Under the pieces are notes generated by a model that saw only the letters and a list, made by a program, of their open reading frames with translations, did not search any database and was not told the DNA's origin. Shown in pieces: positions 1 through 64,000 of a stretch of 64,000 nucleotides of DNA. Every line of letters starts with the position of its first letter. Position 1 is the stretch's first letter. The stretch comes from Synechococcus sp. Tobar12-5m-g (lineage in GTDB: Bacteria > Cyanobacteriota > Cyanobacteriia > PCC-6307 > Cyanobiaceae). Both the position numbers and the translations under genes were made by a program. The stretch lies in contig NZ_JAGQBB010000005.1 in the NCBI RefSeq assembly GCF_024345415.1, positions 1 to 64,000 of the forward strand, written 5' to 3'.

Positions 1-75
1 GATCTGTTGGCTCGTCAGTGGTGCCGGCATCACCAGGGCCATGCGCATCGGCCCCAGGGTCAGCAGCCCCGCTCC

Positions 76-121
76 CAACCGGCCAACGAGCTTGTCGCCA
101 ACCGGTCAACCTGATTGTCGC
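76..121. repeat. Imperfect tandem repeat, 2 x 23 bp
   Basis: Two adjacent 23-base units (76-98 and 99-121) share the pattern CAACCGGYCAAC, a variable 4-base stretch, then TTGTCGC. The stop codon of the DUF2075-like fragment on the minus strand lies inside the second unit, so the repeat sits exactly where that protein is truncated. No function is evident. It could be a scar of the rearrangement that removed the rest of the gene. Confidence 0.5.
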
Positions 122-702
122 CGGACAGCCATCTCCGCGTTCTCGCGGCGCAGGAACACCGGCGCCTGATCGAGATAGGGCTGGTAGCGCGCATCGTTGA
201 TGGCATCGCCCTCGGTGCAGTTGTGCAGATACGCGCAGGGCTGCAGCTGGATGGCGTGCTCCACCACGGCTGTGTTGAAGCCCCGCAGCAGCGCCCCGTA
301 ACTCATGGCCTGGTACGAGGGGTGGGTGGTCTCGTGGATCCCTCGACCCAGGAACGTGCGCACCAGCCCATCCAGTTCGGTGGTCTCCACCGTTTCCCAC
401 TGCTTGAGCTCCACGATCACCGCAGCGCTCTGGCCCGAGGCGTTCTGCCCGGAGAGCAGCAGGTCGATGCGCTTGGAGGTGTTGTGGATGCGGTACTCGA
501 TCGCCACCCCCAGTTCCCTCGGGATGGACGGCAGCTGCAGCACGTTGCCGACGCACTGCAAGGAGTTCTTCCAGGCGCTGAATTCCTTCGGGGCCACCTT
601 GTGGCCGGTGCGCTCCAGATAGCACTTGCGCACCTCCTCCTCGATGCGCTGCTCCAGCACGTGCTGCAGAAACACCTCTCGGGTGGCCAGGTAGATGATC
701 AC
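106..702 (-). CDS. Truncated DUF2075-family protein (N-terminal domain only)
   Basis: The 198-residue product resembles the N-terminal, restriction-endonuclease-like part of DUF2075 (Schlafen group 3-type) DNA/RNA helicase proteins. Recognisable stretches are a start like IIYLATREVFLQHV, then AIEYRIHNTSKRIDLLLSG, VIVELKQWE, HPSYQAMSYGALL and APVFLRRENAE. The IDLLLSG and VIVELKQW strands fit a PD-(D/E)XK core. Full-length relatives continue for several hundred residues with a helicase/ATPase module. Here the frame stops right after the first domain, inside a tandem repeat, so the gene is probably a decayed remnant. The start is GTG with no strong ribosome-binding site. Whether the isolated domain is still expressed cannot be told from sequence. 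Confidence 0.6.
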   Translation of the reverse strand: MIIYLATREVFLQHVLEQRIEEEVRKCYLERTGHKVAPKEFSAWKNSLQCVGNVLQLPSIPRELGVAIEYRIHNTSKRIDLLLSGQNASGQSAAVIVELKQWETVETTELDGLVRTFLGRGIHETTHPSYQAMSYGALLRGFNTAVVEHAIQLQPCAYLHNCTEGDAINDARYQPYLDQAPVFLRRENAEMAVRRQSG

Positions 703-808
703 GGCGGGAGGGCCAACACCTAGGACGTCTGGCTGAGTCTGATGGCGGAAACCGTGTCTTGGCGCTTCGGCCCGAGGACCCTTCGATCGTATTGGGCACG
801 CTTGTCAC

Positions 809-955
809 TTAGCAGCGAATGACGCATGCGGCGAGGGCGGCGTAGCGATCCAGCTGGGCGGTGCCGAGGAACTCGTCGGTGAGGTCGTCGCCTGCCCCTG
901 AGATATTGGTTTCAAGAGCTGGGACGGTGGTCAAGGAGGGGTGAGGGTGTTGGAG
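809..955 (-). pseudogene. Short coding remnant in the 703-1158 gap
   Basis: A 48-codon open frame without a convincing start ends at a TAA (809-811) and contains the stretch TNISGAGDDLTDEFLGTAQL. Its composition looks coding (no stops, protein-like), but I do not recognise the family. It may be the 3' end of a lost gene. The rest of the 456-base gap between the DUF2075 fragment and the NACHT gene (703-808 and 956-1158) shows no gene. The last 150 bases are AT-rich, like the NACHT gene that follows. Confidence 0.25.
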
Positions 956-1158
956 TTAAGGATGGCAGCGGGGTTGGGGTACCAGAAAACAACCACCAGC
1001 CTGAACAAATCAACCCGTAAATGCTGCCAACTACAGGAGGTCATTCGCGTAAGTACAAGATACTAGCTGCCAGGCATTAACCGTGGGGCCGCACAAATTA
1101 ATGAGTCCCGCATTTCACTAAAGCAAATTACACGAAAACATATAGCTGCGATGTTAAG

Positions 1159-3411
1159 CTATTTTAGATTCGTAGCTTCTTCCCACAAGGCATCCTCAGA
1201 CAAAGTTAGCTCGGAGCGAATTCGATTCAGCCTCTCGGAATGCCTCCTGACTGGCTTATAGACCCACTTGTCACGGCCTTTGAAGCGTTCGATTAACTTC
1301 TCACGAAGCAGCATCTTCAGAATTGAATCAACAAGCTTAGGATCGTATTTCTGTCCGTAACCGCCCTTGAGCAGAGAACCTTCCTCTCGCCCAGCACCAG
1401 GCTGGAAGAATATTTTGTGAATTATTGCCAAAAAGAGTTTCTGCTGAGGCATTAGCGGACTCTCCTTGATTCGCGCAGAGTTGGAAAGACTGTCGAACGC
1501 AATAACTTCGGTACCTTTGATCCATAGAGGCAGTCCCACTAAGCTTGAGACGCCGGCGACAGTTGCAATTAGAGAATTCTCAATAACCAAATAATCAGTT
1601 TCTTTCACTGGACAAGCCTCAATCGCTAAGCAGTTGATAATGGAGTCGCGGAGGCAAAGGTTTGAGATCGCTCGAGTTGAAACATTAAGAAATGGTAGTT
1701 CAGCGTGCGAGAGCTGAAGGCCCTGAAAGTCGAGCATATCTTTGCCAAACATGCTCAAGGCAGCAATAATCTCACCAAGAAGTGTGGCGTTGGCGGTATT
1801 GCCATACTTGCGTAAGTATGTAAAACACGATTGACCCAGATCGTATGCACTGATGATTGATCCCACATGGGCAACACCTAAAATCCTTAGTGATTGCTTC
1901 CACTGAATCTTAGTATCAGACTCATTAAGCGCGACCACATCATTTACTAGCCGCTCACCTCGAAGAATGTCGATAACATTATGGTCAATAAATTGACGAT
2001 CCGGCGATTCTGGCTCGATGCGACCAAGGGTGCACATTCGAGCTAGAAGTTGTATGCCAGTTTGATCTGGAGCGCTACCAACAGCAACTTCATATGCTTC
2101 GTCAATATCACGCGGGCTGAGCCTGCCAAGAAACGTAGTCGAGTATCGAGTCTTCGATGCCAACTCAAGAAGAATTGCCCTAATCGTTAAAGGCGCAATT
2201 GAGTCAGCTACGCCCCTAGACTCGCGCGAGCAAACTGCACTGATAAATGTTCCCCAAAATGTGAATTGGCCATGCTCCTTGCATAGAATACGCTCAACGT
2301 CAACTGCATCAAGCTCAGCCAGTATTTGAAATACCAGTGGCTTGCGTGGCAGCCACTCTGGAAGAGTGACTGCAATTCCCATTGCACTTAAATAACTCTG
2401 GCCTTCTGCCTGAGAGAACGAATCTGGCGTACGTAGGACAAATGTTGTATCCGAGTGCACTCCTAAAAGTCCTAGCGACTGAAGCATCTCTTCGTCACTA
2501 TCGAAGAAGTGTGATCGCCCAGTTACAAGAGCCCCTGCCTTCGACTTCTGAAGAAGATCACGAACACCACGCACTGCATGACGTCTTAATGCCTTACGAT
2601 CATCTACATTCGTGTCATGAGACTGGGCTCCAATCTCATCAAACCCATCGAGAAGAAGAATAAGCCTACCGGTATTTAGAAGTCTTACCAAGTTATCGAT
2701 AGAACTTGACAAGCCCACGTTTCCAAGATGACCGGCGAGCACCTCAAGCGCATTTGAACTGCTCCAGTGATCGCGCAAATTGATTGAAACTGGAAAGGCT
2801 CCGGCCTCTCGAATCTTTGTCGACAAGCTAGTGTAGGCCTCACGTACACATCGACTCTTGCCTGTTCCAAAATCACCAGTAAGTGCTATACGACTACCTT
2901 TTACGAGTCGAGAAACCACCTCACCCATAGAAACAGGAGACTCATCATCTGGTTCTACGTAACTTACCTGGAGAAATTCTCTGGTGTCATTTGCGCCAGT
3001 CTTCGCATCAACCGCACTGCCAAACGGAAGCTGCATTCGCAATCCATTATACGCTGAAAAGTCGAAAAAATCGCGTTCAAATTGTACAGAAGAAAGGACT
3101 GAAACATGCACTTTTCTGCCCAGCTCGACCATGCTATTGGTGGGCTCTTGATCCAATACAACAAAGGCTCGGCAAATCATGCCTTCCGAAGCGAGGCGCA
3201 TCTTCGTCGGCATGATCTTGTTTAGGTCATTTCGCGCCTTCTCAAGCGTGCGATCTTTAGTAATCTCGATTAAAATGAGTTCATCCGGAGAGACTCTTGC
3301 TACACCATCAAAGTCGACGCCGTCGATATGCTCAGGAATGCAGGCAATGTTCCATCTAAGTTGTGCGATACCGCGCACATGATCTTCCAGTGATCTCCAG
3401 TTGCCAGTCAT
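1159..3411 (-). CDS. NACHT/STAND NTPase with N-terminal nuclease-like domain (candidate anti-phage protein)
   Basis: The 750-residue protein has three parts. Residues about 20-65 carry an acidic core DGVDFDG followed by ELILIEITKD, which fits a PD-(D/E)XK (Mrr-like) nuclease fold with E49 as a likely catalytic acid. Residues about 155-420 are a NACHT-type P-loop NTPase: Walker A GDFGTGKS at 179-186, Walker B LILLLDGFDEI at 250-260 and a sensor-like TGR at 297-299. Residues 560-625 look like short repeating beta units, and 650-720 resemble a winged helix. NACHT proteins with nuclease effectors are known bacterial relatives of NLR immune proteins that sense phage. Calling this one a defence protein is inference. 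A sampled stretch (1741-1860) is about 44 percent GC, far below the neighbours, which suggests horizontal transfer. It stands alone, with no partner gene on its strand. Confidence 0.75.
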   Translation of the reverse strand: MTGNWRSLEDHVRGIAQLRWNIACIPEHIDGVDFDGVARVSPDELILIEITKDRTLEKARNDLNKIMPTKMRLASEGMICRAFVVLDQEPTNSMVELGRKVHVSVLSSVQFERDFFDFSAYNGLRMQLPFGSAVDAKTGANDTREFLQVSYVEPDDESPVSMGEVVSRLVKGSRIALTGDFGTGKSRCVREAYTSLSTKIREAGAFPVSINLRDHWSSSNALEVLAGHLGNVGLSSSIDNLVRLLNTGRLILLLDGFDEIGAQSHDTNVDDRKALRRHAVRGVRDLLQKSKAGALVTGRSHFFDSDEEMLQSLGLLGVHSDTTFVLRTPDSFSQAEGQSYLSAMGIAVTLPEWLPRKPLVFQILAELDAVDVERILCKEHGQFTFWGTFISAVCSRESRGVADSIAPLTIRAILLELASKTRYSTTFLGRLSPRDIDEAYEVAVGSAPDQTGIQLLARMCTLGRIEPESPDRQFIDHNVIDILRGERLVNDVVALNESDTKIQWKQSLRILGVAHVGSIISAYDLGQSCFTYLRKYGNTANATLLGEIIAALSMFGKDMLDFQGLQLSHAELPFLNVSTRAISNLCLRDSIINCLAIEACPVKETDYLVIENSLIATVAGVSSLVGLPLWIKGTEVIAFDSLSNSARIKESPLMPQQKLFLAIIHKIFFQPGAGREEGSLLKGGYGQKYDPKLVDSILKMLLREKLIERFKGRDKWVYKPVRRHSERLNRIRSELTLSEDALWEEATNLK

Positions 3412-3689
3412 CTTGGATTCTTAAGCACAGTGTTTGAGGCAGCCAAGGAGTGGAGTGTTTCGCATCTGAGGTCTAACTCAAATTCGCCTGGACCAAAATC
3501 GCATTCTTCGTATCTGATTCAGCTTAGAGGCAGCATCCCTCCTCACACCCGGAGCTTGTTCTCTATCTATCTTCTTGGCCATCCTTAAGGCCACAGACCC
3601 GCAGCTCGGGTGCCTGCTCCCGAACCGTTACCCCTGAACCAGTCCCCCCGTCCCGCCACTGCCAGAGTGCTGTCGGCACACCCCCCTCC

Positions 3690-3992
3690 ATGCACCTCAC
3701 CCCCCAGGAGAAAGACAAGCTGCTGGTCGTCACCGCTGCCCTGCTGGCGGAACGGCGGCTGAAGCGGGGCCTCAAGCTCAACCACCCGGAAGCCGTGGCC
3801 TGGCTCAGTTTTCAGATCCTCGAGGGCGCCCGCGACGGCCGCTCCGTGGCCGAGCTGATGCGCGATGGCAGCACCTGGCTCAAGCGCGACCAGGTGATGG
3901 AGGGGGTTCCGGAGCTGGTCGGCGAGGTGCAGATGGAGGCCACTTTCCCCGATGGCACCAAGCTCGTCACCCTCCATGACCCCATTAGGTAA
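3690..3992 (+). CDS. ureA: Urease subunit gamma
   Basis: The 100-residue protein matches the full length of UreA, starting [13 protein letters not shown] and containing the conserved LNHPEAVAW and MEGVPELV segments. UreA, UreB and UreC form the cytoplasmic nickel urease, which hydrolyses urea to ammonia and carbamate. ureB follows after 6 bases, so the three genes are one operon. The 278 bases upstream (3412-3689) contain no gene and no clear NtcA box. Composition changes from AT-rich to GC-rich within this gap, near the edge of the foreign-looking NACHT gene. I expected ureD just upstream, but it is not present in the window. Confidence 0.97.
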
Positions 3993-3998
3993 GAGCCC

Positions 3999-4316
3999 AT
4001 GAGCCCCCTCATCCCTGGTGAGTTAATCCCCGAGCCCGGTGAGCTGGAGCTCAACGCCGGCCGGCCCGTCACCACCCTGTCGGTGGCCAACACCGGCGAT
4101 CGGCCCGTGCAGGTGGGCTCCCACTTCCACTTCCACGAGGCCAACGGCGCCCTGGTGTTTGACCGCGACGCATCCCGCGGTCTGCGGCTCGACATCCCCG
4201 CTGGCACCGCCGTGCGCTTCGAACCGGGCGACCAGCGCGACGTGAACCTGGTGCCCTTCGCCGGCGAGCGCTGCATCTTCGGCTTCAACGGCCTGATCAA
4301 CGGCCCCCTCGATTAG
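3999..4316 (+). CDS. ureB: Urease subunit beta
   Basis: The 105-residue product is a complete UreB. It opens with [11 protein letters not shown] and contains the SHFHFHEAN and [15 protein letters not shown] segments typical of this beta-barrel structural subunit. UreB supports the flap region over the UreC active site in the cytoplasmic urease complex. The start lies 6 bases after the ureA stop, and ureC begins 20 bases downstream, consistent with translation from one message. Confidence 0.97.
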
Positions 4317-4336
4317 GCCCCGCCACCCCTCCTGCC

Positions 4337-6055
4337 ATGCCCTATTGGATCTCCCGCCGCGCCTACGCCGAGACCTACGGTCCCACCACCGGCGATCGAC
4401 TGCGCCTCGCCGACACCGAGCTGATCCTCGAGGTGGAGCGCGACTTCACCGTCTACGGCGATGAAGTGAAATTCGGCGGCGGCAAGGTGATCCGCGATGG
4501 CATGGGCCAGGCCCAGACCCCCCGCTCCGCCGGGGCCGTGGACACCGTGATCACCAACGCCCTGATCGTCGATTGGTGGGGGATCGTCAAGGCCGACATC
4601 GGCCTGCGCGATGGCCGCATCGTGGCGATCGGCAAGGCCGGCAACCCCGACACCCAGGAGGGGGTGACGATCGTGGTGGGCCCGGGCACCGAGGCGATCG
4701 CCGGCGAGGGCCACATCCTCACCGCCGGTGGCATCGACACCCACATCCACTTCATCTGCCCCCAGCAGATCGAAACCGCCCTCGCCTCCGGCGTCACCAC
4801 CCTGCTGGGCGGCGGCACCGGCCCCGCCACCGGCACCAACGCCACCACCTGCACCCCCGGGTCCTTCCACCTGGCGCGCATGCTGCAGGCGGCCGAGGGC
4901 CTACCGGTGAACCTGGGCTTCTACGGCAAGGGCAACGCCAGCACCCCCGAGGCCCTTGAAGAACAGATCCGCGCCGGTGCCTGCGGCCTCAAGCTGCACG
5001 AAGACTGGGGCACCACCCCCGCCGCCATCGACTGCTGCCTGACGGTGGCCGACACGTTCGATGTGCAGGTCTGCCTGCACTCCGACACCCTCAACGAAGC
5101 CGGCTTCGTTGAGGACACGATCCGCGCCATCGGCGGCCGCACGATCCACACCTTCCACACCGAGGGGGCCGGCGGCGGCCACGCCCCCGACATCATCAAG
5201 ATCTGCGGCGAAACGAACGTTCTCCCGAGTTCCACCAACCCCACGCGCCCTTACACGCGCAACACCCTCGAGGAGCACCTCGACATGCTGATGGTGTGCC
5301 ACCACCTGGATCCCTCGATCCCGGAAGACGTGGCCTTCGCCGAATCGCGCATCCGCCGCGAAACGATCGCTGCCGAAGACATCCTCCACGACCTCGGCGC
5401 CTTCTCGATCATCGCCAGCGATTCCCAGGCCATGGGCCGCGGGGGCGAAGTGATCACCCGCACCTTCCAGACCGCCCACAAGATGAAGGTGCAGCGGGGC
5501 CCCCTGCCGGAAGATGCCGCCTCCGGCGGCCGCAACGACAACACCCGCATCAAGCGCTACATCGCCAAGCTCTCGATCAACCCGGCGATCGCCCACGGCC
5601 TGGATTCCCAGATCGGTTCGGTGGAGGTGGGCAAGCTGGCCGATCTGGTGCTCTGGAAACCGGGCTTCTTCGGGGTCAAGCCGGAGCTGGTGATCAAGGG
5701 CGGCTCGATCGTCTGGTCCCAGATGGGCGATGCCAACGCCTCCATCCCCACCCCCGGCCCCGTCCACGGCCGGCCCATGTTCGCCGCCTACGGCAAGGCC
5801 CTGGCCCCCAGCTGCCTCACCTTCCTCTCCCAGGCCGCCCTCGATGACGACCTGCCCCGCAAACTCGGCCTGGAGCGGCCCTGCGTGCCGGTGGTGAACA
5901 CCCGTTCCATCGGCAAGGCCGACATGCGCAACAACAGCGCCCTGCCTAGGGTGGAGGTGGACCCCCAGACCTACGAGGTGTTCGCTGACGGCAAGCTGCT
6001 CACCTGCGAGCCTGCCGAGGTGCTGCCGATGGCCCAGCTTTATTTCTTGCTCTGA
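4337..6055 (+). CDS. ureC: Urease subunit alpha (catalytic)
   Basis: The 572-residue protein has the usual UreC length and all expected metal and catalytic residues. These are His136 and His138 in GGIDTHIHF, the lysine that becomes carbamylated (Lys219 in GLKLHEDWG), His248, His274 and Asp362 as nickel ligands, and His322 in the mobile flap MVCHHLD. It hydrolyses urea with two nickel ions. Maturation needs UreD, UreE, UreF and UreG, none of which lies in this window. They must be encoded elsewhere for the enzyme to work. The next gene on the same strand is unrelated (ATP-grasp), and there is no obvious terminator between them. Confidence 0.98.
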
Positions 6056-6161
6056 AGACAGAGGCTCAGGGGAGCCACCCAACCCCATTGAATTGGTAGC
6101 AACCATCACCGGAGCTGTCAACCACGCTCTTCATGATCGATCCTTGCCTGAGCTTGTCGCG

Positions 6162-7601
6162 ATGTTCACTGATTACCAGCCGCGCAAGGGTTACGACGAG
6201 TACTTCAACGCCGCCGCCGAGCCCCGCGCCGCCCTGCGCCCCCTGCTCTCCTCCCTGGGCCAGCTGGGCATCGAGGAGATCAACCGCAACCACGCGGCCG
6301 CCGGCCTGCTGCTCAAGCGCCTCGGCGCCACCTTTCGCCTCAACGGCTCTGGTGAGGAGGGCGGCGAACGCATCCTCCCCTTCGACCCGCTGCCCCGGCT
6401 GATCCGCTCCGGCGATTGGGATCTGCTCGAGACCGGCCTGATCCAGCGCCTGGAAGCGATCGACCACTTCCTGGCCGATGTCTATGGCGATCAGAAGATC
6501 CTCGACGACGGGGTGGTGCCCCGCGCGGACGTGGAAAGCTCCCATGGCTGGCGTCCCCAGATGCGGGGCTTCAAGCCACCCCTGGGTCGCTGGTGCCACG
6601 TGTCCGGCCTCGACCTGATCCGCGATGGCCAGGGCACCTGGCGGGTGCTGGAGGACAACCTGCGCTGCCCGTCCGGGGTGGCCTACTTCCTCGAAAACCG
6701 CCGGGTGATGAAACGGATGTTCCCGAGCCTCTTCGCCGGGCGCACCGTCCATCCGATCGACGATTACCCCTCCCACCTGCTCCAGGCCCTGCGGGAGCTG
6801 GCCCCCTGGACCGACAGCCCCACCGTGGTGCTGCTCACCCCCGGGGTGTTCAACAGCGCCTACTTCGAGCACAGCTTCCTGGCCCAGCAGATGGGCATCC
6901 AGCTGGTGGAAGGCCGTGACCTGGTCTGCGAGGGCAACCGGGTGTGGATGCGCAGCACGGCAGGCCTGCAGGCCGTGGATGTGATCTACCGCCGCATCGA
7001 CGACGACTTCCTCGATCCGGCCGTGTTCCGGAGCGATTCGATGCTGGGGGTGCGCGGCCTGATGGAGGCCTACCGCACCGGCCGGGTGGCGATCGCCAAT
7101 GCCCCGGGCACGGGGGTGGCCGATGACAAACTGATTTACGCCTACGTGCCGGACATGATCCGCTATTACCTGGCCGAGGAGCCGATCATTGAAAACGTTC
7201 CCACCTACATCTGCGCCCGGCCCGAGGACCAGGCCTACGTGCTGGCCCACCTCAAGGATCTGGTGGTGAAATCGGTGGGGGAGGCGGGCGGCTACGGCAT
7301 GCTGATTGGTCCCCACGCCCAGCCCGGGGAGATCCTGGACTTTGCCGAGAAGATCAAGGCGGATCCCCGCAACTTCATTGCCCAACCCACCCTGGAGCTC
7401 TCAACGGTGCCCTCCCTGAGCGAAGGTGAGCTCTACCCCTGCCACGTCGATTTGAGGCCCTACGTCCTGCGGGGCCAAGGCACCTGGGTGAGCCCCGGCG
7501 GCCTCACCCGGGTGGCCCTGCGGCGGGGCTCCCTGGTGGTGAACTCCTCCCAGGGGGGCGGCTGCAAGGACACCTGGATCGTGGATGAAGCCCCATGCTG
7601 A
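6162..7601 (+). CDS. Circularly permuted type 2 ATP-grasp protein
   Basis: The 479-residue protein belongs to the DUF404/DUF407 circularly permuted ATP-grasp family. Marks are MFTDYQPRKGYDEYF at the start, the central RVLEDNLRCPSGVAY, and KSVGEAGGYGMLIGP near Lys370, a likely nucleotide-binding segment. Such proteins are predicted to form amide bonds on a peptide or amino acid with ATP, but the substrate is unknown. I chose the ATG at 6162 because relatives begin MFTDY. A TTG at 6093 would add 23 residues. The gene overlaps the next (alpha-E) by 7 bases, and that pair plus a transglutaminase is a widely conserved partnership of unknown function. Confidence 0.85.
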   Translation: MFTDYQPRKGYDEYFNAAAEPRAALRPLLSSLGQLGIEEINRNHAAAGLLLKRLGATFRLNGSGEEGGERILPFDPLPRLIRSGDWDLLETGLIQRLEAIDHFLADVYGDQKILDDGVVPRADVESSHGWRPQMRGFKPPLGRWCHVSGLDLIRDGQGTWRVLEDNLRCPSGVAYFLENRRVMKRMFPSLFAGRTVHPIDDYPSHLLQALRELAPWTDSPTVVLLTPGVFNSAYFEHSFLAQQMGIQLVEGRDLVCEGNRVWMRSTAGLQAVDVIYRRIDDDFLDPAVFRSDSMLGVRGLMEAYRTGRVAIANAPGTGVADDKLIYAYVPDMIRYYLAEEPIIENVPTYICARPEDQAYVLAHLKDLVVKSVGEAGGYGMLIGPHAQPGEILDFAEKIKADPRNFIAQPTLELSTVPSLSEGELYPCHVDLRPYVLRGQGTWVSPGGLTRVALRRGSLVVNSSQGGGCKDTWIVDEAPC

Positions 7602-8650
7602 GCCGCGTCGCCGATTCGCTCTACTGGATCAACCGGTACATCGAACGGGCGGAGAATCTCTCCCGCTTCCTGGAGGTGAGCGATGCGATGGCGCTCGACT
7701 GCCCACCGGGCAGCGCTGAGCCCTGGCTTCCCTTGATCGATGCCAGCGGTGATCGCGAGCTCTTTGATGTGCTCTGCCCTGAGGGGCGTCCCACCGATGT
7801 GGTGCGGTTCCTGGTCAACCATCCCGACAACCCCAGCAGCATCCTCAACTGCATCGCCACGGCCAGGGAGAATGCCCGCCAGATCCGGGAGGTGATCACC
7901 ACGGAAATGTGGGAGCAGCTCAACGACATCTATCTCACCACCCAGGAGAGCGACCGGTTCTGGCAGCAGCCGACGCAGGAACGGCTCCATGAGATCCGTT
8001 ACGCCTGCCAGCTCTTCTATGGCATCACCGATGCCACCCTCAGCCGTGATCTCTCCTGGCATTTCAGCAAGCTGGGGCGGCTGGTGGAGCGGGCCGAAAA
8101 AACGAGCCGCATCCTCGATGTGAAGTACTTCCTGTTGCTGCCCAGTCCGGAGGAGGTGGGAGGGGTTCTGGATGAACTGCAGTGGATCTCCCTGCTGCGC
8201 TCCGCCGGGGCTTACCAGATGTTCCGGCAGTCGCGGCAGCAGGCCATCGCCCCCAAGGCCGTCGCGGCCTTCCTCCTGCTTGATCCGATCTTTCCTCGCT
8301 CCGTTCGCTACTGCCTGGAGGGGATCAACAAAACCCTGCGGGTGATTCGCGGCAATCCGGTGCCTGGACCCCCTGACGATCTCGAATGTCTGTCGGGGCT
8401 GATGCTGGCCCACTGGAGCTATGTGCGCATCGACGAGCTGATCGCCCGGGGCCTGCACGAGGCGATCGATCAGCTCCAGACCGAGCTCAACACCCTGCAC
8501 GAGCAGATCGAGGAGCGGTACTTCGTCACCACCCAACCAGCGCCGGGGCCCACCGCCTGCATCCAGCCCGGCTCCGCGAATGAGGAACCCACCAGCCTTG
8601 ACGCCACCCATCCCATCGCCCCGACGTCCCAGGCATGCGCGCCCGCATAA
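7595..8650 (+). CDS. Alpha-E domain protein (DUF403)
   Basis: The 351-residue, mostly helical protein starts MLSRVADSLYWINRYIERAEN, the hallmark of the alpha-E (DUF403) family. It also contains WHFSKLGRLVERAEKTSR and FPRSVRYCLEGIN, both typical. The biochemical activity of the family is unknown. It is almost always encoded with a circularly permuted ATP-grasp and a transglutaminase-like protein, as here, where it overlaps both neighbours (7 bases upstream, 16 downstream). This implies coupled translation and a shared pathway. The last 45 residues are a low-complexity Pro/Ala/Thr tail. Confidence 0.88.
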   Translation: MLSRVADSLYWINRYIERAENLSRFLEVSDAMALDCPPGSAEPWLPLIDASGDRELFDVLCPEGRPTDVVRFLVNHPDNPSSILNCIATARENARQIREVITTEMWEQLNDIYLTTQESDRFWQQPTQERLHEIRYACQLFYGITDATLSRDLSWHFSKLGRLVERAEKTSRILDVKYFLLLPSPEEVGGVLDELQWISLLRSAGAYQMFRQSRQQAIAPKAVAAFLLLDPIFPRSVRYCLEGINKTLRVIRGNPVPGPPDDLECLSGLMLAHWSYVRIDELIARGLHEAIDQLQTELNTLHEQIEERYFVTTQPAPGPTACIQPGSANEEPTSLDATHPIAPTSQACAPA

Positions 8651-9525
8651 CGCATACCCTCACCTATCGCTACAGCGAACCCGTCCAGCTGGGGGCCCAT
8701 CGCCTTTGCCTCAAACCCCGTGCCCACGGCTTTCAGCGGCTGCTGAGCTTTGATCTCTCCTTTTCTCCCGATCCCCATCGCCTCCACCCGCTGATCGCCG
8801 CCAGCGGCGACGACATCCTGCGGGCCCATTTTCTCGGCTACACCGATGCTCTGGAGATTCGGGCGATCAGCAACGTGGAGACCCAGGTGGCGCCTTTGCT
8901 TGAGGTCTGCCTGGCCCAGAACGAACCGGAACTGCCCTACCCGGTGGGGCACCTGAACGGGGATCTGATGGGAAGCCTGGAGGGATGGCTGCCCAATGGT
9001 CAGCACGAGCCCGCCGCCGTGGAACTGGCCCAGGAAGCCCTGATGGGAAGTGACCAGCGCGCCCTGATGTTCCTTCAGAACCTGGTGGAGATGATTCAGG
9101 ACCGGGTCAAGTACACCCAGCGCCATGCCGGACCCGCCTGGCCGGCGGGCCGCACCCTGAGGGAGCGGGTGGGTTCCTGCCGGGATCTGGCGGTGCTGAT
9201 GATCGAGGCCTGTCGCTGCGTCGGCCTGCCGGCGCGGTTTGTGAGTGGCTACCACCTGGTGGAGCCCAGGCCCGAGCGCTACGACCTCCATGCCTGGGCC
9301 GAGGTCTATCTGCCGGGGGCTGGCTGGCGGGGCTTCGATCCCAGTGGTCTTGGCGCCATCGATGACCGCTACATCCCCCTGGCCACCTCCTCGAAGTCGT
9401 CCCTCACCGCCGCCGTCTCCGGCTCGTTCAGTGGTCCGCCGGGGGTGGAGAGCGAGCTGAGCTGGGCGATCGATGCCGAGGTGCTCAGCGAGATTCCCAG
9501 CTTGCCCGACCTTCTTCACCTCTGA
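8635..9525 (+). CDS. Transglutaminase-like protein
   Basis: The 296-residue protein has the bacterial transglutaminase N-terminal beta domain (RITHTLTYRYSEPVQLG) followed by a transglutaminase core with an intact triad: Cys182 in GSCRDLA, His219 in DLHAWAEV and Asp235 in GFDPSG. In this family the core usually acts as a cysteine protease or amidase on peptides. No signal peptide is seen, so it should be cytoplasmic. It overlaps the alpha-E gene by 16 bases. Together with the ATP-grasp it could make and trim a peptide or a protein modification, which is an inference from conserved association. Confidence 0.87.
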   Translation: MRARITHTLTYRYSEPVQLGAHRLCLKPRAHGFQRLLSFDLSFSPDPHRLHPLIAASGDDILRAHFLGYTDALEIRAISNVETQVAPLLEVCLAQNEPELPYPVGHLNGDLMGSLEGWLPNGQHEPAAVELAQEALMGSDQRALMFLQNLVEMIQDRVKYTQRHAGPAWPAGRTLRERVGSCRDLAVLMIEACRCVGLPARFVSGYHLVEPRPERYDLHAWAEVYLPGAGWRGFDPSGLGAIDDRYIPLATSSKSSLTAAVSGSFSGPPGVESELSWAIDAEVLSEIPSLPDLLHL

Positions 9526-9656
9526 GCCATCGAGGTGATCGGTGCCGTTCAGACCCTTTGAGGAGGGTGCTGCTCCAGATCGAAAAGTGTTCGCGAACCT
9601 CAGGATGAACAGGAATCGGTAACCGTTGGAGCAGCGTCGAGGGCGCCTCCCGCAGC

Positions 9657-12140
9657 ATGAAGGATCCAGACGTCCGATACCGCTCCATGGCCACGACCAG
9701 TGCCCCTCCCACCGACCGCGCCGCCCGCGGCGCCTCCGATGGGCATGCCCTGGCCGAGGGGATGCGCCACCACCTCTTCTCCAGCCAGGCCAAGTCGCCC
9801 TCCCTGGCCACCCCCCACGATTACTACCGCTGTCTGGCCCTGGCGGTTCGCGACCAACTGCTCCATAACTGGGTCGATACGGCCGAGGCCTACACCCAGG
9901 CCCATGTCCGCACCGTCAGCTATCTCTCCGCCGAATACCTGCTCGGCCCCCACCTGGAGAACAACCTGGTCAACCTCGGGCTGCGGGACGCCGCCCATGC
10001 CGCCTGCGCCGAACTGGGCCTCGACCTGCAGGAGCTGATCGAGGAAGAGCCGGAACCCGGCCTGGGCAACGGGGGACTTGGCCGCCTGGCGGCCTGCTTC
10101 CAGGAGTCGATGGCCAGCCTCGAGCTGCCGGCGATCGGCTATGGCATCCGCTACGAATTCGGCATCTTCCGCCAGCAGATCCGCTGCGGCAACCAGGTGG
10201 AGAGCACCGACCCCTGGCTGGCGCAGGGCAACCCATGGGAGGTGATTCGCCCGGAATGGACCTACCCGGTCAGGATCGGCGACACCACGGTGATGGGCGT
10301 GGCCTACGACACCCCGATCCTTGGCTACGGGGTGCACACCGCCAACACCCTGCGGCTCTGGTCGGCCCAGGCGCCTGAGTCATTTGATTTCGCCTCCTTC
10401 AACGCGGGCGACTACACCCGCGCCGTGCTGCAGAAGATGCAGTCGGAAACGCTCTCGAAGGTGCTCTATCCCAACGATGAGATGGAGCAGGGCAAGCAGC
10501 TTCGCCTCAGCCAGCAGATCTTCTTCGTGAGCTGCAGCCTGCAGGACATGTTCCGCATCCTCAAAGGTCAGGGGTTCGCGGTCACCGAGTTCCACACCAA
10601 GTTCGCCGTTCAGCTCAACGACACCCATCCGGCGATCGCCGTGGCGGAGCTGATGCGGCTGCTGATCGACGACCATGGCGTCGACTGGGACATCGCCTGG
10701 TCGATCACCACCGCGTCGATCAGCTACACCAACCACACCCTGTTGCCCGAAGCCCTGGAAACCTGGGGGGTGGATCTGTTCGCCCGGCTGCTGCCCCGCC
10801 AGCTGGAGATCATCTACGAGATCAATTCCCGCTTTCTGCGCATGGTGCGCATCCGCTATCCGGGTCAACCCGACCTGCTCGAGCGGATGTCGCTGATCGA
10901 GGAGGGGCCCCACCGCCGGGTGCGCATGGCCAACCTGGCCGTGGTCGGCAGCCAGCGGGTCAATGGCGTCGCCGAGCTGCACAGCGAGCTGGTTCGCACC
11001 CAGCTGTTCCCCGAGTTCGCCGCTCTCTGGCCCGACAAGTTCACCAACGTCACCAACGGGGTGACACCCAGGCGCTGGATCGCCGTGGCCAACCCTCCCC
11101 TGGCGGGCTACCTGGATGGGGCGATCGGCAGCACCTGGCGCCGTGATCTGGCCGAACTGAAGCGGCTGGAGTCCTTTGCCAATGACGCCTCCTTCCTGGA
11201 GGGCTGGCGATCGGTGCGTGACCAGGGCAAGCAGCGCCTGGCCACGGTCATCCATCAGCAGCTGGGCGTGCTGGTGGATCCCGCCTCCCTGTTCGATGTG
11301 CAGGTGAAGCGGATCCACGAATACAAGCGCCAGCATCTGGCCGCCCTGCAGATCGTCGAGCGCTATCTGCGCCTGCGCAATGGCGAGGACCTGCCCTCCC
11401 GCACCTTCATCTTCGGCGGCAAGGCAGCCCCCGGGTATGCCATGGCGAAACTCATCATTCGGTTGATCAACGGCATCGCCGAGATCGTCAACATGGATCC
11501 GGCCATGGACGGACGGATGCGGGTGGTGTTCCTGCCCAACTTCAGCGTCAGCCTCGGCCAGACGGTGTACCCGGCCGTCGACCTCTCCGAGCAGATCTCC
11601 ACCGCCGGCAAGGAGGCCTCCGGCACCGGCAACATGAAGATGGCCCTCAATGGCGCTGTCACGATCGGCACCCTGGATGGGGCCAACGTGGAGATCCGCG
11701 ATCTGGTGGGCCACGAGAATTTCTTCCTGTTCGGCCATACCGCCGAGCAGATCGACGCGCTCAACCGCAACGGCTACCACCCGATGCCCTGGCTGGAAAG
11801 TGATCCGATCGTGCGGGAAGCTATCGATCTGATCGGCTCCGGCCACTTCAGTGAGGGCGACCGCGACCTCTTTCACCCCTTGCTCGCCAACCTCTGCACC
11901 CAGGATCCGTTCCGGGTGATGGCCGACATCGGTGACTACCGGCGGGCCCAGAACGCGGTGGATGAAGCCTGGCAGAACAGTGCCAGCTGGAGCCGGATGT
12001 CGCTGCTGAACTGCGCCCGTTGCGGCTTCTTCTCCTCCGATCGCTCGATCGGTGAGTACGCGGAGAGGATCTGGAAGGTGAAGCCGATGCCGATCACCGC
12101 CTGCACCCTGATCCCCTCAGCCCCCATGGGTGAAGCCTGA
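9657..12140 (+). CDS. glgP: Glycogen phosphorylase (first copy)
   Basis: The 827-residue enzyme releases glucose 1-phosphate from glycogen using pyridoxal phosphate. It shows EPGLGNGGLGRLAACF, NDTHPAIAVAELMR, VTNGVTPRRW and the cofactor lysine Lys661 in EASGTGNMKMALNG. The ATG at 9657 follows a 131-base gap after the transglutaminase gene. An in-frame ATG at 9687 is an alternative. It is placed between transglutaminase-type genes, which is unusual, and its stop is 1 base from the DUF2126 start. A second glgP lies at 23500-26046 in a different operon, so this copy may have its own regulation or role. Confidence 0.96.
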   Translation: MKDPDVRYRSMATTSAPPTDRAARGASDGHALAEGMRHHLFSSQAKSPSLATPHDYYRCLALAVRDQLLHNWVDTAEAYTQAHVRTVSYLSAEYLLGPHLENNLVNLGLRDAAHAACAELGLDLQELIEEEPEPGLGNGGLGRLAACFQESMASLELPAIGYGIRYEFGIFRQQIRCGNQVESTDPWLAQGNPWEVIRPEWTYPVRIGDTTVMGVAYDTPILGYGVHTANTLRLWSAQAPESFDFASFNAGDYTRAVLQKMQSETLSKVLYPNDEMEQGKQLRLSQQIFFVSCSLQDMFRILKGQGFAVTEFHTKFAVQLNDTHPAIAVAELMRLLIDDHGVDWDIAWSITTASISYTNHTLLPEALETWGVDLFARLLPRQLEIIYEINSRFLRMVRIRYPGQPDLLERMSLIEEGPHRRVRMANLAVVGSQRVNGVAELHSELVRTQLFPEFAALWPDKFTNVTNGVTPRRWIAVANPPLAGYLDGAIGSTWRRDLAELKRLESFANDASFLEGWRSVRDQGKQRLATVIHQQLGVLVDPASLFDVQVKRIHEYKRQHLAALQIVERYLRLRNGEDLPSRTFIFGGKAAPGYAMAKLIIRLINGIAEIVNMDPAMDGRMRVVFLPNFSVSLGQTVYPAVDLSEQISTAGKEASGTGNMKMALNGAVTIGTLDGANVEIRDLVGHENFFLFGHTAEQIDALNRNGYHPMPWLESDPIVREAIDLIGSGHFSEGDRDLFHPLLANLCTQDPFRVMADIGDYRRAQNAVDEAWQNSASWSRMSLLNCARCGFFSSDRSIGEYAERIWKVKPMPITACTLIPSAPMGEA

Positions 12141-12141
12141 C

Positions 12142-14280
12142 ATGGTGGTTGCGGACCTGGCTCCCCTGATGCCCCAGACAAGCGACTGGATGATGGCCAC
12201 CGCGGCCGAGGTGGAAGCCCGGCTGCAGGCCGCCGGAATCAGCCTCACCCTCGGCGGCGAGCCCACCTATGTGCCCTTCGAGCCGGTGGGTGCCGAGTGG
12301 ACCGTGGCCGCCGACGGGCCCACCAAACTCACCTACGCCAGGGCATTGGCCCTGGAGCTGCAGCGCCGGGTGTGGCCAGGCAGCACCTTGATGTACTGCC
12401 CCGGCAAGCGCTACGACGGCGAGGTGAATCCCCGCTGGGCCCTGCGGCTGATCACCGGCCCCGATGGCCTCCCCGTGGTGCGCTGGCCCCAGGACGGCGA
12501 TCCCGCCTCCTTCCCGACCCTCACCCGGCCCAGGACGCTCAAGAAGGCCAAACCCCTGCCCGGCAAGAAGGCCCGGGAGTTCCTCGAGGCGATCGGTGAG
12601 GCCCTTGGCTGTCCCCTGCATCCGCTCAAGCTGCGCGATCCCCTCGACCCGGATCACCGGGTCTGGGCCGTGCCGCTCTGCCACATCGCCGAGCCCGAGC
12701 AGGCCGATGGTCCGTGTGGCTGGCTGGCCGCCGAATGGCCCCTGGCCAAGCCCCTGCGCGAGCTCCTTCCCGCCGCCGGCCCGGCCGGCCTGCGCCTGCC
12801 CCTTCAGCACTTCCCGCCTGGGGTGCTGCGCCAGGTGCTCACCCTGGAGATCAAGCCCGATGGCTGGAGCTTGTTCCTTCCTCCCCTGGCCCGGCAGCCC
12901 CTGCAAGAACTGCTCGAGCTGATCGCCGCCGCCACCACCGGTTGGAGCCGCCCCGACCTGAGCGGGGTGCTGCCGATCGACGTCGATGGCCACTGGCAGG
13001 TGCTGGGCCTGACCGCCGATCCCGGCGTGCTGGAGGTGAACCTGCCGGTCTGCCACAGCTGGATCGCCTACGCTGGCTGGATCCACACCCTCGATGAAGT
13101 GGGGGAAGTGGTGGGGTTGCGCTCCTGGAAACAGAACGGCACCAGGGTGGAGGGCACCGGCGGTGGCAACCATCTGCTCTGGGGTGGTCCGAGCCTGGAG
13201 GCCAATCCCTTCTTCAGCCGGCCGGCCTGGCTGGTCGGGATTCTGCGCTTCTGGCAGCATCACCCCAGCCTCTCCTATCTGTTCGGCAACCGCTCGGTGG
13301 GTCCCGCCTCCCAGTCACCGCGGCTGGATGAGGGCAGCGCCAGCCGCCTCGATCTGAACCTGGCCCATGCCGCGATCGAGGCCCTGCCGGAGGGCGACCA
13401 GCGTTTGTTGATCAGCGAAACGCTCCGCCACATCCATGCCGACCGCAGCGGCAACACCCACCGCAGCGAAATCAGCTTCGACAAGTTCTGGAACCCCGCC
13501 TGGGGCGGCGGCTGCCAGGGGCTGATCGAATTCCGGGCGATCGAGAGCCTGCCTCGGCCGGAGTGGACCGCAGCGATCGCCCTGCTCTGGAGTGCCATCG
13601 CCGCCCATCTTCTGGAGCCCGCCCATCGCCCCACTGGCCTGGCAGCCTTCGGTGAGCGGCTTCAGGATGAGCTACAACTTCCTGCCGCCCTCTGGAGCGA
13701 TCTGGAGCGGCTGATCGGCCTGCTACAGGCCGATGGCCTCGACATTGAGGCGGAGCCGTTCCGGCAACTCTGGGAGTGGCGCTTCCCGCTCCTGCTCGAC
13801 TGGCAACGGGACGACGCCTCCCTCGAGATCCGCCAGGCTCTGGAGCCCTGGCCCCTGCTCTGTGACACCCCGGTGGAGGGCGGCAGCACCAGCCGTTTCG
13901 TGGACAGTTCCCTGCAGCGCCTCGAGATCAGGGCCAACCATGCCTTTCTAGGCAGCCACCGCCTGCGGCTCAACGGTGGCCTAGTGCCGCTCGGAGATGG
14001 CTGGCTGGGTTTGCGCTATCGCCAGAGCAGCCTCTACCCCTCCCTCCATCCCTGCATCGAGCCCCATCTGCCTTTGCGGCTGGAGATCGAAGCCAAGGGG
14101 GAGGCCGACCTTCAAGGCGGGCCAGAGCCGATCGCTGCCTTCCGATTCGATGCTGGCGATGAGGTCTTCATGCCCGTGGCCCCCTCCATCGAGGCTCCCG
14201 GCGAGGCCCCCGGCCCAGGAAGAGCCGACTGGCGAGCACCGGCGGATGGCGGCAGAACCGTGGACCTGCGGCTGGGTTGA
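12142..14280 (+). CDS. DUF2126 protein (stand-alone C-terminal module of the large transglutaminase-type protein)
   Basis: The 712-residue product contains the DUF2126 family segments GGEPTYVPFE, DGPTKLTYARALALEL, NHLLWGGPS, LRHIHADRSGN and WGGGCQGLIEFRAIE. In many bacteria DUF2126 is the C-terminal two thirds of a roughly 1100-residue transglutaminase protein. Here the catalytic N-terminal part is missing, and a separate transglutaminase gene lies two genes upstream. DUF2126 is thought to be related to amidoligase or ATP-grasp systems, but no activity is known to me. The start could be the ATG at 12142 or a GTG at 12130 that overlaps the glgP stop. The 269 bases after it (14281-14549) hold no gene and presumably carry the galE promoter. 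Confidence 0.82.
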   Translation: MVVADLAPLMPQTSDWMMATAAEVEARLQAAGISLTLGGEPTYVPFEPVGAEWTVAADGPTKLTYARALALELQRRVWPGSTLMYCPGKRYDGEVNPRWALRLITGPDGLPVVRWPQDGDPASFPTLTRPRTLKKAKPLPGKKAREFLEAIGEALGCPLHPLKLRDPLDPDHRVWAVPLCHIAEPEQADGPCGWLAAEWPLAKPLRELLPAAGPAGLRLPLQHFPPGVLRQVLTLEIKPDGWSLFLPPLARQPLQELLELIAAATTGWSRPDLSGVLPIDVDGHWQVLGLTADPGVLEVNLPVCHSWIAYAGWIHTLDEVGEVVGLRSWKQNGTRVEGTGGGNHLLWGGPSLEANPFFSRPAWLVGILRFWQHHPSLSYLFGNRSVGPASQSPRLDEGSASRLDLNLAHAAIEALPEGDQRLLISETLRHIHADRSGNTHRSEISFDKFWNPAWGGGCQGLIEFRAIESLPRPEWTAAIALLWSAIAAHLLEPAHRPTGLAAFGERLQDELQLPAALWSDLERLIGLLQADGLDIEAEPFRQLWEWRFPLLLDWQRDDASLEIRQALEPWPLLCDTPVEGGSTSRFVDSSLQRLEIRANHAFLGSHRLRLNGGLVPLGDGWLGLRYRQSSLYPSLHPCIEPHLPLRLEIEAKGEADLQGGPEPIAAFRFDAGDEVFMPVAPSIEAPGEAPGPGRADWRAPADGGRTVDLRLG

Positions 14281-14549
14281 GAAAACCTGGTCGGTAAGAA
14301 GCCATCCGCCTGGATGGCACGACTCCCCTGCCACCCGTCCACGGGCCAGCGGGAGACGATGACATCGGCAGTCCACTCGCCAGATTCATCTTCCCACCAG
14401 ATCTATTGCCCTCAACAGATCGATTCCCCATTTTGACCGGAATGAATGGAAGTTCTTGCTTCGATCACCTGACGTTGTTGTTGCGATCTACCAAAGAATA
14501 GGCAGCGGTCGGTTGATAGGATTTCGTTTTTTCAGCACTGTCGACGCTC

Positions 14550-15578
14550 ATGCCAGCTTTGCTGATCACAGGGGGCGCGGGTTTCATCGGCAGCCACACC
14601 TGCCTCGTGCTTCTGGAGGCTGGCCACCACCTGGTGGTCCTCGACGATTTTTCGAACAGCTCGCCGGAAGCCCTGCGCCGCGTCGTCGAGCTCGCTGGGC
14701 CCTCAGCCGCCGAACGGCTGGAGGTGATCGAAGGGGATCTCCGCAACCCCGAGGTTCTGGAGCGAGTCTTCGGCCAGCGCGGGCCGATCGACGCGGTGGT
14801 TCACTTCGCCGGCCTCAAGGCGGTGGCGGAATCGGTGGCGGATCCACTCCGCTACTGGGACATCAACGTCTGTGGCAGCCGCCTGTTGCTGGCGGCGATG
14901 CGGGCGGCCGGCTGCCGCACGATCGTGTTCAGCAGCAGCGCCACCCTCTATGGCCTGCCTGAAACGGTGCCGATCGCCGAAACCGCTCCCCTGGCGCCGG
15001 TCAATCCCTATGGCTTCACCAAAGCGGCGGTGGAGCGGATGCTGGCCGATGTGGCCGCCAGTGAACCCGGCTGGCGCATCGCCAGCCTGCGCTACTTCAA
15101 TCCGGTGGGCTCCCACCCCAGCGGCCGCATCGGTGAGGATCCGGGTGGCATCCCCAACAATCTGTTTCCCTTTCTCACCCAGGTGGCGGTGGGCCGGCGG
15201 CCCCACCTACAGGTGTTCGGCCACGACTGGCCCACGCCCGATGGCACCGGCGTGCGGGACTACATCCACGTGATGGACCTGGCCGAGGGGCATCGCGCCG
15301 CCCTGGATGTCCTGCTCGCTGAGCCGCCCCAGCAGCTCACCCTCAACCTCGGCAGTGGCCGGGGCCATTCGGTCCTGGAGGTGGTGCAGGCCTTCGAGCG
15401 AGCCTGCGGCCATCCGATTCCCCACCAGCTGGTGGAGCGCCGGGCCGGTGACGTGGCGATCACCGTGGCGGATCCGGCCCTGGCCGCCGAGCGGCTGGGA
15501 TGGCGCACCAGCCGGGGCCTCAAAGAGATCTGTCGGGATGGCTGGGCCTGGCAGCAGGCCAATCCCACCGGATACTGA
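14550..15578 (+). CDS. galE: UDP-glucose 4-epimerase
   Basis: The 342-residue short-chain dehydrogenase interconverts UDP-glucose and UDP-galactose. It has the NAD-binding GGAGFIGSHT near the N-terminus, Ser130 in FSSSATLYG, and the Tyr154-x3-Lys158 pair in NPYGFTKAAVER. The C-terminal substrate part RDYIHVMDLAEGH is also typical of GalE. Its length is normal. The selD-fusion gene starts 3 bases after its stop, suggesting one transcript. It probably supplies sugar nucleotides for surface polysaccharide, together with manC on the opposite strand. Confidence 0.95.
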   Translation: MPALLITGGAGFIGSHTCLVLLEAGHHLVVLDDFSNSSPEALRRVVELAGPSAAERLEVIEGDLRNPEVLERVFGQRGPIDAVVHFAGLKAVAESVADPLRYWDINVCGSRLLLAAMRAAGCRTIVFSSSATLYGLPETVPIAETAPLAPVNPYGFTKAAVERMLADVAASEPGWRIASLRYFNPVGSHPSGRIGEDPGGIPNNLFPFLTQVAVGRRPHLQVFGHDWPTPDGTGVRDYIHVMDLAEGHRAALDVLLAEPPQQLTLNLGSGRGHSVLEVVQAFERACGHPIPHQLVERRAGDVAITVADPALAAERLGWRTSRGLKEICRDGWAWQQANPTGY

Positions 15579-15581
15579 CCC

Positions 15582-17840
15582 ATGCCCTCACCCCCGACCC
15601 ACCACCTCGTGTTGGCCGGTGGGGGTCACAGCCATGCCCTGCTGTTGAAGGCCTGGGCGATGCGGGGAGCACCAGCGGCCGCCATCGTCACCCTGGTCAG
15701 CCGGGCCAGCACCCTCCTCTACAGCGGCATGGTGCCGGGGCTGATCGCCGGCCTCTACGGTCGCCAGGAGTGCTGCATCGACCTGCGGCGGCTCTGCGAG
15801 CTGGCGGGGGTCACGTTCGTGCGCGCCGAGATCACCGGCCTCGACCTGGTGACCCGCGACCTGCAGCTCGCGGGTCGCCCCCCGATCCGCTGGGACCGGC
15901 TCAGCCTCGATGTCGGTGCCGTGACGACCCCTGCCGACGCCGCCGGTTTTGCCTTCGATCTGCCGATCAAACCGTTGGAGCCCTTTCTGGACTGGTGCCA
16001 GGCCCAGACCGCGGCAGCCGAATCGGGCGACCTCGGCCCCCTGGTCGTGCGGGGTGGGGGCGCCGCCGGCGTGGAAGTGGCCCTCGCCCTGCGGGCCCGC
16101 CTCGGCCATCGCCGCCGGGTGATGCTTGCGCTGGCAGCCGAGGGCCTGCGGCTGGGCTCCCCCGCCGCCAACCGTTGCGGCCAGCGGTTGCTGGCGGCCG
16201 CCGGCATCCCGATGTGGCCGGCGTCCCACCTCGGCGCGGATTCAGCCCCGGACGCTGGTGCTGGCGCCCTCTCGATCCGCTGCACGGGCAGCAGGGCGCC
16301 GGCCTGGCTGGCCGCCGCCGGCCTGCCGGCAGATCCAGCCACGGGCCGGGTTCTCACCACGGCCACCCTTCAGGTGGAGGGGCATCCTGCCATCTTCGCC
16401 AGTGGCGACTGCGGCCAGATCCGCGCGGAGCCGCGGCCCCCCAGTGGGGTGTGGGCGGTCCGGGCGGCGCCGGTGCTGGCGGAGAACCTGGGGCGCAGCC
16501 TTGGCCCTGATGGCCCTCGCCTGCGCCGCTGGAGGCCCCAGCAAAGGGCCTTGCAGTTGCTGGGCGATGCCACCAAAGGCTCCCCACCCCGGGCAGTTGC
16601 TGTCTGGGGACCGCTGGCTCTGGGCCCCAGTCCCTGGCTCTGGCGCTGGAAAACCGCCATTGATTGCCGCTTCATGGCAGGTTTCACCTCCCTGGCACCG
16701 ATGGGCAGCGGTCTGCAGCCAGCCGCCGCCATGCCCTGCCGGGGCTGCGCCGCCAAGTTGCCGGCGGATCCCCTGGTGCGGGCTCTGGCACGGCTGGCGG
16801 CCCTTGGGGGCGGCTCCTTCCCAGCCAGGGGTGCGGAGGATGCCCAGGTGCTGGGAACCACAGTCACGGGTGCATCCCTGCTGCAGAGCCTCGACGGCTT
16901 TCCTGCCCTGGTGGCAGACCCCTGGCTCAACGGCCGGCTGACCACCCTGCACGCCTGCAGCGATCTCTGGGCCTGTGGCGGCAGGGTCACGGGTGCCCAG
17001 GCCCTGGTGACCCTGCCCAGGGCGGATGAACGGCTGCAGGAGGAGCTGCTCCTGCAGACCCTGGCCGGGGTGCGCTCGGTGCTGGAGCCCCTCGGCGCCG
17101 AACTGCTGGGAGGCCATACCCTGGAGCAGCTTGAGGCTGGCGAGGGCCTGAGCCTGGCGCTGACGGTGAACGGGGAGGCTCCACCGGGGCGGTTCTGGAG
17201 CAAAGGTGGCTTGCGGCCTGGCGATGCCCTGCTGCTCACCCGCCCGATCGGCACCGGCGTGCTGTTCGCCGCCGCCATGGCCGGGGCAGCCCGGCCGGCC
17301 TGGATCGACGCCGCCCTGGAGCGGATGCAGCAGAGCCAGGCGCCCCTGGTGGAGCCGCTGGCCGCCCACGGCTGCCACGCCTGCACGGACATCACCGGTT
17401 TTGGCCTGCTGGGCCACCTGGCGGAAATGCTGGAGGCGGCGCCAGGGCTCCAGGTGGCGCTGCAGCCCGCAGCCATCCCGGCCCTGACGGGAGTATGGGA
17501 GTTATTGACCCAGGGGTTCGCCAGCAGCCTGGCGCCGGCCAACCGCCGCGCCCTGGGGCTGATCCAGGCCGGAGCCGTGCGGATCGCGGCTCCAGGTTCA
17601 CGGCACCCACAGCCGCAGCCACCCAAAGACTTGCTGCAGGAACTGTTGATCGATCCCCAGACCTGCGGCCCCCTTCTGGCAGCGGTGCCGGCGGAGCGGG
17701 CGGAGTCAGCCCTGGCGGCGGCGCGCACCTGCGGCTTCACCCACGCCAGCCTGATCGGCCGGGTGATCGCCTCAGGCCATGGTCAGGACAACGGCACCGC
17801 TGCGGGGGCGGGGGGCGTCCCCGCATCCGTGCGGCCGTAG
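15582..17840 (+). CDS. selD: FAD/NAD(P)-dependent oxidoreductase fused to selenide, water dikinase
   Basis: The 752-residue protein is a fusion. Residues 1-365 form an NDH-2-like flavin disulfide oxidoreductase (LAGGGHSHALLLK, a second dinucleotide fold VVRGGGAAGVEVALAL, and ASGDCGQI). Residues 380-752 are SelD, which makes selenophosphate from selenide and ATP. Cys389 and Lys392 in CRGCAAKL align with the catalytic Cys17 and Lys20 of E. coli SelD, and CTDITGFGLLGHL is also conserved. The oxidoreductase may supply reduced selenium, an inference from the fusion. Such fusions are known in cyanobacteria. The last 58 bases overlap the convergent manC gene. Confidence 0.92.
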   Translation: MPSPPTHHLVLAGGGHSHALLLKAWAMRGAPAAAIVTLVSRASTLLYSGMVPGLIAGLYGRQECCIDLRRLCELAGVTFVRAEITGLDLVTRDLQLAGRPPIRWDRLSLDVGAVTTPADAAGFAFDLPIKPLEPFLDWCQAQTAAAESGDLGPLVVRGGGAAGVEVALALRARLGHRRRVMLALAAEGLRLGSPAANRCGQRLLAAAGIPMWPASHLGADSAPDAGAGALSIRCTGSRAPAWLAAAGLPADPATGRVLTTATLQVEGHPAIFASGDCGQIRAEPRPPSGVWAVRAAPVLAENLGRSLGPDGPRLRRWRPQQRALQLLGDATKGSPPRAVAVWGPLALGPSPWLWRWKTAIDCRFMAGFTSLAPMGSGLQPAAAMPCRGCAAKLPADPLVRALARLAALGGGSFPARGAEDAQVLGTTVTGASLLQSLDGFPALVADPWLNGRLTTLHACSDLWACGGRVTGAQALVTLPRADERLQEELLLQTLAGVRSVLEPLGAELLGGHTLEQLEAGEGLSLALTVNGEAPPGRFWSKGGLRPGDALLLTRPIGTGVLFAAAMAGAARPAWIDAALERMQQSQAPLVEPLAAHGCHACTDITGFGLLGHLAEMLEAAPGLQVALQPAAIPALTGVWELLTQGFASSLAPANRRALGLIQAGAVRIAAPGSRHPQPQPPKDLLQELLIDPQTCGPLLAAVPAERAESALAAARTCGFTHASLIGRVIASGHGQDNGTAAGAGGVPASVRP

Positions 17841-19279
17841 CGGTCCTCGAAGCGGACGATGTCGTCTTCGCCGAGATAGGGACCGCTCTGCACTTCGATC
17901 AACTCCACCGGAATCTTGCCGGGGTTGGAGAGGCGGTGTTTGGCACCGAGGGGGATGTAGGTGCTCTCGTTCTCCCCCACCAGTTCCTGGACCCCGTCTT
18001 TCTCGACCACCGCGGTGCCCTTGACCACCACCCAGTGCTCGGCGCGGTGGTGGTGCATCTGCAACGACAGGCAGGCGCCCGGCTTGACCTGGATCTTCTT
18101 GACCTGCCAGCGCTCCCCTTCCACCACGCCGTCGTAGTGGCCCCAGGGGCGGTAGATGCGGCGATGGGCCTTGCCCTCGGAGGCGCCGGCCGCCTCCAAT
18201 TGCTTCACGATGGTCTTGACGTCCTGGGCGCGGTCGCGATGGGCCACCAGCACGGCGTCATCGGTTTCGATCACCACCAGGTCGTCCACCCCCAGCCCCA
18301 CCACCAGCCGGTGCTCGCTGCGCAGATAGCAGTTGCGGGACCCCTCGCTGATCACCCTGCCGCGGAGCACGTTGCCGGCGGCATCCTGGTCGGCGGTTTC
18401 CCACAGGGCATTCCAGCTCCCGACATCGCTCCAGCCGGCCTCCAGGGGCAGCACCGCGCCCAGCGCGGTGCGCTCCATCACGGCCACATCGATCGCCACG
18501 TTGGCGCAGTTGGCGAACGACTCCCGCTCCAGCCGCAGGAATTCGAGGTCGGCGCTGTCCTGATCGAGGGCGGAGCGGCAACAGCTCACCAGCTCCGGCG
18601 CCAGCCGTTCCAGCTCGGCCAGGATGGCGCTGGCGCGGAACAGGAACATGCCGCTGTTCCAGGTGAAGCGCCCCGAGGCGATGAACGTCTCGGCCGTGGC
18701 GGGATCGGGCTTCTCGACGAAGCGGGCGATCGGCACCGGCACGGGGAGGTTGCCGGCATCGGTGCCGACCTGGAGGGGCTGGACCGCCTCGATGTAGCCA
18801 TAGCCGGTTTCCGGTGCCGTCGGCACGATCCCGAAGGTAACCAGCTGGCCGGATTCCGCCGCGGTGCGGCCAGCCTCGACGGTGGCGCGAAACCGGGCGG
18901 CATCGCGGATCACGTGGTCAGCGGCCAGGATCAGCAGCAGGGGGTCTTCGCCACGGGCGCTGGCATGGAGGGCCGCCACGGCGATGGCCGGAGCCGTGTT
19001 GCGGCCGATTGGCTCCAGCAGGATGGCGGCCGGATCCACGCCGATCTGGCGCATCTGCTCGGCGACGATGAAGCGGTGGTCTTCATTGCAGATCAGCAGC
19101 GGCGCCCCCAGGTTGGCGAGGCCTTCGAGCCGTTGCTGGGTCTGCTGCAGCAGGGTGTCGTCGGCATCCCCGGCCAGGGGCCAGTACTGCTTGGGGTAGG
19201 AGGCGCGCGAGAGCGGCCAGAGGCGGGTGCCGGTGCCACCGCAGAGGATCACCGGCACCAGCGAAACGGCTGATCCCAT
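17783..19279 (-). CDS. manC: Mannose-1-phosphate guanylyltransferase / mannose-6-phosphate isomerase
   Basis: The 498-residue bifunctional enzyme has an N-terminal nucleotidyltransferase with GGTGTRLWPLSR at residues 14-25 and a FVEKPDP segment. It has a C-terminal cupin isomerase domain with YRPWGHYDG, LSLQMHHHRAEHW and TYIPLGAKHRL. It makes GDP-mannose from mannose phosphates for surface polysaccharides. I took the ATG at 19279 because the enzyme fold begins at once after it. Upstream in-frame starts would add up to 23 residues of unlikely sequence. The 3' end overlaps selD by 58 bases, and rimM lies upstream on the same strand. Confidence 0.94.
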   Translation of the reverse strand: MGSAVSLVPVILCGGTGTRLWPLSRASYPKQYWPLAGDADDTLLQQTQQRLEGLANLGAPLLICNEDHRFIVAEQMRQIGVDPAAILLEPIGRNTAPAIAVAALHASARGEDPLLLILAADHVIRDAARFRATVEAGRTAAESGQLVTFGIVPTAPETGYGYIEAVQPLQVGTDAGNLPVPVPIARFVEKPDPATAETFIASGRFTWNSGMFLFRASAILAELERLAPELVSCCRSALDQDSADLEFLRLERESFANCANVAIDVAVMERTALGAVLPLEAGWSDVGSWNALWETADQDAAGNVLRGRVISEGSRNCYLRSEHRLVVGLGVDDLVVIETDDAVLVAHRDRAQDVKTIVKQLEAAGASEGKAHRRIYRPWGHYDGVVEGERWQVKKIQVKPGACLSLQMHHHRAEHWVVVKGTAVVEKDGVQELVGENESTYIPLGAKHRLSNPGKIPVELIEVQSGPYLGEDDIVRFEDRYGRTDAGTPPAPAAVPLS

Positions 19280-19349
19280 TGAGGAGAGGTCCGTACTGGG
19301 AAGCATCGTATGGAGGATCTCCGCTGGCGGGAACCGCTTCTCCCGCATG

Positions 19350-19913
19350 TCAGGGGTCGAGCAAGCCCGGGGGCGGCGTGATCTCCAGCCAGCCCTCGCT
19401 GACCTCCACCCGCGGCACGATCGGCTCGACGAACGGAATCAGCACCCGCCGCCCCTTCCCCTCACTCAATTCGACCTCCAGCAGGTCGTTGCCTCCATGG
19501 ATCAGGTCCACCACGGTGCCGATCGGCCTGCCGCTCGGCGCCAGCCGCACCTCCAGACCCTGAAGTTCGAGCAGGTGGAACTCCCCCTCGGCCAACCTGG
19601 GGCGGTCCTCGGCCGACACCAGCAGGTCATGGGCCACCAGGGCCTCGGCCGCCTCGCGGCTCCGGACTCCCTCCAGCCGGACGATGAACAGCTCCCGGCC
19701 GGGCAACTGACGGCCGCTCAACAGTTGGACCGGCCGCGGCTCCTCCTGCTTCAGGCGCAGCCAGCGGCGGCCAGGACGGGTGAAACGCTCGGGGAAGTCG
19801 GTGCGGGGGAGCATTCTCAGCTCCCCCTGCAACCCCTGGGCTCCGACGACGCGACCCACCACTAGCCACTCCTCAGCCGCCCTGTTCCCCGCCGGTTCGC
19901 CGCCGCTGCCCAT
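19350..19913 (-). CDS. rimM: Ribosome maturation factor RimM
   Basis: The 187-residue protein starts its RimM domain with [20 protein letters not shown] and ends in the PRC-barrel segment, where [17 protein letters not shown] is typical. RimM binds ribosomal protein S19 and assists 30S head assembly. I set the start at the ATG at 19913. An upstream start would add 40 residues not seen in the family and would run through the ndhS promoter region. Only 55 bases separate it from divergent ndhS, so the two share an intergenic promoter region. Confidence 0.94.
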
Positions 19914-19968
19914 TGCCCATTTCCAGCCATCGGCCTCGATAATGGACCCACCCGCTGGACCGACTTCG

Positions 19969-20154
19969 ATGGCCACCGCCGACCTGCCGATCCTGCCGGG
20001 GAGCACCGTCACCGTGCGCGACGTTCGCTCCATCTACAACGGCTACCGCGGTTTCGTGCAGCGGATCAGTGGCGTGCGGGCCGCGGTGCTGTTCGAAGGG
20101 GGCAACTGGGACAAGCTGGTGACGATCCCGCTCAGTGCTCTGGAGCAGGGCTGA
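19969..20154 (+). CDS. ndhS: NAD(P)H dehydrogenase subunit NdhS
   Basis: The 61-residue protein contains [21 protein letters not shown] and the signature [13 protein letters not shown] of the SH3-like NdhS/CRR31 family. NdhS forms part of the ferredoxin-docking site of the photosynthetic NDH-1 complex on the thylakoid surface and serves cyclic electron flow. I chose the ATG at 19969 because the conserved part follows immediately. An ATG at 19942 would add nine residues. Its 3' end overlaps the convergent rnc gene by 23 bases. Confidence 0.88.
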
Positions 20155-20902
20155 ACGGTCGGGCTGCCAGGGCTGCCCGCGCCGCCTGCTGCTCCGCCTC
20201 CCGGCGGGAGCCTCCCCACCCCTCGCCCAGGGGCTTGCCCTGGAGCTCCACCCGGCAGACGAAGCGGCGGGGATCGCCGTGGACCTGGCTGCGCTCCTCG
20301 GCCCGGTAGCGGGGCAGTCCCTTTCCCTCCGCCTGGCTCCATTCCTGTAGGGAGGATTTCCAGTTGTGGCGATGGGGATCGGCGAGCAGCTCGGCGATGC
20401 TGCGCTGCCAGTGGGGGGCCAGCCAGCGGTGCACCGGGCTGAGATTGCCCCAGGCCTCGTACAGGGCACCCACCAGGGCTTCGCAGGCCTCCGCCCGGAT
20501 CGTGCGGCGCCCGGCCAGGTCACCGATCGCCAGGGGCCCCAGCCGCACGACCGAATCGATGCGGCAACGCTCACCCAGGTCGGCCAGCCAGCGGTCGCTG
20601 ACGATCTGGGCCCGCAGCTCCGAGCATGCCCCGACGCTGAGCTCGGGATGGTTCCGCTGCAGATGGTCGGCAGCCGCCAGGCGCAGCACCGCGTCGCCGA
20701 GGAACTCGAGCCGTTCGTGGTTGCGGGGCAGGCCGGCCGAGCTGTGGGTGAGGGCCTCATCGATCGGCTCCAGATCGGGATCGATCCGCTCCGCCGCTCC
20801 CGGGCCGAGCGGCTGGATGACGCCGATCGCTTCGAGAAAGGCCAGCAGCTGAGGCCGCCGATCCGGGCCGAGCGCGGCTGGGTGGGGGCTCCGGGGCGTC
20901 AT
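20132..20902 (-). CDS. rnc: Ribonuclease III
   Basis: The 256-residue protein has the RNase III signature NHERLEFLGDAVL with Glu66 and Asp70, and a C-terminal double-stranded RNA-binding domain from about residue 180 (NWKSSLQEWSQ to RREAEQQAARAAL). It cleaves double-stranded RNA in rRNA and mRNA processing. One catalytic position is unusual. The motif normally read as DxxE (E. coli Asp114 and Glu117) is here Glu138-Ala-Cys-Glu141, confirmed as GAG in the DNA. Conservative replacement may reduce or alter metal binding. The gene ends 23 bases inside ndhS on the other strand. Confidence 0.94.
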   Translation of the reverse strand: MTPRSPHPAALGPDRRPQLLAFLEAIGVIQPLGPGAAERIDPDLEPIDEALTHSSAGLPRNHERLEFLGDAVLRLAAADHLQRNHPELSVGACSELRAQIVSDRWLADLGERCRIDSVVRLGPLAIGDLAGRRTIRAEACEALVGALYEAWGNLSPVHRWLAPHWQRSIAELLADPHRHNWKSSLQEWSQAEGKGLPRYRAEERSQVHGDPRRFVCRVELQGKPLGEGWGGSRREAEQQAARAALAARPFSPAPEH

Positions 20903-20943
20903 GCGCTGCTGCAGGGCACGGAAAAGGCTGAAAGCAAAGGGGT

Positions 20944-21343
20944 GAAAGCAGGACGTAAGCCGGGTTCTGTTCCGGCTCGCCGAAGCGGGCCGGGGCGATC
21001 ATCTATCTGGGACCGCCGTTACCGGCGGCCTCGAGCGGCGCGCTTGTGTCGGGACGGGTGCCATGGCCAACCGTTGTCCCTGGGCCTTGCTCCCAGCCGG
21101 GGTTTACCGAGCCAGCACCTCTCGATGCTGCTGGTGCGCTCTTACCGCACCCTTGCACCCTTGCCTGTGCCCCAAGGGGGCCATCGGCGGTGTGTTTCTG
21201 TGGCACTGTCCTCACGGTCGCCCGCACTGGGCGTTACCCAGCAGGCCTGGCCATTGGGGAGCCCGGACTTTCCTCAACCGGACCCGGCCCGCCAACCCGA
21301 AGGTCGATGTCCCGCTCCGATTGCGACCACCTCGCCTGCTTTC
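20944..21343 (-). ncRNA. rnpB: RNase P RNA (type A)
   Basis: On the minus strand the conserved 5' element GAGGAAAGTCCGGGCTCCC is complementary to 21258-21276, and the 3' part contains the conserved ACAGAACCCGGCTTACG near 20955. Helix P1 forms between GAAAGCAGG at 21335-21343 and CCTGCTTTC at 20944-20952, which fixes the ends and gives about 400 nucleotides. This RNA is the catalytic subunit that trims tRNA 5' leaders. It lies between rnc and tRNA-Arg. Confidence 0.95.
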
Positions 21344-21399
21344 GGTATCGACTGTAGGGAGCCACCTGCGGGCGGCCCAGGCAGATAATGGGCGAGCAA

Positions 21400-21473
<74 letters not shown>

Positions 21474-21558
21474 TTGTCAGCGCCGTAGCATGCGCTACAG
21501 GTGGTGCACTTTTCTTTACGGCCACTGCAGCTAGTGTTGCCCCAGTCGTCCCCATCCG

Positions 21559-21900
21559 ATGACCCAGCTTCACGATCTGCGGCTGCGGCTGCTGGTGCAA
21601 CAGGAAAGCGAGCGCATCGCCAGCAGCCAGCCAGCCGAACTTGACCTCTCCGTGGTTCAGGCCCGTTGCCTCTGCTGGCTGGCCTTGTTATCGGAAGCCC
21701 ATGAGGATCAGGCGGGCGAGGCCGAGCGCCACGGCGACATGGAGCAGGCGATGGGCTGGTTTGCCGATTCGATGCGGTTGCGGGACGTGATCCAGGTGGT
21801 CAGTTCAATCGAGATCCCTCTGCCGGTCGCGCAGGAGGAGGCCGCCATCCGTCTCGAAGACGGAGACGGTGACATTGAACCCTTCCCCGGAGTGGCCTGA
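21559..21900 (+). CDS. Conserved hypothetical protein, 113 residues
   Basis: I do not recognise a named family. The product is mainly helical and acidic, with no membrane segment or signal peptide. It has a motif-like stretch VVQARCLCWLALLSEAHED and ends in an acidic tail (EDGDGDIEPFPG). The ATG at 21559 follows the tRNA-Arg gene by 85 bases. Codon use and composition match the chromosome, so it is probably a genuine picocyanobacterial gene rather than a shadow. The next gene on the strand (21956) begins 55 bases later. Confidence 0.65.
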   Translation: MTQLHDLRLRLLVQQESERIASSQPAELDLSVVQARCLCWLALLSEAHEDQAGEAERHGDMEQAMGWFADSMRLRDVIQVVSSIEIPLPVAQEEAAIRLEDGDGDIEPFPGVA

Positions 21901-21955
21901 AGGCGTGGTCCGGCTCGCAATGCCATGATGGGGGCAGAAGGAAAAAGGGAGCTCG

Positions 21956-22459
21956 GTGCCAGAAGAGGCCTGCCAATGCCCTGATTGTCAGCGTTTCTAT
22001 CGGGAGCATGACCGATTGATCCGCGAGCACGCCACCCTGCGCCAGCAGCAGGAGCTCAACTGGGCTGCCCTGCAGGCCTTCCGCACCCTTGCTGGCCGGG
22101 TGCTGGAGGAGTTGCAGAAGGAGCATGGCGATGGGGAAGGCGAGCCCTCAGGGGCCACCCCCCCCCCCGGAGCACAGGCTTCAGGCCCCAGCGGACCGAC
22201 CACGGCCCCCGGGGCCACCACCGATCCCGGTGACACCGACTCCCTGCAGCAGGCGATCGGCGATCTGGAGAACATCAACGCCCATCTGTTCTCGATTGAA
22301 GCCTTGATGGAGCGCATCTTCGATGTGCGCGTGCCCGAAGAGGTGGAGCAGAAGTTTCGCGAGGTGGCCGGAGAACTGGCCCCCGACCCCCTCAACGCCG
22401 ATCGCCTGCGCCTCAACCGTCTCCTCCACCAGACCCCCGATCTGCCCGATCGCGGGTAG
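21956..22459 (+). CDS. Conserved hypothetical protein with N-terminal cysteine cluster
   Basis: The 167-residue product begins from GTG with MPEEACQCPDCQRFYREHD, a Cys-x-Cys-x2-Cys cluster that could bind metal. A helical, possibly coiled region (residues 20-55) follows, then a Pro/Gly/Thr-rich linker (about 60-90). The helical C-terminal part contains LENINAHLFSIEALMERIFDVRVPEEVEQ. No function can be assigned. The last 47 bases overlap the convergent ackA gene. Confidence 0.65.
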   Translation: MPEEACQCPDCQRFYREHDRLIREHATLRQQQELNWAALQAFRTLAGRVLEELQKEHGDGEGEPSGATPPPGAQASGPSGPTTAPGATTDPGDTDSLQQAIGDLENINAHLFSIEALMERIFDVRVPEEVEQKFREVAGELAPDPLNADRLRLNRLLHQTPDLPDRG

Positions 22460-23525
22460 CCAGCCGGCATTGCCGGGCGATCATCCCCTCCTCATCGGCG
22501 GGCACCTGAAGCAGCTCGATGGGTTGGAGCCAGTTGAGCCGCGCATCGAGATCGGCCAGCAGCTGCCGATCGTTCTGGCCGATGCCGCCGCTGAGGGCGA
22601 TCACCTCCACCCCGCCAAGGCTGGCCGCCATCGCCCCGATCCCCTGCAACAGCCGATGCAGGAACACCTCCAGAGCGAGGAGAGCTCCGGCATGGCCCCC
22701 GGCGGCGGCCTGGCGCAGTTCTCGCATGTCGCCGCTCACGCCGGAGAGGCCGCGCAGGCCGCTCTCCTGCTGCAGTTCGCGCTCTAGCCGGTCGGCACCA
22801 TGCCCCTGTCTGAGTTGATGCAGCAGCAGCCCCGGGTCCACCGAACCGCTTCGGCTGGCCATCACCAGGCCCTCCAGCGGCGTGTAGCCCATGGTGGTGT
22901 CGATGCTGCGACCATCCCGGATCGCCGCCAGGGAACAGCCGGCCCCCAGGTGGCAGCTGATCAGGCGCAGGCCGGCCGGCTGGCCCCGTTGGGCCATCAC
23001 CACCTCACTGATGTGTTGGTGGTTCAGGCCGTGGAAGCCGAAGCGGCGCAGGCCGGCGGCGCGCCAGCTGGCTGGAATCGCGTAGGTGAAGGCCGCCGCC
23101 TCCAGGGTGCTGTGGAAGGCGGTGTCGAAGCAGGCCCACTGGGCAAGGGCCGGCCGCCAGGAACGCATCCAGCGGATCACTGCCAGGGCGGCGCCATTGT
23201 GGAGGGGGGCCAGGGGCACGAGGGCTTCGAGCGCCCCCTCCAGTGCCGGGGTGATCGGGGTGGGCGCCGTGAAGCGCTCGCCGCCATGGACCACCCGGTG
23301 ACCTACCAGCGCGATCCTCTCCAGCCAGGGGGCCAGGGCCTCCGGCAGCCAGGCTTCCAGGGCATCCGCCGGACCCTCACCGCCGGTGCCGGGGGCCCAG
23401 TCGGATTGCCCTTGCCAGAGGCGGCTGCCACCGCTGTCGATCAGGCAGGCCTTGAGGCTGGAGCTGCCAACGTTGAGCACCAGCACCAGCTGGTCGGGTT
23501 CAGGGTGCTGCCGGGCTGGTGCCAT
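22413..23525 (-). CDS. ackA: Acetate kinase
   Basis: The 370-residue protein has the acetate/propionate kinase motifs NVGSSSLKACL, VGHRVVHGGERF, FDTAFHSTL, FGFHGLNHQHIS and LGAGCSLAAIRDG. It converts acetyl phosphate and ADP to acetate and ATP. The start ATG at 23525 lies 26 bases inside the end of glgP on the same strand, so the two are translationally linked. Together with xfp upstream it completes a phosphoketolase route from glycogen to acetate. It is slightly shorter than the usual 400 residues. The 3' end overlaps a convergent hypothetical gene by 47 bases. Confidence 0.94.
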   Translation of the reverse strand: MAPARQHPEPDQLVLVLNVGSSSLKACLIDSGGSRLWQGQSDWAPGTGGEGPADALEAWLPEALAPWLERIALVGHRVVHGGERFTAPTPITPALEGALEALVPLAPLHNGAALAVIRWMRSWRPALAQWACFDTAFHSTLEAAAFTYAIPASWRAAGLRRFGFHGLNHQHISEVVMAQRGQPAGLRLISCHLGAGCSLAAIRDGRSIDTTMGYTPLEGLVMASRSGSVDPGLLLHQLRQGHGADRLERELQQESGLRGLSGVSGDMRELRQAAAGGHAGALLALEVFLHRLLQGIGAMAASLGGVEVIALSGGIGQNDRQLLADLDARLNWLQPIELLQVPADEEGMIARQCRLATRDRADRGSGGGDG

Positions 23526-26046
23526 TCGCCTGGCCATCGATGGAACAGCTGATCGTGACCGGGAAGGCCTCGGCTTTCCAGATCCGGCTGGCATACTCGC
23601 GGATCGAGCGGTCGGACGAGAAGAAACCGCTGCGGGAGGTGTTGAGCAGCGACATGCGATTCCACTGCTGGCGGTCAGCCCAGGCCGTGCTGACGACAGC
23701 CTGGGCGCGCAGGTAATCGGCAAAATCGGCGAGCACGAAGAACGGGTCGCGGCCGGTGAGGTTCTCGAGCAGCGGCTTGAACAGCTCCACATCGCCATTG
23801 CTGAAGTGGCCCTGCTCCACCAGGTGCAACACCTCCGGCAGCTCCGGCACGGTGGTGGCCAGTTCCCAGGGGCAGTACCCCTCCTCGGCCAGGGCATCGA
23901 TCTGGGAGGCCGTGTTGCCGAACAGAAAGAAGTTCTCCTCCCCCACCCGCTCCCGGATCTCCACGTTGGCGCCATCGAGGGTGCCGATCGTGAGGGAGCC
24001 ATTCATGGCGAATTTCATGTTTCCGGTGCCGGAGGCCTCCTTGCCGGCGGTGGAGATCTGCTCGGAGAGATCGGAGGCCGGATAGACCCGCTCACCCAGT
24101 TTGACGTTGTAATCAGCCAGGAAAACCACCCGCAACCTGCCGTCCATATCGGGATCGGCATTCACCGTTTCGGCAATGGCGTTGATGAAACGGATGATGA
24201 GCTTGGCCAGGTAATAGCCGGGAGCAGCCTTGCCTCCGAAGATCACCGTTCGGGGCGCCATGGCACCCGCCGTGCCGTTCTTGATGCGCAGGTACTCGGC
24301 GATTACCTGCAGGGCATTGAGGTGCTGACGCTTGTATTCATGGATGCGTTTCACCTGCACATCAAAAAGAGAAGCCGGATCCACCACCAGGCCGTTGCGG
24401 CGGTGAATGTAATGGGCCAGATCGGTCTTGACGGCCAGCTTGGTGGCCCCCCAGCGCTCTAGGAAGGCGCTGTCGTCGGCGAAGCGCTCCAACTGCTGCA
24501 GTCCGTCGAGGTCGCGCACCCAGTCCTGGCCGATCGCTTCATCGAGCAGCTGGCGCAGCCGGGGGTTGGCCAGGGCAATCCAGCGCCTGGGTGTCACCCC
24601 GTTGGTGACGTTGGTGAACTTGTCGGGCCAGAGGGCCGCATACTCGGGGAACAGCTGGGTGCGTACCAGTTCGCTGTGCAGGGCCGCCACCCCGTTGACG
24701 TGATGGGAGCCCACCGTGGCGAGATTGGCCATCCGCACCGCCTTGCCGCCGGCTTCATCGATGATCGATACCTTCCGCAGCAGCTGATCGTTGCCGGGAT
24801 ACTTCAGGCGCACCTGCTGCAGGAAGCGGCGGTTGATTTCGTAGATCAACTCCAGATGGCGAGGCAGCAGGCTGCCGAACAGATCGAGGCCCCATTTCTC
24901 CAGGGCCTCCGGCAGCAGGGTGTGGTTGGTGTAGGCCAGCGAACTGGTGGTGATCGCCCAGGCCTGATCCCACTCCAGGTGCTTCTCGTCGATCAACAGC
25001 CGCATCAGCTCCGCCACGGCGATCGATGGGTGGGTGTCGTTGAGCTGCACGGCCCAGTGCTCGGGAAACTCGCTCACGGGCAGGCCGCGCAGGTCCAGGC
25101 TGCGCAGCATGTCCTGGAGGCTGCAGCTCACGAAGAAGTGCTGTTGCTTCAGCCTCAGCCGCCGGCCCTCATCGGTGCCGTCGTTGGGATAGAGCACCTT
25201 GGAGAGGTTCTCCATGCTCACCTTCTCCTGAACGGCGCCGTAGTAATCGCCGACGTTGAAGGCGTAGAAGTCGAAGCTTTCGTTCGCTTCAGCCCGCCAC
25301 AACCTCAGCCGGTCGCAGGTGTTGACCCGGTAGCCCAGCACGGGGACGTCATGGGGAATGCCGATCGCCTGCTCACCGTGAATCCAGCGCACCCGGTACT
25401 GGCCGCTGTCGTCGCGGTACTTCTCGGTGTGGCCACCGAAGCCCACGTAGCAGGCCTGATCCGGGTGGGGCAGCTCCCAGGGCCAGCCGCCCTTGAGCCA
25501 CTTGTCGGTGACCTCCACCTGCCAGCCGTCGCGGATCAGCTGGTCGAAGATGCCGAATTCATAGCGGATGCCATAGCCGGTGGCGGGGATCTCCAGGCTG
25601 GCCAAAGACTCCAGATAACAGGCCGCCAGCCGGCCCAGGCCACCGTTGCCAAGCCCGGGTTCCTCTTCCACATCGAGGATCTCCTCAAGCGTGCCGAGGC
25701 CGAAGCGCTCCAGGGCTTGGGCCGCCTCCGCCTGGATGCCGAGCATCAGCAGGTTGTTGCCCAGCTGGGGCCCGATCAGGAATTCGGCCGAGAGGTAGGC
25801 CACCACCCGGGTGGGGGTGGCGCTGATCGCTTCGATACCGGCCAGGTAGCGGGTGATCAGCCGGTCGCGCACGGCGTAGCTGAGTGCCATGTAAAGGTCG
25901 TGGCGGTTGGCGGTCGGCGCGAGCTTGCCCAGGGTGTAGAAGAGGTGCTCGGCCATGCCGTCGAACACCCCCTCGGCGGTGAGCCCGTTGCGCTCCGGAT
26001 CGTTCAGGCAGCCCGGGGTGGGCAGGCTCAGAGCGGAGGCGGTCAT
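23500..26046 (-). CDS. glgP: Glycogen phosphorylase (second copy, xfp operon)
   Basis: The 848-residue enzyme has the same family marks as the first copy: EPGLGNGGLGRLAACY, NDTHPSIAVAELMR, VTNGVTPRRW and the cofactor lysine Lys678 in EASGTGNMKFAMNG. The ATG at 26046 was preferred over upstream in-frame starts because MTASALS follows directly and the upstream codons look random. It sits between xfp (59 bases upstream) and ackA (26-base overlap), so this copy is dedicated to feeding glucose 1-phosphate into the phosphoketolase pathway, an inference from the operon. Confidence 0.96.
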   Translation of the reverse strand: MTASALSLPTPGCLNDPERNGLTAEGVFDGMAEHLFYTLGKLAPTANRHDLYMALSYAVRDRLITRYLAGIEAISATPTRVVAYLSAEFLIGPQLGNNLLMLGIQAEAAQALERFGLGTLEEILDVEEEPGLGNGGLGRLAACYLESLASLEIPATGYGIRYEFGIFDQLIRDGWQVEVTDKWLKGGWPWELPHPDQACYVGFGGHTEKYRDDSGQYRVRWIHGEQAIGIPHDVPVLGYRVNTCDRLRLWRAEANESFDFYAFNVGDYYGAVQEKVSMENLSKVLYPNDGTDEGRRLRLKQQHFFVSCSLQDMLRSLDLRGLPVSEFPEHWAVQLNDTHPSIAVAELMRLLIDEKHLEWDQAWAITTSSLAYTNHTLLPEALEKWGLDLFGSLLPRHLELIYEINRRFLQQVRLKYPGNDQLLRKVSIIDEAGGKAVRMANLATVGSHHVNGVAALHSELVRTQLFPEYAALWPDKFTNVTNGVTPRRWIALANPRLRQLLDEAIGQDWVRDLDGLQQLERFADDSAFLERWGATKLAVKTDLAHYIHRRNGLVVDPASLFDVQVKRIHEYKRQHLNALQVIAEYLRIKNGTAGAMAPRTVIFGGKAAPGYYLAKLIIRFINAIAETVNADPDMDGRLRVVFLADYNVKLGERVYPASDLSEQISTAGKEASGTGNMKFAMNGSLTIGTLDGANVEIRERVGEENFFLFGNTASQIDALAEEGYCPWELATTVPELPEVLHLVEQGHFSNGDVELFKPLLENLTGRDPFFVLADFADYLRAQAVVSTAWADRQQWNRMSLLNTSRSGFFSSDRSIREYASRIWKAEAFPVTISCSIDGQANGTSPAAP

Positions 26047-26105
26047 GGCGGAACGGGCAGTGGAGGGGTAGGGAGAAGCAGCCTTGCGGGAGCAAGCGGA
26101 CCGAA

Positions 26106-28577
26106 TCAGGCCTGGCCCGATTCGGTGGACAGACCCCAGCGCCAATCGGTGACCTCGGGGGAGTCCATCCCATGGATGTGGGCATAGCTCCGGTGTCCCA
26201 GGATCGCCTCCTTCATGCGCTCCTTCACATGGGCGGCGCGGGAGCCAAGGGAGGGGACCCTGTTGATCACGTCAATCACCAGGTTGAAGCGATCAACCTG
26301 ATTGTTCATCGCCAGCTCCAGGGGTGTGTTGATGTTGCCCTTTTCCTTGTAGCCGCGCACATGGATGTTGGCGTGGTTGGTGCGCCTGTAGGTGAGGCGA
26401 TGGATCAACCACGGATAACCGTGGAAGTTGAAGATCACCGGCTTGTCGGTGGTGAACAGGCCGTCGAAATCGCGATCGGAGAGCCCGTGGGGATGTTCAC
26501 TGGGCTCGGAGAGGGCGAAGAGTTTGACGACGTTCAGCACGCGGATCCGGAGGTGCGGGATCTCCTGGCGCAGGATTTCCACCGCGGCCAGAACCTCCTT
26601 GGTCGGAATGTCGCCGGCGCAGGCCAGCACCACATCGGGTTCATCGGATTCGGTGCCGCAGTCGTCGTTGCTGGCCCAGCTCCAGAGGCCAATGCCCTTG
26701 GCCACGTGCTGGCGAGCCTGCTTGATCGAAAGGTATTGAAGATGCTTCTGCTTGTCGGAAACGATGATGTTGCAGACGTTGGTTTCAAGGAAGGCCTCTT
26801 CGGCCACCGCGAGCAGGCAGTTGGCGTCGGCCGGGAGGTAGACCCGCACCACTTCACCGCTCTTGTTGCCGGCCAGGTCGATGAAGCCGGGGTCCTGGTG
26901 GGTGAAGCCGTTGTGGTCCTGCCGCCACACCGTGGAGCTGATCAGGCAGTTCCACGGCCCGATCGGCGCCCGCCAGGGGGCGTGGTGGATGCAGGATTCC
27001 AGCCACTTGGCGTGCTGGTTGAACATCGAGGCGATCACATGGGCGAAAGCCTCGTAGGTGTGGAAGAAGCCGTTGCGGCCGGTGAGCAGGTAGCCCTCCA
27101 TCATTCCCACCAGGGTGTGCTCGGAGAGCATCTCCACCACCCGGCCGTTGCGGGCCAGTTCGCTGCCGCCGCTGTCCTCGGCAAGGATGTCTTCCATCCA
27201 CACCTTCTTGCTCACCTCGTAGACCGCCTGCAGGCGGTTGGAGGCGGTTTCGTCCGGGCCGAACACCCGCATGGAGTCGGGATTGCGGACGATCGTGTCG
27301 CGCAGCAGTTCACCGAGCGGGTAGGTGTTCTCGTGTTCGATCTGGCCGGGGCGGTCCACCGTCACCGCGTAGGTCTCGATCGGCGGCAGGCGCAGCTTGC
27401 GGCGCAGCAGGCCGCCGTTGGCGTGGGGGCTGGAGCCCATCCGCCGCGGGCCCGAGGGTGACAGCGCCCGCAGTTCGGGGATCAGGGTGCCGTTGGCATC
27501 GAAGAGTTCCTCGGGGCGGTAGCTCCGCAGCCAACTCTCCAGCATCTTGAGCTGCTCGGGATCCTTGTTGGGGGCCGGCAGCGGCACCTGGTGGGAGCGC
27601 CAGAAATTCTCCAGCTTCTTGCCGTTGAGTTCGGCAGGGCCTGTCCAGCCCTTGGGGGAACGCAGCACAATCATCGGCCAGGCGGGCCGGATCGCCTCGC
27701 CACCGCTGTGGCGGGCCTGGGCGCGAATTTCCAGGATTTGCTCCACGGCCGCATCCATGGCGGCCGCCATCGCCTGGTGCATGGCCTGCGGCTCGTGCCC
27801 CTCAACGAACAGCGGGTTCCAGCCATAGCCCCGCATCAGGTTCTCCAGCTCCTCACGGCTGATCCGGGCCAGAATCGTGGGGTTGGCGATCTTGTAGCCG
27901 TTGAGGTGCAGCACAGGCAGCACGGCGCCGTCGCTGATCGGGTTGAGGAACTTGTTGATGTGCCAGGAGGTGGCCAGGGGGCCTGTTTCGGCTTCGCCGT
28001 CGCCCACGCAGGCCAGGGCGATCAGCTCCGGGTTGTCGAACACCGCGCCACAGGCGTGGGAGAGCACGTAGCCGAGCTCGCCGCCTTCATGGATCGATCC
28101 GGGGGTTTCCGGGGTGCAGTGGCTGCCGATGTGGCCGGGGAAGGAGAACTGCTTGAAGAAGGAGCGCATCCCCTCGGCGTCCTGGCTCTTGTCGGGATAG
28201 ACCTCGCTGTAGCTGCCGTCGAGGTAGGCGGGGCCCAGCACCCCTGGGGCGCCGTGGCCCGGACCCGACAGATAGATCATGTCGAGGTCGTGGGCGCGGA
28301 TCAGCCGGTTGGCGTGGGTCCAGATGAAGGCCTGGCCAGGGCTCGAACCCCAGTGGCCCAGCAGCCGGTTCTTGATGTGCTCGTGCAGCAGGGGTTCCTT
28401 CAGCAGGGGGTTGGCCTGCAGGTAGATCATCCCGACGGCCAGGTAGTTGGCAGCTCGCCACCAGGCGTCGAGCAAGCGCGCCTCCTCGCTGCTCAGGGGC
28501 TGGGGGCCTATTGGCGCAACGGAGTCAGAGGAGGTGACGCTGGCGGCTGGCGAGGTCGGAGGGCTGATCGTCATCAC
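26106..28577 (-). CDS. xfp: Xylulose 5-phosphate/fructose 6-phosphate phosphoketolase
   Basis: The 823-residue thiamine diphosphate enzyme splits xylulose 5-phosphate or fructose 6-phosphate with phosphate to give acetyl phosphate. Family marks are [29 protein letters not shown], the cofactor region [17 protein letters not shown] with [10 protein letters not shown], and [13 protein letters not shown]. Start MMTISPP is at 28577, and a second ATG follows at once. It is the first gene of an apparent xfp-glgP-ackA operon. The 235-base gap to the divergent antiporter gene should hold its promoter. Confidence 0.96.
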
Positions 28578-28812
28578 GAAAGACGGCGCAGAAACGGACC
28601 GTAGGCAGCTCAGTCAGCCAGAGATGCCTTCCCCAACACATTCAGCGGAAAGCCTCCAGATCAGGGCGGGTTTTGATGTGGATTCACGGATCAAGTGCCG
28701 CCCGGCCTGCCGGCTCCCTCGGCTGTTCGGTGGGGAATGGACTCACTGCAACAGGGGCTGGCCTTAGGGTCGCCAGAATTTCCGGCACCCCTGAGTGGGG
28801 CCCCCTGGCTGA

Positions 28813-30150
28813 ATGATCGTCCCGACCATCCTTCTGGAACTGAGCCACCACCAGGTGGAGGTGGCTGAAACCCTCATCGGCGTCGGCAGCTTCGTTGTGA
28901 TCTTCGTGGCGGCCCGCACCCTGGCGGAACTCCTGGTGCGGTTCCAGCTGCCCAGCATCCTCGGCGAACTGATCGCCGGTGTGCTGATCGGCGCCTCCGG
29001 TCTGCATCTCGTGGTGCCGCCCGAAACCCATGCTGAACTGAATGCCGGCATGCTCAGGCTCCTGGGCGGCCTGGCAGACATCCCGCCCAGTGAGATTCAG
29101 GGCATCTATGAGGAGTCGTTTCCCATCCTCAAGGGCATTTCCACCCTGGGCCTCTATGCCCTGCTCTTCCTCACGGGGCTGGAGAGCGAACTGGATGAGC
29201 TGATCGCCGTGGGGGCCCAGGCTTCCACCGTGGCCTTGGCCGGGGTGGTGCTCCCCTTCGCCCTGGGCACGGCTGGTCTCATGGCCATCTTCCATGTGGA
29301 TCTGATTCCAGCGGTGTTCGCCGGCGCCTCGATGACCGCGACCAGCATCGGCATCACCGCCAGCGTGTTCAGCGAACTCGAGTACCTCAAGACCCGCGAG
29401 GGGCAGATCGTGATCGGTGCCGCCGTGCTCGATGACATCCTCGGCATCGTCATCCTGGCGGTGGTGGTGGCCTTGGGGGTCGGGGGCGATCTGGAGGCGG
29501 GTCCGATCATCAAGCTCTGCGCAGCCGCCGCCCTGTTCGTTGTAGTTGCCCTGGTGCTGAGTCGCACCGCCGCCCCGGGCTTCGACTGGTTGCTCGATCG
29601 ACTCAAGGCCCCCGGCGAAGTGATCGTGGCCTCCTTCCTGGTGCTCTGCCTCTGCTGCTTCGCCGCCACAGCCATCGGGCTGGAGGCGGCCCTGGGGGCC
29701 TTTGCAGCCGGCCTGATCCTCAGCTCCTCGAAGCACACCAAGGCCATTCAGGGTTCCGTGGTTCCCCTGGTGTCGCTGTTTGCCACGATCTTCTTCGTGC
29801 TGATCGGCACCAGCATGGATCTCTCGGTGATCAACCCGGCCGATCCCGCCAACCGGGCCGGCCTGGTGGTGGCGGCCTTCCTGCTGGTGGCAGCGATTGC
29901 CGGCAAGCTGGTGTCGGGCTGGAGCTTCCTGAGCGACAAGCCCACCAACCGGCTGGTGGTGGGGCTGGGCATGATGCCCCGGGGCGAGGTGGGCCTGATC
30001 TTCCTCGGCTTGGGCACCAGCGCCGGCCTGCTCACCCCTTCCTTGGAGGCGGCCATCCTGTTGATGGTGATCGGCACCACCTTCCTGGCTCCCGTGCTGC
30101 TCAGACTGGTGTTGAGCCGCAAGGACCCCGTTGCCGAACAACCTGCCTGA
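28813..30150 (+). CDS. Cation:proton antiporter (CPA2, NapA/Kef type)
   Basis: The 445-residue membrane protein has about 12 hydrophobic segments. It carries the CPA2 antiporter core, with TATSIGIT at about residue 175 and the paired aspartates Asp207 and Asp208 in GAAVLDDILGI. These are the residues that bind sodium and protons in electrogenic antiporters such as NapA. It probably exports Na+ in exchange for protons across the plasma or thylakoid membrane and resembles the cyanobacterial NhaS group. No regulatory TrkA/RCK domain is attached. The next gene overlaps its end by 20 bases. Confidence 0.9.
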   Translation: MIVPTILLELSHHQVEVAETLIGVGSFVVIFVAARTLAELLVRFQLPSILGELIAGVLIGASGLHLVVPPETHAELNAGMLRLLGGLADIPPSEIQGIYEESFPILKGISTLGLYALLFLTGLESELDELIAVGAQASTVALAGVVLPFALGTAGLMAIFHVDLIPAVFAGASMTATSIGITASVFSELEYLKTREGQIVIGAAVLDDILGIVILAVVVALGVGGDLEAGPIIKLCAAAALFVVVALVLSRTAAPGFDWLLDRLKAPGEVIVASFLVLCLCCFAATAIGLEAALGAFAAGLILSSSKHTKAIQGSVVPLVSLFATIFFVLIGTSMDLSVINPADPANRAGLVVAAFLLVAAIAGKLVSGWSFLSDKPTNRLVVGLGMMPRGEVGLIFLGLGTSAGLLTPSLEAAILLMVIGTTFLAPVLLRLVLSRKDPVAEQPA

Positions 30151-30682
30151 GCCCCTGCGGGGTTGGGGCCTGAGCTGGGCCGGTCTGGCCGACAACCGCC
30201 AGGGGGAATGGTGGCTCGCCGCCCAGGGCGTGCTGATCCTGCTGCACCTGCTGCCGGTCCTGCCGACCCCAGCCATCCTCGGGGTGGCCTGGCCCCGTTC
30301 TCTGGCCATCACTGGATGGGGGCTCCTGGCCCTGGGCCTGGCCCTGGCGGCGGCCTCCTTTCTCAACCTCGGGGACAGCCTGAGCCCGCTGCCCGATCCG
30401 AAGCCCGGAGCGGCCCTGGTGACCACCGGCGCCTATGGCCGCTGCCGCCACCCCCTCTATCAGGCCCTGCTGATCGGCTCACTGGGAATTTGCCTGGCCC
30501 TGGGCAGCCTGTTCCACCTCGCCCTGCTGCTGGCTCTGGCGGGGGTGCTGGGCGGCAAGGCCAGGCGTGAGGAACGCGGCCTGCTCGCCAGGCACCCCGG
30601 CTACGCCGCCTACCGGGCCGCCACGGCTGCGATCATCCCTGGCCTGCCCTGGCTTGACTGGCGCTCAGTCCCCCCGGCGTGA
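30131..30682 (+). CDS. Isoprenylcysteine carboxylmethyltransferase-family membrane protein
   Basis: The 183-residue protein has four or five membrane segments and the ICMT/PEMT-type motif TTGAYGRCRHPLYQALLIG, followed by KARREERGLLARHPGYAAYR. In this family that region binds S-adenosylmethionine. The substrate of the cyanobacterial members is not known. The start appears to be TTG at 30131, which overlaps the antiporter gene by 20 bases. The end overlaps the convergent small membrane gene by 18 bases. Confidence 0.82.
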   Translation: MPNNLPEPLRGWGLSWAGLADNRQGEWWLAAQGVLILLHLLPVLPTPAILGVAWPRSLAITGWGLLALGLALAAASFLNLGDSLSPLPDPKPGAALVTTGAYGRCRHPLYQALLIGSLGICLALGSLFHLALLLALAGVLGGKARREERGLLARHPGYAAYRAATAAIIPGLPWLDWRSVPPA

Positions 30683-30958
30683 GGCCAGGGTCCAGAAGGC
30701 GGCGGAGAGCACGGCCATCAGGCCGAGGCTGGCCGCCCAGCTCGGGCTGAGCGCCCAGCTCAGGCCCAGCTGGGTGGCACCGCCCACCGCCCCGGCCAGC
30801 AGCAGGCTGCTCACCAGCAGGGCGATCTGGCGCAGGCCTTCCCCCAGGGGCCCTTCCGCCAGGGCGGCCTCGAACCGCCCCAGCGGCACCGAGAGGGGGA
30901 GGTAGAGCGCCAGCGCCCACAACGCCATGCCAGGCAGCAAGTTCGACCAGTCGTCCAC
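30665..30958 (-). CDS. Small membrane protein, 97 residues
   Basis: The product has an N-terminal segment LLPGMALWALALYLPLSVPL and a second hydrophobic region at residues 40-90 with three predicted membrane spans. I do not recognise a named family. Residues such as the charged loop GRFEAALAEGPLGEG look ordered and coding. It is convergent with the methyltransferase gene and starts 53 bases from the divergent hydrolase gene. The function is unknown. Confidence 0.6.
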   Translation of the reverse strand: MDDWSNLLPGMALWALALYLPLSVPLGRFEAALAEGPLGEGLRQIALLVSSLLLAGAVGGATQLGLSWALSPSWAASLGLMAVLSAAFWTLASRRGD

Positions 30959-31011
30959 GGTGCGGAGGTTGCAGAACGCTTCCTAGCATCGATGAACAAG
31001 TCAGATCCGCG

Positions 31012-31911
31012 GTGACCCTCTCTGTCCCCAAGCCCCTGCCGGCGTTGCAGGAGGCCTGGACCTACCAGGGCCATGCTGTGCATGCCCTCCGCCGCTGCCC
31101 GGCCGAGCCGGTGGGTCCCGCGATCCTGCTGGTGCATGGCTTCGGCGCCTCCACAGACCATTGGCGCTTCAACATTCCCGTGCTGGCCGAGCGCTACGAC
31201 GTGCATGCCATCGACCTGCTCGGCTTCGGCCGCAGTTCCAAGCCGGCCGGCCTGGCCTACGGCGGTGCCCTCTGGCGGGATCAGCTCGTGGCCTACGTGA
31301 ACGAGCGCATCGGCCGGCCCACGGTGCTGGTGGGCAACTCCCTCGGCGGCTTCGCCGTGCTGGCCGCCGGCGCAGCCCTCGGTGCCCAGGCGGCCGGGGT
31401 GGTGCTGATCAACGCGGCCGGACCGTTCAGCGATGAACAGGCCGAACCGCAGGGCTGGGGCGCGATCACCCGTCGCACGATCGGCGGGGCCCTGCTGGGC
31501 AGCCCAGTGCTGCAGCGGCTGCTGTTCGAAAACCTGCGGCGGCGCTCGACGATCCGCCGCACCCTGAACCAGGTGTACATCGATCGCACCAATGTGGATG
31601 AGGCCCTGATCGAATCGATCCGCCGGCCGTCCCTCGACCCCGGTGCCTTCGGCGTGTTCCGCACCGTGTTCGACATTCCCCGCGGCCAGCCCCTCGACGA
31701 ATTGTTCGCCCAGCTCACGGCGCCGCTGCTGCTGCTCTGGGGCATCCGCGACCCCTGGATCAACGCCGCCGGCCGCCGGGGGGCCTTCCAGCGCCATGCC
31801 CCGCTGGCCACCGAGGTGGTGCTTGACGCCGGCCACTGCCCCCACGACGAGGTGCCCGACCAGGTGAATGCCGCCCTGCTGGACTGGCTGGACAAACTGG
31901 CCCCAGCCTGA
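31012..31911 (+). CDS. Alpha/beta-fold hydrolase
   Basis: The 299-residue protein has the oxyanion motif HGFGAS (from residue 42), the nucleophile Ser110 in VGNSLGGF, Asp247 in WGIRDPWI and His275 in DAGHCPHDEVP, a complete catalytic triad. No signal peptide is present, so it is cytoplasmic. Related cyanobacterial and plastid proteins act on esters, including pigment or lipid esters, but the substrate here cannot be inferred. It starts at a GTG (31012). The downstream mutarotase-like gene begins 34 bases after its stop. Confidence 0.88.
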   Translation: MTLSVPKPLPALQEAWTYQGHAVHALRRCPAEPVGPAILLVHGFGASTDHWRFNIPVLAERYDVHAIDLLGFGRSSKPAGLAYGGALWRDQLVAYVNERIGRPTVLVGNSLGGFAVLAAGAALGAQAAGVVLINAAGPFSDEQAEPQGWGAITRRTIGGALLGSPVLQRLLFENLRRRSTIRRTLNQVYIDRTNVDEALIESIRRPSLDPGAFGVFRTVFDIPRGQPLDELFAQLTAPLLLLWGIRDPWINAAGRRGAFQRHAPLATEVVLDAGHCPHDEVPDQVNAALLDWLDKLAPA

Positions 31912-31945
31912 GGACGAGCCGGACGACCCCCCCTTTGACCCTGCC

Positions 31946-32796
31946 ATGTCGCTGATTTTTCGCCCGTCGCCCTATCCCCACTGGGAATTCGAGGATCCAG
32001 CCAGTGGCGATCAACTGCGGGTCGTCCCTGAGCGTGGCGGGCTGCTCACCGGTTGGCGCTGCAACGGCCGCGAGCTTGTCTATCTCGATCAGGAGCGCTT
32101 CGCCAATCCGGCCCTGTCGGTGCGGGGGGGGATGCCGGTGCTGTTCCCGATCTGCGGCAATCTGCCGGGCGATCGGCTGCCGTTGCCCGAGGGGGAATTC
32201 ACCTTGAAGCAGCACGGCTTCGCCCGTGATCTGCCCTGGGCGCTGGAGGCGTTGGCGGACGAAAGCGGGGTGCGCCTGATCCTCAGGGACAGCGCCGCCA
32301 CCCGGTCGCAGTATCCCTTTCCCTTCCGCCTGAGCCTGGAGTTGCGGCTGGAGCCCTCGGCCCTGGCGATCACGGCGGTGGTGGAGAACAGCGGGGATCG
32401 GCCGCTGCCCTTCGCCTTCGGCCTGCACCCCTACTTCGCCGTGTCCTCGTTGGCGGCCACGGCCCTGGAGGGTCTCCCGGAGCGCTGCCTGAACCACCTC
32501 ACCATGGCCGCCGCCGACAGCACGGCGCAGCTGGCCCATCTGGAGCAGGGGGTGGATCTGCTGGCCGACCCCGCCGGACCCGTAAGGCTGAGGGACCGCA
32601 CCGCAGGCTTTGCTGTGGAACTGCAGCTCACAGCCCCCTTCGATCTGGCGGTGGTCTGGACCGATCCGCCCCGGCCGATGGTCTGCCTGGAGCCCTGGAC
32701 CGCGCCGCGCGGGGCACTGCTCAGCGGCGAGCGGCGGCTGGACCTGCCGCCCGGCGAACAACAACACCTGCGCTGCCGCTATGTGCTGCTGAGGGA

Positions 32797-32800
<4 letters not shown>
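31946..32800 (+). CDS. Aldose 1-epimerase-like (galactose mutarotase-fold) protein
   Basis: The 284-residue product matches the aldose 1-epimerase/YeaD-like fold. It contains GGMPVLFPICGNLPGD, KQHGFARDLPW, FGLHPYFAV and VCLEPWTAPRGAL. These proteins bind sugars in a beta-sandwich and interconvert anomers of hexoses or hexose phosphates. The ATG at 31946 begins at the conserved segment. Earlier in-frame starts lie inside the preceding hydrolase gene. Its end overlaps glcE by 4 bases. Confidence 0.86.
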
Positions 32801-34011
<1,211 letters not shown>

Positions 34012-34025
34012 GGCACGATGGTGCC

Positions 34026-35399
34026 ATGGCGATTGGAGGGCCAGCGCTGAAGATCGTCGTGATCGATGACGATCCCACCGGCTCCCAGGCGGTGCACAGC
34101 TGCCCGCTGCTGCTGGGCTGGGATCACCGCACCCTTGTGGCGGGCTTGCGGGACCCCTCCCCCCTGCTGTTTCTGCTGGCCGACACCAGGGCCATGGCGG
34201 CGGCGGCGGCGGCGGCGCGGGTGCGGGAGATCTGCCGGGCCCTGAAGCCCGCCCTGGCGGAGGCGGAGCTGTCCCGGTGGCTGCTGGTCAGCCGGGGGGA
34301 CTCCACCCTGCGGGGCCACTTTCCGCTGGAGGTGGAGGTGATCAACCAGGAGCTCGGTCCCTTCGATGCCACCCTGCTGGTGCCGGCCTTCGTGGAGGGG
34401 GGGCGCACCACGGTGGAGGGGGTGCACCTGCTGCATGGCGAACCGGTGCACCGCTCCCCCTTCGGTCGGGATGCCCGCTTCGGCTACGGCACCAGCTTTC
34501 TGCCCGACTGGATCGAGGCGAAGAGCGGCGGTCGCATCCTGGCGAGCGAGGTGGGGCGGATCGGCCTGGAGGAGCTGCGGCCCCAGCGGGCGATGGACCT
34601 GGCCAGCCGGCTGGAGGGGCTGGAGGGGAATCGGTTTCTGGTGGTCGATGCAGAGCGGCCTGAGCAGCTCCAGGTCCTGGGGGCGGCGGTGCGGGCCGTG
34701 GTGGCGCCCCCAGACCGGGCCGTCCTGCCGGGGCCGCGCCCCCGTCGACTGCTGGTTCAGTCCGCCGCCAGCCTCTTGAAGGGCCTGGCGGATCTGCCAC
34801 CCCAGCCGCTCACGCCCGGCGCCCTGGCGGCGCTGCGCCGGGGTGGGGCGCCCGGTGCCGTGCTGGTGGGCTCCCATGTGCCCCTCAGCGACCGGCAGCT
34901 GGAGGCTCTGCTGGCGGAGCCCACCTGCGCCGGGGTGGAGCTGCCGGTGGCGCGGCTGCTGGCGGAGCTCAGGGGCCGCGCGCACGGCCCGGAATTGGAG
35001 CTGGAGCTGGCGGCGGCGATGGCCCTCCACCACCGCGCCGGCCGGACGCCGGTGCTGTTCACCAGTCGCGGTGAGCATCCCTGCCGCGATAAGAAGGAGC
35101 TCCAGCAGCTGGGCCTGGCCCTGGCGGGGCTGATGGCCCGGGTCGCCGTGCGCCTTCCAGACGACCTTGGCTACCTGATCAGCAAGGGCGGCACCACCAC
35201 CCAGGCGCTGCTCAGCGCAGGGCTGGCGCTGGGCTCGGTGCGGCTGGAGGGCCAGCTGATGCCGGGGCTTTCCTTGCTGCGGCTGCCGGCCGATCACCCC
35301 CGCTTCCCGTCTCTGCCCCTGCTCACCTTCCCGGGCAACCTCGGGGCCGACGACACCCTGCGCCAGGCCTGGTGGGCCATGGACAGGGGGGTCTGCTGA
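34026..35399 (+). CDS. Four-carbon acid sugar kinase family protein (DUF1537)
   Basis: The 457-residue protein begins KIVVIDDDPTGSQAVHSC with Asp14-Asp16, the signature of the DUF1537/OtnK kinases. It continues with SRGDSTLRGHFPLE, AFVEGGRTT and the C-terminal ISKGGTTTQALL and FPGNLG segments. Family members phosphorylate four-carbon sugar acids such as erythronate or threonate. Usual partners (PdxA2, OtnC aldolase) are absent here, so the substrate is uncertain. It starts 14 bases from divergent glcE. A repeat of GCG codons encodes a short polyalanine run (residues 57-64). Confidence 0.86.
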   Translation: MAIGGPALKIVVIDDDPTGSQAVHSCPLLLGWDHRTLVAGLRDPSPLLFLLADTRAMAAAAAAARVREICRALKPALAEAELSRWLLVSRGDSTLRGHFPLEVEVINQELGPFDATLLVPAFVEGGRTTVEGVHLLHGEPVHRSPFGRDARFGYGTSFLPDWIEAKSGGRILASEVGRIGLEELRPQRAMDLASRLEGLEGNRFLVVDAERPEQLQVLGAAVRAVVAPPDRAVLPGPRPRRLLVQSAASLLKGLADLPPQPLTPGALAALRRGGAPGAVLVGSHVPLSDRQLEALLAEPTCAGVELPVARLLAELRGRAHGPELELELAAAMALHHRAGRTPVLFTSRGEHPCRDKKELQQLGLALAGLMARVAVRLPDDLGYLISKGGTTTQALLSAGLALGSVRLEGQLMPGLSLLRLPADHPRFPSLPLLTFPGNLGADDTLRQAWWAMDRGVC

Positions 35400-35409
35400 A
35401 ATCCGTCCC

Positions 35410-35745
35410 CTATAGCCAGGCCGCCGGATCCAGCAGGGTCTCCACCGGCAGCGGCCCGGCCAGCACCTCCTCGGCCCTGGGGTCCAGGGGACCTTTCAGC
35501 AGCTCGGCACTGACCAGCACCGCCCCGGCCGGCAGGGCCGGCTGGTCGGGGTCGAAGGCGGTGGGATGGGTGATGCTGCTGGAGAAGCCGCGGAAGATCA
35601 GCAGCGCGAACGGCTCGCCGTCTGCCTTGGGTTCATCGGGCTGTCCGTCCGCTGGAGCCGCCGGCAGCCTGCCCCGCAGCCTCAGCACCCGGTCCGGCCG
35701 CGAGCGGCTGAGGGCTTCGAGCTGGGCGAGGGTGGTCGGGGGCAT
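35410..35745 (-). CDS. Conserved cyanobacterial protein, 111 residues (DUF7734-like)
   Basis: The frame begins MPPTTLAQLEALS and contains RVLRLRGRLPA, FALLIFRGFSSSITHPTAFDPD and PAGAVLVSAELLKGPLDP. I relate it tentatively to a small family shared by cyanobacteria and chloroplast-targeted plant proteins whose function is unknown. It is soluble, with no membrane segment. Its ATG overlaps the TGA of the upstream DUF3177 gene as TGATG, which suggests translational coupling. Confidence 0.7.
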   Translation of the reverse strand: MPPTTLAQLEALSRSRPDRVLRLRGRLPAAPADGQPDEPKADGEPFALLIFRGFSSSITHPTAFDPDQPALPAGAVLVSAELLKGPLDPRAEEVLAGPLPVETLLDPAAWL

Positions 35746-36395
35746 CAGAACCCCCCCGCCACCCGACCCTGCCGGGGCAGGCGCACCACCAGCCACTGAA
35801 GCAGGCCCACCACGTAGGCCACCAGGCCCGCGTAGCCGAGGAAGGCGGTGAGCGGCGGTGTGAGGTCGGCGCCGAAGACGAAACCGACCACCTGGGCCGC
35901 CCCCAGGTGAAGCCCTCGTGGAGCCTCCAGCCACACCTGGCAGAAGGGGCGCTGCAGCTGCCCGCCCAGGCAGCCCAGGCCCGAGGCGCTCAGGGCCGCG
36001 CCCAGCAGGCCGAAGAAGGTGAGCGCCCAGCGCCAACAGCGCACCGTCAGCGGCAGGGGGCGCCAGGGCGGCAGATCGGCCAGCTCCTCGTTGAGGTCCA
36101 CCCAGAACCACACCGACGCCACCATCAGCACCTGGGCCAGCACGGCCAGCCCGTAGCCGAGCGGCCTGCCGCCGATCAGCAGCAACACGGTGATCGCCAG
36201 CAGGCTGGCCACCTTCCAGTAGATCGTCAGCAGCCGCACCATCGACCCCTCCCGCCGGATCGCGGCCCAGATCAGCAGCACCAGGGGCACGCCAACGGTG
36301 AACACCACCGCCATCCGGTAATCGAGCCACACCAGGGTGCGATAAAGCGGATCGGGCACAGACGGGGTACGGGAAACGCCATTATCCGTAGTCAT
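35745..36395 (-). CDS. DUF3177 family membrane protein
   Basis: The 216-residue protein has five or six membrane spans and the cyanobacterial DUF3177 pattern: YRTLVWLDYRMAVVFTVGVPL near the N-terminus, VWFWVDLNEELADLPPW in a loop, and RPFCQVWLEAPRGLHLG later. Its function is unknown. It is the first gene of a two-gene unit with the small DUF7734-like gene, sharing a TGATG junction. It starts 23 bases from the divergent FIST gene, so the two must share a very short promoter region. Confidence 0.82.
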   Translation of the reverse strand: MTTDNGVSRTPSVPDPLYRTLVWLDYRMAVVFTVGVPLVLLIWAAIRREGSMVRLLTIYWKVASLLAITVLLLIGGRPLGYGLAVLAQVLMVASVWFWVDLNEELADLPPWRPLPLTVRCWRWALTFFGLLGAALSASGLGCLGGQLQRPFCQVWLEAPRGLHLGAAQVVGFVFGADLTPPLTAFLGYAGLVAYVVGLLQWLVVRLPRQGRVAGGF

Positions 36396-36418
36396 GCACC
36401 GGCAGTAGGGTCCGAGCC

Positions 36419-37699
36419 ATGGCTGCGCTCACACTGCCTTCCTGGCTCCAACGCGGCGACGGCCCGGCCTTCTGCCAAGCGGCCCTCTCCCGCAACGCCT
36501 CGCTCGAAGGGGCCGTCGACGAGGTGGTGCGAAGCCTGGGTGCCCGGCGCGGCGTCGATCTCGCCCTGGTGTTCTGCTCCTCCAGCTATGCCAGCGACCT
36601 GCCACGGCTGCTGCCCTTGCTGCAGGCCAAGCTCAACGCCCGCCACTGGATCGGCTGCGCCGGTAGTGGCGTGGTCGGCACCGATGCCAGCGGTGCGGCC
36701 CATGAGGTGGAGCAGCAACCCGCCCTGAGCGTGACCCTGCTGCGCCTGCCGGGCGCCGAGCTGCAGCTGTTCGAAGTCGACACCAAGGCCCTGCCCGATC
36801 TCGATGGCGACAGCCAGGACTGGGTGGACTGGGTGGGTGCGGATCCGGCCCGGGCGCGCTCGATGCTGCTGTTCGTCGACCCCACCAGCGAAGCCATCAA
36901 CGACCTGATCAGCGGCATCGATTACGGCTTTCCCGGTGTCGACAAGATGGGGGGCATCGCAGGGCACCACAGCGCCAGCCACGGCTCCCTGCTGTTCGAA
37001 GACCGGGTGGTGAGCGGCGCGGTGGGCTGCCTGGTCGGTGGCCAGTGGCGCCTCGACCCGGTGGTGGCCCAGGGGTGCCGGCCGATCGGTCCGGTGTTCG
37101 AGATCGAGCAGGCGGAGCGCAACGTGGTGTTGCAGCTCAGCAGCGGCCAGGAACGCAACACGCCTGTGAACTGCCTGCAGGGCATCCTGCAATCGCTCAC
37201 CCCCGCCGAGCGCGAGCTGGTGCGGCACTCCCTGTTCCTGGGGGTGGCCCGCAGCAGTTTCAGCCTCTCCGGCCTCAGCGCCGAACCCGAACCCACCGCC
37301 TTCCTGGTGCGCAACCTGCTGGGGGTGGATCCCCGCAACGGCGCCGTGGCGGTTGCCGAGAAGCTGCGGGTGGGCCAGCAGGTGCAGTTCCAGCTCCGTG
37401 ATGCAACTGCCTCCCGCCAGGAGTCGCGGCTGCTGCTGCGGCGCCAGGCCCGGCGCGCCGCCGACCCCCTGGCCGCCCTGCTGTTCGCCTGCCTGGGCCG
37501 GGGACAGGGGCTCTACGGCCAGCCGAATGCCGACGTGACGATCTGCCGTGAGCAGTTCCCGGGGTTGCCGATCGCCGGAGCCTTTTGCAACGGCGAGATC
37601 GGCCCGGTGGCCGGCAACACCCATCTGCACGGCTACACGGCCAGCTGGGGGTTTCTGGTGCCCAACACCCCAGTGGATCCGCCTGCGGCCGGGGAGTGA
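36419..37699 (+). CDS. FIST signal-transduction protein
   Basis: The 426-residue protein contains the FIST N domain (DLALVFCSSSYASDLPRLL, HWIGCAGSGVVG, MGGIAGHHSASHG) and the FIST C domain (RGQGLYGQPNADVTICREQF, GAFCNGEIGPVAGNTHLHGY). FIST proteins are predicted to sense small ligands, perhaps amino acids, and are often coupled to signalling. No output domain is fused here. The gene overlaps nothing. trmB starts 3 bases after its stop, so the two may be cotranscribed. Confidence 0.9.
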   Translation: MAALTLPSWLQRGDGPAFCQAALSRNASLEGAVDEVVRSLGARRGVDLALVFCSSSYASDLPRLLPLLQAKLNARHWIGCAGSGVVGTDASGAAHEVEQQPALSVTLLRLPGAELQLFEVDTKALPDLDGDSQDWVDWVGADPARARSMLLFVDPTSEAINDLISGIDYGFPGVDKMGGIAGHHSASHGSLLFEDRVVSGAVGCLVGGQWRLDPVVAQGCRPIGPVFEIEQAERNVVLQLSSGQERNTPVNCLQGILQSLTPAERELVRHSLFLGVARSSFSLSGLSAEPEPTAFLVRNLLGVDPRNGAVAVAEKLRVGQQVQFQLRDATASRQESRLLLRRQARRAADPLAALLFACLGRGQGLYGQPNADVTICREQFPGLPIAGAFCNGEIGPVAGNTHLHGYTASWGFLVPNTPVDPPAAGE

Positions 37700-37702
37700 G
37701 CG

Positions 37703-38368
37703 GTGGTGCGCCAGCACGTCAACCCGCTCAGCAGCCTGCACCAGCAACCCCGGCCCCTGCCGCCCCCGCGGCAGCTGTTCGCTGACCCCCAGCAGCCACT
37801 GCATCTCGACATCGGCAGCGCCCGCGGCCGCTTCCTGCTGGCGCTGGCCCCCCAGCAGCCGGGTTGGAACTTCCTGGGGGTGGAGATCCGCCAGGTGCTG
37901 GTTGACGCCGCCGAGAACGACCGTCATCTCCTGGATCTGGCCAACCTGCGCTTTCTGTTTTGCAACGCCAACGTGAGCCTCGAGGACTGGCTCGCCGCCC
38001 TGCCGGCCGGGCAGCTTCAAAGGGTGACAATCCAGTTTCCCGACCCCTGGTTCAAGCGGAAGCACCAGAAGCGGCGCGTGCTCCAACCGCCGCTGCTGGC
38101 GGCGATCGCCGCCGCCCTCGCGCCCGGTGCCGAACTGTTTCTGCAGAGCGATGTTCCCGAGGTGATCGAGCCGATGGTGGCCCTCACCGAGGCCAGCGGC
38201 GCCTTCGAGCGCCCCGCCACCGATCCGCGGCCCTGGCGGCCCACCAACCCTCTGCCCGTTCCCACCGAACGGGAGCTGCAGGTGATCGGCCGGGGGGATC
38301 CGGTGTACCGGGTGCTGTTTTGCCGCAACGGATCGGCCCATAATCCGGCCATCGCCGTTAGCCCTTGA
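37703..38368 (+). CDS. trmB: tRNA (guanine-N7-)-methyltransferase
   Basis: The 221-residue enzyme methylates G46 in the tRNA variable loop using S-adenosylmethionine. It has the cofactor motif [24 protein letters not shown], and the TrmB signature [16 protein letters not shown]. The C-terminal [11 protein letters not shown] segment that binds tRNA is present. Start is GTG at 37703. The stop overlaps the ATG of the ictB-like gene as TGATG, which suggests coupled translation. Confidence 0.95.
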
Positions 38369-39690
38369 TGCCGGCCGCCTCCCCCGCTGCTCCCGCCCCG
38401 CCGATCCCCTGGTTGCTGCGCTGGCAGGGCCTGCTGGCCAATGTCCCCGGCGGCTGGCTGTCGCGCCATCTGGGCGGCGTGGCCGGGCTGGTGCTCTGCG
38501 CCCTGATGGCCGGTCTGCCGATGCTCAACCGCACCAGCCTGAGCCTGCTGATCCTCGCCAGTGGCCTGCTCTGGGTGATCTGGGCCCTGCAGACCCCACC
38601 GGGGCGGATCAGCCCGATCAGTGGCTGGCTGCTGCTGTTCGTCGGTTTGGCGGTGCTGGCCACCGGCTTCTCGCCGGTGCCCGCCGCGGCGGCCAAGGGC
38701 CTGCTCAAGCTGCTCAGCTATCTGGGTGTGTACGCCCTGGCGCGCCAACTGCTGGCCACCGCCCCGGCCTGGTGGGACCGGGTCGTGGCTGCCCTGCTGG
38801 GCGGCCAGCTGGTCACGGCGGTGATCGGCATCCGCCAGCTCTATGTGGATTCCTCCGCCCTGGCCCGCTGGTCGGATCCCAATTCGGTGGCCCGGGGCAC
38901 GGTGCGGATCTACAGCACCCTGGAGAACCCCAACCTGTTGGCCGGCTACCTGCTGCCGATCCTGCCCCTGGCCGTGGTGGCCCTGCTGCGCTGGAAGGGC
39001 CTGGGGGGCCGTCTCTTCGCCCTCACCGCCCTGGTGCTCGGCATCGTGGCCCTGGTGCTCTCCTACAGCCGCGGCGGCTGGCTGGGCATGGTGGCGGCCC
39101 TGGGCAGCCTGGGCATGCTGCTGGTGCTGCGTCAGACCCGCCACTGGCCCGCCCTCTGGCGGCGCCTGTTCCCCCTGCTGCTCCTGCTGGCAGCGGCGGC
39201 CGTGCTGGCTGTGCTCGTCACCCAGGTGGAGCCGCTGCGGGTGCGGTTGATGAGCCTGGTGGCCGGCCGCGAAGACAGCTCCAACAACTTCCGCATCAAT
39301 GTCTGGATGGCGGCGCTGCAGATGGTCCAGGACCGCCCCTGGCTGGGAATCGGCCCGGGCAACAACGCCTTCAATCTGATCTACCCCCTCTACCAGCAAC
39401 CCAAGTTCAACGCCCTCAGCGCCTACTCCATCCCCCTGGAGCTGGCCGTCGAGGGGGGCATCCCCGCTCTGCTGGCCGGTCTTGGCCTGCTCTGGAGCAG
39501 TTTGCGCTGCGGATTGGGCCAACTGCGAAGCGAGGCCGGTCTGGCCCTGCCGGCCCTCGGCTGCGTGGCAGCGATCGTTGGTCTCGGAGTGCAGGGCCTC
39601 ACCGACACGATCTTCTTCCGCCCGGAGGTGCAGCTGATCGGCTGGTTCTGCCTGGCCACCCTGGCCGTTCAGCCGGGCCGAGATGGCTGA
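38368..39690 (+). CDS. ictB: IctB-family membrane protein (O-antigen ligase fold)
   Basis: The 440-residue protein has about ten membrane spans and the Wzy/O-antigen-ligase pattern. Distinctive segments are YSTLENPNLLAGYLLP, VLSYSRGGWLGMV, GREDSSNNFRINVW and GIGPGNNAFNLIYPLYQQP. IctB was named as a putative bicarbonate transporter in cyanobacteria, but its role is still debated, and the fold fits a glycan ligase as well. The ATG overlaps the trmB stop. The next gene overlaps its end by 8 bases. Confidence 0.87.
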   Translation: MPAASPAAPAPPIPWLLRWQGLLANVPGGWLSRHLGGVAGLVLCALMAGLPMLNRTSLSLLILASGLLWVIWALQTPPGRISPISGWLLLFVGLAVLATGFSPVPAAAAKGLLKLLSYLGVYALARQLLATAPAWWDRVVAALLGGQLVTAVIGIRQLYVDSSALARWSDPNSVARGTVRIYSTLENPNLLAGYLLPILPLAVVALLRWKGLGGRLFALTALVLGIVALVLSYSRGGWLGMVAALGSLGMLLVLRQTRHWPALWRRLFPLLLLLAAAAVLAVLVTQVEPLRVRLMSLVAGREDSSNNFRINVWMAALQMVQDRPWLGIGPGNNAFNLIYPLYQQPKFNALSAYSIPLELAVEGGIPALLAGLGLLWSSLRCGLGQLRSEAGLALPALGCVAAIVGLGVQGLTDTIFFRPEVQLIGWFCLATLAVQPGRDG

Positions 39691-40699
39691 GGGCCCGGAA
39701 GGGGAGGGGCGCCTGCTGGCGGGCTTCGATGCCGGCCAGACCCACACCACCTGCCGCCTGGCCCGGCTCCAGGGCGACGGACAGCTCCAAATCTTGGGGG
39801 AGGGCCAGGGTCCGGGCGTCAGCCACCTGGCGGCCAGCGGCGGAAAGGCGCGCTTCAGCGAAGCCCTCTCGGCCAGCCTGCGCCGGGCCGGGGGGGAGGC
39901 TGGCTGGCGGCCTGATCTGGCCGCCGCCACGGTGGGGGCGAGCGGGATCGAGCAGGGCACGGCGGTGCAGGAGAGGGGGGCGGCCCTGGCCGCCGCCGCC
40001 CTTGGCCTTCCAGCGCAGCGAGTGTTGGTGACGGGCGATGAGCGCACGGCCCTGCGCGGCGCCCTCGGTGATCGGCAGGGCCCGGGTGTGGGCATCGTGG
40101 TGATCAGCGGCACCGGCTGCATCGCCCTGGGCCGGAATCCAGCGGGTCGCGAGCACCGCTGTGGTGGCTGGGGCTGGCTGCTGGATCGCTCCGGCTCCGC
40201 CTGCGACATCGGCCGCGATGCCCTGGCTCTCTCCCTGGAGATGGCCGATGGCCGCCGGCCGATGACCCCCCTGCGGGAGTCGCTCTGGAGCCAACTGGAC
40301 CTGCCGGCCACGGTTCAAGACAACACAGCCGAGGAGATCACGGCCCAGCGGATCAAGGCCCTGGTGGTGGATGCCGGTTTCGGCGCGGCCGGTTTTGCCC
40401 GGCTCGCCCCCACGGTGGACGCCCTGGCGGCCGCAGGGGATCCGGAGGCCCGCTCGGTGCTGACTGCCTCGGCCCGGGGCCTGGCCGATCTGGTGCAGGG
40501 GGTCGCTCGGGCGCTTGGCATGGAACAGGTGCGGGTCTGCGGCCTTGGTGGCGCCCTCACCCATCTGCCCTGCTTCGCCGCGGCCTATGGGGCCGAACTC
40601 CAGCACACTCTGCCCGGGGCCGAGCCGGTTGCCGCCAGGGGCGATGCCTGTGATGGAGCCCTCTGGCTTGCCGCCGATGCCCTGCTCAGGCCGCGTTGA
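39683..40699 (+). CDS. BadF/BadG-type ATPase, probable amino-sugar kinase
   Basis: The 338-residue protein has the ASKHA fold signatures of the BadF/BadG/BcrA family: LLAGFDAGQTHTTCRLA, VVISGTGCIALGR with GGWGWLLDRSGSACDIGR, and a C-terminal GLGGALTHLP. The closest characterised relatives include N-acetylglucosamine kinases. Since glmM lies convergently next door, a role in recycling GlcNAc or MurNAc is plausible but is inference. The 3' end overlaps glmM by 14 bases. Confidence 0.84.
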   Translation: MAEGPEGEGRLLAGFDAGQTHTTCRLARLQGDGQLQILGEGQGPGVSHLAASGGKARFSEALSASLRRAGGEAGWRPDLAAATVGASGIEQGTAVQERGAALAAAALGLPAQRVLVTGDERTALRGALGDRQGPGVGIVVISGTGCIALGRNPAGREHRCGGWGWLLDRSGSACDIGRDALALSLEMADGRRPMTPLRESLWSQLDLPATVQDNTAEEITAQRIKALVVDAGFGAAGFARLAPTVDALAAAGDPEARSVLTASARGLADLVQGVARALGMEQVRVCGLGGALTHLPCFAAAYGAELQHTLPGAEPVAARGDACDGALWLAADALLRPR

Positions 40700-42101
40700 G
40701 CTGGTCCTCAACCAGAGCCGCCAGGCGCGTCGCCCAGTGGTCCACGAGCTCCTGTTCGGCCGCTTCGACCATCACCCGCAGCAGGGGTTCGGTGCCGCTG
40801 GCCCGCACCAGCACCCGGCCGCAGCCGGCCATCGCCGCCTCGGCCTGCTCCACCGCCTCCCGCAGCGGCACGCTGTGCTGCCACTGCTGCCGCCGCTGGC
40901 GGTCCGGCACCGTGACGTTGACCAGCCGTTGGGGATAGGGACGGAAGCTGCCCTCCAGCCAGTCGGCCAGAGAGCCGCCGCGGCCGTGGATCAAGGTGGC
41001 CACCTGCAGGGCAGTGAGCAGGCCATCGCCGCTCATGCCGTGCTGGGCCGAGAGGATGTGGCCGGATTGCTCCCCGCCCAGGGCGGCACCGCTGGCCTCC
41101 ATGGCCGCATGAACATGCTGATCGCCGACGGCGGTGCGATCCAGCACGCCGCCGCGGCCCTGCCAGGCCCGCTCGAAACCCAGGTTCGACATCACCGTGG
41201 CCACCAGCCGGTTGTCCGGCAGCTGGGCGGCCTCCTGCAGGGCGCCGCCCCACAGGAAGAGGATCTGATCGCCGTCTACCACCCGCCCACGGCCGTCCAC
41301 CGCCAGCATCCGGTCGGCGTCGCCATCGAAAGCGAAGCCCATTGTGGCCCCTGCCGCCAGCACGGCCTGGCGCAAGGGCTCCAGGTGGGTGCTGCCGCAG
41401 CCCACGTTGATGCGATGGCCGTCGGGCTGGCCATGCAGCACGGTGAGCTCGGCGCCCAGGGCCCGAAACACCTCCTCACCACAGGCGGTGGCCGATCCCC
41501 AGCAGAGGTCGAGCACGATTGCGCAACCATCGAGGCGGCGGCCGGCCACGCTCTCGATCAGCGACCTGCTGTAGAGCTGCAACAGGTCCTCGCGTTGATG
41601 GGCCGGGCCGCAATGATCGGCTGCGGGCTCGGCAGGATGGGAACCTGAACCGTGCCCGGTCCGATCACCGCGCAGACCGGCCTCGATCGCCTCCTGCTCC
41701 TGCCGGCTCAGCTTGGCGCCGGTGCTCCCGAACAGCTTGATGCCGTTGTCCTCCGGCGGGTTGTGGCTGGCGGACACCATCAGGCCGCCGGCCGCCCCGA
41801 GCCGGCGGATCGTGCCGGGCACCGCCGGCGTGGGGCAGAGGCCCAGATTCCAGACCTCGCGGCCGGCGGCGGTCAGGCCCGCCGTCAGGGCCGCCGCCAG
41901 CATCGGACTGCTGCTGCGGGAGTCCATCCCGATCAGCACCGGCCGCTCCGGCGGCAGCACCTGACCGGCCCAGTAGCCCACCTGCAAGGCCAGGGCCGGC
42001 GTGATCAAGCTGCCAACCCGGCCGCGGATGCCATCGGTGCCGAAACCGGCAAGGCCATGGCCCAGTGGTGGGCCGACTAGAAGGCTGGCCGGCTCGGTCA
42101 T
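40686..42101 (-). CDS. glmM: Phosphoglucosamine mutase
   Basis: The 471-residue enzyme converts glucosamine 6-phosphate to glucosamine 1-phosphate for UDP-GlcNAc and cell-wall synthesis. It shows FGTDGIRGRVG, the catalytic Ser112 in VSASHNPPEDNG, the metal loop AFDGDADRML, GGEQSGHI and the phosphate-binding RASGTEPLLRV. The ATG at 42101 places the fold start correctly, while upstream codons give unlikely sequence. A small membrane gene lies 26 bases upstream on the same strand. Confidence 0.95.
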   Translation of the reverse strand: MTEPASLLVGPPLGHGLAGFGTDGIRGRVGSLITPALALQVGYWAGQVLPPERPVLIGMDSRSSSPMLAAALTAGLTAAGREVWNLGLCPTPAVPGTIRRLGAAGGLMVSASHNPPEDNGIKLFGSTGAKLSRQEQEAIEAGLRGDRTGHGSGSHPAEPAADHCGPAHQREDLLQLYSRSLIESVAGRRLDGCAIVLDLCWGSATACGEEVFRALGAELTVLHGQPDGHRINVGCGSTHLEPLRQAVLAAGATMGFAFDGDADRMLAVDGRGRVVDGDQILFLWGGALQEAAQLPDNRLVATVMSNLGFERAWQGRGGVLDRTAVGDQHVHAAMEASGAALGGEQSGHILSAQHGMSGDGLLTALQVATLIHGRGGSLADWLEGSFRPYPQRLVNVTVPDRQRRQQWQHSVPLREAVEQAEAAMAGCGRVLVRASGTEPLLRVMVEAAEQELVDHWATRLAALVEDQLNAA

Positions 42102-42127
42102 CCAGGCACCCGTTGCTGGCCAGCAGG

Positions 42128-42346
42128 TTACGCGCTGCGGCGAGGCCACCAGGCCCAGCGCACCAGTTCGACCACGGCCCAAAGCAGCAGGCCGCCCACC
42201 ACCCAGCCCGGCAGGGCGACCAGGGGCCAGAGGGGTCGCAACACCCACACCAGGGCCGCCAGCGCGGCCACCACCAGGGCGCGGCGGCGCTGGGACGCTC
42301 CCGGCAGGCTGCTGAAGCGGGGCGGCAGGGACGGAAGCAGGCCCAT
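42128..42346 (-). CDS. Small membrane protein, 72 residues
   Basis: The product has a basic N-terminus (SLPGASQRRRA) followed by a hydrophobic stretch (residues 22-38) and a second one (43-60), ending WAWWPRRSA. It looks like a two-span membrane protein typical of picocyanobacteria. I do not recognise the family. It lies just upstream of glmM on the same strand and 34 bases from the divergent transglycosylase start. Confidence 0.5.
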   Translation of the reverse strand: MGLLPSLPPRFSSLPGASQRRRALVVAALAALVWVLRPLWPLVALPGWVVGGLLLWAVVELVRWAWWPRRSA

Positions 42347-42380
42347 GGTCAGAACTGGCACCCCCCCAGAATGCCAAGCC

Positions 42381-44402
42381 ATGAGCAACGTTTCGGCGCG
42401 GGGGCCCCTCACCCTTGCCCTCACCCTCTTCGGCAGCGGCGCCCTGCTGCTGCTCGGCCGCCAAGCCCTGCTGCTGCGGCCCCTGCCCACCCCGGCCTCC
42501 CCCATGGCCCAGCTGGAGCGAACCCGGCAGTGGGATCCCGACCCCCAACGGCGGCGGGAGGCCAGCCTGCTGCTGGTTTCCGGGGCTGAAGCCAACCCCG
42601 CCCGTCGCCAAAGCCTGCTGGCCGGCCAGGGCTGGGGGCCGGATCCCCTGGCCGCCCTGGTGCTGAAACGCGATGCCCAGAGCGCCGAGGCCGTGGCCCA
42701 GGGCTCCCGGGCCACGGCCCTCTGGCGCCAACTGCTGCGGCGATTCCCTTCAGCCCCGGCCACCGCCGACGCCCTCTACGCCCTCGGCCGCGAGGAGCCG
42801 CGCAACCACCAGACGTTGTGGCGGCGCTTCCCCGCCCATCCCGCTGCCCTGGCCGCGGCGGTGGAGGCGGGGCCAGGCGCGGCCGAACGACGCGCTGGAG
42901 CCTTGCACCTGGCCCGCTGGGGCGCTCGCTGGCCCGGGGCCGAGCAGCGGATCCGCCAGGCCTGCGGCCCCAGCTCCGCCAGCCTCAGCCCCGACGAGCG
43001 CAGCCAGCTCGCCGGCGCCTTGGCCCAGTTGGGCGATGGGCCGGCGGCCCTCAGCTGCCTCGGCCGCCGGCGGGGCACGGCTGGCACCGAGCTGGCCCTG
43101 GGCCGGGCGCTGCTGAAGGGAACGGAGGCGGAGTCCGCCCAGGGGGAGCAGCGGCTGCTGGCCCTGATCCAGGGGCAACCCGCCAGTGGGGAGGCTGCCG
43201 AAGCCAGCCGCCTGCTCAGCCAGCGCCCGGGCCCGGGCGCCCTGGCCTTGCTGGCCGGACTGCCGCCAGCCCTGCGGCAGTCCGCGCCGGTGCAGGCCCG
43301 CCTCGCCCTGGAGAGCGGCCAGGGGTGGCGGCAAGTGTTGACCCGCTGGCCGGCCGATCCGGCCAGTTGGGATCTGGCCTGGGAGCTGGCCCGCCAAAAG
43401 CTCCTGAAGCGGGAGTGGGCCGCGGCCGCTGAGCTGCTCGGCACGCTGAACCCCGAGCAGTTGCCGACCCCCCTGGCGGTCCGGCAGCTGTTCTGGTTGG
43501 GCTATGCCGAACAGCAGCTGGGTCAGGCGGAGCAGGCCCGGCGCCGCTGGCAGCAGCAACTGCTGCGCTCACTCTGGGGCTACTACGGCTGGCGCGCCAC
43601 GGTGCGGCTGGGGGAGGAGGGCAGCCCACTGCGGCTGAAGGCCCCGGCAGCGCCTACGGCCCTGCAGCCATCCGCCTGGCAGCCCTTACAGAGCGGCCAG
43701 CTGGGTCTGGATCGCCTCTGGCGACTCAATCAGCCCCTCGAAGCCTGGGAGGAGTGGCGGCACCAGCGGGGCAACCGCCCCCCCGTTGCGCCCGAGCGGC
43801 TGATCCTGGAGGGCCGGTTGCGCCAGGGCGTCGGCGATGACTGGATGGGCCTGGCCCAGCTGGAGCAGGCCAGCCTGCTTTGGGTCGGCGTCCCTTGCCC
43901 GGCCGCCCTTCCCCTGGAGCGATCGCTCCATCCGGTTCGCCATGGCCCGGTCTTCGCCGGAGCCGCCGCAGCCGCGGGCCTGGATCCCACCCTGCTGCTG
44001 GCCGTGGCCAAGCAGGAGTCACGCTTCAGCGCCGGGGTGGCCTCGCCAGCCGGCGCCGTGGGGCTGCTGCAGTTGATGCCGGCCACCGCCGCCGAGTTGG
44101 CCGGTCGCTCCGTGACCAACGCCCAGCTGCGCCAGCCCCAGCTCAATGCCCAGCTGAGCGCGCGTTACCTGGCGGGGTTGCTGCGGCAATGGCAGGGGAA
44201 CCCCTTCCTGACCATCGCCAGCTACAACGCCGGCCCCGCTGCCGTGCAGACCTGGCTGACACCGACGCTCCGCGCTGAGCCGGAACTCTGGGTGGAGGCC
44301 ATTCCCTTCCCCGAAACCCGCATCTACGCCAAGAAGGTGCTGGGCAGTCTCTGGACCTACCAGCAGCTGGACAAGCGGGGCTGCAAGAAGCCCGGCAGCT
44401 AA
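42381..44402 (+). CDS. Soluble-type lytic murein transglycosylase
   Basis: The 673-residue protein begins with a hydrophobic segment (residues 7-30, GPLTLALTLFGSGALLLLG) that acts as a signal or anchor. A long helical superhelix like that of Slt70 follows, then a C-terminal lysozyme-like domain. The catalytic Glu546 lies in VAKQESRFS, followed by GAVGLLQLMPATA and IASYNAGPAAV. Such enzymes cleave peptidoglycan strands to anhydro-muropeptides in the periplasm. The start ATG at 42381 was chosen because earlier frames run into the promoter region. The convergent membrane gene overlaps its end by 4 bases. Confidence 0.92.
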   Translation: MSNVSARGPLTLALTLFGSGALLLLGRQALLLRPLPTPASPMAQLERTRQWDPDPQRRREASLLLVSGAEANPARRQSLLAGQGWGPDPLAALVLKRDAQSAEAVAQGSRATALWRQLLRRFPSAPATADALYALGREEPRNHQTLWRRFPAHPAALAAAVEAGPGAAERRAGALHLARWGARWPGAEQRIRQACGPSSASLSPDERSQLAGALAQLGDGPAALSCLGRRRGTAGTELALGRALLKGTEAESAQGEQRLLALIQGQPASGEAAEASRLLSQRPGPGALALLAGLPPALRQSAPVQARLALESGQGWRQVLTRWPADPASWDLAWELARQKLLKREWAAAAELLGTLNPEQLPTPLAVRQLFWLGYAEQQLGQAEQARRRWQQQLLRSLWGYYGWRATVRLGEEGSPLRLKAPAAPTALQPSAWQPLQSGQLGLDRLWRLNQPLEAWEEWRHQRGNRPPVAPERLILEGRLRQGVGDDWMGLAQLEQASLLWVGVPCPAALPLERSLHPVRHGPVFAGAAAAAGLDPTLLLAVAKQESRFSAGVASPAGAVGLLQLMPATAAELAGRSVTNAQLRQPQLNAQLSARYLAGLLRQWQGNPFLTIASYNAGPAAVQTWLTPTLRAEPELWVEAIPFPETRIYAKKVLGSLWTYQQLDKRGCKKPGS

Positions 44403-44923
44403 AGACCCAGCAGCCCCCCGGACTGGTGCCAGAGGCGGCCCAGCCAAACCCCCACCATCACGTAGGTGCTCAGGCCGATGGCAGCCATCACCGGTGGCGG
44501 CACCACCCGGATCCGGGTGAGGTCCAGCCGGGCCAGCAGCACCGCGGCCGCCAGGATCACCACATCGGCCAAAGCGCTCAGCTTCAGCAAGTAAAGGCCG
44601 GCGACTGTCACCAGCAACAAGCTGACCACCAGAGTCATCACCCGGCTGGCGGCCATCACCGCCGAAAGCTGGCGCAGCAGCAGATCCGGCATCGTGCAGA
44701 TCACCACCACCGTGACGGCCTGGAAGCATTCGGCCGACCAATAGAGCTGCCGGGCGCCTCCCAAGATCCCGTGCATGGCGTGGGAGGGCGCCTCATGCAA
44801 CGACCAGTGAATTCCCAGGTAGACACTGACCCCGAGCAGCACCAGGAGCAGCGGAGCCCGCAGCGGCAGCAGGGTGAAGCCCAGCACCGATTTGAACAGG
44901 CCAACTGAAAGGGGTTTCAGCAT
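44399..44923 (-). CDS. Multi-span membrane protein of unknown function
   Basis: The 174-residue protein has about four membrane segments, around RAPLLLVLLGVSVYLGIHW, VTVVVICTMPDLLLRQL, VVSLLLVTVAGLYLLKL and VMAAIGLSTYVMVGVWLG. The loop APSHAMHGILGGARQLYWSAECFQ is distinctive. I recognise it only as a conserved picocyanobacterial type and cannot name a function. Its start overlaps the end of the ferredoxin gene by 7 bases, so the two are probably translated together. Confidence 0.7.
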   Translation of the reverse strand: MLKPLSVGLFKSVLGFTLLPLRAPLLLVLLGVSVYLGIHWSLHEAPSHAMHGILGGARQLYWSAECFQAVTVVVICTMPDLLLRQLSAVMAASRVMTLVVSLLLVTVAGLYLLKLSALADVVILAAAVLLARLDLTRIRVVPPPVMAAIGLSTYVMVGVWLGRLWHQSGGLLGL

Positions 44924-45372
44924 CGGCCTGTCAGCACCAGGTCGATCGCCTCGAGCGGGCAGCTGGGGATGCACTGTTCGCAGACCAGGCAGCGCTGGGC
45001 ATCGAAGCTCAGCCGCCAATCGGGCTGGCCGCTGCTGAGGGCGCCACTGGGGCAGACGCTGGTGCAGAGACCGCAATCGATGCAGCGCTGGCGATCGATC
45101 CGGATTTCGCCTAAGGCCCGGTCCAGCTCCAGTCCCTGCTCCTCCAGCCAGAGTTCAGCTGCGGCCAGTTCGTCGATGTCTCCGGAGAGCTCCACCACCA
45201 TCGTTCCACTGCGGTTGGGAGCGATCTGGGCCCGGAGGATCTTGGCGGCCACATCGAAATCAACCGCCAGCCTGTAGGTGATCGGCTGGTGCACCGCCTC
45301 GCTGGGGAAGTGGATGGTGAGGCGGTGCTTCACCGGAGGCTGGCGGTGCGTGAGGCCATTTTGGCCCGACAT
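44917..45372 (-). CDS. NIL-domain protein with two 4Fe-4S clusters
   Basis: The 151-residue protein has an N-terminal NIL domain (residues 15-80, RLTIHFPSEAVHQPITYRLA) followed by a bacterial-type ferredoxin domain. Cluster ligands are Cys97, Cys100, Cys103 and Cys107, then Cys128, Cys131, Cys134 and Cys138, each in C-x2-C-x2-C-x3-C-P order. It should carry electrons. The NIL domain is usually linked to methionine-related transport or sulfur metabolism, so a role there is possible but unproven. It is divergent from the thioredoxin-like gene 56 bases away. Confidence 0.9.
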   Translation of the reverse strand: MSGQNGLTHRQPPVKHRLTIHFPSEAVHQPITYRLAVDFDVAAKILRAQIAPNRSGTMVVELSGDIDELAAAELWLEEQGLELDRALGEIRIDRQRCIDCGLCTSVCPSGALSSGQPDWRLSFDAQRCLVCEQCIPSCPLEAIDLVLTGRC

Positions 45373-45428
45373 CGGCTCTGCCGCTGCTGCCAGAGTGCAG
45401 ACCAGCAGCGCATGACTGGGAAGGCGCC

Positions 45429-46016
45429 ATGACCAAGCCGAACAGCCCCGATCCGGCGCCGGCCCTGCTGGGCAGGCGGGAGCGGATCCTGCTGGCGGCG
45501 ATCGCCGCCGCCCTGGGGCTGCTCCTGTTCCAGCTGCGCGGCGGCCTCCATCCCCAGGCACCGCTGGAGCAGATGGCCCGCCGCTCCCTGGAGCTGCCCG
45601 TGGCGCTGGCCAACGGCCGCCCCACGGTCCTGGAGTTCTATGCCGACTGGTGCGAGGTCTGCCGCTCGATGGCACCGGCTCTCGAAGCGATCGAAACCAA
45701 GCATCGCGGCGCCCTCGACGTGGTGCTGCTCAATGTGGACAACCCCCGCTGGACGCCCGAAATCGAGCGCTATGACGTGAACGGCATCCCCCAGCTTGAG
45801 TTCTTCGATCGGCGTGGCCAGGCGGTGGGCCGCTCCCTGGGCAGCCGCAGCTTCACGGAACTCGACAGCATCGCCACCGCCTTGATCGACGATCAACCCC
45901 TGCCGCGCCTGGCCGGCGTCGGCACGGTCAGCCGGCTGGACGATGTCAGCGGCGATCGCGCCAAGACAGCCGCCGCTGCCAAGGAACCCCTGGCCGGCCC
46001 CCGCAGCCACGGCTGA
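45429..46016 (+). CDS. txlA: Membrane-anchored thioredoxin-like protein (TxlA/HCF164 type)
   Basis: The 195-residue protein has one N-terminal membrane span (about residues 20-36) and a thioredoxin fold with the active site Trp-Cys75-Glu-Val-Cys78 in FYADWCEVCRSM. Cyanobacterial and plastid relatives (TxlA, HCF164) face the thylakoid lumen and help assemble cytochrome b6f. The conserved cis-proline segment NGIPQLEFFDRRG is present. The last 25 residues are a low-complexity tail. thyX follows 30 bases downstream. Confidence 0.9.
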   Translation: MTKPNSPDPAPALLGRRERILLAAIAAALGLLLFQLRGGLHPQAPLEQMARRSLELPVALANGRPTVLEFYADWCEVCRSMAPALEAIETKHRGALDVVLLNVDNPRWTPEIERYDVNGIPQLEFFDRRGQAVGRSLGSRSFTELDSIATALIDDQPLPRLAGVGTVSRLDDVSGDRAKTAAAAKEPLAGPRSHG

Positions 46017-46046
46017 CGGCCCCCGTTGACCCATCCCCAGCCCCCG

Positions 46047-46778
46047 ATGTCCATGGATCCCCGCTTCCGGGTCAGCCTGATCGCCGCCACCCCGAACCCC
46101 CAGCAGTGTGTCTACGCGGGGATGCACCAGGACTACAGCGAAGGGTTCGTGGCCGATGAACGGGACGGCTGGCCCGACGAAGCCAAGGCCGGTGAGATCT
46201 GCATCAAGCGGCTGCTGGCCGGCGAGCGCGGCCACTACGGCCCCCTGGAGCACGCCCAGATCGTGCTCAACGTGGGATGGTTTCCCCACTCGGTGATGCA
46301 GCAGGCCCGCACCCACCGGGTGGGGGTGAGCTTCGATGTGCAATCGATGCGCTATACGGGCGACAGGATTCACAGGGCTGCTAATGGTGATTTAGAACTG
46401 GAAGAAGTGTTCTATCTGAGGCCTGTGGGAGCTTATAACGATAGGCAAGGTAAGAGATACATCTACGACGAAACCCAGCGGGCCATTGATTTGGAGCTCT
46501 GCCACGCTGCTGCGGCGCGTTACCGTGATCTGCTTGATGCGGGTTATGCGGAGGAGCACGCCCGCGGCATCCTGCCGTTCGACTACCGGCAGCACTTCGT
46601 AGTGAGCTTCACCCTCAGGGCCTTCCTGCACTTTCTGGATCTACGCGCCAAGCTCGATGCTCAGCAGGAGATTCGTGAGCTTTGTGATCTGATGTGGCCT
46701 CACCTGCAGAAGTGGGTACCGCAGTTTGCTGAGTGGTACGAGAAGAGCCGATTGCATAAGGCAAGGTTGGCTCCCTGA
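46047..46778 (+). CDS. thyX: FAD-dependent thymidylate synthase
   Basis: The 243-residue enzyme makes dTMP from dUMP with FAD and methylene-tetrahydrofolate. The ThyX motif is present as QQARTHRVGVSFDVQSMRY, with the conserved Arg, His, Ser and Tyr. I used the ATG at 46047. A TTG at 46026 would add seven residues. Composition breaks inside the gene: 46241-46320 is 69 percent GC while 46381-46460 is 43 percent, and the lower-GC style continues into the next gene. This suggests a recombination junction within thyX. Confidence 0.93.
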   Translation: MSMDPRFRVSLIAATPNPQQCVYAGMHQDYSEGFVADERDGWPDEAKAGEICIKRLLAGERGHYGPLEHAQIVLNVGWFPHSVMQQARTHRVGVSFDVQSMRYTGDRIHRAANGDLELEEVFYLRPVGAYNDRQGKRYIYDETQRAIDLELCHAAAARYRDLLDAGYAEEHARGILPFDYRQHFVVSFTLRAFLHFLDLRAKLDAQQEIRELCDLMWPHLQKWVPQFAEWYEKSRLHKARLAP

Positions 46779-46819
46779 GAGCCTTGGGCGGAATCGCGCC
46801 CCGCAGGTTGGAGAACGCG

Positions 46820-48109
46820 ATGGTCATCGCAACCAAGAGGCATGACGCCGAGATCCAGCGGCCATCCAGGGCTTCCCTGCTCGGCATCGTTGCTTTCTAT
46901 GCAACCGCATTTATTGTTTTTGGTTCTTTTTCTTCGTCTCCTAAGGATATCTGGACCGGACTGATCAGAATCCTTTTGACCCGTGATGCGCTGCTTACTG
47001 ACTATATCGGAATAGGTGGATTAGGGGCCGCATTCGTCAATGCTGGATTGCTGACGCTTGTGGCTTGCGCAATCTGTCTCATGTTAAGGGCTCAGGTTTC
47101 AGGTGCTTTGCTGGCCAGCCTTTTTCTTCTGCTTGGATTTGGACTTTTTGGCAAGAATCTGCTTAATGTCTGGCCAATAATTGGCGGGGCAATGCTCTAT
47201 GCCAGATTCACTAAAGACTCGCTTTCTGCATCTCTTCCTAGTGCATTCTTCGGTTGTGCGTTGGCTCCTGTTTTCTCCGAAATCCTTTTTAGTACAGCGA
47301 TTCCCTTACGACTCAGCCTGCCCCTCGCGATTGTCACAAGCCTGCTCATGGGTTTTGTCTTGCCACCCGCCTCGGCGCAGTTGTTCAAGGCCCATGCAGG
47401 ATTTAGCCTCTACAACATCGGTTTCTCGGCAGGAGTTATCGGCATCTTGGTGGTTGCGCTCTACAAGTCTTATGGATTCGTCCCGGATCCAGTCATGATC
47501 TGGACATCAGAGAACAATCACACATTGGCTCTGTTCCTCACGCTCCTGTTGGCAACCATGCTCTTGGGCGGCTTCTGGATTGACCGGCAGTCCATGGGCA
47601 AGCTCGCCATGATGACCAAGCATTCTGGTCAGGCACCCACTGACTTCATCGCGATCGCTGGAATCGGAGCGACGCTGGTGAACATGGGTTTGTGCGGATT
47701 CCTCGGACTTGGCTACATTCTGCTGGTTGGCGCGGATGTGAACGGGCCAACGATCGGCGGAATTCTTACGATCGTTGGGTTTGGCGCGTTCGGAAAGCAC
47801 CCAGCCAACATCCTGCCGATCATGCTGGGCGTCTGGTTCGGGTCGTTGGCCAAACCCTGGCATGCAAGCGACCCATCCATCATTCTCGCCGCCTTGTTCG
47901 GTACCACCTTGGCGCCGATTGCAGGGCGCTTCGGCTGGTCTTGGGGCATTTTTGCCGGGTTCATCCACTCGTCCGCGGCCCTTGCGACCAGCGGCATCCA
48001 TGCCGGGCTCAACCTATACAACAACGGCCTGGCCGCAGGCCTTGTTTCTGCTGTACTTGTTCCCGTGATCATTGCCGTTACATCGCGAAGGAACAGCAAA
48101 AAACGCTGA
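46820..48109 (+). CDS. DUF1576 membrane protein
   Basis: The 429-residue protein has about ten or more membrane spans and an internal duplication. GFGLFGKNLLNVWPI in the first half matches GFGAFGKHPANILPI in the second, and KAHAGFSLYNIG matches GIHAGLNLYNNG. This is the DUF1576 family, transporter-like but of unknown substrate. The ATG at 46820 follows a GGAG ribosome-binding site. The 5' half is low GC (26 of 60 bases at 46921-46980) while the 3' end rises (39 of 60 at 47881-47940), unlike its neighbours, so it was probably acquired. It lies between thyX and dcd. Confidence 0.85.
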   Translation: MVIATKRHDAEIQRPSRASLLGIVAFYATAFIVFGSFSSSPKDIWTGLIRILLTRDALLTDYIGIGGLGAAFVNAGLLTLVACAICLMLRAQVSGALLASLFLLLGFGLFGKNLLNVWPIIGGAMLYARFTKDSLSASLPSAFFGCALAPVFSEILFSTAIPLRLSLPLAIVTSLLMGFVLPPASAQLFKAHAGFSLYNIGFSAGVIGILVVALYKSYGFVPDPVMIWTSENNHTLALFLTLLLATMLLGGFWIDRQSMGKLAMMTKHSGQAPTDFIAIAGIGATLVNMGLCGFLGLGYILLVGADVNGPTIGGILTIVGFGAFGKHPANILPIMLGVWFGSLAKPWHASDPSIILAALFGTTLAPIAGRFGWSWGIFAGFIHSSAALATSGIHAGLNLYNNGLAAGLVSAVLVPVIIAVTSRRNSKKR

Positions 48110-48145
48110 TCATTCCACACGAAGGCGGCTGTTCGGCCCACCCCC

Positions 48146-48739
48146 TCAAACCTTCGCTAGCGTCACCCGCTCCGGCTGGTGCTGATACTTGCCCTTTCGG
48201 TCGCTGTAGGTTGTTTCGCAGGGGTCACCTTCAAAGAACAGCAACTGACAGATGCCCTCGCGGGCATAGATGCGGCAATCAGCTCCAGATGAGTTGCTGA
48301 ACTCCAGGGTGAGATGACCTTCCCAGCTGGCTTCGGCGGGCGTGGTGTTCACGATGATGCCGAGCCGCGCGTAGGTGCTCTTGCCCAGGCAGATCACGGT
48401 GATGTTTGGCGGCACCCGCAGCCGCTCCAGGGCCACGCCGAGCCCATAGGAATGGGCCGGCAGGATGAAAAAATCGCCATCGGCGTCGGTGTGGATCGGC
48501 GCCGGCTCCAGGTTGGCAGGATTGAACCGCTTAGGGTTCATCACCGTGCCGGGCACATGGCGAAAGATCAGGAATTCCTTCGCTGAGAGCCGCAGGTCGT
48601 AGCCATAGGAGGAGCAGCCGAAGCTGAGCACCGGCCCGGAGCGCGCCTCCGGATCAAGATGCCGCACCAGGCTGGCCTGGAATGGCTCCAGCATGCCGTT
48701 GGTGGCCTGTTCGTTGATCCAGCGGTCGTTCTTGAGCAT
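48146..48739 (-). CDS. dcd: dCTP deaminase
   Basis: The 197-residue enzyme converts dCTP to dUTP, feeding thyX-dependent dTMP synthesis. It contains SYGYDLRLSAKEF, PAHSYGLGVALE, the substrate-binding GKSTYARLGIIVNTTPAE, and the catalytic Glu in LTLEFSN. The ATG at 48739 is preferred. Upstream residues from a longer start overlap the cobO gene and lack similarity to the family. It lies head-to-tail with cobO on the same strand, 31 bases after that gene's stop. Confidence 0.94.
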   Translation of the reverse strand: MLKNDRWINEQATNGMLEPFQASLVRHLDPEARSGPVLSFGCSSYGYDLRLSAKEFLIFRHVPGTVMNPKRFNPANLEPAPIHTDADGDFFILPAHSYGLGVALERLRVPPNITVICLGKSTYARLGIIVNTTPAEASWEGHLTLEFSNSSGADCRIYAREGICQLLFFEGDPCETTYSDRKGKYQHQPERVTLAKV

Positions 48740-48770
48740 CGGATCTGGGCGGGCCCCCAGGGGCCCACAT

Positions 48771-49337
48771 TCAACAGCCTGGCAAAGCCCGCAGGCAATC
48801 ACCACGGCGCAACTGGGTCACCTGGTCGGCCATGGCCAGCAGCCCATCCGGAATCGAGGGCCCGGTGAGGATCACATCGAGGTGGGCTGGGCGCTGCTGG
48901 AGAGTGGATTCCACCTCCGCCGCCGCCAGGTAACCGAGGCCGATTGCCAGGCCAAGCTCATCGAGCACCAGCAGGCCAAGGTTGCCGCCCAGCAACTCGC
49001 CACGGCTGAAGGCCCAGACCTGCTTGACCGCCTCGCGCTCCTCCTCGCTGCTGGCCGGCCCGGCAAGGCAGGCGGGAACCGCCGGCCTCAACCACTGCAG
49101 GCGCCCACAGAGCCAGAGGCTGTGGTCGGGTCCCTGCTCCACACCGCCCTTGAGGAACTGGCTGATCAACACCCGGCTGCCCAGCCCGGCGGTGCGCAGG
49201 GCCTGGCTGAACACCCCGTCGAAGCTGCCGCGGAACGGCGCCGTGTGCACCTGCAACTGGCCTTCTGCCTGGGCCAGGGCGGGGACGGCGCGGAGCTGGC
49301 GGGCGTCCAGGGAGGGTTTGATCAGGCTGGCCGTCAT
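48771..49337 (-). CDS. cobO: Cob(I)yrinic acid a,c-diamide adenosyltransferase-like protein (CobO/BtuR)
   Basis: The 188-residue protein aligns with CobO/BtuR: GQLQVHT at the first strand, then QALRTAGLGSRVLISQFLKGG and NLGLLVLDELGLAIGLGYL with the conserved DEL. CobO proteins transfer an adenosyl group from ATP to the cobalamin precursor. The P-loop, normally GDGKGKST after the T, reads APFRGSFD here, so the phosphate-binding lysine position is Ser38. Either this is a divergent member with altered ATP binding, or it has another role. It sits between dcd and the divergent ntcA promoter. Confidence 0.78.
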   Translation of the reverse strand: MTASLIKPSLDARQLRAVPALAQAEGQLQVHTAPFRGSFDGVFSQALRTAGLGSRVLISQFLKGGVEQGPDHSLWLCGRLQWLRPAVPACLAGPASSEEEREAVKQVWAFSRGELLGGNLGLLVLDELGLAIGLGYLAAAEVESTLQQRPAHLDVILTGPSIPDGLLAMADQVTQLRRGDCLRALPGC

Positions 49338-49497
49338 CAACACCCTTCGGAACCGCGGTGCTGAATGTAGCGGCTGCAGGCCCCGAAACAAGCCGGTCGC
49401 CACCATCCCTAGTGCAAACGGATGTACTAGTTCAAGGAGCGCTTTCGCCTGGCCCGCCCGCCCTTCCGCTCCGTGACAGGGTGGAAGCGAGTGGTTC

Positions 49498-49539
49498 GTG
49501 TCTTTCGATACAGGGAGCGCTGGGGGCCATCCCTAGCTT
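49498..49539 (+). promoter_or_regulatory. NtcA-type activated promoter of ntcA
   Basis: GTGTCTTTCGATAC at 49498-49511 fits the NtcA site GTA-N8-TAC with one mismatch (GTG). After exactly 22 bases comes TAGCTT at 49534-49539, which fits the TANNNT -10 box. This is the spacing of class II NtcA promoters and predicts transcription from about 49546. NtcA autoregulation is known in cyanobacteria. Binding has not been shown for this site. Confidence 0.6.
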
Positions 49540-49560
49540 CCAGCCACTTGTCCCGCCGTC

Positions 49561-50289
49561 ATGGTCGGCGCTATGCGCGGATTCAGCCGCACCAGCACCA
49601 CCCCAGCGCCGATCTCCAGCGGTCTGCCCCCCACCGCCAACGGACCGGCCACCCTGCTGGAGGTGATGCGTGGCCTGAGCGGCTCCACGCTCGAAACGGT
49701 GGAGAGGGGCAAAACGATCTTCTTTCCCGGCGATCCGGCCGAACGGGTCTACCTGCTGCGCCGTGGGGCCGTCCGGCTCTCAAGGGTCTACGAATCCGGA
49801 GAGGAGATCACCGTGGCCCTGCTGCGAGAGAACAGCCTCTTCGGGGTTCTCTCCCTGCTCACCGGCCAACGATCCGACCGCTTCTACCACGCCGTGGCCT
49901 TTACCCGCGTGGAGATGGTGGCTGCGCCAGCCACCTCGGTGCGTCGGGCGATCGAGCAGGACGCCAGCGTGGGATTGCTGCTTCTCCAGGGCCTCTCGTC
50001 CCGGATCCTGCAGACCGAAACGATGATCGAAACCCTCACCCATCGCGACATGTCCTCGCGGCTGGTGAGCTTTCTGCTGGTGCTCTGCCGCGATTTCGGC
50101 GTGCCAGGCGCCGACGGCATCACGATCGATCTGCGCCTCTCGCACCAGTCGATCGCCGAGGCGATCGGCTCGACCCGGGTCACGATCACCCGACTGCTCG
50201 GGGACCTGCGCCAGGCCGGCCTGGTCCAGGTGGATCGCAAGAAGATCACCGTTTTTGATCCGGTGGCGCTGGCCAAGCGTTTCAGCTGA
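49561..50289 (+). CDS. ntcA: Global nitrogen regulator NtcA
   Basis: The 242-residue CRP-family regulator has the conserved cyclic-nucleotide-fold segment [52 protein letters not shown], and a C-terminal helix-turn-helix [20 protein letters not shown]. It binds 2-oxoglutarate and activates nitrogen-assimilation genes. The N-terminal 30 residues vary among species. An ATG at 49573 is an alternative start. The likely autoregulated promoter just upstream and the nearby urease operon fit its nitrogen role, although no NtcA box was seen at ureA. Confidence 0.96.
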
Positions 50290-50364
50290 GCGGCCCATGG
50301 TCCGGCGCCGACCTGTGTTCCGGCGGCGGCCGGGCATCGATACTGGGTCCCCCTGCTGTGGGCC

Positions 50365-51621
50365 GTGTCCGGCTGGCTGCTGATCCTTGCCCTGTTGGTG
50401 CTGGGTGGCGTGCTGGCCACCCTGGGGGACCGGCTGGGAAGCAGCGTCGGCAAGGCCCGGCTCAGCCTGTTCAACCTCAGGCCCCGCAAAACCGCCGTGC
50501 TGATCACGGTGCTCACCGGCAGCCTGATCAGCGCCGTTTCACTCGGCTTGATGCTGGCGGTCAGCGAACGCCTGCGGGTGGGGCTGTTCGAGCTCGATGG
50601 CCTGCAGCAGAAGTTGCGCGACGGCCGCACCGCCCTGGATCGCAGCACCGCCGCGCTTGGGGCCAGCCAGGAGGCCCTCCAACGCAGTGCCTCCGCCCAG
50701 CACCTGGCCGAACAGGGGGTGGTGCGGGCCGAGCGGGGACGCGAGCAGGCCCGTCAGCAGCTGGCGTCGGTGGAGGTGAAGGCCCAGCGGCTGCGCCGCG
50801 AATTGCAACCGCTGCAGACCCAGCGGCAGGACCTGACCAGGGAACGGGATCGCCTCAGCCGCGAGATCAAGGGCCGCGATCAGGACATCCGCAGCACCGA
50901 GGCGGAACTGGCTCGGGTCAAGCAGCGGATCCGAGCGGGGGAGGCCGAGCTCAAGGGGCTGGAAACCAAGCTGATCGCCTTGCGCCGGGGGGATGTGGTG
51001 ATCAGCAGCGGCCAGGCCCTCGCCACCGCCAAGGTGGCGCTGAAGCGGCCGGGGGAGGCCAGGCCGGTGATCGAAGCCCTGCTGCGCCAGGCCAACCAGA
51101 CGGCCTTCGAGCGGGTGCTGCCCGGACAACCCGCCGACAGCCAGATCCTGCTGGTTCCCCGCGCCGACATCGCCAAGCTGGAGGGCCTGCTCGGCAAGGG
51201 AGGTTCCTGGGTGGTGAGCATTCTCTCGGCGGCCAACGTGCTGCGGGGGGAGCGTCAGGTGCTGGGCTTTCCCGACCTGCGGCCCAACCGCGCCGTGATT
51301 CGCCAGGGGGATGTGATGGCCACCACGGCGCTGGAGGGGGATGAGCTCTCGGCCACCCAGGTGCGCAACCGCCTCAATCTTCTGCTCACCGCCTCCTTCG
51401 CCAAGGCGCAGCGCCAGGGGTCGGTGGCCGATGGCGTTCAGTTCGACGTCAATCTGTTCAACCGGCTGGGCCGGGAGCTCAGCGAGCGTCCCAGCGGCCA
51501 GAGCGTCAAGCTTGAAGCCGTGGCCCTGCGGAATTCGGACACCCCCGACCCGATTTTCCTGGAACTGCGCCGGGTGGGAGGTCCCAGCGCCGCCGCCCAG
51601 TTCCAACCGCGGCGGCCATGA
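50365..51621 (+). CDS. DUF3084 protein with coiled coil
   Basis: The 418-residue protein starts at a GTG (50365) with a hydrophobic segment and a second one (SGWLLILALLVLGGVLATLG and VLITVLTGSLISAVSLGLMLAV). A long coiled coil at about residues 65-205, rich in Arg, Glu and Gln, follows, and then a conserved C-terminal domain (LVPRADIAKLEGLL, VLGFPDLRPNRAVIRQGDV). This matches the cyanobacterial DUF3084 family of unknown function, probably an inner-membrane-anchored protein. The next gene overlaps its end by 4 bases. Confidence 0.88.
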   Translation: MSGWLLILALLVLGGVLATLGDRLGSSVGKARLSLFNLRPRKTAVLITVLTGSLISAVSLGLMLAVSERLRVGLFELDGLQQKLRDGRTALDRSTAALGASQEALQRSASAQHLAEQGVVRAERGREQARQQLASVEVKAQRLRRELQPLQTQRQDLTRERDRLSREIKGRDQDIRSTEAELARVKQRIRAGEAELKGLETKLIALRRGDVVISSGQALATAKVALKRPGEARPVIEALLRQANQTAFERVLPGQPADSQILLVPRADIAKLEGLLGKGGSWVVSILSAANVLRGERQVLGFPDLRPNRAVIRQGDVMATTALEGDELSATQVRNRLNLLLTASFAKAQRQGSVADGVQFDVNLFNRLGRELSERPSGQSVKLEAVALRNSDTPDPIFLELRRVGGPSAAAQFQPRRP

Positions 51622-52070
51622 TCCAGCTGCCAGCCCTTGGTGCCCTGGCCGGCCTTGATCCGGGTCTTGGCAAGTGCGGTCTGGTCCGCACCGATTCCAG
51701 CCGGCGCCGGATCGAAGCGTCCCTGGTCGTCAGCCCCGACGAGGCGTGGCAGCGGCTCAACGCCTGGATCCCGGGCTTTGGGATCTCGGCCCTGGTGCTC
51801 GGCAACGGCACCGGCAGCACGGCCTGGCTGGAGCGGCTTCAGCCGCTGTGTCCAGTGCTGCTGGTGGAGGAACGGGGCAGCACCCTGGCGGCCCGGCCGC
51901 GCTACTGGCAGCTCCATCCTGCCCGGGGCTGGAGGCGGCTGCTGCCCCTCGGCCTGCGGCAACCGCCCCGCCCCTGGGACGATGTGGTGGCCCAGCTGTT
52001 GCTGGAGCGGGCACTCGGCTATCGCCTCGATCACCCCTGTCAGCCCGGAGGATTGGCCCCCAACGCCTAG
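51618..52070 (+). CDS. YqgF/RuvX-fold protein
   Basis: The 150-residue protein has the RNase H-like fold pattern of YqgF: ALAGLDPGLGKCGLV with the first acid, ISALVLGNGTGST, LLVEERGSTLAARPRYW with a second acid, and PRPWDDVVAQLLLERAL with a third. YqgF proteins process pre-16S rRNA, while RuvX-like relatives are resolvase-like. This copy is divergent, so which role it has cannot be said. It overlaps the DUF3084 gene by 4 bases, and its end overlaps the convergent DUF3146 gene by 4 bases. Confidence 0.8.
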   Translation: MIQLPALGALAGLDPGLGKCGLVRTDSSRRRIEASLVVSPDEAWQRLNAWIPGFGISALVLGNGTGSTAWLERLQPLCPVLLVEERGSTLAARPRYWQLHPARGWRRLLPLGLRQPPRPWDDVVAQLLLERALGYRLDHPCQPGGLAPNA

Positions 52071-52324
52071 AACTTGGCCCGCACGGTGAAGGCATAGTCG
52101 CTGCCGGGCTCGAGCTGGTAGTCGGCCTTGAGCAGGAAGCGCAGCAGGGCGTCCTGGATCAGGGCGCGGCCGAGGGAGGGCTCCACGCTCAATTCGCCGC
52201 GGTCGAAAGCCCAGCGGAACGTCCACTGAAAACCGCCCGCGGCCACCTCGCCTGCCAGCAGCTTCTGACTGAAGCTCTGGTGCAGGACCCGCAGCTGGGC
52301 GGTGGTGGCGGGGAGTCGGCTCAC
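52067..52324 (-). CDS. DUF3146 family protein
   Basis: The 85-residue protein starts MSRLPATTAQLRVLHQSFSQ and contains VAAGGFQWTFRWAFDRGELSVEPSLGRAL in pieces that match the cyanobacterial DUF3146 family. Family function is unknown. It has no membrane segment. The stop overlaps the yqgF-like gene by 4 bases, and the gene begins 23 bases after the pth stop on the same strand. Confidence 0.82.
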   Translation of the reverse strand: MSRLPATTAQLRVLHQSFSQKLLAGEVAAGGFQWTFRWAFDRGELSVEPSLGRALIQDALLRFLLKADYQLEPGSDYAFTVRAKF

Positions 52325-52347
52325 GACAGCAAAGGGCGGGGCTCCGC

Positions 52348-52974
52348 TCAGGAAAGGATGGGCTGAAACCCGTTGATCCGGTTGCCGGCACGCCCGTAGC
52401 CAACCGTCTGGATCAGCTCCACGCCGGAGAGCACCTCATCGAGCACCGCCTCGAGAATGGGCTGCTCCGCAGCGGCGAAGCGGCCGAGCACATGGGAAAT
52501 GGTGCGCTCCTTGCGCAGGGCGGGATCAACGGCCGGGGCACCGATGCCGATCCGCAGCCGCGCAAACTGATTGGTGCCGAGATGCTCGATGGTGCTGCGC
52601 AGGCCGTTGTGGCCTCCGGCACCGCCGTCGCGTCGCAGCCGCAGCCGTCCCAGGGGCAGATCCATGTCGTCGACGAGTACGAGCAACTGGTCGGGTCGCA
52701 GGCCGAACCAATCGAGGGTGGCACGAATCGAGCTGCCGCTTTCGTTCATGAAGGTGGTCGGCATCAGCAGCCGCAGCCGGCGATCACCCTGGCGAAGGTC
52801 GGCCAGTAAACCCCTGAGCTTGGTGTTCTGGCGAAACGCCACACCCTTGCGGCTCGCCAGGCGCTCCAGGGCCATGAAGCCCACGTTGTGGCGGGTGTGG
52901 ACGTAGGTGGTCCCGGGATTGCCAAGTCCGACCAGCACCTGGAGATCCCCATCCGGGGGCAGCGTGGTGGCCAT
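52348..52974 (-). CDS. pth: Peptidyl-tRNA hydrolase
   Basis: The 208-residue enzyme releases peptides from stalled peptidyl-tRNA. It contains LVGLGNPGTTYVHTRHNVGF with Asn19 and catalytic His29, the substrate segment PTTFMNESGSS, and LVLVDDMDLPLGRLRLR with the catalytic Asp, followed by GGAGGHNGLRS. Length is normal for bacterial Pth. It is on the minus strand between tatA and DUF3146. Confidence 0.95.
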   Translation of the reverse strand: MATTLPPDGDLQVLVGLGNPGTTYVHTRHNVGFMALERLASRKGVAFRQNTKLRGLLADLRQGDRRLRLLMPTTFMNESGSSIRATLDWFGLRPDQLLVLVDDMDLPLGRLRLRRDGGAGGHNGLRSTIEHLGTNQFARLRIGIGAPAVDPALRKERTISHVLGRFAAAEQPILEAVLDEVLSGVELIQTVGYGRAGNRINGFQPILS

Positions 52975-53058
52975 TCGGGTCGGTGGAAGCGGGTTGGCGA
53001 GCCCTGGGAAGATGGCAGACCCCGGGAGGATGGCGGGCCCCGGGAGGAGCTGTGGCGA

Positions 53059-53400
53059 TCAGCTGGATGGAAGGTTGGGAGGGCCGGCCGCTGACCCCTG
53101 CTCCGGATCGCCGCTCAACAGCTCCGGCTCCCCAGCCGCTGGGGGGTCGTTGACAGAAGCCCCAGGGGTGGGAAGCATGCTGGCAACAGGGATTGCGCGG
53201 TCCACTTTGGTGACGTTGACCGTTTCCGTGTCAATGGCCTGGCGGAACTCCTGCTCGAACTCCCTGGAGGCGGACTGAAAGCCCTTGAGGGTGCGGCCCA
53301 GGGTGCGGCCGAGCTCCGGCAGGCGCTTGGGCCCGAAGACAAGCAGACCGATGGCTGCAATCACGGCCAGTTCCGGCAGACCGATCCCGAAGACGTTCAT
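53059..53400 (-). CDS. tatA: Twin-arginine translocase subunit TatA/TatE
   Basis: The 113-residue protein has a single N-terminal membrane span (GLPELAVIAAIGLLVFG) followed by the FGPKRLPELGRTLGRTLKGF amphipathic helix of the TatA family. TatA oligomers form the pore for folded proteins across the plasma and thylakoid membranes. The tail is acidic and Pro/Gly-rich. Upstream on the same strand lies psbH, 31 bases away. Confidence 0.93.
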   Translation of the reverse strand: MNVFGIGLPELAVIAAIGLLVFGPKRLPELGRTLGRTLKGFQSASREFEQEFRQAIDTETVNVTKVDRAIPVASMLPTPGASVNDPPAAGEPELLSGDPEQGSAAGPPNLPSS

Positions 53401-53431
53401 GGGCAGTGGCCTTGGCCGGATCGATGGTGAA

Positions 53432-53632
53432 TCAGCCGAGGCCGTTCCAGTTCACCGTGATCCCATCGAGCAGCAACGACTTGTTGTAGAGCTGCAGGAT
53501 CACGAGCAGAAAGACCAGGAACAGCAGCATGATCACCCCCATCACGGGCGTGGTGCCCCAGCCGGGCACGACCTTGCCGTACTCGGAATTGAGTGGGCGA
53601 AGCAGATTTCCCAGGCGGGTGCGTTGGGCCAT
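53432..53632 (-). CDS. psbH: Photosystem II protein PsbH
   Basis: The 66-residue protein has the PsbH pattern: a basic N-terminus [32 protein letters not shown], and one membrane span from residue 30 to 50. It is a small photosystem II subunit in the thylakoid that stabilises the acceptor side. AGAGAGG lies about 8 bases before the ATG. A TACAGT at 53671-53676 on the minus strand could be the -10 box, although no clear -35 is seen. Confidence 0.97.
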
Positions 53633-53891
53633 GACGGCTGAACCTCTCTGGCGCGGTTGTCGGAATCGTTACTGTAAAGCTCCCGTTGCACCACCGTGCT
53701 GGCCGCGCCGAGAGTTGTGACGGAACGGGTCGCGACCCCAATCAGCTCATCCATCCAGGTTGATTCCACCTACGACCCGCCCCACCACGCCTTCCTCCCC
53801 AGACGCCATCGACCGTGACTGAAACCTCCCCCGCCCTGTCGATCGCGATCACCGTTCTGCTCGTGCTGCTGGCCCTGACCGGTTTCGGTGT

Positions 53892-57038
<3,147 letters not shown>

Positions 57039-57114
57039 AGGATGATGCCGCTGCCGAAGGGTCGTTCAGGGCCCACCTGGCGCCTGTCACTCCCTGTCAC
57101 CCGCCGGACGGACC

Positions 57115-57234
57115 ATGCTCGCTCTCAAGATCTCGGTTTACTCGGTCGTTTTCTTCTTCATCGGCATCTTCGTGTTCGGCTTTCTGGCCAGCGACCCCAG
57201 CCGCACCCCGAGCCGCAAGGATCTCGAGGACTGA
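57115..57234 (+). CDS. psbI: Photosystem II protein PsbI
   Basis: The 39-residue protein [20 protein letters not shown] begins with a single thylakoid membrane span and ends [14 protein letters not shown], the standard PsbI sequence. PsbI is a small subunit next to D1 and CP43 in photosystem II. The gene is too short for usual ORF cutoffs but is complete, from ATG 57115 to TGA 57232-57234. It is flanked by GH38 on the other strand and by the DUF3769 gene downstream. Confidence 0.97.
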
Positions 57235-57317
57235 GCCTCACCACCGCCAATCCTGGCCGCTGCAAGGGGGGCCGGCTGCCGTGACGTGGCAGGATCAGCC
57301 GCTGCTCAGGACCTGCG

Positions 57318-60300
57318 GTGCCCCCGGCGAAGCCCATCCCCTGGACGATCGGGTTGATCAGCGCCGCTGGCCTGCTTGGAGCCAGTGGCGCGGCCCAGGC
57401 GGCCCCTCTCCCCCTGAGTCCTGAAGCCATCGAGGTGGTGGCCCCGCCAGCCCAGGAGGCTGCGCCCAATCGGCCGGAGAGCGACCCCGCTGTCGCCATC
57501 CCTTCGGATCAACCCGGTCCATCCCCCCCATCGGCTCCAACAAAACAGGAGGCATCACAACCGGCTGCAGCAATACCAGCCGTCCCCGCAACAGGCTCTC
57601 CAGCGGCGTCCGCTTCCGACCCGCAGCAGGCGCCTCCAAGAACCCTGGAGATCACCGCCGACCGGCAGGGATTCGACCAACTGATCCAGCGCTATGTCGC
57701 CACCGGCAACGTCAAGGCCCTGGTGGCGGGCGGCCGGGTGATGTCCGAGCGGATCGAGTACGACACCACGAACCGCACCGTCTATGCCAGCGGCAGTGTG
57801 CGCTTTCAGCGCGGCAGCCAGTTTTTTCAGGCCAGTCGCCTGCGGTTCAGCCTGATCGAGGGCACCGGCGAGATGGAGGACGTCTATGGCGTCCTGGACC
57901 TCTCCACCAGCGAGGTGGACCTCAATCCCGAGCAGCAGGCTTCGGTGCCCCTGCCACCCGCCGAGCCGATCGCCTGTCCAGCAACGCTGCCGCCGATCCC
58001 CGACTGGCACCCCCATCCCTGGGCCACCACCCTCTGGGGCGGGCGGCTCTTCGATGCCAACTTCGGCGACACCTTCCTGTTCAACGGCCAGTTCCGCCAG
58101 GAGACTCTGCTGGGCGCGGGCCTGCAGCGACGCGTCTGGCGATCGGGGCCCTTTGCCCTTGAGCTGGATTTCAATGCCCTGGGGCACTGGGCCGCCGCCC
58201 AGAGGGGGAGCGGCTTCAGCGGCCGTTTCACCACCGACAACAGCTCGAACCTGAACACGGCTGCCCAGAGCTTCGGCGAGCTCACCGCCGGCATCGGCCT
58301 GCGGGCCTGGCTCCTGCCCAGGCTGAGCCTGGGGGTGGTGCAGGGCGTCAGCCTCAACACCAGCCTCAGCAACTTCGAGAGCACCTACCGCGACAAGGCG
58401 TCCCAGCTGCTCAACTACCTGGCCTTCGAAGTGGAAGGCTCCCTGTCGCCCCAATGGTCGCTGGTGGGCAGGATCCACCACCGCTCCGGCGCCTTCGGCA
58501 TCTACAACGGCGTCAAGGAAGGCAGCAACGCCTATCTGCTGGGACTGCGCTACCGCTTCGGCGAGTCGTTGGCCGTGAAGCCCTATCCCCAGGCCGCCAT
58601 GCTGCCCGCCAAGGGCTGCGCCAACCGCGGCCCCGAGCCTCCCGACCGGCCGCGCTCGCTGCCCGAGGCCCTTGAGCAGACGGCGATGGGCGGGGCGCCG
58701 CCGGATCAGGCCCTGCCACTCGCCCCCGGACCCGCCCCATTGGCGCCGGCAGCGGAACTGCCCGGGGCGTCAGCCACCCGCTCCTTCGGCGCCCTGCGCC
58801 AACAGGATCGGTTGCGGGAGGAGGCGATCGCCAAGGTCAAGCAGCGGGTCACCGACGTGGAGGCGCGGGTTGGTCTGCAATCGGAACGCCGCTTTGGCCT
58901 GCCCGGCGGCACAGACCTGACCGACACCCAGCAGAACAACGATTTCGGCCCGGCCACCCCCCCCCAGGTGCGCCGTCTGCGGGGCCAGCAGAATCAGGGC
59001 CTTGTGCAGGGAACCCTGACGCGCCTGCGCTTCCAGGCTCCCCGCATCACGGTGACCAGCACCGGCTGGCGGGCCACCCGGGCCAGCTTCAGCAACGACC
59101 CCTTCACCCCCGCCCAGGTGTGGATGGATGCCGACAACGTGGTGGCCGTCCAGGACAAGAACGGTGACATCCGGATCCGCTCGAATCGCAACCGCCTCAA
59201 GTTTGAGGATCGGCTCTCGATCCCGGTGACCACCAGCACCCGCATCCGCAAGGAGCAGCAGGTGGAGAACCGCTGGGTGCTGGGCTCCGACCAGAAGGAT
59301 CGCGACGGCTTCTACATCGGCCGCCGGCTCAAGCCGATCGGCATCGGCGCCACAGGCACGCTGCAACTGGAGCCCCAGTTCCTGCTGCAGCGGGCTTACC
59401 AGGGCACCACCGACAGCTATCCCCTGCCGGGAGCCCCGGCTGGCTCCTCCACCGTGGAGCAGAACACCACACTCGCGGATCTGTTCGGCCTCGAGGCTCG
59501 CCTCAGCACGCCGCTCCTCGGCTTCCAGAGCGAATTCAACCTCGATGTTTCCACCTTCAATCCCGACAACATCGCCAACGGCACCCGCAGCTGGGGAGAG
59601 CTGCGGCGAAGCGTGCGCCTGCCGGTGGTGGGCGACACGGTGGCGCGGCTGTTCGCCGCCTATCGCTTCCGGATCTGGAATGGCTCGCTCGGTGAACAGG
59701 ACGTGTATTCCGCCTATGGGACCTCCCTGGAGAAAACGGGGGTGCTGCCGGCCTGGGGTCGGCTCTCCAACAGCTATTTCTGGCGGGTCGGAGCGGGTAA
59801 CTACCAGAGCAATGCGTTCGTCAACGGCAGCGAGTCGAACAATTTCGCCCAGCTCTGGCGCGCCAACGCCTACGGCGCGATCAACAGCTCCCTCTCGCTC
59901 TGGACTGGCACGGCCTTGCCCTCGACCCGCGATGGAGCCCTGCGCTATTCGCCGGTGCCGATCGTGCCGGGACTCACGATCAACACCAACCTCTCGGCCA
60001 ACCTGGCCTACTTCGGCGATGGCACGAACCAGAACGTGCTCTCCTTTTCCGGTGGCCCCACCCTCACCCTGGGTCACTTCAGCAAACCCTTCCTCGATTT
60101 CACCCAGCTCACCATCACGGGGGGCATCGGTGTGCGCCAGGGCCAGAGTCCGTTCGGCTTCGACCAGGCCATCGACCTGGGCACGGTGGGGATCGGCCTC
60201 ACCCAGCAGCTCGCCGGTCCCCTGCTCTTCAATGGTGGCATCGGCCTCAATGTGGATGGGGGATCCGAGAATTACGGCGATGTGACGGGATCGTTCGTGG

Positions 60301-60470
60301 AGTTGCGCTGGCAGCGGCGGGCCTATGCCTTCAGCGTCTATTACAGCCCCTATGAGGGGTTGGGCGGGATCCGGGTGACCCTGGGCGATTTCGGCTTCAA
60401 GGGCACCGGAGTGCCCTTCGTTCCGTACCAGCCGCTCGTCCCGGGCCAGCCCCGCGGCGGCCTGTTCTGA
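57318..60470 (+). CDS. DUF3769 outer-membrane protein (LptD-like)
   Basis: The 1050-residue protein begins with a signal peptide (residues 1-28, PWTIGLISAAGLLGASGAAQA followed by APLPL). A Pro/Ala-rich stretch comes next, then the segment TADRQGFDQLIQRYVATGNVKALVAGGRV resembling the OstA/LptA domain, and many amphipathic beta strands to the C-terminus. This is the cyanobacterial DUF3769 family, the likely LptD counterpart that inserts lipopolysaccharide into the outer membrane. Start is GTG at 57318. Confidence 0.85.
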   Translation: MPPAKPIPWTIGLISAAGLLGASGAAQAAPLPLSPEAIEVVAPPAQEAAPNRPESDPAVAIPSDQPGPSPPSAPTKQEASQPAAAIPAVPATGSPAASASDPQQAPPRTLEITADRQGFDQLIQRYVATGNVKALVAGGRVMSERIEYDTTNRTVYASGSVRFQRGSQFFQASRLRFSLIEGTGEMEDVYGVLDLSTSEVDLNPEQQASVPLPPAEPIACPATLPPIPDWHPHPWATTLWGGRLFDANFGDTFLFNGQFRQETLLGAGLQRRVWRSGPFALELDFNALGHWAAAQRGSGFSGRFTTDNSSNLNTAAQSFGELTAGIGLRAWLLPRLSLGVVQGVSLNTSLSNFESTYRDKASQLLNYLAFEVEGSLSPQWSLVGRIHHRSGAFGIYNGVKEGSNAYLLGLRYRFGESLAVKPYPQAAMLPAKGCANRGPEPPDRPRSLPEALEQTAMGGAPPDQALPLAPGPAPLAPAAELPGASATRSFGALRQQDRLREEAIAKVKQRVTDVEARVGLQSERRFGLPGGTDLTDTQQNNDFGPATPPQVRRLRGQQNQGLVQGTLTRLRFQAPRITVTSTGWRATRASFSNDPFTPAQVWMDADNVVAVQDKNGDIRIRSNRNRLKFEDRLSIPVTTSTRIRKEQQVENRWVLGSDQKDRDGFYIGRRLKPIGIGATGTLQLEPQFLLQRAYQGTTDSYPLPGAPAGSSTVEQNTTLADLFGLEARLSTPLLGFQSEFNLDVSTFNPDNIANGTRSWGELRRSVRLPVVGDTVARLFAAYRFRIWNGSLGEQDVYSAYGTSLEKTGVLPAWGRLSNSYFWRVGAGNYQSNAFVNGSESNNFAQLWRANAYGAINSSLSLWTGTALPSTRDGALRYSPVPIVPGLTINTNLSANLAYFGDGTNQNVLSFSGGPTLTLGHFSKPFLDFTQLTITGGIGVRQGQSPFGFDQAIDLGTVGIGLTQQLAGPLLFNGGIGLNVDGGSENYGDVTGSFVELRWQRRAYAFSVYYSPYEGLGGIRVTLGDFGFKGTGVPFVPYQPLVPGQPRGGLF

Positions 60471-60495
60471 GCGGCGGCCTCACCAGGGGTCGGCC

Positions 60496-61119
60496 TCAGT
60501 CGGTCGAGAAAGCATTCAGATAGGGCAACCGGGCCGCCGTGTCCAGCAGCTCCCGGTCATGGGACACCAGTTGGCCTGTGGCATCCCACTGGCCGCTGAG
60601 CAGCATCTGGCGTGGCCCTGGCGCCAGGTCAAGGGGCCAGGCCTGCCCGTCGCCGCTGTGGAGCCTCGCGGCGTCCACCTCCAGGCGGAACGCCGTGGAG
60701 GGATTGGCCTCAACAAAGGACTGCAGGGCCTTGATCCGGCCATGGGGTGCCTGCAGGCAGGGGATTCCCAGGGCCAGGCAGTTACCGAAGAAGATCTCGG
60801 CGAAGCTCTCGCCCAGCAGGGCCCGGATGCCCCAGCGCATCAGGGCCTGGGGGGCGTGCTCCCGGCTGGAGCCACAGCCGAAGTTGCGGTTCACCAGCAG
60901 GATCCTGGCCCCCTGGTGCTCGGGGAGATCGAAGGGGTGGGCCCCGCCGCGTTCCAGCCGGTCATCGGCGAACACCTGTTCACCGAGGCCCCCGAAGGTG
61001 ACGCACTTGAGGAAGCGGGCAGGAATGATCCGGTCGGTGTCGATGTCGTCGCCGCTGAGCACCACGGCGGTGCCTTCCACGGACCTCACCGGACCGATCG
61101 GGAAGCTGGGGACGTTCAA
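60496..61119 (-). CDS. leuD: 3-isopropylmalate dehydratase small subunit
   Basis: The 207-residue protein is the small subunit of isopropylmalate isomerase in leucine synthesis. It shows [37 protein letters not shown] and [12 protein letters not shown]. The best start is TTG at 61119, whose last bases overlap the leuC stop as TTGA, so the two subunits are translated in a coupled manner. An internal GTG about 10 codons later is possible but would cut off conserved residues upstream of DDIDTDR only slightly. There is no ATG at the expected position. Confidence 0.93.
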
Positions 61120-62594
61120 GGCTGGCAGGCGGCGGAGAGCACGGGTTCGGAAAGCACTTCGGGGGCTGTGCCGACGGGGCTGGTCGGAGCCGCCAGAAGC
61201 CTGCGCACGTCGGCCACATGGCCGCTGACGGCGGCGGCGGCCACCATGGCCGGGCTCATCAGCAAGGTGCGACCGCTGGCCGATCCCTGGCGGCCCTTGA
61301 AGTTGCGGTTGCTGGAGCTGGCGCTGATCTGGCGACCTTCCAGGCGGTCGGGGTTCATCGCCAGGCACATCGAGCAGCCCGGCTCGCGCCACTCGAAGCC
61401 GGCGGCGCGAAACAGTTGATCGAGCCCCTCCGCCTCGGCGGCGCGGGCCACCTGCTCGGAGCCCGGCACCACGAAGGCGCGGATTCCCTCGGCCACATGG
61501 CGGCCCCGCGCCACGGCCGCCGCAGCGCGCAGATCGCTGAGGCGCCCGTTGGTGCAGCTGCCGATGAAGCACACATCGATCGGCACCCCGGCGATCGGGA
61601 TGCCCGGCTGCAGGTCCATGTAGCGGTAAGCCTCCGCGGCGATCGGCCGCTCATCGGCATCGAGCTGCTCGGGGGTGGGCACCGCCTCATCGACGCCAAT
61701 GCCCTGGCCGGGGGTGATGCCCCAGGTGACCGTGGGTGCGATCGCGGTGGCATCAAAGCGGACCTCGTCGTCGAAGCTCGCCTCGGGACCGCTGGCCAGG
61801 CCGCTCCACCAGGCCACGGCCCGCTGCCAGGCCTCGCCGGCCGGGGCGCAGGGGCGGCCCTGGAGATAGGCGAAGGTGGTGGCATCGGGGTTGACGTAGC
61901 CGCAGCGGGCGCCCCCCTCGATCGCCATGTTGCAGAGGGTCATGCGCTCCTCCATCGAGAGCGCCTCGATCGCCGGGCCGGCGAATTCGTAGGCGAAGCC
62001 CACGCCCCCCTTCACCCCGAGGGTGCGGATGATGTGCAGGATCAGGTCCTTGGCGTAGACACCGCCCTGGAGCTGTCCGTCCACCCAGATCCGCCGCACC
62101 TTGAGCTTGTTCATCGAGAGGCTCTGGGAGGCGAGCACGTCGCGCACCTGGCTGGTGCCGATGCCGAAGGCGATCGCGCCGAAGGCCCCATGGGTGGAGG
62201 TGTGGGAGTCACCGCAGGCCACGGTCATGCCGGGCTGGGTGAGGCCGAGTTCGGGAGCGATCACATGCACGATGCCCTGGCGGCCGCTGCCGAGGCCGTG
62301 CAGGGTGATGCCGTGCTCGGCGCAGTTGCGCTCCAGGCTCTGCAGCATGGCCTCGGCCAGCGAATCGGCGAAGGGCCGGGCCTGGGATGTGGTGGGCACG
62401 ATGTGATCCACCGTGGCCACGCTGCGCTCCGGGTGCCGCACGCCGAGGCCCAGGTCGCGCAGGGCAGCGAAGGCCTGGGGGCTGGTCACCTCATGGATCA
62501 GATGGAGGCCGATGAACAGCTGGGTGGAGCCGCCGGGCAGATCCGCCACCCGGTGCAGTTCCCACACCTTGTCGTACAGCGTGCCGGCGCTCAC
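61116..62594 (-). CDS. leuC: 3-isopropylmalate dehydratase large subunit
   Basis: The 492-residue large subunit carries the 4Fe-4S cluster on Cys347, Cys407 and Cys410 ([13 protein letters not shown] and [10 protein letters not shown]). It has the substrate segment [14 protein letters not shown] and [22 protein letters not shown]. The GTG at 62594, six bases after AGGGGGG, fits the family start. An upstream in-frame GTG would add eight unlikely residues. It is followed directly by leuD through a TTGA overlap. Confidence 0.95.
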
Positions 62595-62619
62595 CGTGAC
62601 CCCCCTTGATGCAAGCACC

Positions 62620-63021
62620 CTAAAACCGAGGGGTCACGGGCGTGCACAGCTCAACGAGGACTCCTTCCGGTGTCCGCAGGTAGGAGAGGGACTGCCCCCA
62701 GGGCTTGGCCGCAGGAGCGGACAGTTCCGTTGCGCCGTTGCGCAGGGCCCGCCCATGGGCCGCCTCCAGATCGGCGGTGACAAGGGCGATTTCCATGCCG
62801 AGCGGCCGCTCCGACTCGTTCGCTCGCACGAATCCGGCAGCACCGAGGTTTGCCTCACCCAGCTGATGGGAAGCGAAGGCCAGGGTTGTTGCCCCGGTCT
62901 CGAGTTCGCCGTAGTCGCCGGAGTCATCCAGAAACCGACGCTGGAGGCCAAAGGCCGTTTCGAAGAACGTCACTGCGGCATGGACGGACGGTACGTAGAC
63001 GATGACGTAGCCAAGCTTCAT
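62620..63021 (-). CDS. VOC-family (glyoxalase/bleomycin resistance-like) protein
   Basis: The 133-residue protein is a single vicinal oxygen chelate module. It opens [24 protein letters not shown] and ends [15 protein letters not shown], where the Glu is a usual metal ligand. Substrate is unknown. Its start overlaps the cinA stop by 4 bases, and it ends 25 bases from leuC, so these minus-strand genes may be cotranscribed. Confidence 0.85.
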
Positions 63022-64000
63022 GGGTTCGCCTGCAGTCTGAGTCGCAGCCTATTCAGGGCTTCTCCCACCGTCAGGGTCTGAATCCAGGTGCGCCCCCGCT
63101 GGGCTCCGAAGCGCGCCGCCTCACTGCGGCAGCCGTCGGGTCCTGCCACGGCGATGTGCACCAGCCCCACCGGCTTCTCGGCGCTGCCACCGCCCGGGCC
63201 GGCGATGCCGGTCACGGCGATGGTCCAGGTGCTGCCGGTGGCGGCGCGGGCCCCTTCGGCCATGGCGATCGCCACCGGGTCGCTGACGGCGCCATGGGTC
63301 GCCAGCAGCTCGGCCGGAACACCAAGCAAGCTCTGTTTCATGGCATTGGCATAGGAGATCACGCCGCCGAGGAAGCCATCGGAAGCGCCGGGTACCGCCG
63401 CCAGGGCCCCGCCGAGACCACCGCCCGTGCAGGATTCCGCCACCGCCAGGGTTTCTCCCCGCTGGCGCAGCCGCTCCAGCACCACCGAAGCCAGGCTGTC
63501 GGAATCGGTGCCGAAGCAGAGCGAGCCGGTGCGGGCCCGCAGGTCCGCTTCCACCGGCGCCAGCAGTTGCCGTGCCGCTTCCGACGTGGCAGCGCGGGCG
63601 GTGAGCCGCAGCTTCACTTCTCCGGCACCGGCGTAGGGGGCCACGGTGGGGTTGGCCAGCTCCAGCAGGTCGGCCACCTGCTCGGCCAGGCTCGATTCGC
63701 CGATTCCCCAGAAGCGCAGCAACCGGCTCTCGAACACCGACCCCGCCACACCCTGGTCCCGCAGCCAGGGCACCGCTGTGCCGATCCACATCGCCCGCAG
63801 CTCCGCTGGCACACCAGGGAAGGTGAGCACCGTGAAGCCCGGCCGTGGGCTCCAGATCAGCCCTGGCGCTGTGCCGGTGGGGTTGGGCAGCAGGGCAGCC
63901 CCTTCCGGCAGCAGGGCCTGCTTGCGGTTGCTGGCCGCGATCGGCCGGCCGCGGCCCGCCAGCTTGGCCTGGATGTCGACCCAGACCTCCGGCCGCTCCT
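63018..64000 (-). CDS. cinA: CinA family protein, 5' end beyond the window
   Basis: The frame is open to the edge of the window, so the N-terminus is missing. The visible part contains the end of the molybdopterin-binding-like domain ([18 protein letters not shown] and NPTGTAPGL) and the C-terminal nicotinamide mononucleotide deamidase domain ([45 protein letters not shown]). CinA acts in pyridine nucleotide recycling and is linked to competence in some bacteria. GTG codons inside this stretch are not real starts because homology continues upstream. Confidence 0.92.

Follow-up and report, generated by a model that had tools for sequence, protein, structure and literature searches.

A conserved putative xfp-glgP-ackA operon at the core glycogen phosphorylase locus of picocyanobacteria, a probable ATP-gated route from glycogen to acetate

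Introduction

In the bifid shunt and in synthetic non-oxidative glycolysis, fructose-6-phosphate phosphoketolase and acetate kinase together generate ATP and need no redox reaction to do so. In cyanobacteria, the motif PWX2HX3YRX7HXRX31R was defined for ATP control of SeXPK, the phosphoketolase of Synechococcus elongatus, according to the available part of that report (PMC10365998). The same part describes unchanged ATP levels after SeXPK deletion, assigns the enzyme a main role as a Calvin-cycle brake in phototrophic growth, and cites earlier work on survival of dark, anaerobic, and osmotic stress (PMC10365998). GlgP, Xfp, and AckA of S. elongatus belong to one night-time co-expression set in an excerpt of PMC11979508, and xfp and glgP of marine Synechococcus WH7803 are up under stress in an excerpt of PMC7393227. 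The available portions of four other papers treat phosphoketolase or glycogen phosphorylase and contain no xfp-glgP-ackA unit (PMC7895386, PMC3261843, PMC517821, PMC8062543). No description of such a unit was met in the literature, where papers were judged mostly by title.

Here, the three genes are described in a 64,000-nucleotide stretch of Synechococcus sp. Tobar12-5m-g (hereafter, the window). They form an apparent operon, conserved among relatives, whose known enzymes are combined in a way that is new for the picocyanobacterial group.

Organization of the Locus

The three genes lie on the same strand, with short gaps and a conserved order, as an operon would (Table 1). A sequence-only reading had proposed this same-strand unit, with its 59-nt gap and 26-nt overlap, and the proposal stands. 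That reading began xfp at GTG 28577, one codon ahead of the ATG at 28574. Its span of 23500-28577 covers xfp and glgP but leaves out most of ackA, which reaches 22413. The convergent hypothetical gene that forms the downstream border has no family match among Pfam and NCBIfam profiles. An Rfam scan returned nothing inside xfp-glgP-ackA, and nearby only RNase P RNA and one tRNA.

Table 1. Positions of the operon genes, their borders, and related features in the window
Feature	Positions	Strand	Details and basis
xfp, phosphoketolase	26106-28574	minus	822 aa, ATG at 28574; NF003617, three Pfam XFP domains
ATP-regulatory motif PWX2HX3YRX7HXRX31R within xfp	26259-26414	minus	residues 721-772; exact match
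glgP, glycogen phosphorylase, core type (type A)	23500-26046	minus	848 aa; TIGR02093, tree, synteny
ackA, acetate kinase, short form	22413-23525	minus	370 aa; PF00871, catalytic positions
xfp-glgP gap	26047-26105		59 nt
glgP/ackA overlap	23500-23525		26 nt
Promoter-like box CCTACGGTC	28597-28605	minus	22 nt 5' of xfp ATG; comparative basis only
CPA2-type cation/proton antiporter, divergent, conserved upstream border	28813-30150	plus	PF00999, TIGR00932, synteny
Conserved hypothetical, convergent, downstream border	21956-22459	plus	synteny
glgP paralogue type B, outside operon	9657-12140	plus	family match, tree

No minus-strand terminator-like site was found between 21800 and 29200, either between the genes or after ackA. 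Together with the short gaps and the promoter-like box before the first gene, this makes a single transcription unit likely, and we infer one transcript from these features. A plain scan of the operon region gave no match to a sigma-70-type promoter.

The box upstream of xfp contains TACGGT as a possible -10 element. The pattern CTAC[CG]GT, picked by eye from these same sequences, was searched up to 350 nt upstream of genes. It precedes xfp in seven of 13 xfp-glgP loci (shuffle expectation, 0.41), and where type-A loci lack xfp it precedes glgP in 12 of 27 (expectation, about 1.0). It stands before glgP in none of the 12 loci where xfp precedes glgP, and it is absent from all 20 type B, five type C, and 14 other xfp-ackA loci; the count excludes L048, whose xfp is broken, L062, which is truncated at the start of its contig, and the type C glgP of G030. 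When the 27 type-A loci are divided post hoc, the box occurs in 12 of 17 and in none of 10. Fisher tests, both post hoc, give p 4e-11 without those 10 loci and p 7e-9 with all loci in (19/40 vs. 0/51). The pattern thus fits one locus promoter that would drive whichever gene stands first.

Across the window, the box is at chance level (11 observed, 10.9 expected). A stricter pattern has two to nine sites in each of 20 genomes (reversed control, 19-64 per strand) and occurs at the glgP locus in 12 of the 20, the window's own genome not among them. Because G061 and G004 also have a site 5' of a gene resembling ctaA, the box was considered as a dark-specific element. Among the 61 sites followed by a reading frame, however, the largest groups stand before a gene that is RecN-like by its sequence (15) and a sulfite/nitrite-reductase-like gene (6). 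The dark-specific reading was therefore set aside, as the box precedes unrelated genes and resembles a general core promoter.

Phosphoketolase and Acetate Kinase

Xfp matches NF003617 over its full length (1415.8 bits; cut-off, 1143), and its top PDB match is 8io8, named 'Probable phosphoketolase' (1171.8 bits). The eight residues of the strict ATP-inhibition motif are all present, exactly spaced from residue 721, and the enzyme should thus be held back by ATP. Among family Xfp proteins, 23 of 29 keep the strict motif; H or K replaces R711 in the other six, one of which additionally has W703 changed to F. The Arg in contact with the gamma-phosphate of ATP is replaced by H or K in three of the nine operon genomes (G077, G037, and G051).

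AckA is a short form, with 370 residues vs. 394-405 in canonical AckA. It matches PF00871 at 287.5 bits (Pfam cut-off, 22) and falls just under the cut-off of the NCBIfam ackA model TIGR00016 (279.9 vs. 293.4 bits). The positions equivalent to N7, R91, H123, D148, H180, H208, R241, and E384, in what is presumably the numbering of the Methanosarcina enzyme, are all present. Seven of these eight catalytic positions are kept in 36 of 36 aligned proteins and the remaining one in 35. The best solved-structure match for this AckA is named propionate kinase and the second acetate kinase, so the enzyme may prefer either substrate.

The Operon Glycogen Phosphorylase Is the Core Copy

GlgP of the operon matches TIGR02093 over its full length (1154.8 bits; cut-off, 552.9) as well as PF00343. 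The genome has three full-length glgP genes: one in the operon, one near 9.7 kb of the window, and one on another contig. A maximum-likelihood tree built from 106 GlgP proteins places the operon copies, intermixed with unlinked copies from operon-less genomes, in one clade (type A) and assigns the 9.7-kb protein (type B) and the third one (type C) to clades of their own. The sequence-only reading was right to separate the operon gene from that at 9.7 kb.

In a fetched selection of 27 type-A loci without xfp, which is not a draw of one locus from each of the 81 family genomes, the hypothetical gene (window 21956) adjoins glgP in 25, and on the far side of glgP the antiporter gene (window 28813) is present in 26. 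In the xfp-glgP loci, the window's own not counted, the antiporter gene is immediately 5' of xfp in 12 of 13 and the hypothetical gene comes after in 12 of 13. This synteny indicates that the position of glgP is fixed and that xfp and ackA were gained or lost on either side of it. In G009 and G061, the operon glgP is the sole glgP and must therefore serve all glycogen breakdown. Tree and synteny make the operon GlgP orthologous to the single core GlgP of the family, with its gene at the ancestral locus; the accessory copy is the 9.7-kb gene. On tree, synteny, and copy number, the idea of a dedicated duplicate was rejected. The sequence-only reading had called the operon gene a second phosphorylase and the route dedicated; neither word is supported, given three glgP genes in the genome, a core orthologue at a fixed locus, and two relatives with no other copy.

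The C-terminal tail of the operon GlgP has one Cys, as do 37 of 40 type-A tails. A cysteine pair of the GlgP1 kind, as for redox control, was sought in the tail and not found.

Distribution in the Family

The family sample comprises 81 genomes, including the window's own; this and the phylum sample are even draws. XFP_N matches occur in 33 of the 81, and exclusion of five weak ones (22-38 bits) leaves 28 xfp-bearing genomes. Both xfp and ackA are present in 27 genomes, xfp alone in one (G022, which is 62% complete), ackA alone in none, and neither in 53. This co-occurrence has a Fisher p of about 1e-20, with genomes taken as independent despite kinship. In three of the 27 genomes having both genes, xfp is broken.

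The order xfp-glgP-ackA is found in nine of the 81 genomes (G000, G048, G054, G061, G077, G064, G037, G009, and G051). This recurrence and the co-occurrence of xfp with ackA place the gene order beyond chance. In the eight operon relatives, glgP-to-ackA distances are -32 to 30 nt and xfp-to-glgP distances -4 to 60 nt, except in G054 (1155 nt), where an L-lactate dehydrogenase gene intervenes (TIGR01771, 324.1 bits; cut-off, 303.55). In four genomes, xfp-glgP is present and ackA is at another place or was not detected (G072, G047, G045, with a broken xfp, and G022, with the locus cut by a contig end), and one has the reversed order glgP-xfp with a type C glgP (G030). Two have ackA-xfp with a broken xfp (G008 and G063). 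Since xfp-ackA occurs without glgP in 12 of the 28 xfp-bearing genomes, the link to glgP is not required.

Pairs of xfp and glgP Outside the Family

To look beyond the family, the best 80 of at least 588 confirmed Xfp matches were surveyed, 71 of them with at least 1.5 kb downstream. In 13 of these 80, xfp is followed within 1.6 kb by a glgP in the same orientation. One of the 13 is a family member, a MAG locus with the order xfp-glgP-ackA (L120), and 12 are outside the family: three other cyanobacteria (L124, L189, and L190), eight proteobacteria by title (L127, L136, L144, L145, L155, which was counted from coordinates, L158, L167, and L172), and a bacterium in which a PPK2 gene separates xfp from glgP (L137). 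As a rough control, 13 window genes that flank the operon were followed through the best 80 loci; outside the family, only rimM-like (six loci) and rnc-like (one locus) genes appear. The phylum sample contains 68 non-family genomes with an XFP_N match above 400 bits. By coordinates read by eye, glgP is directly 3' of xfp in at least four of them (G085, G091, G190, and G209), with gaps of 73-252 nt; in G190, ackA lies 960 nt beyond the pair.

The neighbours of these pairs point to fermentation or sugar-phosphate rearrangement. A Hydrogenophilales MAG has ackA-xfp-glgP-transaldolase (L136), pyruvate formate-lyase follows xfp-glgP in G085 (L202), and Plectonema has D-lactate-dehydrogenase-like and GAPDH genes nearby (L189). 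At L145, pta-ackA is adjacent on the opposite strand. Of 20 neighbour proteins profiled, one from the window, six lack a Pfam match; the remaining neighbours without a hint of fermentation are regulators, phosphatases, an aminotransferase, an alcohol dehydrogenase, and a tRNA synthetase.

Loss, Transfer, and Age of the Operon

A close pair of genomes records the locus in two states. G004, from the same genus as operon-bearing G061, has an intact glgP, no xfp, and no intact ackA. The two loci align at the nucleotide level in three blocks (87, 92, and 89% identity), and G061 alone has 2480 bases with xfp and 833 bases within ackA. The scar of ackA 3' of glgP in G004 matches residues 2-32 (90%, E 4e-13) and 303-355 (72%, E 1e-19) of the G061 protein. 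By this alignment, the scar shows an internal deletion of ackA, and evidence from the same locus suggests that xfp was lost rather than gained. No convincing xfp remnant was found 5' of glgP in xfp-less genomes (best E 4e-4, about 20 residues).

Judged by common flanking genes, xfp-ackA pairs without glgP occupy about nine different sites in 15 loci. G076 has two xfp copies, one of which groups with that of G023, from another genus, with full support and flanking genes in common, which suggests transfer. In a Variovorax xfp-glgP pair, GlgP branches beside the picocyanobacterial family (support, 0.999) and Xfp is close to it together with two other bacteria (0.81). This branching raises the possibility that the xfp-glgP pairing is older than the picocyanobacterial family.

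A wider history can be offered tentatively, at somewhat less than an even chance. In it, xfp-glgP(-ackA) would be a widespread, independently reassembled module for glycogen fermentation via acetyl phosphate, opened by an ATP-sensing phosphoketolase. The module would be ancestral in the picocyanobacterial family, core GlgP included, and later dismantled in many lineages by loss of xfp and ackA, with glgP staying put.

Proposed Route and Alternative Explanations

The best explanation, with a probability of roughly 0.68, is that the operon at the ancestral locus of the core glgP encodes a branch from glycogen to acetate and ATP that opens at low ATP. GlgP would release glucose-1-phosphate from glycogen, and phosphoglucomutase and phosphoglucose isomerase, which the route needs and which would have to come from outside the operon, would convert it to fructose-6-phosphate. 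From fructose-6-phosphate (or xylulose-5-phosphate) and phosphate, Xfp would produce acetyl phosphate and a sugar phosphate, and AckA would use the acetyl phosphate to form acetate and ATP. Since Xfp is expected to be ATP-inhibited, falling ATP, for example on entry into darkness or in the absence of oxygen, would open the branch. The route is thus probably gated by ATP, with a flux direction and a timing of expression that we infer. The night-time co-expression set of S. elongatus (PMC11979508) speaks for this explanation. Speaking against it are the unchanged ATP levels after SeXPK deletion and the brake role given to that enzyme (PMC10365998), the family genomes with xfp-ackA and no linked glgP, the H or K residues in three operon genomes, the short AckA with its score under the NCBIfam cut-off, and a box picked by eye that is at chance level in the window.

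The rest of the genome bears on this route. A search for pta gave nothing in the window's own genome and a match in one of the 81 family genomes (G030); acetate and ATP are therefore the evident outlet for acetyl phosphate. The own genome also has an AMP-forming acetyl-CoA synthetase (995.6 bits) and matches to a pyruvate:ferredoxin oxidoreductase domain and a NiFe-hydrogenase large subunit. All 20 hydrogenase-bearing genomes among the 81 have xfp. In 28 chosen genomes of at least 2.4 Mb, the hydrogenase/xfp table (19, 4, 0, 5; p 0.0013, kinship ignored) indicates that size accounts for only part of this. Comparable gene pairs elsewhere among bacteria suggest that the unit serves fermentation in the dark or when energy is short. 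The part of the sequence-only reading that led from glycogen through acetyl phosphate to acetate and ATP therefore fits the enzymes, the lack of a detected pta, the recurrence of xfp-glgP, and the fermentation neighbours; its second phosphorylase and its dedicated route are not supported.

Could the operon instead act mainly as a Calvin-cycle brake? When ATP drops, Xfp would drain the sugar phosphates that regenerate the Rubisco substrate and AckA would recover one ATP, with glgP a mere neighbour that refills the pool. This role is shown for SeXPK in the available part of the S. elongatus report (PMC10365998), and the window Xfp carries the exact ATP motif. However, a brake leaves unexplained both the recurrent xfp-glgP pairing, proteobacteria included, and the lactate dehydrogenase, pyruvate formate-lyase, and transaldolase neighbours, and as the main role it is unlikely here. 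The brake and the glycogen-fermentation role are mutually compatible.

Pathway logic could also be absent altogether, with xfp and ackA near glgP by history and merely gaining its expression pattern. The persistence of glgP at its locus with or without the other two genes agrees with such promoter sharing, as does the scatter of xfp-ackA pairs at sites without glgP. Yet accident is hard to reconcile with xfp-glgP pairs in other cyanobacterial families and proteobacteria, or with three-gene sets in other orders, such as ackA-xfp-glgP in L136, which makes this account quite improbable. Still less credible is a second phosphorylase dedicated to fermentation, with another copy for ordinary glycogen breakdown: two further full-length glgP genes in the own genome would allow it, but the operon copy is orthologous to the core single GlgP and has no companion in G009 and G061.

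In picocyanobacteria, the ATP-gated branch from glycogen to acetate would couple the breakdown of a storage polymer with substrate-level formation of ATP within a single unit. Comparison of G004 with G061 catches this unit being dismantled and raises the question of why many family genomes dropped the route. The recurrent xfp-glgP pairing could give genome surveys an easy marker of glycogen fermentation, in phototrophs as well as in other bacteria.

Comparison with Known Systems

The XPK-ACK pathway of S. elongatus PCC 7942, as given in the available part of its report (PMC10365998), resembles the present one in joining an ATP-motif phosphoketolase to an acetate kinase that together lead from sugar phosphates to acetate and ATP. 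Unlike in that system, AckA is a short form here. In addition, glgP stands between xfp and ackA here, a comparison made at the level of the pathway.

The operon GlgP shares with Synechocystis GlgP1 and GlgP2 the GT35 phosphorylase family and a C-terminal tail. However, its tail has one Cys, whereas the excerpted account gives a pair in redox-controlled GlgP1 and none in GlgP2 (PMC12892837). Five freshwater Synechococcus genomes also have xfp and ackA in one drawn neighbourhood, but that neighbourhood is at another locus, near the nitrate operon, with no glgP named in the available part of the paper (PMC10161378). The route proposed here shares its phosphoketolase and acetate kinase with the bifid shunt and non-oxidative glycolysis and may run all or part of their cycle; unlike them, it would be fed by glycogen in a photoautotrophic host.

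Surroundings of the operon and of the type B glgP

A short way beyond the downstream edge of the window's xfp-glgP-ackA operon are an RNase P RNA and a tRNA gene. The 3' end of ackA overlaps the 3' end of a conserved convergent hypothetical gene by 47 nt (22413-22459). Genes of the alpha-E, transglutaminase-like, and DUF2126 amidoligase types surround the type B glgP, the copy at 9.7 kb. Several filamentous cyanobacteria have a rimM-like gene upstream of xfp, at a distance of 1-5 kb (loci L185, L186, L189, L190, L194, and L197).

Features of the window adjoining the operon and at the type B glgP
Feature	Position (nt)	Strand	Remark
Type B glgP	9657-12140	+	Neighbourhood 7595-14280
RNase P RNA	21000-21342	-	Partial match, reaching the edge of the searched stretch
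tRNA	21400-21473	+	

Altered operon genes in relatives

Among the sampled genomes, xfp is broken in G045 (L048), G008 (L063), and G063 (L064); the latter two have the gene order ackA-xfp with a full-length AckA. An internally deleted scar of ackA abuts the 3' side of glgP in G004 (L115, 4574 onward), and an L-lactate dehydrogenase gene sits within the operon of G054 (L039, 7947-8987), separating xfp from glgP. G085 (L222) carries a 121-aa xfp fragment upstream of a second glgP on the same strand, and the two look as if they were another, decayed xfp-glgP pair.

The promoter-like box at other genes

The box CGCTACGGTC, a promoter-like motif picked by eye before the first gene of type A glgP loci, also occurs 18-45 nt before a RecN-like gene (named from its sequence) at 15 loci (L250, L253, L260, L263, L266, L277, and nine more), often with a CTTCTAAA-like stretch upstream. 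For the family as a whole, this box may serve as a general core promoter.
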